Positions 1-25,927 of a DNA stretch of 25,927 nt are shown piece after piece. This DNA comes from a virus. The position numbers and the translations under genes were made by a program. The stretch spans positions 1 through 25,927 of the IMG/VR virus record IMGVR_UViG_3300033997_000085. One strand, 5' to 3'. The notes under the pieces were generated by a model that was not told the origin of the DNA, did no database searches, and was given only the letters and a program-made list of their open reading frames with translations. Within the stretch, counting starts at the first letter, position 1; each line of letters starts with the position of its first letter.

Positions 1-104
1 CCACTAACAGAGCAGCAAAGGTCAACGAAGGGCCGAGAAACCACTCAATGTGGTGAGCAGGTTCTCCGGTGGTAGCCATGCCTGAGCTCAGGCGAGCTGA
101 AAAT

Positions 105-181
105 CCGACTTTTTCAACAGAATCGGCCGATTGCTGCCCGCTACGACAGGCAGAAATCGGCCGATTCTGTTGAAAAGTCGG
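105..181. repeat. Long inverted repeat (hairpin), IS-end or intergenic-repeat-like
   Basis: Arms 105-132 and 155-181 are reverse complements except for one missing A in a homopolymer. An inner pair (ctgcc / ggcag) extends the stem, leaving a loop of about 10 nt. The core is CGACTTTTTCAACAGAATC followed by CGGCCGATT. Such an element could be a small mobile repeat, a remnant of two transposon ends, or a bidirectional terminator-like structure. Its family cannot be named from sequence reading alone. Confidence 0.8.
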
Positions 182-312
182 CTTCCAATTCCACGCAGTA
201 CGCGCCTGAGATTGAAATCTGAATTTTTGGCAGAAGGTTCAGTACTCGGATTTCACGTAGCGGCGGGCGACAGAGGTGTTTTCATCCATCAATATTCGAG
301 TGTTTGGGAAAA

Positions 313-340
313 CCGACTTTTTCAACACAAACGGCCGTTA
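313..340 (+). repeat. Third, diverged copy of the hairpin arm
   Basis: The first 15 bases (CCGACTTTTTCAACA) are identical to the arm starting at 105. The continuation (caaacggccgtta) resembles the GGCCGATT part but differs. No inverted partner was found nearby. It is probably a degenerate end of the same repetitive family. Confidence 0.55.
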
Positions 341-467
341 GTGGCATTTAGACCTCTTAGTCTCGAGCACACTCCCACGTTCCATCAAGGAGAACCGTAC
401 CGATAACGGCCTCTTGAGTTTCCCGAAAAAGGTAGGGTTGCGGAAACGATCCCAAATCACAGGCAAT

Positions 468-504
468 AAAAAACCCCGTAGACGTTAATCTACGGGGTTT
501 TCAA
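468..504 (-). terminator. Rho-independent terminator of the original tRNA-Cys
   Basis: AAAACCCCGTAGA and TCTACGGGGTTTT form a perfect stem of about 13 bp around a 6-nt loop, ending in T/A runs on both sides, so it can work in both directions. It begins only 4 nt beyond the 3' end of the tRNA-Cys fragment. This fits the natural terminator of the minus-strand tRNA gene before phage insertion. Confidence 0.85.
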
Positions 505-507
505 GAG

Positions 508-554
508 TGGAGGCCGAGGTCGGAATCGAACCGGCGTAGGCGGATTTGCAATCC
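508..554 (-). other. Prophage attachment site: 3' half of tRNA-Cys (fragment)
   Basis: Read on the minus strand, this segment holds the 3' side of a tRNA: anticodon loop TTGCAAA with anticodon GCA (Cys), its 3' stem strand, a variable region, a T-arm with TTCGATT, the 3' acceptor strand and a terminal CCA. Bases right of 554 do not form a D-arm or the matching 5' acceptor strand, so the gene is cut just before the anticodon. This is the pattern left by tyrosine-integrase insertion into a tRNA 3' end. An intact tRNA-Cys should be rebuilt at the other prophage end. The T-stem appears to contain one mismatch. The exact core length needs the second att. Confidence 0.88.
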
Positions 555-877
555 ACGAATAAAACTATGTATTTCATAACCTTACCAACCAATCAATTCC
601 GCAGATGAATGAATCTCCATAAGCTGGGGGGCACTAACTGCGGCACCACCCCCGAGGGTTGCGGAATTGCTTTTTGCCCCCCGTCTCAGGAATCCACACT
701 CCACGCACGCACATACCCTGCGCACAGACCAAGACGTCCACGAATGGCAGATATCCCTCACCGCCTGAAGAGGTCCAAGCAATACGCGAGCATTACTAGC
801 CAGCACCTTGACATCACGAAAAAAACCCGCGACTCTTCGATTGCTGTAGAGCCCGACACTATTAAGAGGGAAACGAG
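555..877. other. Non-coding stretch between att and first prophage gene
   Basis: No coding frame with a plausible start is visible here. The region contains an inverted pair GGGGGGCA (626-633) / TGCCCCCC (675-682), which could fold into a large stem-loop. It also has a TTGACA hexamer at 808-813 and the ribosome binding site of the next gene. It may hold integrase arm sites because it adjoins the att core, but no repeated arm sequence was recognised. Confidence 0.5.
808..836 (+). promoter_or_regulatory. Possible promoter for the att-proximal accessory gene
   Basis: A perfect sigma70 -35 hexamer (TTGACA, 808-813) lies about 65 nt before the start codon at 878. The matching -10 position (GACTCT near 831-836) is poor, so an activator or another start point is possible. 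Opposite orientation to the late operon means the gene needs its own promoter, which is the main reason to list this. Confidence 0.3.
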
Positions 878-1258
878 ATGGCTAACATTCGACTATATGG
901 CGTCAATACTTCAAACAATGGAGGGGATGGAATACGAATTGCCGGTAACGTATCCGTATTAATTGAAGGTGGGACATCTAATAACAACGGGGGTTCGGGG
1001 ATAAACATATTTACAAAAGACACTGTATATCAATCACTTAATCTCCCAAAAGAAGTTAGTCCCGCTCTAATTTCGAAAGTCCTTACTGAAATCTCAAAAA
1101 ACCCAGATAAAGATAGTGCTGAGAAGATTGTAAAGGAAAGCGACCTTTTTGGCTTTATAACAAAGGCGGGGCTCAACCTATCCACATTTACTGCAAATCT
1201 AATAACTATCTCCACCAGCGCGGCCCTTACAAGTGTCCTCGCAGCACTCTTTTCCTAA
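878..1258 (+). CDS. Att-proximal accessory protein with short beta-helix-like N-terminus
   Basis: A 126-aa protein of unrecognised function. ATG start with an AGAGGG ribosome binding site about 7 nt upstream. Residues 1-45 contain two Gly/Asn-rich turns (SNNGGDGIRI and SNNNGGSGINI) about 22 residues apart, the spacing and composition of right-handed parallel beta-helix coils. A charged middle follows (about 55-90). The C-terminus (about 93-126) is Ser/Thr/Ala/Leu-rich and apolar and could be a membrane-active or buried helix. The gene is clearly more AT-rich than its neighbours, is the only plus-strand gene, and sits between att and the lysis genes. That is the classic place for lysogenic-conversion (moron) genes expressed from the prophage. 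It has no signal peptide. Role unknown: immunity, exclusion or toxin-like activity are guesses. Confidence 0.75.
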   Translation: MANIRLYGVNTSNNGGDGIRIAGNVSVLIEGGTSNNNGGSGINIFTKDTVYQSLNLPKEVSPALISKVLTEISKNPDKDSAEKIVKESDLFGFITKAGLNLSTFTANLITISTSAALTSVLAALFS

Positions 1259-1262
1259 GGCG

Positions 1263-1769
1263 TTATTCCTTTAATTTTTTTATGTAGCCCTGACACGCCT
1301 GCAATGCGATCAGTCCTTGGTCGCCGTCTGCGGTGATGGCGATAATTCGTTGAGCATGCGCTGGGTCAAGTTGGGCTCGACGGCCTGCATGAACCACGCC
1401 GACGGTGCCGGAGGTGGCAGGCACGTCGCAGCCACTGGCTGAATCCGTGGCGTCGAGAAGGACTGACAGCCGCACATCAGCAGTAGCAAGGCGGTCACGC
1501 AGCAGAGCCTGGTTGCGTTGAGCATCGGATAATTCCTTGATGTGTTGTTGGTCGGAGGCGGACAGGTACTGTTCCAGGGCCAAGCGCTTGTCCTGCTCGT
1601 TTTGGACCTGCGTGGTGGCAGCATTGCTGATGGCGGCTAGGTCCGTCTGGAACTGGGCGCCCTGCTCTGCTAGCGCCTTTCCGAGGCGCCAGTCCTGCAC
1701 CTGCCAGGTGCCGGCGGCGCTGATGGTCATTGCCAGCAGCACTGCTGCTAGGACCTGCCCGAGGGTCAT
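1263..1769 (-). CDS. Rz-like i-spanin (inner-membrane lysis protein)
   Basis: A 168-aa protein with an N-terminal membrane segment (about residues 5-20) followed by a long Gln/Ala/Glu-rich helical periplasmic region (about 27-105), the layout of type II membrane i-spanins of the lambda Rz kind. It would pair with the lipoprotein Rz1 to fuse inner and outer membranes in the last step of lysis. The start codon overlaps the endolysin stop by 4 nt (ATGA), and a second frame inside the gene encodes Rz1. Last gene of the late operon, convergent with the plus-strand accessory gene 4 nt away. Called from topology and position rather than from a conserved motif. Confidence 0.85.
   Translation of the reverse strand: MTLGQVLAAVLLAMTISAAGTWQVQDWRLGKALAEQGAQFQTDLAAISNAATTQVQNEQDKRLALEQYLSASDQQHIKELSDAQRNQALLRDRLATADVRLSVLLDATDSASGCDVPATSGTVGVVHAGRRAQLDPAHAQRIIAITADGDQGLIALQACQGYIKKLKE
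1310..1525 (-). CDS. Rz1-like o-spanin lipoprotein nested inside Rz
   Basis: A 71-aa product in a different frame, wholly inside the Rz-like gene. The start chosen is the internal ATG at 1525 because it gives a proper lipoprotein signal: Arg at residue 6, a hydrophobic core (VTALLLLM) and a lipobox ending in Gly-Cys (MCGC), with the modified Cys near residue 19. A Pro-rich stretch (PPPAP) follows, as is usual for Rz1. The frame is open further upstream to 1624, but that part is Arg/Pro/Thr-rich and looks like shadow translation. It would be lipidated, moved to the outer membrane, and bind the C-terminus of Rz. Confidence 0.85.
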   Translation of the reverse strand: MLNATRLCCVTALLLLMCGCQSFSTPRIQPVAATCLPPPAPSAWFMQAVEPNLTQRMLNELSPSPQTATKD

Positions 1770-2299
1770 GCCAGCACCTTCTGCGCCTGGGCGTACAGCC
1801 GCTGGCGATCCTCAAGGCCATTCAATCCACCATTGACCCGCTTGGTAATTTTTACGACCTCGCCTTTGTCCGCCAGGGTATTAAGGCCCTTCGTCGACCA
1901 GAACCACGCTGCCGACATCGAAGCGTGCTGCGGCTGCTCCAGCAACTCCGGATGATTGATCAAATCCAAGGCCAGCGCTTCGCCGCAAGTAGCGTAGTTT
2001 GCCCGGCCGGTAATCTGAATCAGCCCCCGGCCACGGTACTTAAAGCCATCCCCTTTAACGGTATTACCCAAATCAGGGCGACCTTCGTATCCGGCCTGCT
2101 GTACGGTAGGTCCCCAGATCTCCCGCACGTAACGCAGCTGGCCGGACTCATGTCCGACCTGGGCAATGAACGCGGCGATACGGGGGACAGTGACGATTCC
2201 ATACTTGCTCATTGCGGTGTTCAGCACAGAAACAAAAACGCCGGCTTGGCGGCCGGCGTTGGGGAGGATGCGCAGCAATTGCTGCTCAGTGATTGACAT
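1766..2299 (-). CDS. Endolysin, glycoside hydrolase family 19 (chitinase-like muramidase)
   Basis: A 177-aa single-domain peptidoglycan hydrolase. The GH19 signature is clear: the HESG motif with the likely catalytic Glu51, a second Glu at position 60 (the usual Glu pair), then the YRGRGLIQITGRANY motif (88-102) that lines the substrate groove, and a C-terminal WFW...ITKRVNGG region. There is no signal peptide, so it depends on a holin for release. ATG start with GGAG 7 nt upstream. A terminator hairpin lies just upstream and the spanin gene overlaps downstream. The holin-like genes are about 21 kb away at the start of the late operon, so the lysis cassette is split. Confidence 0.95.
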   Translation of the reverse strand: MSITEQQLLRILPNAGRQAGVFVSVLNTAMSKYGIVTVPRIAAFIAQVGHESGQLRYVREIWGPTVQQAGYEGRPDLGNTVKGDGFKYRGRGLIQITGRANYATCGEALALDLINHPELLEQPQHASMSAAWFWSTKGLNTLADKGEVVKITKRVNGGLNGLEDRQRLYAQAQKVLA

Positions 2300-2319
2300 G
2301 CTTTTCTCCAGGTAAAAAT

Positions 2320-2340
2320 AAACCCGCTCTCGGCGGGTTT
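2320..2340 (-). terminator. Terminator-like hairpin before the endolysin
   Basis: AAACCCGC (2320-2327) and GCGGGTTT (2333-2340) form an 8-bp stem around a 5-nt loop. On the minus strand it is followed by a T-rich tail (ATTTTTACC). It lies in the gap between the tail-fibre chaperone and the endolysin, so it could reduce lysis-gene expression unless antitermination acts. Confidence 0.7.
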
Positions 2341-2356
2341 CGCTATACCGCCGGCA

Positions 2357-2803
2357 CTACACTGGGGCTGCAGGCCAATCAATACTCATCGGGTAACCTT
2401 GTTGATCGGGCACACGACTAAGAGCTACGCGATATTTCTTCCAGGCTTGTAGTGCGGCGATCTCTGTATCCGTGGCTTCCCCGACATCTACAGCGTCCTG
2501 AAGCGGCGCGATCACAAAATCAGTAACCCCCCGCAGACGGTTGTATTCCGCAACAGCCTCGGCCAGGGGGTCAGGCTTAGGGCTCTCATGTTCCACGTAT
2601 TCAGTGACGTCTACACCCCCTTCGATTTCAGCAATTACTCGCTCATAGACGTCTGGCGTCGCTGTTTTCGTTGCGTGATACGGTGCCCCGCCGTACGAAA
2701 CAACGTAAGTCCCGTCCTTACGGATTTGAATATTCTCAATTGCAGGGACATTCGTACCTACGTTTTCCGCTTCTATTACATCACCAACTTTAGCAGTCAT
2801 CAT
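2357..2803 (-). CDS. Tail fibre assembly chaperone (Caudo_TAP-like)
   Basis: A 148-aa protein. The C-terminal 50 residues (ALQAWKKYRVALSRVPDQQGYP...DWPAAP) match the conserved end of caudoviral tail fibre assembly proteins, which help the fibre fold and trimerise and are usually encoded directly after it. The N-terminal part is variable, as is usual. Two adjacent ATG codons (2803 and 2800) are possible starts. The first overlaps the fibre stop codon (ATGATG over TGA) and has GGAG upstream. It is probably co-translated with the fibre gene. Confidence 0.88.
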   Translation of the reverse strand: MMTAKVGDVIEAENVGTNVPAIENIQIRKDGTYVVSYGGAPYHATKTATPDVYERVIAEIEGGVDVTEYVEHESPKPDPLAEAVAEYNRLRGVTDFVIAPLQDAVDVGEATDTEIAALQAWKKYRVALSRVPDQQGYPMSIDWPAAPV

Positions 2804-3975
2804 TGATATCTCCAGGCGAAACCAACGCTATACGATGTGCCGAGCTGAGTCCCGCCCGCAACTAAACCGGCACCACTGCCGATGAGTGTGCCTGTACTGT
2901 TGAAGTTTGTGAGTTGATAGGCCCATGTGCCGCCTGCTGGTAAGGTCGCCCCCCCCGTTAGCGAAACCCACTGCCCTGCAATTGGCTTCATAAAACTTAC
3001 TGCGGTGTGGCAGGGAGAGCCTGCCGACAGAACATCAGCTGCCGATACGGTTGCGCCACCGCCTGCCGTGGTTAAAAACGATAAGGTGCTCGTCCCGTTC
3101 TGGTGGGAAAGCAGCACTCCCGTATTAGGGCATAGAAGCCTAAGCAAACTCACAGAACTGCCTGCAAGGCTAGTGTTTATGCTTAATGCGGGTGAAGAGA
3201 AACTTTGCGCAGCTTCGACATACAGCGACCCACCAATGCTACCACCCGTCAGATCAAGCTTATTCGCAAGCCCAGTATTCATTTGCGCTGTAGTAGGTGT
3301 AGTGGCTTTATCGGCCTTGGTACTAATAGCAGAGCTTAGCCGTGTGGCGAGAGTTGAAGAAGTAACGGCTGCTGCTGAGTCTGTACCTGCATCTACTTGC
3401 GTTTGAGTTGCCAGTCGGATTAAACCAAAAGCAGAAGTCGTTGCCGCCCCAATATTCCCAATCGCAGTAGAAATAGCATCTGTTAATCGAGCACGTAGTG
3501 TTGCCGACGTAACCGCAGCAGCGGTGTCAGTTCCCGCGTCCACCTGCGATTGAGTTGCAAGACGAATTAGTCCAAAAGCAGTTGTCGTTGCCGCACCAAT
3601 ATTTCCAATAGCGGTTGAGATAGCATCTGTCAACCGAACACGTAGTGTTGCCGACGTAACCGTAGCAGCGGTGTCAGCTCCCGCATCCACTTGCGCCTGC
3701 GTCGCCAAACGTACTAAACCAAACGTTGTAGTTGTGGCCGCTCCAATATCCCCTATCGCGCCTGAAATTAAACGTCTGATAGCGGTTACTAGCTGGGTCA
3801 GGTTGGATTCACTCGGCGCGAGCCCGCCTGCCTCAATCACGTTAATCACCTCATGAGTCACCGCATTCCCCCAGGCCGAAGGAATCAACGAACCAGGTGT
3901 ACCCGTAGAGACGTTTTCATCGACGAATTGACCATCCACCAAACCAATGTTCGGAACACTCTTTGGGAAATCCAT
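2800..3975 (-). CDS. Tail fibre protein with three 49-residue repeats
   Basis: A 391-aa receptor-binding fibre. Residues 1-70 resemble the baseplate-attachment end of phage fibres (MDFPKSVPNIGLVDGQF). Residues 74-122, 123-171 and 172-220 are three tandem 49-aa repeats, each with an FGL(V/I)RLAT motif and a (T/S)QxQVDAG turn, typical of trimeric fibre shaft repeats. The C-terminal 160 residues are Gly/Ser/Thr-rich and end in SVGFAWRYQ, the usual style of the receptor-binding tip. The start overlaps the upstream gene stop (TAATG). Contact with host lipopolysaccharide or another surface receptor is an inference from the family. Confidence 0.9.
   Translation of the reverse strand: MDFPKSVPNIGLVDGQFVDENVSTGTPGSLIPSAWGNAVTHEVINVIEAGGLAPSESNLTQLVTAIRRLISGAIGDIGAATTTTFGLVRLATQAQVDAGADTAATVTSATLRVRLTDAISTAIGNIGAATTTAFGLIRLATQSQVDAGTDTAAAVTSATLRARLTDAISTAIGNIGAATTSAFGLIRLATQTQVDAGTDSAAAVTSSTLATRLSSAISTKADKATTPTTAQMNTGLANKLDLTGGSIGGSLYVEAAQSFSSPALSINTSLAGSSVSLLRLLCPNTGVLLSHQNGTSTLSFLTTAGGGATVSAADVLSAGSPCHTAVSFMKPIAGQWVSLTGGATLPAGGTWAYQLTNFNSTGTLIGSGAGLVAGGTQLGTSYSVGFAWRYQ
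3316..3756 (-). repeat. Three tandem 147-bp repeats in the tail fibre gene
   Basis: Three in-frame copies of 147 bp encode the 49-residue shaft units. The middle unit is very similar in DNA to its neighbours. Unequal recombination between copies would lengthen or shorten the fibre shaft without a frameshift. Confidence 0.9.
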
Positions 3976-4583
3976 TATTTCTCTACCCCATATTTGATAA
4001 ATTCCAACGTATGCGCCGGAGCGCTACGACGGATGACGCACTCCAGAGCACCACTCGGGTTTGTTCCGAACCGCTCGCCCCAGAAACTGGCGCCGAATCG
4101 ACGGCCTAACCGGCGCCGTGGGCCTGAATCCAACGTCCACATAAACTGTGCAGTCCATGTGCCGAAGTGGGCCGAACCAAAGCGAGCGCGGCCAAACCGT
4201 GGCGCCCTATGCTCGGTGATGGAGGATTCTGGGTAACCCTGCCGGATGGCTATCTCAATGAAATAGGCTCGACTCTGCCCCCCCACTGCCAACAGGCGCT
4301 GACGGACTGCAAGTCGCCGGTCCTCAAAGGTGGGATTGTCACCTAGGCAGGGATCTGGGAGGCCCATGACCGCCTCCCAATCAGGGACCAGCTCACTGAC
4401 GCTGCCCGGGTCCATCTCATTGATCAGATCGAAAGCGCGTGCGTCGATCCTGGCCAACTCTTGCGATATACCTGCAAGCACGACTTTCAGCTCGGGCACC
4501 GTCTCGGGATCCCAGGCTGGCCCAGATGGCAGTAAAGCCATCAGCTGCGCCTGATACTCTGCCGCACTCCTTAAGCCAGCCAT
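3975..4583 (-). CDS. Baseplate protein, Mu gp48 / YmfQ (DUF2313) family
   Basis: A 202-aa protein. The N-terminal half (AEYQAQLMALLPSGPAW, then Asp/Leu-rich helices and a PDWEAVMGLPD motif) is characteristic of the Mu gp48/YmfQ family, which caps the baseplate wedge where fibres attach. The C-terminal half (about 125-175) is unusually rich in Arg, Gly and Phe with repeated RFG motifs. The start overlaps the gp47-like gene by 13 nt and the stop overlaps the fibre start by 1 nt. This position between gp47 and fibre is the same as in Mu. Confidence 0.9.
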   Translation of the reverse strand: MAGLRSAAEYQAQLMALLPSGPAWDPETVPELKVVLAGISQELARIDARAFDLINEMDPGSVSELVPDWEAVMGLPDPCLGDNPTFEDRRLAVRQRLLAVGGQSRAYFIEIAIRQGYPESSITEHRAPRFGRARFGSAHFGTWTAQFMWTLDSGPRRRLGRRFGASFWGERFGTNPSGALECVIRRSAPAHTLEFIKYGVEK

Positions 4584-5611
4584 TCGATCCCCCCGAACGT
4601 CAGCAATTGATTTTTGGCGGCATGCACATCTGCTACGGGCGCGATAAGCCTATGATCCGTTTCACCAGATGAACCACTGATAGCTTCTGCGATATGCGTC
4701 AGCAACAGAGTGTCCCCCAGACCGGCCTCACGACTGTGCAGGTCAATCAATTGCGCCTCGACGGCCACACGCACAGCCCCGGTGTCTGGTGTCAGGCGAA
4801 TACGGTAATTCACTGGCGCAGGCACTGGCGCGATCACATACAGTTCAGCCGTTACCGGCCGCACCAACTCGATGTATTGCTGCACTTCAGCTAACTGAGC
4901 GCCATCTGGAATAGGATTAACGTCACCATCTCGCATGAAGAACACAGCTACTGTGCCAGGCCCCATGTAATTGCGACGGCACCAGGCTCGGGTCACACCA
5001 GGACACTCCAATGCCCAGGTTTCGTAGTCGTCCCTGTTTCCCCCGTGGGGGATGACCCTGTAGGAGCGAGACACCCGCGCCCTTAGCGCTTCGACGCTTT
5101 CCATCGCGATGCCACCAATCAGACCTGGCGCCAACACAATGAACGTGACTGCCACCCCCTCAATTGGCTGGACAAGGGTTAACACCAACCCAGGGTCGGC
5201 ATTGCCCAGCACGCCCGCATCCACCGCTTCAACGGTGACCGTATTGGTGCCGGCCACAGTGGTTTTGCCGACAGTGACTTTGTACGTCCGACCATCACCG
5301 GCCTGTAGTACGGTGTCGACATCCACTACGGCAAGAGCTGCCGCCGTAAAGCTCACCTGCCCTGAAGCAGGTTGAGCTGGCTTTCGAGGCTGCTTAAGTC
5401 GCAAAAGTGCGGTGCGCTCCAACGTCTCTTCATCAGCAGTGTCCGGCAGGATCTGATCCGCAATCCATTTCAGGTAACCATACAAACCATAGGCGGTACC
5501 GCTTATTGCCCTGCTCATCACCTGGGCATCCGAGCGCCGTAGCGCATCGCTGGCAAGATCGCTTTGCGTGCGACCGACCAACACGGGAAGTGATGGAGTT
5601 TCATACGGCAT
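4571..5611 (-). CDS. Baseplate J-like protein (Mu gp47 family)
   Basis: A 346-aa baseplate wedge protein. The N-terminus (PSLPVLVGRTQSDL...ADQILPDTADEETLERTALL) and the central GN/DPG-containing beta-rich domain followed by ESVEALRARV match the Baseplate_J family shared by Mu gp47 and P2 gpJ. These proteins form the wedge around the hub that triggers sheath contraction. The start overlaps the gp46-like gene by 11 nt. Length is close to the Mu protein. Confidence 0.95.
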   Translation of the reverse strand: MPYETPSLPVLVGRTQSDLASDALRRSDAQVMSRAISGTAYGLYGYLKWIADQILPDTADEETLERTALLRLKQPRKPAQPASGQVSFTAAALAVVDVDTVLQAGDGRTYKVTVGKTTVAGTNTVTVEAVDAGVLGNADPGLVLTLVQPIEGVAVTFIVLAPGLIGGIAMESVEALRARVSRSYRVIPHGGNRDDYETWALECPGVTRAWCRRNYMGPGTVAVFFMRDGDVNPIPDGAQLAEVQQYIELVRPVTAELYVIAPVPAPVNYRIRLTPDTGAVRVAVEAQLIDLHSREAGLGDTLLLTHIAEAISGSSGETDHRLIAPVADVHAAKNQLLTFGGIEWLA

Positions 5612-5999
5612 AGATCACCTGCCACAATTGACTTGAGTTGATTTTCAGGCGGGCGCCCGTCAGTACGGTGAGGATCACTTGCAGGTTCAGGCGGTGGCTG
5701 TCGGCGCGCTCGGTTATTACATCCACCTCCAACACCTGGCCGTCATCGAGCATCCATTGCAGCGCCTCACGGGCATAGAACTCCGCGTCTCGCTGGGTAT
5801 CTGCCGTGAGCTTGACCCGGCGCAGCAACCACAGCCGGGAGCCGATCTGGTCATCGGCTATGGTGGGATAGCTATCACCCCACCAGCCGAAACGTTCTTC
5901 GTCATCCACTGGGTCATCGGTGGCGGCACGGCGCCAAGTGAACAAGCTGATCACCACGGCGCGTATCAGTGAGGTCTCAAGGCTGGGCTCGATGTTCAT
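5601..5999 (-). CDS. Baseplate protein, Mu gp46 family
   Basis: A 132-aa protein related to Mu gp46 and the gp25/W-like baseplate proteins, which link the sheath to the wedge. Visible family features are ERFGWWGDSYP near residue 36, GSRLWLLRR near 53, and an A.EALQWML helix followed by an amphipathic C-terminus. It sits between spike and J-like genes, as in Mu. Its ATG overlaps the spike-gene stop by 4 nt. Confidence 0.92.
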   Translation of the reverse strand: MNIEPSLETSLIRAVVISLFTWRRAATDDPVDDEERFGWWGDSYPTIADDQIGSRLWLLRRVKLTADTQRDAEFYAREALQWMLDDGQVLEVDVITERADSHRLNLQVILTVLTGARLKINSSQLWQVIYAV

Positions 6000-6508
6000 C
6001 CGCCACCCCCTACCGGAGGCCCAGACTGGTCAGTGCCGCGCATCACACCGCCATGCGGATGATTGACCTGGCTGACACCGCCCGCAATTTGATCGCCATC
6101 CGAGATGATTTTACCGGTCTGATTTATCACCGGGGTCTCGATATTCACCGCCGTGCTGGCCTTGATGTTCAGGGTTTCGGTTTCGATATCAATGATGCGG
6201 CCACGCTTGAAGTGGACCTTGTCACCCTCGTCGCTGTAGATGGCCACCTCACCCGGTTTCATTTGCTGAATCCGGTACCGGCGATCAGCAACCACCAGCA
6301 ACACCCCATGGGACCGGTCACCACCCAGGAACGCAGCAATGCCCTCCGCGCCGGCGAGGGGGTTACTGGTGAAGCCGTAGGGTTCGAAGTGCTCAAGACT
6401 ATCCTTGACCTCACCTGCCGTAAGGCGCATTTGCAGGGCCTGGAGCTTTCGGGCCGAATCCACCAGGACCACGGTACCGCGCACCAGCATTCGGTTGAGT
6501 AGGCTCAT
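5996..6508 (-). CDS. Baseplate spike / assembly protein V (Mu gp45 family)
   Basis: A 170-aa central spike. The start chosen is ATG 6508, which overlaps the hub-gene stop (ATGA); a TTG 15 nt upstream is a weaker alternative. An N-terminal OB-fold region (about 1-95) is followed by a repetitive beta segment (IDIETETLNIKASTAVNIETPVINQTG) expected to form a trimeric beta-helix needle. Near the end is HPHGG, an HxH motif. In P2 gpV and Mu gp45 such a motif binds an iron atom at the spike tip, so this spike probably does the same. Function: pierces the outer membrane on contraction. Confidence 0.95.
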   Translation of the reverse strand: MSLLNRMLVRGTVVLVDSARKLQALQMRLTAGEVKDSLEHFEPYGFTSNPLAGAEGIAAFLGGDRSHGVLLVVADRRYRIQQMKPGEVAIYSDEGDKVHFKRGRIIDIETETLNIKASTAVNIETPVINQTGKIISDGDQIAGGVSQVNHPHGGVMRGTDQSGPPVGGGG

Positions 6509-7620
6509 TCGGTGGGTTTCCAATCAGCGGGCAGCAGGTATTCGAAGTTGTCGGCCTTGCCGCCCTTCTTGAGTTTTCTGTCTTTGTGCGGGTCGTGCGG
6601 TTCAGGCTCGAAGCCGTCCGGCGGGCCCACCACCATGGTGGTGATCGTGCCTTCTGGGCCCAAGGAGTAGGTGACTTCGGCGATCAGCATGTCGCGGTCG
6701 AAACCGATCACCGGATCGACGACGCGCACCAGCATGTTGTGGCGCCACAGGGCGCCGTTCGACTGCCTCCAGCCCTGCACCTTGTAGGTGGTGCTCAACG
6801 CTTTGCCCATCCGCTGGCCGCGCTCCCAGTTCGCCCTGCTCTGGGCGAGTGTGGTTGTCATCTGGCCGCTTTCTTGGATGATCAGTACTCGCTTGCGGGT
6901 GGTGCGATCATCGCTGACCTTGGCCGATACCTCCGCCGCCTGCTCGCCGAACTCTTCGTCGGTACCGCTGCGCTGGCCCAGCACCTGGTACTCCGAAAAC
7001 ACACCGGAAAAATCCAGCTGTGTATCGCCGGACAAGACGTTTTTGCCGAGCTGGAGGGCATCTACTGCCCTGCCCTCACTGCCAGGCTTTGCCAGCACCA
7101 CCATGCCCTTGGCGTCATCCGTGGAAAACACGCGGAACAGGGTCAACAACCGGTCGATGGATTCAAAGGCCGTTTCGCCTGGCTCAATCGTGTGGTCGGA
7201 CAGCTTGCCGGTTTCAGGAATCTCACTCCGCACGGCCAGCCCGTAGGGCGCGGCCAGTGCTTTTACGATGCTGAGCACGCCTTGGTTTTTCCATTGCCCC
7301 GGCCTGTTGACCGCCGCGCAGTCCACCAAATCAGCAGTCAAGGACCGTCCGGATATCGACAGCGTGATCTGCTTATCGTCGTAGCTGATAGGCGTGGAGA
7401 ACACCCAGCCGGTCAGGATCAAATCCCCACCAATCCGCACCTGGCACTTGGCGCCCTGACGGATCGGAATAGAGACGGTCTGCCCCGGCCAGCGCCAGGT
7501 GATGCTCAGGTTGAAGTCGCGGGCCTGGCGTTCCAACCCCGCTGATATCTCCACCTTTTTCCAGCCGCCATAATCCAGGCCGTCAACGGTCAGGCTGACG
7601 GCGTTTGCGCTATCAAGCAT
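6505..7620 (-). CDS. Baseplate hub protein (Mu gp44 / P2 gpD-like)
   Basis: A 371-aa protein of the Mu gp44 family, which forms the trimeric hub linking tube and spike. Its beta-rich N-terminal domain (LTVDGLDYGGWKKVEISAGLERQARDF) and the RSLTADLVDCA...LSIVKALAAPYGL segment resemble gp27-like hub proteins. ATG start with AGGAG 8 nt upstream. It directly follows the N/circularisation gene and precedes the spike, the conserved Mu order. Confidence 0.94.
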   Translation of the reverse strand: MLDSANAVSLTVDGLDYGGWKKVEISAGLERQARDFNLSITWRWPGQTVSIPIRQGAKCQVRIGGDLILTGWVFSTPISYDDKQITLSISGRSLTADLVDCAAVNRPGQWKNQGVLSIVKALAAPYGLAVRSEIPETGKLSDHTIEPGETAFESIDRLLTLFRVFSTDDAKGMVVLAKPGSEGRAVDALQLGKNVLSGDTQLDFSGVFSEYQVLGQRSGTDEEFGEQAAEVSAKVSDDRTTRKRVLIIQESGQMTTTLAQSRANWERGQRMGKALSTTYKVQGWRQSNGALWRHNMLVRVVDPVIGFDRDMLIAEVTYSLGPEGTITTMVVGPPDGFEPEPHDPHKDRKLKKGGKADNFEYLLPADWKPTE

Positions 7621-7624
7621 GGGG

Positions 7625-8935
7625 TTACTCCTGAGCGATTTTCAGCGGTACCGCGGGCACGAAGCCTGGATGCTGAATGCGGTTACGCTGCACCACTTCA
7701 CCGGCCCGCGTGGCGTCACCAAAGCGGCGGTAGGCCAAGACCAGCGCCGGCAAGGTTTCTGCCGGCGTAATGTCCACCAGGCGCACGCCTGATGCCGCTA
7801 CGGCAGTCAGGTGCTTGATCAGCGCCTGGCGCAGCGTATTGAGCGCCTGGTAGTGCTCCGGGTCAGCCTTGAGGGATGCTTCCCATATGGCCTCGCTGAG
7901 GGCGTCACGCAGCTGGATCACGTCATCGGCCACCGGAACCTCCGGCCGCTCGATTGGTTGCACCGCCTGATGATCAATCGAAGGCGTGGACTCCACCGCA
8001 ACTGGCTGCGTTGCCACCGGCATCTCGCTGACGATTAGAGCCACCTGCACTAACAACGAGTCCTGCACCAGGTTTGCCGCCGCCTGCGCCGCTGCGGTGG
8101 TATCCGCACCACTTGCTTGCGGCACAGTGTTGATACTGGTCACCGCCTCAGCGTGCTGTGAGGCCACCGCTACCGCGTCGCGATAACTAGGGGCGGCAAC
8201 AGCCGCGGCTGCACCGGTAGCCGAACCAGGCGAGCTGCCAGGGCGGTTTACGCCAGTACGGAAAAGGCCACTGGTAGAAAAGTCGCTGAAGTAGCTGGAA
8301 AACAGCGCGCTGAGCGCTGACGGCGAATTCACCAACGACTGGATAAATCCGCTGAGGTTGGTAAAGATCCCCAGGAACGGCGCGAACTGCCGTTGAATAA
8401 TCGCGTACACGCCCGACAGTCCATTGCGAAGCCCAATCAAGTTGATCCGGGCACTGTCTACCAACGCCATCGCCGCCTTGTAACGACGAAGCGCCGAGTC
8501 GAACAGGCTTTCTGACGACTTGACCACCTGCTGCTGGGTGTTCGCGGTACCGGTGGGAAACTTGCGTGGTTTGCTGGGGTAGAAGGTCAGTTCCAGGCGA
8601 GCCATACCGCCCTCGGTGCGGCTGTGGGTTAGATCGCACTCGCCCACATCGACCAGCATCCGGCCGAGCCAGGGGTGCACCAACTCGCCCGCGCCTTCTT
8701 TCTCCAACGCTTCCAGCAGCTTATCCCGCCGCTCAAAACAGTCGTCGCCGATGACGTAGGCGCTTACCTTGTGCACCTGAGATTGCTTGCCCAACGATTC
8801 GAAAAACGGCTCATCCCGCTGGGGGTATTCGTGCAGCTGGCCTTTGCGGCCAATAGGGACTGCTGCCTGTTCGATCAGGAAATTGATTCCCCTGAACGAC
8901 GCAGGCAGCAGATCATCGCGCCAGGTCTTTGTCAC
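7625..8935 (-). CDS. Mu gpN-like tail protein with DNA circularisation N-terminal domain
   Basis: A 436-aa protein. Residues 1-120 (TWRDDLLPASFRGINF, then DEPFFESLGKQSQVHKVSAYVIGDD, HPWLGRMLV, ELTFYP) are the conserved DNA_circ_N domain of Mu gp43/N-like proteins. Despite the family name, in Mu it is a tail/baseplate component acting next to the tape measure. The remaining part is Ala/Val/Gln-rich, low in conservation and probably helical. GTG start that overlaps the tape-measure stop by 4 nt (GTGA). Confidence 0.92.
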   Translation of the reverse strand: MTKTWRDDLLPASFRGINFLIEQAAVPIGRKGQLHEYPQRDEPFFESLGKQSQVHKVSAYVIGDDCFERRDKLLEALEKEGAGELVHPWLGRMLVDVGECDLTHSRTEGGMARLELTFYPSKPRKFPTGTANTQQQVVKSSESLFDSALRRYKAAMALVDSARINLIGLRNGLSGVYAIIQRQFAPFLGIFTNLSGFIQSLVNSPSALSALFSSYFSDFSTSGLFRTGVNRPGSSPGSATGAAAAVAAPSYRDAVAVASQHAEAVTSINTVPQASGADTTAAAQAAANLVQDSLLVQVALIVSEMPVATQPVAVESTPSIDHQAVQPIERPEVPVADDVIQLRDALSEAIWEASLKADPEHYQALNTLRQALIKHLTAVAASGVRLVDITPAETLPALVLAYRRFGDATRAGEVVQRNRIQHPGFVPAVPLKIAQE

Positions 8936-11055
8936 TGCGTTCCTCCAGAGCCCACGGTGCGATAACCCACGCTGGGCTTGACGCTCAGACCGGGCTGATT
9001 GGTTTTGGGTGGATCCACCCGCAATCCGGGCGGGGCGTTGGTGAAACGGATGTTCATCTCACCGTTCAACTGGGTACGGTTGGTTTGGGCGGCTTGCTGC
9101 GGAACACTGCCGGGGGCGGCTAGCGTTCCAGGACGGGCTAACAGCGAACCGGAATTGCTAGCCGACAGCAGGTTGACCGGCGGGGCCTGGTCGGGGCGCC
9201 GCAGCAGCTTTGATACATCTGCGCCACCCTGGGTGACGTTGCGCAACGCTTGTTGATTGCGCACGATCTGCGCGGCGTTGGCCTGTAAAAACTCGCCGGT
9301 ACCGCCCCCCTCCCCGGCGTTCCGTATCCGTTGCGCCTCCGCGAAGCTGTTGGCTTTAGCCGTGGCGGTTTTGATCAGCCCGTCGCCACCCTCGCCCCCA
9401 CCAAAGAACTTCATCATCGGCTCAATGATGGGCCGCAGTTCCTCCCAAAGGCTTTTAAACCAACCGCTGATGGGTTCCCAGTGTTTGACGATGAGCCCCA
9501 GCGGCGACCAATCGAACATCGTTTTAAGGAAGTCCATGACCGGTGTGGACAAGGCCACCACGACACCCCACAGCGCCTTGAAGAACTCCGTCAGCGGCCC
9601 CCAGTTATCAACGATCAACCCAATCGGCGTATAGGATACAAAGGCTTTGAACATCTCCCAGGCGGCGAGCGTCGGGCCCCGTATTTTGTCCCACATCGCG
9701 TTGAAGTAAGGCGCAACAGCCGACCAATTCGCCACGATCAAGCCCGCAGCCAGGGCTATGCCAGTAGCGATGATCCCAATGGGGTTGGCTTTCATAGCAA
9801 ACGACAACAGCTTGGTCGCCACAATGGTCGAGACGATGCCAAGCCGTAACGCAGTGAACGCAATGACCGCAGCAGCAACGCCACGGACTACATCGGGGTT
9901 GGCCTCTACCAGCTTCGCAAACTGAATAACCAACGGCCGCACGGCATCGACCACCCCGTTGACCGCAGGTAGAAGAGCACTACCGATGGCCTTTGAGACG
10001 TTACTGGCAGCATTGCGCAGACGCCCCAGATTGAACTCCGTGGTCGCCGCACGAGAGGCATACTCTTTCTCCATCGAGCCTGCATACAGGCTCGCGTCCC
10101 CCACCTTGTTTAAGTTGCCTTTGAGCAAATCAAGATTCGTGAGCAGCGATGCAATCGAGGTCACCGACTCTGACCCGAACAGCTGAGTCAATAGCCCCAC
10201 GCGTGAAGCGGCGTCGACCTTGCCGATGCGCTCAAGGATGTTCAGGATCGTGCCCTGCGCATCGGTCTGCATCGACTTCGCGACCTGCTTGGAGTCAAGA
10301 CGAATTGACTTGAATGCCTGCGATTGAGCCTTGGTAGCCGAAGCACCCTTGGTCATCGACAGCATGAAGTTTTTGATGCCAGTGGCGGCAACTTCCTGCT
10401 CAACCCCCACCCCGGCCATCGTGGCGCCCAGTGCCGCAATTTGACCTGAGGCGAGACCAGCAACCTCACCCAGAGGACCGATGCGAGTCACGATATCGGA
10501 GATTTTCTTGGTGTTTGCCGGCCCGGTGTTGCCCAAGTAGTTGATCCGGTCAGCGAGACCAGTCACCTCGCCTTGGGTCATCTTGAAGGATGTCCGCCAC
10601 GTTGCCATCATGTCGCCGCTTTGGTCCGCTGTCTGGTCAAAGGCAATGCCCATCTTGACCGCTGCCTCTGCGAACCCCAGCAGTTCGTCCTGCGCGAAAC
10701 CCGCCTGTCCACCGGCGGCGACAATCTTGGCGATATCCCCAGCAGCCATTGGAAGTACTTCGGACATCCGGGTGATGTCGGCCCCCATCTGCTTGAATTG
10801 CTCAGGGGTTTTGAAGTCCACGACTTTATTGACGTTAGCCATCTCGGATTCAAAGGCAACAGCCGATTTGATTCCGACAGCAAACGGCGCTGCCATCGCC
10901 CCGCCGGTTACCAGATCCTTGATACCGATTTTGCCCAAGCCGGTTTTTTCGAGGTTCTTCCTGAATGAGCCAACGTTCTTCTGGATGCCAGCCAACTTTG
11001 GCGACAACTTGTCGACGCCAGTGATTAACGCCTTGAGCTGAAATTTATCCGCCAT
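8932..11055 (-). CDS. Tail tape measure protein (TP901 family)
   Basis: A 707-aa protein that sets tail length and later helps DNA enter the cell. Residues about 60-370 are the TP901 core (FESEMANVNKVVDFKTPEQFKQM, MATWRTSFKMTQGEVTGLADRINYLG, ATMAGVGVEQEVAATGIKNFM). An apolar region at about 385-445 contains likely membrane-spanning helices, then three Trp/Pro-rich units (PIGLIVDNWGPLTEFFKALW and similar) recur. The C-terminus is Gln/Pro/Gly-rich. Length is close to that of Mu, so the tail should be similarly long. Start overlaps the chaperone fusion stop (TAATG). Confidence 0.96.
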   Translation of the reverse strand: MADKFQLKALITGVDKLSPKLAGIQKNVGSFRKNLEKTGLGKIGIKDLVTGGAMAAPFAVGIKSAVAFESEMANVNKVVDFKTPEQFKQMGADITRMSEVLPMAAGDIAKIVAAGGQAGFAQDELLGFAEAAVKMGIAFDQTADQSGDMMATWRTSFKMTQGEVTGLADRINYLGNTGPANTKKISDIVTRIGPLGEVAGLASGQIAALGATMAGVGVEQEVAATGIKNFMLSMTKGASATKAQSQAFKSIRLDSKQVAKSMQTDAQGTILNILERIGKVDAASRVGLLTQLFGSESVTSIASLLTNLDLLKGNLNKVGDASLYAGSMEKEYASRAATTEFNLGRLRNAASNVSKAIGSALLPAVNGVVDAVRPLVIQFAKLVEANPDVVRGVAAAVIAFTALRLGIVSTIVATKLLSFAMKANPIGIIATGIALAAGLIVANWSAVAPYFNAMWDKIRGPTLAAWEMFKAFVSYTPIGLIVDNWGPLTEFFKALWGVVVALSTPVMDFLKTMFDWSPLGLIVKHWEPISGWFKSLWEELRPIIEPMMKFFGGGEGGDGLIKTATAKANSFAEAQRIRNAGEGGGTGEFLQANAAQIVRNQQALRNVTQGGADVSKLLRRPDQAPPVNLLSASNSGSLLARPGTLAAPGSVPQQAAQTNRTQLNGEMNIRFTNAPPGLRVDPPKTNQPGLSVKPSVGYRTVGSGGTQ

Positions 11056-11482
11056 TATTGATCCTGCCGGTATGCGTTAATGCGCAGCGCCTGGTCCTGC
11101 GACTCGATGATGAGGTCCAGTGATCTGGACATCATCTCTTCGGGGTCGACCTTCCAGTACCAGGCCAGGTCGTAACTGACAGCAATCAGGTCTTCGGCTG
11201 AGGTGACGCCGACGTCATGAAAAAACCAGCAACTTCCCAACACAACGTGTTGAAGTCTGCGAGATCCAGCTGGTTGACCGAGGACGGTGGAATGCCGGCA
11301 CACACCGCGATGTACTTGGCAGCAACCTCGGTGTCGAGGGTCACCTCCTCATCCTTGCCGATTTTGTACGGCATGGCTTTGATTGCCCGTACCTCCTGCA
11401 CGGTCGGGCGGCGCACAGTTAACTCGCTTACCTGCTCACCATGGGCTTCAATTGGCCCACTCAGTTTGATTGGTTCACTCAT
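11055..11482 (-). CDS. Tail assembly chaperone fusion made by -1 ribosomal frameshift (GT-like)
   Basis: The predicted product is 142 aa: the first 88 residues of the upstream chaperone frame, ending ...VAGFF, joined through the slippery heptamer at 11219-11225 to 54 residues of the -1 frame (HDVGVTSAEDLIAVSYDL...INAYRQDQ). The downstream frame has no credible start of its own, and it ends one base into the tape-measure start, exactly where GT-type extensions are found. In lambda (G/GT), Mu and other tailed phages the shorter and longer chaperones coat the tape measure during tube assembly in a set ratio. Seen: frames and site. Inferred: efficiency and function. Confidence 0.88.
11186..11482 (-). 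CDS. Tail assembly chaperone, Mu gp41-like (G-like, unshifted product)
   Basis: A 98-aa protein of the Mu gp41/phage tail assembly chaperone type. Features: a start at ATG 11482 that overlaps the tube-gene stop (ATGA), preferred over a TTG 6 nt upstream; a beta-rich N-terminus with ELTVRRPTVQEVRAIKAMPY; a helical AAKYIAVCAGIPPSSVNQLDLADFNTLC region typical of this family. The last 10 residues after Phe-Phe are replaced in the frameshift product. Position between tube and tape measure is invariant in contractile and long flexible tails. Confidence 0.9.
   Translation of the reverse strand: MSEPIKLSGPIEAHGEQVSELTVRRPTVQEVRAIKAMPYKIGKDEEVTLDTEVAAKYIAVCAGIPPSSVNQLDLADFNTLCWEVAGFFMTSASPQPKT
11219..11225 (-). 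other. Programmed -1 frameshift slippery site (T TTT TTC)
   Basis: In the zero frame the codons are GGT TTT TTC, giving a perfect X XXY YYZ heptamer TTTTTTC. Slipping back one base gives TTT TTT CAT and enters the long open downstream frame; the zero frame stops 33 nt later at 11186. No stable pseudoknot was identified by eye, although a GC-rich stretch follows. Confidence 0.85.
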
Positions 11483-11826
11483 TGCCAAGTCCCCTTGATA
11501 CCGTCGAATTGCAGCTCAATCGTGCCGTCATCCCCCTTGGAACTGGGTTCATCGACCAAATATGCACCGGCCAACACGTAGACTTTTCCGTTCTTGAACT
11601 CAACGGTTACCGTCATGTCTGTGCCGTTGACCAGCTTCTTTATGTCCAGGTCGTTGGTATGCACCGCCGTGACCTTGACCCACGGCGCAAGGTCTTCTTC
11701 CTTGTAAAAACCTGGCACCACCGTCTCCCGCTTGACCTCCATCAGCGGCGCTTCGCAGCCCCCGGTAATGGTCAACTGGGCACCGTCTACTTTGACGTAG
11801 GCCGTGCCCGCTACTTTTTGTCCCAT
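11479..11826 (-). CDS. Tail tube protein (Mu gpM / gp40 family)
   Basis: A 115-aa protein that polymerises into the inner tube of the contractile tail. The start GTAYVKVDGAQL, the GG.EAPLMEVKRETV motif and the central beta strands (MTVTVEFKNGKVYVLAGAYLVDEP) fit the Mu-like tail tube family; length is also typical. ATG with GGAG 8 nt upstream. A terminator-like hairpin separates it from the sheath gene upstream, and the chaperone gene overlaps downstream. Confidence 0.94.
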   Translation of the reverse strand: MGQKVAGTAYVKVDGAQLTITGGCEAPLMEVKRETVVPGFYKEEDLAPWVKVTAVHTNDLDIKKLVNGTDMTVTVEFKNGKVYVLAGAYLVDEPSSKGDDGTIELQFDGIKGTWQ

Positions 11827-11849
11827 GGTTTATCTCCGCGCATAAAAAT

Positions 11850-11866
11850 GCCCGCGCGCGGCGGGC
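11850..11866 (-). terminator. Terminator-like hairpin between sheath and tube genes
   Basis: On the minus strand GCCCGC and GCGGGC form a 6-bp GC stem with a 5-nt loop, followed by ATTTTTATG. It is shorter on T residues than an ideal terminator. It may act as a partial terminator or as an mRNA-stabilising 5' structure for the highly needed tube message. Confidence 0.6.
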
Positions 11867-11885
11867 TGTGTGTTCGGGGCCGAAG

Positions 11886-13382
11886 TTACGCGGCAGCGTC
11901 GTACTGCAAACGGAACTGGTTAAGCAACGCGAAGACGCGCAGACCGTTGATATAGTCCGGCGGGAACAGCACGTTAACCCGGCTGGGGTCGTTACCGTCG
12001 CGCTCGACGATCAGGTGCTGGGCGAACAGCTCGGAATTCTCAACGTGGCCTTCCAGCTCCAGCTGGGCATATTGAGCGATCAGTTCGCCGCGGATGGTAC
12101 TCGGCGTCACAATTGGCGCGCCGGCGCCGAAGCGGGTACCGTCATTTGCCAGCTTGTGGCGACCGTATTTGCTGGTGATCACACCTTGCAGGCGGCGGAT
12201 GATGAACGCCGATTGGTGCATCGTCTCGCTGTCCAGATAGGAGTTATCCGGCTGGCCGTAGGCGTTCTTCTGGTAGGTCGTGATAGCACGCTGGATACGC
12301 ACATAGCCGCCTTCAAAGTAAGCCGTTGCGATCCCATAACTGAGCAGCGATTGACGTTCAGTCAGGGTAAACCGCTCGCTCGCCGGCGCCGGATCAAGCC
12401 CAGGCAAACTACCGCTCTGGGTTGGACGGCTGGCATCTGCCGAGATAAACACCGCTGTGCGCGCCGCCAACGATGCAGCCTGCACCCAAAACGGCTGCGG
12501 CACGCCGACTTCCATGGCCTGGACGGTCATGTGCTGGTCGTTGCGTGTCTGTCCCGCCGCGACTAGCGTACCGAGGGTACCGCGCTTGGCGCTGTAAACG
12601 TGGCCGAACAACTGCTTGGCCCAGCTCCAGCGCCCCACACTGTCATCCATCGCCGCCTTCCAGGCATTGAGACTGGTCGTATCAGACCAGGGCATGCAGA
12701 TGAATTCGAAAGGCTCGTCGCCCAGGGCGGCCAACGCTTCTACCTGATCAGGCGCCCCAACGCCGCCCGTCATCGCGGTGACGGTGGCCGTAAGCCCAGC
12801 CGGAAGAACCTCGCCGTTGGTCTTGCCCAACCGATTGAACTGCAAGCTGATGTCGTTGCCGCTTTCCCCCTTCCATTTGCAGGTGAGCGTAACCACGGCC
12901 TCGGCGGCCACCGCCGTAATCGGCAAGTCCGGTGTAGCATTGATTCGAACCGCAAGCGCCGATGCGGCCTGGGTAGCTGTCGCGGCACTCACGACAGTGG
13001 CCTGCACACGCACACCGCCCACATACAGGTTCAGCAACCCGGCCTCAGCAGCCACACCCGTGAGGGTCACGGTTGCGCTGGATACTGCACCTTCGGTTGC
13101 GAGCAGCGGCAGGCACCAGACCTCACCCACGGGGTCGGTCTTGCGCCAGGCGTCGTACATAGCGGCCAGCATGGAACCCTGACCACCAATGGTCTTGGCG
13201 AGGGCCACGCTGGGCACCAGCACCAGAGAGCCGATATCGTCGCTGGTGGCGTTGTCGTTCACCTGGCCGACGATCAGCCGGCGCATGGTCGAAGACGCAC
13301 TGTTCGCCGCCGAGTTGTCCATCTCCGCGTAGAACAGCGGAACACGCAGGTCTGCCGGGATGTTACTGAATCCGATGGACAT
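11886..13382 (-). CDS. Contractile tail sheath protein (Mu gpL / gp39 family)
   Basis: A 498-aa sheath subunit, the expected size for the Mu type. Recognisable parts are the N-terminal GFSNIPADLRVPLFYAEMDNS, a GQGSMLAAMYDAWRKTDP motif, and the C-terminal domain with LDSETMHQSAFIIRRLQGVITSKYGRHKLANDG and EGHVENSELFAQHLIVERD. The middle third (about 95-205) is an Ala/Thr/Val-rich surface insertion. The start overlaps the stop of the DUF2635 gene by 1 nt (TAATG). On contraction it drives tube and spike through the cell envelope. Confidence 0.96.
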   Translation of the reverse strand: MSIGFSNIPADLRVPLFYAEMDNSAANSASSTMRRLIVGQVNDNATSDDIGSLVLVPSVALAKTIGGQGSMLAAMYDAWRKTDPVGEVWCLPLLATEGAVSSATVTLTGVAAEAGLLNLYVGGVRVQATVVSAATATQAASALAVRINATPDLPITAVAAEAVVTLTCKWKGESGNDISLQFNRLGKTNGEVLPAGLTATVTAMTGGVGAPDQVEALAALGDEPFEFICMPWSDTTSLNAWKAAMDDSVGRWSWAKQLFGHVYSAKRGTLGTLVAAGQTRNDQHMTVQAMEVGVPQPFWVQAASLAARTAVFISADASRPTQSGSLPGLDPAPASERFTLTERQSLLSYGIATAYFEGGYVRIQRAITTYQKNAYGQPDNSYLDSETMHQSAFIIRRLQGVITSKYGRHKLANDGTRFGAGAPIVTPSTIRGELIAQYAQLELEGHVENSELFAQHLIVERDGNDPSRVNVLFPPDYINGLRVFALLNQFRLQYDAAA

Positions 13383-13564
13383 TATTTAGCCCCTTCTTGT
13401 TTCGCCGCCTTCACGGCCTTGGTTGTCACGTCGCCATCCGCCAGCCGGCGGCGCCACCAGGCGTTGTCTTGAACTTCCCGACCCACAGCCGGCAACAGGT
13501 CGCCCGCCTCAGGATCAGGTACGGCCCGGCCAGCGGCCGGCACCACGGTGATGCGCTTGGTCAT
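13382..13564 (-). CDS. Small tail-module protein, DUF2635 (Mu gp38-like)
   Basis: A 60-aa protein beginning TKRITVVPAAGRAVPDPE and containing a Trp-Trp-Arg-Arg motif near residue 36, which fits the DUF2635 family always found just before the Mu-type sheath gene. Molecular role is not known; a tail assembly role is assumed from position. It overlaps both neighbours (ATGA upstream, TAATG downstream), so it is very probably translationally coupled to the sheath. Confidence 0.88.
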   Translation of the reverse strand: MTKRITVVPAAGRAVPDPEAGDLLPAVGREVQDNAWWRRRLADGDVTTKAVKAAKQEGAK

Positions 13565-14151
13565 GGTGTTACGTCTCCTGAGAATTTCGCTTCTATACGC
13601 CCATCCGGGCCGGGGGATTGCACGTTGGGGTCTGCCGGGTCGATGCAGTCCATGTTGATCGTCATGCCGGTGAACGGTGGCAAGCCGTCCAGCTCGTACT
13701 CGTGCCAGGTCTCGGCGGGCTCGGCCGACGTGTTGCGCCCCAGCTGGAAGTCGGAGGCAAAAGTGAACCGGTAGATCGTACGGTTGCGGTTGATTGAGAT
13801 CAGCTCACCGCCTTCGTACTCGATCAGGTCGTATTCCGGCCCTGGCTTCCAGCCGATCAAGGCTCGCCACAGCTCCGCGCGGAAAACGTGCACCAGGTCG
13901 GCAGCTTCCTGGCCGCGTTCGTCCTGGGTGTCCAGCACCAACACCACGTCGAACTTGTCGCTGATGTCCTGCTGTACGCCGGTTTGGATCGTGTTGACGC
14001 CAGCCTTGTCGCCGATGGGAATCACATAGGCTGAAGGCCGACTGAGCTTGGCGCTTGCCGCCACAGCTTCGAAATCAATGCCGCCTGCAACACGGCCCGC
14101 GAAGCCTGGGCAGTACTGGCGCAGCTGCGCAACTATCGGGGTAACCTTCAT
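13561..14151 (-). CDS. Mu gp37-like tail terminator/completion protein
   Basis: A 196-aa protein matching the Mu gp37 family (MKVTPIVAQLRQYCP, SAYVIPIGDKAG, FDVVLVLDTQDERGQEAADLVHVFRAELWRALIGWKP). The start is set to ATG 14151; an in-frame ATG at 14184 lies inside the preceding terminator hairpin and would add an atypical leader. First gene of the Mu-like tail module, so the head/tail recombination joint lies just upstream, around the SHOCT gene. Likely placed at the head-proximal tail end. Confidence 0.88.
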   Translation of the reverse strand: MKVTPIVAQLRQYCPGFAGRVAGGIDFEAVAASAKLSRPSAYVIPIGDKAGVNTIQTGVQQDISDKFDVVLVLDTQDERGQEAADLVHVFRAELWRALIGWKPGPEYDLIEYEGGELISINRNRTIYRFTFASDFQLGRNTSAEPAETWHEYELDGLPPFTGMTINMDCIDPADPNVQSPGPDGRIEAKFSGDVTP

Positions 14152-14168
14152 GGACAAAATCCAGGTAA

Positions 14169-14193
14169 TAAAAAACCCCGCCATGGCGAGGTT
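14169..14193 (-). terminator. Terminator after the SHOCT gene
   Basis: On the minus strand a stem AACCTCGCC / GGCGGGGTT with a 2-nt AT loop and one mismatch is followed directly by TTTTTTATTA. It lies 22 nt after the SHOCT gene stop, which supports that gene being an independent accessory unit. Confidence 0.72.
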
Positions 14194-14214
14194 TGTTGAT
14201 GATTCCCATCAGGG

Positions 14215-14700
14215 CTACATGCGCGAAAGAATCTCTGCTTTTTTGGCGGAAAACTCTTCCTCAGTCAGAACGCCTGCGTCCTTCAAGGCAGCTAACTTTT
14301 TCAACGTATCCGTCGGGTCATCAACCGGGAGTGACCAAGTTAAAGGCGGCGCCTTAGTTTCAGCAAGAGCGGTCAAGATCAATTGCGCCAGACGCTCAAA
14401 ATCAGGTTTTGCACTCTTGCCAAAGAACACTGAATTGTCGTCGTTTCCAACATCATTAGCTCCACCCTGTATCTGCACATCACCTGAGTGAATGAGCTGA
14501 AAAAAGGGTTTGCTAAACAGCGACCCCGGCTCAATGCGAACCCCGGTTACAGCAGATAAAGGCACATCCTTGTTGCCCCGCCCTATACCAGAGATCTGCC
14601 TCATTGCCCCCAGCAGACCTTTACGTCGAATAAGCACCGAGGTTCCAGTGAAGGAAACTTCACCAGTCGCTCCTACAGCAGTAAACGGTAGTTTATCCAT
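14215..14700 (-). CDS. Accessory protein: PH-like (DUF4429-type) domain plus C-terminal SHOCT domain
   Basis: A 161-aa protein unlike virion components. Residues 1-110 form a beta-rich domain with the pattern G.TGEVSFTGTSVLIRRKGL...DVPLSAVTGVRIEPGSLFSKPFFQL, which resembles bacterial PH/DUF4429 modules. Residues 128-161 are a clear SHOCT motif (LKKLAALKDAGVLTEEEFSAKKAEIL), a short helical module often placed at protein ends and thought to aid oligomerisation. ATG start with GGGAG 9 nt upstream. It is inserted between head completion and tail genes, has a terminator after it and a possible promoter before it, so it looks like a moron that may be expressed in the lysogen. Function unknown. Confidence 0.85.
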   Translation of the reverse strand: MDKLPFTAVGATGEVSFTGTSVLIRRKGLLGAMRQISGIGRGNKDVPLSAVTGVRIEPGSLFSKPFFQLIHSGDVQIQGGANDVGNDDNSVFFGKSAKPDFERLAQLILTALAETKAPPLTWSLPVDDPTDTLKKLAALKDAGVLTEEEFSAKKAEILSRM

Positions 14701-14733
14701 TGACCCAAACTCCCTATCGGCACTTGAAAAGGG

Positions 14734-14739
14734 ACTATA
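14734..14739 (-). promoter_or_regulatory. Possible -10 element of a promoter for the SHOCT gene
   Basis: Minus-strand TATAGT matches five of six bases of the sigma70 -10 hexamer, 33 nt before the ATG in the 70-bp gap. The -35 region (TTCAAG/CAAGTT at 17-19 nt spacing) is weak. Listed because the gap is long for this tightly packed operon. Confidence 0.3.
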
Positions 14740-14770
14740 TCAACAGATCCGGATGTAACTTGAAAGCTGG

Positions 14771-15292
14771 CTAGCCCAACGCGTCTGCAAAAGCCCGTGA
14801 AAGAATCGCCCGAACATCCGAACCGGAGTCCTGCAACGCATCCGTCATGTAGTTCGCCCGCGGTTCAATCCGCCATCCATTGCTCTTACGCTCAGAGACC
14901 AACGCAGCCCGCGCTCCACTCCGTCGGCGATTGCTTTTGCCCCGGCCCTCACCAGGGGCCAACTTCTTGATACGGCTACCCAGGCGCACACCGTAGTGCA
15001 GATACGCCGGGTAATAGTCTTTCATGGCGCCGGTTTTGTACGGCGCGACCTTGACCATGAAGCCAGACCGGGAAACCTTGAAGTTGATCGAACCCAGCAA
15101 CGCGCCTGTCCGGTTCAGGGGGTAGCTGTCTTGGCCTCGGGCCAGCGCGATGTTCATCTGCGCTCGTTGCCGTACTAGCTTGCCGGCCTTGCGCATGGCA
15201 GCACGGATCTTCTTCTTGTCGAAGGCTTCGCGTTCAAATTTTTCGAAGCCTTCGATATGAATGTAACCGTCAACCCCAACCGAGTTAGCCAT
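14771..15292 (-). CDS. HK97 gp10-like head-tail (neck/completion) protein
   Basis: A 173-aa protein with the HK97 gp10 pattern: GFEKFEREAFDKKKIRAAMRKAGKLVRQRAQ near the N-terminus, then YPLNRTGALLGSINFKVS and HYGVRLGSR. In siphophages this family closes the neck or helps tail attachment. ATG 15292 was chosen because it overlaps the upstream stop by 8 nt; the open frame extends further but only as out-of-frame shadow of the adaptor gene. The Lys/Arg-rich stretch GRGKSNRRRSGARAA (about 115-130) is notable. Last gene of the HK97-type module before the Mu-type tail. Confidence 0.82.
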   Translation of the reverse strand: MANSVGVDGYIHIEGFEKFEREAFDKKKIRAAMRKAGKLVRQRAQMNIALARGQDSYPLNRTGALLGSINFKVSRSGFMVKVAPYKTGAMKDYYPAYLHYGVRLGSRIKKLAPGEGRGKSNRRRSGARAALVSERKSNGWRIEPRANYMTDALQDSGSDVRAILSRAFADALG

Positions 15293-15647
15293 AGATACTG
15301 TCTCCCGTCTGGGTCGCACCCAGCTCTTCGACCTCCAGCACCGTGAAGCGGCGGGTACCATTCATATCAGCGACCCGACGCACACGGTAAATCGAACCGC
15401 CGTGTACAACCTCATGTGAATCACTCATGCCTTTGAGGTAGTAAAAAATTACTCGGTGAGTGATCTTTACATCGGTCTGGATCCCGTTCGCGTAGACCGC
15501 CGTCCCAACCGGCTGGATTTTTGCCCACCGTTTTTTCTGGTCGGTGAACAGCGAGTCGAGGCCCAGGTCGTCCGCCGGGATATCCGACCGCAACCGCAAT
15601 GTGATGCGCCGGTCCAGCTCGCCGGCACTCGGTTCGCGCATCGCCAT
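15285..15647 (-). CDS. Head-tail adaptor / head closure protein
   Basis: A 120-aa protein of the phage head-tail joining family (SPP1 gp16/HK97 gp7 type). The start GELDRRITLRL, central KRWAKIQPVGT and the late THRVIFYYLKGM...GGSIYRVRRVADMNGTRRFTVLEVEEL follow the family strand order. It would cap the connector so that packaged DNA stays inside. ATG 2 nt after the upstream gene with GAGG upstream. Confidence 0.88.
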   Translation of the reverse strand: MAMREPSAGELDRRITLRLRSDIPADDLGLDSLFTDQKKRWAKIQPVGTAVYANGIQTDVKITHRVIFYYLKGMSDSHEVVHGGSIYRVRRVADMNGTRRFTVLEVEELGATQTGDSIYG

Positions 15648-15649
15648 AG

Positions 15650-16201
15650 TCAGAACCTCGGCGGCACGGTGATTTCAGCCACCAGGTGATCAAGAAACGT
15701 CGACGGCAGTTCAGACAGTGTCTGCCCAACCAGGAACATTTCCGGGTGTCGGTAGATCGTTGCCGCCGCCATCAACAGCCAGTTGCGTACGCCTGGGTTG
15801 AGATCCATATCGAGCCCGGCCTTGTAACGGATCCGCAGTCGGCCACCTGGCCGAACGGCGGGGAAATACAGGAAGCTCTCCCGCTGGTCTTGGCGAAGGT
15901 CAAACGGCCCGACCTGCTCCATCCAACTACCGCTTGCCTGCTGGGAGAACACCGAGACAATCTCGCTCGCCTGGCCCACATCAAGCGCATGTCCACTCTG
16001 CCGATCTGCCGGCCACTCTTCTTCATAAACAGCACCACGAATTGCAGCGCCTGTTTTCGACTCGCATTGAGTGGTAACGCCAGGAATGATGATTTGCTCG
16101 ATCAGCTCAGGCGCCATGTCCTCCGGCTCAACACGGCACTGAAACGCCACCTGATCGAGCGTCAGGACCGGCTCACCGAAGTACTCAATTCGACGGGCCA
16201 T
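15650..16201 (-). CDS. Head-tail connector protein, gp6-like
   Basis: A 183-aa protein with features of the HK97 gp6 adaptor family: an N-terminal LTLDQVAFQCRVEP.D segment, a helical LIEQIIIPGVTTQCESKTG region, a FPAVRPGGRLRIRYKAGLD middle and a C-terminal VRNWLLMAAATIYRHPE helix typical for this family. It attaches as a ring beneath the portal. Placed three genes after portal in the usual order (capsid, small protein, connector, adaptor). Confidence 0.85.
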   Translation of the reverse strand: MARRIEYFGEPVLTLDQVAFQCRVEPEDMAPELIEQIIIPGVTTQCESKTGAAIRGAVYEEEWPADRQSGHALDVGQASEIVSVFSQQASGSWMEQVGPFDLRQDQRESFLYFPAVRPGGRLRIRYKAGLDMDLNPGVRNWLLMAAATIYRHPEMFLVGQTLSELPSTFLDHLVAEITVPPRF

Positions 16202-16204
16202 GAC

Positions 16205-16546
16205 TTATGGTTTCTCGTCGGGTTCTTCCGGATCGACTGGATCAACCGGATCAACCGGATCAACCGGATCAATGGGATCGACTGGGTCTACTGGGTCTAC
16301 TGGGTCCACCGGATCAATGGGATCTACTGGATCTACAGACTCAGCTGCTTTCCCGCCTTTCTTCGCGGCCGGTTTCTTCGCTCCGCCACCAGCAGGCGCT
16401 TTTTCAGAGACACCAGGGGCCACATAAGCCGTTGCTCGGCCTGACTGGATCAGCGAAGCGGCGGCATCGCTGTCGAAGCCAGCGATCTCACCAATGGCAT
16501 AGCCACGCCATTCCTTTTTGAAGGTGACAATCTTCGTATCGGTCAT
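16205..16546 (-). CDS. Small head-module protein with (Val/Ile-Asp-Pro) repeat tail
   Basis: A 113-aa protein. Residues 1-45 form a small domain (IVTFKKEWRGYAIGEIAGFDSDAAASLIQSG.A) commonly seen in proteins encoded just after HK97-type capsid genes. A Lys/Ala/Gly-rich linker follows (about 50-68). The C-terminal region is twelve tandem VDP/IDP tripeptides and ends EEPDEKP. The tail is extended and acidic. Function is not established; location suggests a capsid-associated or packaging-accessory role (gpFI-like position). ATG with AGGTAG 5 nt upstream. Confidence 0.78.
   Translation of the reverse strand: MTDTKIVTFKKEWRGYAIGEIAGFDSDAAASLIQSGRATAYVAPGVSEKAPAGGGAKKPAAKKGGKAAESVDPVDPIDPVDPVDPVDPVDPIDPVDPVDPVDPVDPEEPDEKP
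16229..16336 (-). repeat. Twelve tandem 9-bp repeats (VDP codons)
   Basis: Twelve consecutive 9-bp units of the type GTT GAT CCG encode VDP or IDP. Unit number can change by slippage without breaking the frame because each unit is three codons. Confidence 0.95.
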
Positions 16547-16597
16547 GATGCTACCTGCATAGTGAATTGGTCCCGCCAGCCGGCAGGACCAGGGGGA

Positions 16598-17908
16598 TTA
16601 CATACCGGCGCCCCAAGTAATGCCGGTACCCACAGAGATCGACTCGACGTGACGCGGGCCGAAGTCATGCTTGCTGATTACACGGATCAGGGTTTGGTCG
16701 CGCTGGAACGCACTCACCGTGTTACCGGCGCCGTCCTTGTAGGAAGCCTCGGTGCTGATCGCAATCGCCAGCGTGGTGTCTTCACCGATGTAGCAGTCGG
16801 CGAAGTTCACGAAGTAGATCTCGGACTCGTTCCCGCCGGCGCCCAGGTTGACTGGCACTTGAGTGGTCAGTGCCACCGGGTAGCCCTTCAACATGCCACC
16901 GTCGATTTCCGGGTATGCCTTGTTACCGTTGCCGTCGCGCAGCGATTGCAGCCAGCGAATAGTGCGCGGCGCCATAATCCAGCCACAGCCGGCCAGATCC
17001 ACGTTTGCGCCTTCCAGGCGCAGCATCATGCCGCCCAGGTACAGGTCAACGATGGCGAGCGTTGCACCAGCAGGCGCCCCCATCACGTTGCCAGGCAGAG
17101 CCCAGTAGCGCAGACCCTTCGGCAGCGAGCCAGTGCCAGCGCCGCGGATGAAGTGAAGATCTTCCGACAGGCCCATACTGACCGCGAGATCACTGCTGAC
17201 CTGGGAGTCGATACGCGGGTTAACGCCCGCATACGCCAACAGATCATTGGAGATCGGCACGATAGCCGCCGCCTTCTTTGCGGACAGCTTGAGGTCGCCG
17301 AACTGCATATCTGTGATTGCAATGTCTTCCTCGGTGCCCAGGTAGGTCACCTGAGTGTTGCCTAGCACGCGAGGCATGGTCAGGTTGCCATTGTTCAACG
17401 GCAGGCTGATGGCGCCCATTTTGCGCACCACTGACTTAGGCCGCAGCGACTCGATGACACTGGTACTGAAATTCTCTGGTACCAGCACACCGCCAGAACC
17501 CGGCGTAACGGTTGACAGCGCCATGTGTACATCGGCGCCGTAACCACCAGTCTTCGCCATTTCCGCAGCGACCTGCTGATTGCCACCAGCCTGGACCATC
17601 AAGCGAACCATCTGCGCCATGGCAACACCTGGTTTTGTTGGTTCGCTATGAGTGCTGATATGGGTGGGGGAACCTTTATTGCCCTGTGCGCTTTCCTCGA
17701 CAGGCACCGCAGCTGCTGCCGCGATCCGCTCGGCGCTTTCGGCGCGCGTGATCTTCGCGGTCATTTCGTTGATCTGGGTTTCCAACTGCGCAAACTGCGC
17801 CAGCTGCTCCACAGTAAGGCTAGCGCCACCGGCCTCGATCTGGGCAAGTGCCTGGACCTGGGTCACCAGTTGGGCGCGTTCGCTACGCATTTGAAGTACA
17901 AGGGACAT
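16598..17908 (-). CDS. Major capsid protein (HK97 fold)
   Basis: A 436-aa capsid protein. Residues 1-75 form a coiled-coil scaffolding (delta) domain rich in Gln/Ala/Glu. A low-complexity linker (about 76-95) probably contains the protease cleavage site. The body has STVTPGSGGVLVPENFSTSVIESLRPKSVVRKMGA and LSEDLHFIRGAGTGSLPKGL, and the C-terminus VSAFQRDQTLIRVISKHDFGPRHVESI, all typical of the Phage_capsid family. The gene has the strongest ribosome binding site in the window (AGGAGG, about 5 nt from ATG) and follows a terminator-like hairpin. It assembles the procapsid shell. Confidence 0.97.
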   Translation of the reverse strand: MSLVLQMRSERAQLVTQVQALAQIEAGGASLTVEQLAQFAQLETQINEMTAKITRAESAERIAAAAAVPVEESAQGNKGSPTHISTHSEPTKPGVAMAQMVRLMVQAGGNQQVAAEMAKTGGYGADVHMALSTVTPGSGGVLVPENFSTSVIESLRPKSVVRKMGAISLPLNNGNLTMPRVLGNTQVTYLGTEEDIAITDMQFGDLKLSAKKAAAIVPISNDLLAYAGVNPRIDSQVSSDLAVSMGLSEDLHFIRGAGTGSLPKGLRYWALPGNVMGAPAGATLAIVDLYLGGMMLRLEGANVDLAGCGWIMAPRTIRWLQSLRDGNGNKAYPEIDGGMLKGYPVALTTQVPVNLGAGGNESEIYFVNFADCYIGEDTTLAIAISTEASYKDGAGNTVSAFQRDQTLIRVISKHDFGPRHVESISVGTGITWGAGM

Positions 17909-17924
17909 GGTGCCTCCTGGGCAT

Positions 17925-17947
17925 TAAAAAACCCGCACAAGGCGGGC
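17925..17947 (-). terminator. Terminator-like hairpin between protease and capsid genes
   Basis: On the minus strand CCCGC / GCGGG pair around a short loop (CTTGT) and TTTTTT follows, immediately before the capsid ribosome binding site. It could terminate transcripts or protect the capsid mRNA 5' end after processing. Confidence 0.65.
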
Positions 17948-17970
17948 TTCGACGACTGCCGCGAACGCGG

Positions 17971-18915
17971 TCAGATCAGTGTTTGAAGATTCAGTGCAGC
18001 GGTACGAACCGCGATGCGGCCGCCCTGGCGATTCGCGCGGCTCAGCGCAACAGAATGAGAAAGGTCATCGACGGCCTGTTGTGGGCTTTGCATGCGGTCG
18101 GCCAGGCCAGCGCTGATGCCCGCCTGGCCGCGATACAAGCCGGCCTCGGTCGCCATGACTTGTTGAACGGATAGCCCTCGGTACTCGGCGACAGCGTTGA
18201 CGAAGAGTTGGTAGCTCTCTTGCACAACGTCGTTGAGGTACTTAAGCGACTGATCGCTCAAGGGCTCGTGAGGGCTGAGGTCATTTTTGTGAGCGCCGGC
18301 AAACACGGTGGTTACCTTGACGCCCATGCCCTCTTCCATCTTGGAGCGGTCCATGTGGCTGGCGATGACACCGATGGAGCCGACGCCACTGGTCTGGCTA
18401 ACCACCAACTCGCTACAGGCCGAACCGAGTAGGTAGCCGCCGCTGTATGCCATGAAGTTCACAATGCCAGTGATGGGCTTCTGCTGGGCCATGGCGCGGA
18501 TATCCGCCGCCAGTTCAAACGCCCCCACGGCAGAACCGCCAGGACTGTCAATATCCAGCACGATCCGCTCGACCATGGGGTCAGCGACCGCGTTGCGGAT
18601 CTGGCTGCGCAGCTGTTCATAGCTGGTCATCGTTTCGCACATGCCGATATGGCTGCCGCGACTGACCAACACACCGCTAACGGGAATCACCTCGATACCG
18701 GTGCGGGCAATTGCCGTGCGGCGTTCTTCTTCGCGCTGGGCGATGCGGTCCATCCCGTCATCCGACCATAGGCCCGCAGCCCCCGTGGCACCAATGTTGA
18801 CGATGTTCAAGCTCATCACCTGGTTGGCCCAGCGCACGCCGAGGTCCAACATATCAGGCATCACCAACAGCGGCTGGTTGAACAGCAGGCTGGAGGCACG
18901 CAGGTAGTTTTTCAT
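17971..18915 (-). CDS. Head maturation protease, S49 (SppA-like) family
   Basis: A 314-aa serine protease that trims capsid proteins during head maturation. It has the S49 fold markers: DIDSPGG (121-127), AYSGGYLLGSACSE with likely nucleophile Ser158, SGVGSIGVI (176-184), and GAHKND with Lys210. The Ser-Lys distance of 52 residues equals that of the Ser-Lys dyad of Bacillus SppA. No signal peptide. ATG overlaps the portal stop (ATGA). Gene order portal-protease-capsid is the standard HK97 arrangement. Confidence 0.95.
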   Translation of the reverse strand: MKNYLRASSLLFNQPLLVMPDMLDLGVRWANQVMSLNIVNIGATGAAGLWSDDGMDRIAQREEERRTAIARTGIEVIPVSGVLVSRGSHIGMCETMTSYEQLRSQIRNAVADPMVERIVLDIDSPGGSAVGAFELAADIRAMAQQKPITGIVNFMAYSGGYLLGSACSELVVSQTSGVGSIGVIASHMDRSKMEEGMGVKVTTVFAGAHKNDLSPHEPLSDQSLKYLNDVVQESYQLFVNAVAEYRGLSVQQVMATEAGLYRGQAGISAGLADRMQSPQQAVDDLSHSVALSRANRQGGRIAVRTAALNLQTLI

Positions 18916-20183
18916 TGCGCCAAAATCCTCTCAATTTGAGCGTGCTGCATTTCGAGCTGCGCGCGCACGGCGGGGTTGGTCAAGTCGGCGCCACTCTTGC
19001 CTGCATCAACCATGTTTAGCGGTTGCATGTAGATATCCCCACCGGTTACGGGCGGCATATTTTCCAGGCGCCGGATGTCATTGGCACTCAGCCAGCCCCA
19101 CTGCCGTCCAATGGCATAGGCTTCGTAGCGGCTCTTCTGGTCACCCCGTAGCAACCCGGACAGGTTGAACTCGATGAAGTAGTTACGCCGGTCGGCGGGC
19201 AGCAAGAAGTCGCGCATCATCGACTGTTCGTGACGCTTGACCCAAGGCAGCAACGCGAACACCACAAACTGAATCATCAGTTGCTCAAGGGTGTTGTAGT
19301 TCGACTTCTCCAGGTCGTTAACCATGGGCAGCGGGATTTTGTAGATTCGGGCGATATCGGTACCGGAGGTTTTGAGAATCCCCAGCACCTCGGCATCCAC
19401 GTTGTTCATGGAGATGGGCTTGAAGGTCATACCCTCTTGTATCAAGGCCACCTTTTTAGCGTTATCCATTCCGCCGAACTTCTGGCCCCACTGGTCAACG
19501 ATCTTGTCGATGCTGCCCTGGTCCTTGATTGCGGGGGATTCACGCGGTCGCTCGATCACACCGGAAACGGTCACACCGTTGGCGAAGCTCTTGCCCGTGT
19601 ACTGCCTGACCGCCTGGGCGAGCCCCAAGGATTCGGCGTGCACCTCAATCGGCGACAGCCCCACATAGTGATTGGTGCTGAACCATCGCACGTGGTGGAT
19701 CATGCGCATCGGCAGCGCCTCCCCGCCGCAGATTCGGTAATACGGCAGCATGTCGCCGCCCTTGAGTACCTGCACCTTGTCGTTACACAAAGGCCAAAGC
19801 GCCGCTACGTTGCCATCATCCCGACGGTCAATAAAGCTGTAACCGTTTCCGCGCAAACCAGCCGCGCCTTGCATGCACTCCATGTACTCATATGGCGTTT
19901 GGAAACCGTTCGGTTGATACCGCAGAACGTCATACGCCGGATGGTTGATCGCCGCTTCGCGCTGGCCTTGGTCCAAACGTTTGTACATTTCGCAGGGCAA
20001 CTGCCCCATGGTTTCAGCCAACAGCGTGACGCAGTTTTGCAGAATAGGTAGTCCCAGGGCTGATTCAGGCGTGACCCTCACCCCAGCGCTGTTACGCCCA
20101 CTACCGATCAGGCCGCGCCATAAGCCGCTCCCCGTTTCAGTGAGGTTGCCGCGACCTTCGCCGAGCACGCTTGAAAAGAACAT
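18912..20183 (-). CDS. Portal protein (HK97 family)
   Basis: A 423-aa protein that forms the twelve-subunit DNA channel at one capsid vertex. Family features: VTPESALGLPILQNCVTLLAETMGQLPCEMYKR near the N-terminus, HPAYDVLRYQPNGFQTPYEYMECM, the HHVRWFSTNHYVGLSPIEV stretch, and the wing/stem part GTDIARIYKIPLPMVNDLEKSNYNTLEQLMIQFV. ATG with a strong AGGAGG formed by the last codons of the upstream 59-aa gene. Docks the terminase during packaging and the connector later. Confidence 0.97.
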   Translation of the reverse strand: MFFSSVLGEGRGNLTETGSGLWRGLIGSGRNSAGVRVTPESALGLPILQNCVTLLAETMGQLPCEMYKRLDQGQREAAINHPAYDVLRYQPNGFQTPYEYMECMQGAAGLRGNGYSFIDRRDDGNVAALWPLCNDKVQVLKGGDMLPYYRICGGEALPMRMIHHVRWFSTNHYVGLSPIEVHAESLGLAQAVRQYTGKSFANGVTVSGVIERPRESPAIKDQGSIDKIVDQWGQKFGGMDNAKKVALIQEGMTFKPISMNNVDAEVLGILKTSGTDIARIYKIPLPMVNDLEKSNYNTLEQLMIQFVVFALLPWVKRHEQSMMRDFLLPADRRNYFIEFNLSGLLRGDQKSRYEAYAIGRQWGWLSANDIRRLENMPPVTGGDIYMQPLNMVDAGKSGADLTNPAVRAQLEMQHAQIERILAQ

Positions 20184-20185
20184 GC

Positions 20186-20365
20186 TCAGCCTCCTTTAGG
20201 ATTGGGGTTGGTTGCAGCAGCTGCGCGATCCGCTAACCAGGACCAGGCCATAAGACCGGTTCCCGCTACGACACACGCAGCGGGCACGTGGACCATCGCC
20301 ACGCCACCGACCAGCAGCCCGAAGCCCAGCAGGCCGGACAGCCAGGACAAGATGACCAATTTCAT
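20186..20365 (-). CDS. Small membrane protein (59 aa) between terminase and portal
   Basis: Read directly from the sequence: it starts MKLVILSWLSGLLG and ends NPNPKGG. Two apolar segments (about 3-26 and 28-45) with no charged residues between residue 2 and about residue 46 point to a small inner-membrane protein with one hairpin or two spans. Its ATG overlaps the terminase stop by 4 nt (ATGA) and its last codons carry the AGGAGG for the portal gene, which argues for real translation and coupling. The alternative overlapping frame (20196-20399) is Arg-rich with no good start. Function unknown; small membrane proteins occur at this place in related phages. Confidence 0.75.
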   Translation of the reverse strand: MKLVILSWLSGLLGFGLLVGGVAMVHVPAACVVAGTGLMAWSWLADRAAAATNPNPKGG

Positions 20366-22185
20366 ATACCGACCCCTTCGTCGTAGATGGATGTGCCACC
20401 AGCGCCCGCGGCTTTACCGCTGATGCCAGTAGCCATGATGCCCGCCACTATGCCGTCGATGCGGCCGGTGGCCTTGGCCTTGTCGGCCTTGCGGTTGTTG
20501 GCTGGGTCAGAAACGATCACCGCGTTGCCGGCGTTCCAGGTCATTACCGGGTTGCCGTCATGCCGCAGGGTTTCAACTGTTTCGTTTTCGACCAGCTCCC
20601 ATTCAGAGGGATCGAGATCAATGACCCCCTCGCCTTTTTCTTGGGGAGCCAGGCCCAGTAGTCGCCGCTCAAACTCATCAACGGCTGGGCCCATGTCTTT
20701 GAAGCCTTGGCCGAAGCCCACCATCTCTGGCAGCGTGATGTCGTATTCCGACATCAGTTGCAGCAGGTCTTCGATTCGCCAGCGGTCATACGCGATGCGC
20801 TCCACGCCGAAGTACGCCGTGATCGTGACCAAACGCCGCAGTACATGGAGCTTACTGATTGCCCGGCCAGGTGTTGTTTCGAGGTGCCCGTCCTTGACCC
20901 ACATTGCATAGGGCACCTTGTCGCGATCTTCACGGCCTTGTAGATCGTCGTCCGGGATCCAGAAGTAAGGCAGTAGCCGCCAGTGCGGGTCGTGCGGCGC
21001 CGGCCAGAACAACAGGACAAACGCCGTCAGGTCCGTGGTACTTGCGAGATCGAGCCCGCCGACGCAGCGCCGGTTGCGCAACATCCGCATCGGCACGCGC
21101 TCTTCTGCCTGCTTCCAAACCGCCCAAGAGATCCACGGCGCATCGGCCTGGGTCCACTCGCAGAAGTTCAAACGCCGCACCACCGACTCTTGCGCTGGCA
21201 AGCCCCGTGCGGCCTTCACCTGCTCACGCAAGTACTTGCGACCTGGGATGCCGTCGGCCTGGCCGTCTGCGATGTGATCGAGCGAAGGGTTGACCTTCGC
21301 CCAGCAGCTTTCATCCTTGAACGGATCGTCACCATCGTCGAGCGAACAGATGAAGGCAAAGAAACTGTCGTCATCCTCAATGCCCGCACAGATGCGCACG
21401 CCCAGGTCGTGATACTGACCGCACACCGTTTTCTTATCGGAGCCGCTGTTGGTGATCATCACCACCATGGCCTTGCGCCGGTTCTTGGTACCGGCGCGCA
21501 TCATGTTCACAGTGGCGGCGGTTTTATGTTCGTGCACCTCATCGAGCAAGCCAATGTGTGGCCGTGGCCCTGACTTGCCTTCGTCGGCACTGATCGGCCG
21601 GAAGAACGAATTGGTATTGGGGTAAAACAGGTTCCACACCTTTTCGTCGCGCCCCGACTGCACCAGGCGCGAGCGGAGTTTCGCGGACATGTCGACCATC
21701 GACACGGCATCACGAAACAAGATCATTGCCTGGTCACGTTTGGTCGCAGCGGCGTAAATCTCGGCGCGCTGTTCACCGTCAGACACCAGACCGTACAGAC
21801 CGATGCCAGCCACCAACGGGCTTTTGCCGGAGCCCTTACCGGTTTCGATGTATCCCAGGCGGAAGCGGCGGAACCCGTCCACTGTCATCCAGCCGAACAA
21901 GCTGCCGATGACGAACGCCTGCCACGGGGCTAGCAGGAAGGGCATGCCTTCGTAATCGCCGCCGTTGAGGCAAAGCACTTCTTCGAAAAAACCGATGGCT
22001 CTGTTGGCCTTGGCTAGATCCCAGATCAGACCGCGTGCGGGGCCGTGTTTCAGATCCTGCAGGTGACGCTTGCAGGCGTTGCGAACATCAGGACCGGCGA
22101 CGATATCGCCAGCCAATACCGCCAGGGCGAACGCGCTGACGCGATCATCAGTTGAAGTACTTGTCTGCGGCGTCTCGTTGGTCAT
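20362..22185 (-). CDS. Terminase large subunit
   Basis: A 607-aa packaging motor and nuclease. The ATPase part has Walker A GKGSGKS (about 116-122) and Walker B HIGLLDE (about 210-216), followed by the coupling motif VVMITNSGS. The nuclease part begins with GGLDLASTTDL (catalytic Asp near 379) and ends with the RIDGIVAGIMA motif that supplies another metal-binding Asp. ATG 22185 is preferred: it has AGGTGAG 10 nt upstream, whereas the in-frame GTG at 22200 lacks a clear site. It overlaps the small subunit gene. It cuts DNA at cos and pumps it into the prohead. Confidence 0.96.
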   Translation of the reverse strand: MTNETPQTSTSTDDRVSAFALAVLAGDIVAGPDVRNACKRHLQDLKHGPARGLIWDLAKANRAIGFFEEVLCLNGGDYEGMPFLLAPWQAFVIGSLFGWMTVDGFRRFRLGYIETGKGSGKSPLVAGIGLYGLVSDGEQRAEIYAAATKRDQAMILFRDAVSMVDMSAKLRSRLVQSGRDEKVWNLFYPNTNSFFRPISADEGKSGPRPHIGLLDEVHEHKTAATVNMMRAGTKNRRKAMVVMITNSGSDKKTVCGQYHDLGVRICAGIEDDDSFFAFICSLDDGDDPFKDESCWAKVNPSLDHIADGQADGIPGRKYLREQVKAARGLPAQESVVRRLNFCEWTQADAPWISWAVWKQAEERVPMRMLRNRRCVGGLDLASTTDLTAFVLLFWPAPHDPHWRLLPYFWIPDDDLQGREDRDKVPYAMWVKDGHLETTPGRAISKLHVLRRLVTITAYFGVERIAYDRWRIEDLLQLMSEYDITLPEMVGFGQGFKDMGPAVDEFERRLLGLAPQEKGEGVIDLDPSEWELVENETVETLRHDGNPVMTWNAGNAVIVSDPANNRKADKAKATGRIDGIVAGIMATGISGKAAGAGGTSIYDEGVGI

Positions 22186-22681
22186 TGGGGAATAGCTCAC
22201 CTTGCGGCGCCGGCGACGTTTTCAGATTGCGCCGGGACATGGGCGACAGACCGAACTGGGCGCCGGCGGCGTTGGCGCGCTTCTCGGCGTCATTCGCAAG
22301 CTGGCGAAGGACGTGCATTTGCTGCGCGCCGGTTTTGAAGGTCTGGATGTCGCCGCCCAGGTCATCATCGGAGGCGCTGTTGCGCTTCGTGATCAACCGC
22401 TGGTACCGCCGCCAATCAGCCGCAGCCTGGCAGTAGGTCGCCAGCGCCATCGAGTCCAATTTAGATACGATGCCCAGGGAGATCAGCGCCGGCACCAGCT
22501 GCTCCCATTCGGTGACAGCATCAGCCGAGAGCACGTCCGGCATCAGCGGAGCGGCGACTGGCACTGGAGGTGCCGCGACTTGGGCCAACAGATCACTGAC
22601 GTTTTCGCGCCCACGGTTGCCTTGCAATAATTTCAGCGCCGCCGATGTTCCAGGGCGACCCGAGTTTCCGTTTCCGGCCAT
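22148..22681 (-). CDS. Terminase small subunit (P27 family)
   Basis: A 177-aa DNA-recognition subunit. The N-terminus GRPGTSAALKLLQGNRG, the middle LSADAVTEWEQLVPALISLGIVSKLDSMALATYCQAAADWRRYQ and the end GLSPMSRRNL are diagnostic of the P27-type small terminase family. It should bind the cos region and hand the DNA to the large subunit. ATG start with AGGGGTTAT upstream, and the HNH nuclease gene precedes it by about 150 bp. Confidence 0.93.
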   Translation of the reverse strand: MAGNGNSGRPGTSAALKLLQGNRGRENVSDLLAQVAAPPVPVAAPLMPDVLSADAVTEWEQLVPALISLGIVSKLDSMALATYCQAAADWRRYQRLITKRNSASDDDLGGDIQTFKTGAQQMHVLRQLANDAEKRANAAGAQFGLSPMSRRNLKTSPAPQGELFPNDQRDAADKYFN

Positions 22682-22833
22682 AAATAACCCCTGTCTATTG
22701 ATACCCCCCCTCCCTCATTTATCCCGACGTTGCACACGAAGGGGGGCGAGCGGTCTAGAACAAATTCATGAAAAGGTTTTTCACCCCCCCTACCCTGGGG
22801 AGTGCCATTTTTTGGTGCATTTTCGTCCGCAGG
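22682..22833. other. Non-coding gap between HNH and small terminase; candidate cos region
   Basis: This 152-bp gap is the longest between structural genes. It carries runs of seven C (twice) and six G, and a near-palindrome TGCCATTTTTTGGTGCA at about 22803. HNH-P27-HK97-type packaging modules usually cut at cos near the small terminase gene, so the gap is the natural candidate. No cohesive-end sequence could be assigned. Confidence 0.4.
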
Positions 22834-23202
22834 TCACCGGTTCCAGTGATGCCCTGGATCGACCGGGCGCCCGTCAGCGTTGCAGCCAGGGACCGTGCCC
22901 GTCCGCTCCATCCGCTGCTTGGTCGAGTCGTGACAGAACTTACAGAGGCTCGCCCAGTTCGCCGGATTCCAGAACAGCTTCCATGCAGCCTTGAGCCGCA
23001 CCGGGTCGCCGCTGTCCTTGGCATCCTTGAGCTTGGGTGCAATCTTGTGGTCGACGATGGTAGCGGCAACGGGCCGTTGATCCGTTGAGCACATGGTGCA
23101 ATACGGATGCTCCCGCAGGTGGCCGTCGCGTGACTTCTGCCACTTGTAACCGTAACCGCGCTGGGTGCTGCTGCCACGCCGATCATCCGACACCTTGCTC
23201 AT
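22834..23202 (-). CDS. HNH endonuclease (packaging-associated)
   Basis: A 122-aa nuclease. Zinc ligands are Cys35/Cys38 (CTMC) and Cys87/Cys90 (CKFC); the active site is DH (51-52), the WNPANW Asn pair and CH (90-91) followed by Lys. This is the HNH type that in HK97-like phages works with terminase to cleave cos. Start ATG 23202 overlaps the upstream stop by 1 base; an open frame continues upstream to 23442 but is just the shadow of the holin gene. Confidence 0.94.
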   Translation of the reverse strand: MSKVSDDRRGSSTQRGYGYKWQKSRDGHLREHPYCTMCSTDQRPVAATIVDHKIAPKLKDAKDSGDPVRLKAAWKLFWNPANWASLCKFCHDSTKQRMERTGTVPGCNADGRPVDPGHHWNR

Positions 23203-23492
23203 CAACCGACTCTCCACACCCGAGCCAGGTTGCCCGAACTCTGGCACACCGACCCAACGAACACCGCCAGCAGTACCACCAGCGGCCACGAGTTGCGCGG
23301 CATGATCAGTTGGCCTTTGCCGATGTAAACAATCACTGCACCGGACGCCACCATCACCATCCAGGCAAGGCAGCTCATGTCGCGACGGAAGCGTGCGCCA
23401 CGGCGTCGGAAGGTGAACAAGCGAACGAACAACGCCACGCACAACCAGAACGTGGCCTGGGTCAGTACTGCCTGAATCACGTGACTATCCAT
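23202..23492 (-). CDS. Holin-like protein 2 (three-TM)
   Basis: A 96-aa protein with three apolar segments (about 10-27, 41-58, 72-88) joined by an Arg-rich loop (FTFRRRGARFRRD). Size and topology fit the putative 3-TM phage holin family. ATG 23492 has GGAGG 4-5 nt upstream and overlaps the preceding holin-like gene by 8 nt. It could be a holin or an antiholin paired with that gene. The call rests on topology and context only. Confidence 0.75.
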   Translation of the reverse strand: MDSHVIQAVLTQATFWLCVALFVRLFTFRRRGARFRRDMSCLAWMVMVASGAVIVYIGKGQLIMPRNSWPLVVLLAVFVGSVCQSSGNLARVWRVG

Positions 23493-23850
23493 CCTGCCTC
23501 CCTTGCGGCTCGGCATCGAGACCGCGTCGCTTGATGATGGCGAGTGCAACCGTGACAACCAGTACCGACGCACCGAACGCAGCCGGGCCGGAGTGCTTGA
23601 ACGGTCGAATGCCCCACAACTCCAGCTCGCCGAGGCTCGGGGCAAACAGATAACCCATGACGAAGGACACGAGCAGGAACACCACTCGCTTCCACACCGG
23701 CAACTCTTCAGTGGTAGTGAAGAACACCAGGGCACCAGCAAGCGCGCCGATCACGGCAAGTGCATCAATGCCGGTGAACAACCCCGTTACAGCAGCACCG
23801 GCTCCACCGGCCACGACAACTGTTGCAGCCGTGCTTGCTGGCTCGCCCAT
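23485..23850 (-). CDS. Holin-like protein 1
   Basis: A 121-aa membrane protein starting MGEPASTAATVVVAGGAGAAVTGLFTGIDALAVIGALAGALVFF, with further apolar segments at about 55-72 and 92-109. This pattern (small Gly/Ala-rich first span, then KELPxWKR-like loop) is common in holins encoded before HNH/terminase genes of Pseudomonas prophages. Start at ATG 23850 with GGAG 7 nt upstream. First gene after the late terminator, so presumably the first gene of the antiterminated late transcript. It would permeabilise the inner membrane to release the endolysin. Confidence 0.78.
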   Translation of the reverse strand: MGEPASTAATVVVAGGAGAAVTGLFTGIDALAVIGALAGALVFFTTTEELPVWKRVVFLLVSFVMGYLFAPSLGELELWGIRPFKHSGPAAFGASVLVVTVALAIIKRRGLDAEPQGRQDG

Positions 23851-23891
23851 GCTGATACTCCATTGCAGACACCCATCGGGCAGAAAATAAA

Positions 23892-23912
23892 AACCCCGCA
23901 CGAGGCGGGGTT
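23892..23912 (-). terminator. Strong terminator upstream of the late operon (tR'-like)
   Basis: AACCCCGC / GCGGGGTT form a perfect 8-bp stem with a 5-nt loop, followed on the minus strand by TTTTTATTTTC. It separates the Q-like gene from all late genes, as the lambda tR' terminator does. Confidence 0.85.
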
Positions 23913-24039
23913 GAGGAACCGGTCTAGGGGAACCGGGTGAAGCTGCACAGCACGTGCGAGGTCAGCGCCGAGGCGCAAATTCCATATCGTGGGGACTTTT
24001 TACCCCTTGAGTACGGAACCGAAAAGGGGGCAATTTCGG
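23913..24039 (-). promoter_or_regulatory. Candidate late promoter / antiterminator loading region
   Basis: A 127-bp gap between the Q-like gene and the terminator. It contains a direct repeat GGAACCGG (23915-23922 and 23929-23936, 14 bp apart) and a hairpin AACCGAAA / TTTCGGTT (24017-24041) overlapping the Q-like stop codon. In lambdoid phages the late promoter and Q-binding site lie exactly here. No convincing -35/-10 pair was found by eye. Confidence 0.35.
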
Positions 24040-24522
24040 TTAATTCGCTCGACGCAACTTTGACGCAACTTTGAGAACACTTTGAGTCTGTCCGGCCCGA
24101 CGAACGGCCAGTTGTTTTCGAACCTCTGCCCGACGGGTCAGCGCTTGAAGCAACCGCAGGTGCAAAGCGTGCACCTGATCGTAATACGTCTGACGGGCCG
24201 TCGATGAAAAGCCCGCCAGATGCATCTGCATAAGCCAGCTTGGTGTCGGATCACTCCCATACCGAACAACCGCCAGCCGGGCCAGCGCCTCGCCACGTTT
24301 GCCCTGCCGCTCAATTTCAGACAAACCAGCAGTGACCTCTTGAGCAACACCATCAGGTCCAGCACCAGCACCAAGGATAATGCGCGGACCAGGCGTACCA
24401 CGGGGAGCGCAGCCACCCCACTCCATGATCGTAGCCATGGGGCTTCCCATTCCGCCGCCCATCCCATTATTTCGGCATTGCTCGGCCCAGTGCTTCAACA
24501 GAGTTTCCATTTCTTCGATCAT
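24040..24522 (-). CDS. Q-like late antitermination protein (putative)
   Basis: A 160-aa protein. The start MIEEMETLLKHWAEQCRNNG resembles the first helix of phage Q-type proteins. The segment LARLAVVRYGSDPTPSWLMQMHLAGFSSTARQTYYDQVHALHLRLLQAL (about 83-130) looks like a sigma-region-4-like helix-turn-helix with a conserved V.A.H pattern, as in several Q families. The C-terminus is very basic. ATG 24522 has GGGGAG 7 nt upstream. Position directly before a terminator and the late operon supports a late-gene activator role. Family assignment is by pattern and context; it could be another DNA-binding regulator. Confidence 0.65.
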   Translation of the reverse strand: MIEEMETLLKHWAEQCRNNGMGGGMGSPMATIMEWGGCAPRGTPGPRIILGAGAGPDGVAQEVTAGLSEIERQGKRGEALARLAVVRYGSDPTPSWLMQMHLAGFSSTARQTYYDQVHALHLRLLQALTRRAEVRKQLAVRRAGQTQSVLKVASKLRRAN

Positions 24523-24854
24523 CGCCCCGCTCCCCCGCTCAAAACCCAACCCGACACAAAAAACACCATACTCAACACAAACCCAACACAGCTAAAAGCC
24601 TTTAAATTCAACAGCTTTAAAACATCTGTGTTGAGTGTGTTGGGTGTGTTGGGTTTAACGGTCCTCGCATAAGAAAAAAATCGTGCTACCAGGGATTGAA
24701 ATAATGTCACCCATGCGCGTGCGCGACGCCAAACCCAACACACCCAACACACAAGCCGGAAAGCCGCGAAATAGAAGGCTTGAAATTGTGTGATGTATCG
24801 AAAACCAACCCAACACACCCCCAACACACCCAACACACTTTTAGTCGGATTCAT
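24519..24854 (-). CDS. Uncertain ORF spanning the iteron-like region
   Basis: A 111-aa open frame (MNPTKSVLGVLGVCWVGF...). Its ATG overlaps the replication gene stop by 4 nt and its stop overlaps the Q-like ATG by 3 nt, so it is perfectly positioned for coupled translation. Against it: the 9-bp repeats produce runs of VLG and NTP, and the protein is apolar and Trp/Cys/Phe-rich with no recognisable domain, as expected of translated repeat DNA. It may be a small membrane protein or not expressed. Listed at low confidence. Confidence 0.35.
   Translation of the reverse strand: MNPTKSVLGVLGVCWVGFRYITQFQAFYFAAFRLVCWVCWVWRRARAWVTLFQSLVARFFSYARTVKPNTPNTLNTDVLKLLNLKAFSCVGFVLSMVFFVSGWVLSGGAGR
24571..24837. 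repeat. Ten-copy 9-bp iteron-like array (CCCAACACA), possible replication origin
   Basis: Forward copies of CCCAACACA start at 24571 (variant CTCAACACA), 24582, 24734, 24743, 24809, 24820 and 24829. Inverted copies (TGTGTTGGG or TGTGTTGAG) start at 24627, 24636 and 24645 and are directly tandem. Copies at 24582 and 24627 flank a 36-bp AT-rich stretch. Iterons in both orientations around an AT-rich core, right after a primase/helicase gene, recall the P4-type origin, where the alpha protein binds repeats. The role is inferred. Confidence 0.8.
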
Positions 24855-25927
24855 GCTACCGCCGCCTTGATGTGGTCCCAGTTGTCGACGTTCCAGCCCG
24901 CCAAGCGTGCAGCTGCCCGCCAAGCAACCACCGCCTTGCCCAGGTCGGCCGACCTGAGTGATGGGGGCTGGGAAGCCTGGTCATCACGCGGAAAGAAGAA
25001 CGCCCCGAACTTGCGATTGCTGCCGTCGGTCCAGGGGATGGCGCGGGTCTTATCCACCTCGGAGCTGATGAACAACGAAAACTTCGTCTGACTCATCACA
25101 TGCTCTTTGTTGCGGTGACACCACTCCAGAAACATCGCGTAGAGGTCGGTCGATAAACAGGCGCCCCACATATCGCGCCCAAGTTCGCCGTATTGCCAGA
25201 GGAACAGGAAAGTCTGCCAACTGGCCCGACTCAACGCCACCAGCCGCTCACGGGCATCAGTGCTGGGCGGCCTGGTACGCTGGTCGAAGTCGCCCAGGTC
25301 GATGGACAACAACCACGCATAAAGCGCCGCTACACCGCCGTTTTCCAACTCCCGGCCAACCGCCTTCTGCCGCTCAACCGGTAACGTTTCCATCGGCCAA
25401 AGCACCAGCATTCGGCGGTCGCTCGGCGCAATCGGCCACGGCATAATCTCGTTGCTAAGGAACGCCGCATTCATGTGGTTGGCTTCTTCCCAACCATTGA
25501 TAAACTTCGACTCCATACGCACCGTCTTGCCGGTGACCAGGTGCTTGATCTTGCCCACCTGGTTGTAACGTTGATCTCGGCTGACAACTTCCTCAAACAC
25601 CGCCCACAGCTTTCGGCTTTGCCAGGCGTTGAAGTTGCTTTCCAACTGGGTCTGGCCGACCGTGGCAGCGTATTGCCCGTACAACAATCCGAAGGCATCA
25701 GCGAACAACAGGCTTTTACCTGAGCCCTCCATGGTGGAGTGAGCCAGCACCGCGGTATCCATTTTCGCGCCGAGGTGCTGCAAGGGATATGCGAGCCACT
25801 TCACCAACCAATCGTTCGACGACTTATCGTGATTGCACAGGAACGAAATCAACCACCGTAGGTTCTCGCACGCCGCGTCATCACGCGTCGGCTCCATGGG
25901 CAGCCCGTCGAAGGTATTGATGTAGAA
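24851..25927 (-). CDS. Primase/SF3-helicase-like replication protein, C-terminal part (cut at right edge)
   Basis: The frame is open to the window edge; the visible 358 residues begin FYINTFDGLPMEPTR, a typical entry into the DUF5906/D5-like helicase region. Walker A is MEGSGKS (about residues 66-72) and Walker B lies in LWAVFEEVVS, followed by KHLVTGKTVRMESKF and the sensor NEIMPWPIAPSDRRMLVLWP, matching phage primase-helicases with a VirE/P4-like ATPase. A winged-helix-like tail (MFLEWCHRN...) closes it. It should unwind DNA at the phage origin; the primase domain, if present, is off the window. The nearby iteron array may be its binding site. Confidence 0.9.
   Translation of the reverse strand, partial: FYINTFDGLPMEPTRDDAACENLRWLISFLCNHDKSSNDWLVKWLAYPLQHLGAKMDTAVLAHSTMEGSGKSLLFADAFGLLYGQYAATVGQTQLESNFNAWQSRKLWAVFEEVVSRDQRYNQVGKIKHLVTGKTVRMESKFINGWEEANHMNAAFLSNEIMPWPIAPSDRRMLVLWPMETLPVERQKAVGRELENGGVAALYAWLLSIDLGDFDQRTRPPSTDARERLVALSRASWQTFLFLWQYGELGRDMWGACLSTDLYAMFLEWCHRNKEHVMSQTKFSLFISSEVDKTRAIPWTDGSNRKFGAFFFPRDDQASQPPSLRSADLGKAVVAWRAAARLAGWNVDNWDHIKAAVA

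Follow-up and report, generated by a model that had tools for sequence, protein, structure and literature searches.

In phage lambda, the G/GT pair has an overlapping frame just before the tape-measure gene and gives a short product and, by a -1 shift at the heptamer G_GGA_AAG, a longer fusion. Frameshifting in tail chaperones was reportedly found to be widely conserved by Xu, Hendrix and Duda in 2004. Passages of PMC5009743 and PMC2628397 cite that conservation, the first also giving a lambda product ratio of 30:1 and stating that neither lambda product is found in the mature virion, and a passage of PMC3711429 puts the shift at two sites of an HK97-like tail-chaperone cluster at 6% and 7%. 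A second precedent is Mu gp41, in a Mu-type tail module, where the tape-measure gene is preceded by an extension in a different frame. An earlier note on the present DNA mentioned a -2 shift in Mu, and the Mu record AF083977 bears this out ('verified -2 translational frameshift in PMID 15469818').

We analysed a virus record of 25,927 bases, hereafter the window. Its chaperone locus shares with lambda the position of the overlapping frame and the pair of products, but the heptamer is T_TTT_TTC and the chaperone belongs to the E/41/14 family, PF10109. That family and the tail module are held in common with Mu, where GGGGGCGA is combined with an open -2 frame; the window instead combines a T run with a -1 frame. 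SfV orf13 (NC_003444), SfI, AH07 and EPP-1 match the window in gene order, family and T_TTT_TTC, although in SfV the heptamer lies 9 nt before the stop rather than 30. The close relatives of the window are loci in Pseudomonas genomes and the record of Pseudomonas phage DVM-2008 (EU982300, from P. fluorescens Q8r1-96). The latter has 75% DNA identity over 90% of the unit, with an identical heptamer and spacing, and differs in that its record annotates only the short product.

As a kind of site this one is already known, and it would work like lambda G/GT. The new points are confined to where it stands within the family and to the record of what annotators have omitted. Our literature search found no paper linking SfV, tail assembly chaperone and frameshift (the table of Xu et al. 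2004 lay outside the search), and none on TTTTTTC with programmed ribosomal frameshifting in phage.

The chaperone locus and its slippery heptamer

The tail genes of the window lie on the minus strand, and profile matches (Pfam and PHROG) identify sheath, tube, chaperone, tape measure, a DNA-circularisation (gpN-like) protein, a gpP-like hub and baseplate J. The head genes match large-terminase, portal and major-head families; a Mu-type contractile tail with another head type is the SfV pattern. The 98-aa chaperone matches PF10109 Phage_TAC_7 (E 9.5e-22, 77.3 bits against a curated cut-off of 25) and the tail protein family PHROG 166. It sits between the tail tube gene upstream (PF10618) and the tape-measure gene downstream (PF10145), as expected of a G/GT-type gene (Table 1).

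Table 1. Positions in the window of the chaperone unit, its parts and the neighbouring tail genes
Feature	Position	Strand	Remarks
Tail tape measure protein	8932..11055	-	PF10145 E 5.3e-38; PHROG 28 E 8.8e-115
Whole GT-type unit, predicted 142-aa frameshift fusion	11055..11482	-	joined in silico
-1 frame extension (T-like domain, HDVGV...RQDQ), 54 aa	11055..11219	-	open frame; TAA 11057-11055
Zero-frame tail assembly chaperone (G-like), 98 aa	11186..11482	-	ATG 11482, TGA 11188-11186
Slippery heptamer T_TTT_TTC	11219..11225	-	in frame, 30 nt before zero-frame stop
Tail tube protein (Mu gpM-like), upstream neighbour of chaperone	11479..11826	-	PF10618 Tail_tube E 2.9e-34
Tail sheath (Mu gpL-like)	11886..13382	-	PF04984 E 3.8e-26; PHROG 165 E 1e-196

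The earlier note had proposed that the chaperone pair of a Mu-type tail uses programmed -1 frameshifting, a proposal that the motif, the family and the tail-gene assignments support. The perfect heptamer it described is present and in frame, with the phase GG(T TTT TTC). Its proximity to the zero-frame stop also holds, and only the figure of 33 nt needs correction, as this includes the TGA itself. The -1 frame does reach the tape measure as claimed. It opens 160 nt ahead of the zero-frame stop, continues for 131 nt past it and ends at a TAA that overlaps the tape-measure ATG (TAATG, 11053-11057). The junction that had been predicted, ...VAGFF-HDVGV..., has the right sequence.

This arrangement very probably reflects programmed -1 frameshifting by the ribosome, as in lambda G/GT, through tandem slippage of tRNA-Phe. 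Most ribosomes would translate the chaperone gene as far as its TGA, giving the G-like chaperone. In a small share of them, the tRNA-Phe on TTT and that on TTC would slip back one base together, from TTT TTC to TTT TTT, and these ribosomes would pass the TGA in the -1 frame and make the G+T fusion, ending at the start of the tape-measure gene. By analogy with lambda, G would bind the tape measure and the T part would recruit tail-tube subunits, so that the ratio of the two products would matter for tail assembly. Slippage in the host, its rate and the roles of the two products are what we infer in this account. The stop of the -1 frame shares bases with a tape-measure start codon in 83 of 100 distinct relatives, and it is possible that translation of the fusion and of the tape measure is coupled, given that ribosomes reading the fusion would end where tape-measure translation begins.

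Stimulators were sought on both sides of the heptamer. Single folds, comparison of 19 representatives with shuffled sequences and RNAalifold on 10 sequences, all methods blind to pseudoknots, gave no consistent downstream RNA structure. Among the representatives the mean z was -0.5, -0.47 and -1.42 at 40, 60 and 90 nt, with values below -2 in 1, 2 and 4 of the 19, at most a mild tendency to fold over 90 nt; the window itself has -0.98, 0.52 and -0.22 at the same lengths. The RNAalifold consensus (-5.68 kcal/mol) has a covariation term of +0.31, which counts against structure, and changes on both sides in 3 of 16 pairs. Words resembling a Shine-Dalgarno stimulator occur upstream in only 3 of the 19 representatives, and none is conserved. 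In a passage of PMC4066793, U_UUU_UUC is among the E. coli motifs that shift above 0.10% without a stimulator, and the missing conserved stimulator would fit such a low-level shift.

Conservation of the site and rival readings of the -1 frame

The earlier note had suggested aligning the slippery sites of SfV-like phages, and comparison of the loci places T_TTT_TTC in the window, in the Pseudomonas loci and in SfV. An in-frame TTTTTTC with an open -1 frame is found in 31 of 32 entries of a first locus set that reaches to SfV (~43% protein identity), a set in which the window and one contig each appear twice and several loci are mutual copies. Among loci from Pseudomonas genomes, the best 80 of 148 all share heptamer and phase with the window; in each the stop lies 30 nt further on, and the -1 frame stays open for 122-137 nt beyond it. 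The heptamer is invariant in 93 sequences with the 30-nt spacing that are distinct over the compared region, one five-T locus (L023) having been excluded beforehand. Over 100 distinct loci, the distance to the stop is 30 nt in 95 and 21, 45 or 48 nt in the remainder.

Counts of starts and spacing come from a set of 101 loci, 100 of them distinct. Left out of it were the window and its near-copy (L001, L002, L009), L006 and L007 with a duplicated domain, the copies L013, L014, L019 and L021, SfV (L031) with its other spacing, and L023, the sole locus dropped for missing the heptamer. L023, on a 4.7-kb metagenome contig, has five Ts only (~1573-1625) and a further frame disturbance downstream, and is probably a sequence error or a decayed site.

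Two patterns of variation bear on function. The three wobble positions of the heptamer do not vary at all among 19 representatives with less than 85% nucleotide identity, whereas the wobbles upstream have a mean of 1.10 bits; another degenerate wobble, that of an Ile ATC 28 codons before the heptamer, is also fixed, so that a lack of variation does not by itself set the heptamer apart. Beyond the zero-frame stop, the -1 frame varies by 0.78, 0.68 and 1.24 bits at its positions 1, 2 and 3, most at the third, as expected of coding sequence. Motif, phase, conservation and the coding constraint on the -1 frame are established by these comparisons, as is the absence of a conserved alternative start among the relatives considered below.

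Could the -1 frame nonetheless be a separate small gene with a start of its own, and the T run a mere Phe-Phe pair? The earlier note saw no start in this frame, and for the window this holds only in part. Start-like codons lie upstream of the heptamer at -78 (GTG 11303), -18 (GTG) and -15 (TTG), the first opening a mechanical ORF of 82 aa, and the extension itself carries ATG ATG at its residues 29 and 30. Some annotators evidently called the frame a gene, as the match to PHROG 11318 (68 positions) includes residues upstream of the heptamer, and a small gene of its own is annotated at the equivalent site in phage D108 and in one record of Wolbachia phage WO. What survives of the claim is that upstream starts are not conserved. 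One is present in 28 of the 100 distinct relatives; the other 72 have none in the open -1 frame, 64 of these also none through codon 20, and in 3 of the 100 the frame opens no earlier than the heptamer. An independent start for the T frame, considered as a candidate, is disfavoured on the same count. Nor would a Phe-Phe pair need a T at the wobble of the preceding codon, or TTT TTC in all 19 representatives, given that TTC outnumbers TTT by 140 to 67 in the window's other ORFs. We regard this reading as highly improbable.

The viral loci L006 and L007 offer a natural control. Each has two chaperone domains in one frame, with GGT TTC TTT or GGT TTC TTC at the site in copy 1 and GGT TTT TTC in copy 2. 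The amino acids (GFF) are identical, and the heptamer occurs only in the copy followed by the -1 frame, which suggests that the T run is kept for slipping and not for the residues it encodes. Tandem PF10109-like domains in one frame (1501-2023 in L006, 1028-1550 in L007) were also seen in L176, L232, L217, L218, L233, L234, L214 and L211.

Alternatively, the fusion could arise at transcription, if RNA polymerase slipped on the T run and produced mRNAs one base longer or shorter. The site is a homopolymer of six Ts, and of seven in YeP1, ST64B and SfIV. Six bases is short for efficient polymerase slippage. The base that ends the surveyed sites varies (C, G, A, T) as ribosomal heptamers permit, and the -1 frame is open behind all 49 in-frame T runs surveyed, in a search that itself required the ribosomal phase. 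We give this explanation very little credence. As to chance, one further in-frame TTTTTTC occurs in the 24 other minus-strand ORFs taken as genes (6715 codons), which makes the motif by itself only mildly unusual. Its conservation among relatives puts it far beyond chance: the 80 Pseudomonas loci agree in sequence, phase and 30-nt spacing, and in the -1 frame it is the third positions that vary most. That the run is a functionless accident can be virtually dismissed.

The predicted direction of the shift across PF10109

A survey of 398 genomes of the phylum gave PF10109 matches in 52. The 70 matches correspond to 65 loci, of which 64 were fetched (47 with a T run, 1 with a Mu site, 16 with neither), the 65th, L052, having already been read; 3 loci from two Pseudomonas genomes bring the surveyed loci to 67. 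T_TTT_TTN is present in 49 of these (N being G in 28, A in 11, C in 7 and T in 3), a Mu site alone in 1 and neither in 17. In each of the 49, the -1 frame is open for at least 50 nt past the stop. In all nine Mu-clade records, which include the near-copies Mu, SfMu and D108, GGGGGCGA lies near the end of the chaperone gene and the -2 frame is open for 115-142 nt past the stop.

In the family tree, these nine -2 rows form one starred branch. The tree has 98 columns and 97 rows, with 43 of 94 forks open and long branches that include the Mu branch; L230, a broken match, was left out, and nine rows are unclassified ('other'). L222 goes against a clean split, having a T run plus CGGGGGCGA, the CGGGGGCGA in another phase. 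The window falls within a 22-row SfV-like clade of 21 T-run -1 sites and one unclear member, IPK. Its own -2 frame is open only from 26 nt upstream of the stop, downstream of the T run, and ends 109 nt beyond the stop without reaching the tape measure; the GT-type unit has no run of four or more Gs, and the Mu-type GGGGGCGA site is not found there.

The earlier note presented the -1 site as an interesting variation on a Mu-type tail. Judged from these sequences, that framing is backwards: the -1 T-run site is the common state in PF10109 and the -2 site of Mu appears as one branch's departure from it. The midpoint root serves for drawing only, and 'usual' here means a count, not a proven ancestral state.

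Several loci stand apart. IPK, a Paraburkholderia phage (L116) whose record is marked UNVERIFIED, lies inside the window's clade without the heptamer. It has a T-domain-like stretch in a -1 frame that is open from no more than 7 nt upstream of the zero-frame stop, explicable by another mechanism, an own start or a sequence error. L173, L180, L265 and L268 combine an open -1 frame with a T run and an ACC close to the stop but lack a full heptamer; the record of one of these, Burkholderia phage Mica (L265), annotates a frameshift product.

Seven of the 17 loci with neither site form one branch (support 91), with P2-like tails. A follow-up in 149 Pseudomonas genomes gave 71 matches in 50, from which we examined 30 P2-like loci (L235-L264), the best match of one genome each. 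TTT_CGN is present in all 30, its TTT always nine codons ahead of the stop. In every one the +1 frame runs on for exactly 112 nt beyond the stop and has a conserved WWL end. The last codon before the stop is NTT in 29 of them, the exception being L261 (CTG TAA). The neighbours of L255 are a P2-type tube and sheath. A P. aeruginosa record of 18.5 kb, putatively R-pyocin-like judging by its length and its tail genes, has TTT_CGC, the same +1 reading and CAT as its last codon. This record and L261 favour TTT_CGN over the NTT-stop site.

These loci are a lead towards a possible +1 shift at TTT_CGN and/or NTT-stop in P2-like Pseudomonas chaperones; the frame of the extension could also be reached by a -2 shift. 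The NTT-stop arrangement resembles the RF2 site. TTT_CGN resembles the influenza PA-X site, UCC_UUU_CGU, as given in the title of PMC3498833. An extension in the +1 (or -2) frame is also seen among L168, L169, L171, L172, L174, L176, L232 and L266.

Consequences for annotation and for the family

The window site matters mainly for annotation. The longer product is listed in none of nine annotated records (SfV, SfI, SfIV, AH07, EPP-1, ST64B, YeP1, DVM-2008 and BgVeeders33), and a conserved tail protein is therefore probably missing from their gene lists.

The survey matters in another way: it places the -2 shift of Mu as the deviation of a single branch from the common -1 site at a T run, and it brought a possible +1 branch into view. 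We lean slightly towards the conclusion that the direction of the shift has changed within PF10109, with -1 at T_TTT_TTN as the usual form, -2 at GGGGGCGA in the Mu branch and +1 at TTT_CGN and/or NTT-stop in the P2-like Pseudomonas chaperones. If this is true, one family would use three different slips to set the same ratio for tail building. The Mu branch and the possible +1 branch make PF10109 a good family in which to study how frameshift direction changes in evolution.

Follow-up and report, generated by a model that had tools for sequence, protein, structure and literature searches.

An iteron array behind a primase-helicase gene as the probable replication origin of a temperate Pseudomonas phage

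Related origins and their initiators

Origins similar to the one considered here are known in P4, SaPIs and PICIs. The initiator of the satellite P4 joins a primase to a helicase with DUF5906 and has a C-terminal region that binds DNA; its primase module is of the Zn-ribbon/TOPRIM kind. P4 also requires a second, distant site, crr, beside alpha; the ori type-1 repeats lie at 9310-, 9320-, 9331-, 9353+, 9396- and 9406- of the P4 record. In EcCICFT073, a small satellite that does not carry a full late-gene set, the origin sits directly 3' of the helicase gene, with iterons (GGTAGACA) on both strands around an AT-rich region, and the initiator combines D5_N, DUF5906 and Pox_D5, with no Prim-Pol. 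Its pri-ori supported plasmid maintenance, which was significantly lowered by deletion of ori, and this origin layout was called unique to PICIs (PMC6092414). In SaPIs, which are Gram-positive satellites, the pri-rep-ori segment (PriRep1/SaPI5 Rep) comprises a self-loading helicase and downstream iterons. SaPI Rep recognises the iterons directly downstream of its own gene via its C-terminal domain, and the isolated C-terminal domain of Cch2 binds its putative ori (PMC7581432). Prim-Pol and a ring helicase occur together in phage NrS-1, whose genome contains only two copies of an 8-nt template recognition sequence, which the N-terminal part of the protein uses for priming (PMC7102993, PMC8718748). 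An array of iterons has not been described there.

Here we examine a comparable locus in the virus record IMGVR_UViG_3300033997_000085, whose 25,927 bases, analysed as a whole, are called the window and define all coordinates unless another locus is named. We propose, with a probability of roughly 88%, that the repeat array at this locus is the DNA replication origin of a temperate Pseudomonas phage, a reading built on sequence comparison; the likenesses set out below support the view that the array would work like the origins of P4 and PICIs.

The array and its genomic setting

On the minus strand of the window, the 3' part of the primase-helicase gene (24851..25927, the N-terminus being cut off by the window end) is followed by the repeat region, a phrog_4300 gene (24040..24522), two holins, an HNH nuclease and the terminase genes. 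The primase-helicase contains an AAA+ helicase of the DUF5906/P4-D5 kind (PF19263, E 2.6e-17), also matches PHROG DNA primase (phrog_2249/1156), and ends in a predicted winged-helix-like domain at about residues 249-347 of the 348 shown; the full-length relative L011 combines Prim-Pol PF09250 with DUF5906. Terminase is encoded in the window itself, and portal, capsid and tail genes are indicated by its ORFs and its relatives. The host element is a full temperate Pseudomonas phage, not a P4-like satellite. The phrog_4300 gene, recognised by its PHROG match, forms the downstream flank of the putative origin, and its position suggests a Q-like late regulator. A homologue in Halomonas phage H4907 (L121:4239-4616) is annotated as an antitermination protein, and one in PG1 (L006:2559-3050) as a formyltransferase, the latter annotation being doubtful. 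Elsewhere in the window, a minus-strand ORF at 16205-16546 ends in a long DPVDPIDPVDP repeat.

With at most one mismatch and both strands counted, CCCAACACA matches 15 times in the 25.9-kb window, and 11 of these matches fall within 24549-24837. Those on the plus strand lie at 24550 and 24571 (one mismatch each), 24582, 24734, 24743, 24809, 24820 and 24829, those on the minus strand at 24627 (one mismatch), 24636 and 24645. The original prediction of iteron-like repeats in both orientations after the helicase gene, at regular tandem spacing, is thus confirmed, as is its count of three inverted copies; the forward copies number eight rather than seven (8 of the 11 copies being exact), and the clustering extends over about 290 bp instead of 270. 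The array starts 13 bp past the primase stop, directly 3' of the Prim-Pol/DUF5906 primase-helicase gene, and consists of four clusters with a tandem spacing of 9 or 11 bp. Copies are called F when TGTGTTGGGT runs in the same direction as the primase gene, and R when it runs in the opposite one. The first cluster (24808..24837, plus strand) holds three F copies at 24828-24837, 24819-24828 and 24808-24817, in positions kept in relatives. A twelfth, inverted site with three mismatches, R54 (24787..24796, minus strand), is degenerate in the window and well formed in most relatives; it is the fourth site of a P4-like half-module, FFFRFF, which is completed by the two copies of the second cluster (24733..24751, plus strand; 24742-24751 and 24733-24742). 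The third cluster (24627..24654, minus strand) has three inverted copies, at 24645-24654, 24636-24645 and 24627-24636, and the fourth (24549..24590, plus strand) three direct ones, at 24581-24590, 24570-24579 and 24549-24558. The arms 24635-24656 and 24731-24752 form 22-nt perfect inverted repeats.

Between the inverted third cluster and the direct fourth lies an AT-rich segment (24591..24626), a candidate unwinding element. Its mean AT content is 0.68 over 68 loci, in 54 of which it is the AT-richest gap, and the resulting arrangement, RRR, 35 nt of 68% AT, FFF, can be compared with origins of the PICI/SaPI type. An AT-rich core had been predicted; the AT-rich gap exists, yet it is not central, the geometric centre being occupied by a GC-rich block of alternating purines and pyrimidines, CGCGCACGCGCATG (24712..24725, minus strand), Z-DNA-prone by composition. 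The place of this block is conserved in the family, at a median offset of 120 past the primase stop: in 69 of 79 loci it is present right after the second iteron cluster in a way equalled by at most 5 of 100 shuffles. A T-run element, TTTTTTTCTTATGCGAGG (24663..24680, minus strand), precedes the inverted cluster and has a similar counterpart in 52 of the 79 loci. DnaA boxes show no excess, occurring at chance level (3/79 loci); with this and a helicase-primase as the adjacent gene, the locus does not match a plasmid iteron origin of the RepA/Rep_3 type, which has a separate Rep initiator, DnaA boxes and loading of the host DnaB.

The offsets of the P4 ori repeats, 0, 10, 21, 43, 86 and 96, closely resemble those of the phage half-module, 0, 9, 20, 41, 86 and 95, and both have the strand order FFFRFF. 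This likeness, and that to the EcCICFT073 ori, was first noticed by eye and then tested: in either comparison 6/6 sites agree within 2 bp, which 0/5000 random placements achieved, whereas P4 crr does not fit (4/6, 500/5000). A locus matching the half-module at five or more of the six sites occurs in 13 of 27 repeat classes (null 0.7%), and the other 14 classes fit at only 2-4 of 6. Since the spacing agrees with that of P4 ori, satellites and phages appear tied to one replicon family. The systems differ in several respects: the phage is full-size, uses Prim-Pol where P4 has its Zn-ribbon/TOPRIM module, carries TGTGTTGGGT where P4 has GGTGAACA, and shows one double cluster directly after the gene instead of ori with a distant crr. 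Lacking a separate crr, it belongs to the P4 system only in part, and as a complete phage with late genes it is not a PICI. The likeness to SaPIs concerns the initiator and the iteron position. A P4-like origin beside the primase-helicase, as originally predicted, is therefore strongly supported by the strands and spacing of the six sites, although what was found is the origin type, without the satellite host and without the two-site organisation.

For the initiator, an AlphaFold model of helicase plus C-terminus has a mean pLDDT of 74, with about 88 in the C-terminal part, in which helices are followed by a hairpin and another helix, the order of a winged helix. Foldseek with this model matched the NrS-1 helicase region/CTR (6k9c, E 1e-7), the closest solved structure (hmmsearch 1.7e-15), PriRep1 with dsDNA (E 9e-4) and the pox helicases D5/E5. 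A fold search limited to the C-terminal domain gave no significant match, and it is therefore the succession of secondary-structure elements that suggests the winged helix. In profile comparison by hhalign the helicase alignment matched P4 alpha and EcCI pri weakly, so that kinship with these proteins rests on the DUF5906/Pox_D5 domains and on the Foldseek matches.

Layout across relatives and the frame that spans it

Offsets past the primase stop were compared over 80 related viral loci and the phages PG1, Lodos, pAN and Turba, and read F13, F22, F33, R54, F99, F108, R196-199, R205-208, R214-217, F260-263, F271-274 and F292-295, the right half of the array shifting by up to about 12 bp among relatives. 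Strands and offsets, FFFRFF...RRR...FFF, are largely kept in 79 representative relatives; the commonest strand pattern, FFFRFFRRRFFF, accounts for 22 loci, and F+R?F+RR+F+ fits 57/79. At least three exact 8-mer copies stand at the place of the array in 209 of 212 distinct loci, and in a later locus set in 34/35, against 8/80 control coding stretches. Entropy is 0.21 in repeat columns versus 0.72 elsewhere, and no rotation of the repeat mask did as well (0/332). The 10-mer CCCAACACAC is confined to the repeat locus in all 12 long related records. Given this confinement and the low entropy of the repeat columns, the clustering of the repeats is far beyond chance. PG1, Lodos, KT1 and Mcat4, whose genomes are complete, have a single cluster each, and a second cluster akin to the P4 ori and crr pair was not found in these four. 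In Moraxella phages a Zn-ribbon/TOPRIM primase module replaces Prim-Pol and the layout is unchanged; the layout thus goes with the helicase and its C-terminus, not with the primase type. In marine classes some arrays are perfectly mirrored, as in L157, with offsets 0, 11, 30, 65, 74 and 83 from either end, and likewise in L158. The distant relative AXL_3 (L122) has no such array after its primase. A GC-skew check, proposed with the original prediction, was uninformative, the cumulative extremes not falling reliably at the locus.

The array is also spanned by a 111-codon ORF (24519..24854, minus strand, ATG at 24854), which does overlap both neighbours, as had been pointed out, covering the primase stop and the start of the next gene. 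The repeats could accordingly be part of a real 111-aa protein: the frame is open, with its ATG, in 79 of 82 close relatives, usually with the stop at codon 111, and stop-making variants show a mild deficit (16 seen, 23.5 expected). Yet entropy over the three codon positions is flat in this frame (0.537/0.567/0.548), whereas the neighbours have clear codon-position patterns (0.26/0.23/0.92 in the primase, 0.79/0.66/1.39 in the next gene), the frame is closed in 21 of the 23 loci with other repeats (open in 2), column shuffling leaves nearly as many open frames, and the product has no Pfam, PHROG or PADLOC match. With no codon-position signal and a frame closed in most other repeat classes, the ORF is most likely not a gene. 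We judged it non-coding on frame openness, codon-position entropy, column shuffling and stop-variant counts, and consider a coding origin of the repeats, which had been raised as the competing possibility, very improbable. A non-coding reading accounts only in part for the open frame seen among close relatives.

Repeat word and helicase C-terminus

Among the 79 representatives the repeat sequences fall into 27 classes, most consisting of ACCC and a variable half, for example ACCCAACACA, ACCCTAACCA, ACCCTAGACA, ACCCTAGTAA, ACCCTGCACA and ACCCTCCGGC. In phage KT1 the helicase part of the primase is 61% identical, the C-terminus has diverged, and the array keeps its layout with GGTTAGGGT in place of TGTGTTGGG. 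Repeat and C-terminus change together. In Mantel tests, for which the repeat consensus of nine loci had been re-oriented or re-set by hand and in which distant C-termini align poorly, repeat distance follows C-terminal distance with the helicase held fixed (partial r 0.45, 0/2000 permutations), and with the C-terminus fixed does not follow helicase distance (partial r -0.10). On the tree of the C-terminus, with the same nine hand-set consensus sequences, 26 changes suffice for the 27 classes, which is as few as there can be; helicase trees built from equally wide windows require 28-30, and shuffled labels at least 47. In a held-out test that used automatic consensus only, the predicted repeat was present in 24/24 loci with a C-terminus at least 79% identical to that of a known locus, these matches being mostly also close in the helicase part, and the repeat of the known locus was absent in 10/10 loci at 61% identity or less. 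Strong co-variation and held-out prediction, sequence data both, point to the C-terminal domain as the probable setter of iteron specificity, and the P4-like reading gains from the former. There is a counter-case: ACCCTGCACA is common to Moraxella phages and unrelated marine phages whose C-termini are only 11-23% identical.

The downstream gene adds nothing to this relation. Beyond its contribution the correlation of repeat and C-terminal distance is 0.58 (0/1000), that for phrog_4300 being -0.07, and the repeat class does not follow the phrog_4300 gene. This bears on the possibility that the array is an operator or an RNA-level control site, serving autoregulation of the replication gene, termination, or antitermination before the late genes. 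Such a site would suit the position of the array, with the early primase gene on one side and the late holin and terminase genes on the other, all on the same strand, a next gene homologous to a protein annotated as an antiterminator, and the 22-nt perfect inverted repeats. We nevertheless regard it as quite unlikely, since the repeats change with the helicase C-terminus and not with the downstream gene, copies on both strands are conserved even where they have no pairing partner, clusters occur nowhere else in the genome, and no promoter- or terminator-like site or Rfam RNA was found at the array. A role in packaging (cos/pac) or partition, to which the terminase genes about 2 kb downstream might point, seems scarcely credible: the array goes with the primase C-terminus even among phages whose late genes differ considerably, where co-variation with TerS or ParB would be predicted, no par genes were seen, and the layout equals that of P4 and PICI origins.

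If the array is an origin, as we prefer, the C-terminal domain would be the part of the phage's fused Prim-Pol/helicase that binds the iterons, spaced by 9-11 bp. Helicase hexamers would load face to face on the left half-module, FFFRFF, and on the right half, RRR..FFF, on either side of an 80-bp core and its AT-rich neighbour; the loaded hexamers may then melt the duplex at the core or at the AT-rich gap (68% AT), after which the Prim-Pol domain would prime and synthesis would probably proceed in both directions. Binding, loading, melting site and direction are what we infer from the parallels with the known origins.

The layout described as particular to PICIs occurs in many complete temperate phages, those of Pseudomonas and Moraxella among them. 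In the literature searched, which covered few subscription papers, we found no description of iterons in phages with this primase. What we regard as new is that such origins occur so widely in full phages, that the spacing grammar is shared and that the repeat word switches. On a broader proposal we are evenly divided: one origin grammar may be common to P4-type satellites, Gram-negative PICIs and the full-size temperate phages of Gammaproteobacteria. It would consist of an iteron scaffold fixed in strand and spacing, whose repeat word (at least 27 versions) switches with the helicase C-terminus; in the phages this scaffold surrounds a core that contains a T-run and a GC block prone to Z-DNA. 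If so, satellite and phage replicons would form one evolutionary family, with orthogonal origins that could be predicted from the protein sequence. Through the 27 pairings of a repeat word with a DNA-binding domain that occur in nature, initiator specificity would become a code that can be tested and nearly read; these pairings help in annotating phage origins from sequence, and orthogonal replicons for Pseudomonas could be derived from them.

The C-terminal domain may be a detachable DNA-binding module, and free-standing copies fit this idea. In the viral contigs L315 (3053-3514) and L319 (about 3057-3508) a separate gene of about 150 residues between primase and array encodes the C-terminal domain a second time (z 24.6 and 18.0, 0/500 shuffles). 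In Turba (L009:3353-6081) and H4907 (L121:1502-3993), primase and helicase are separate genes, and the repeat array still follows the helicase half.
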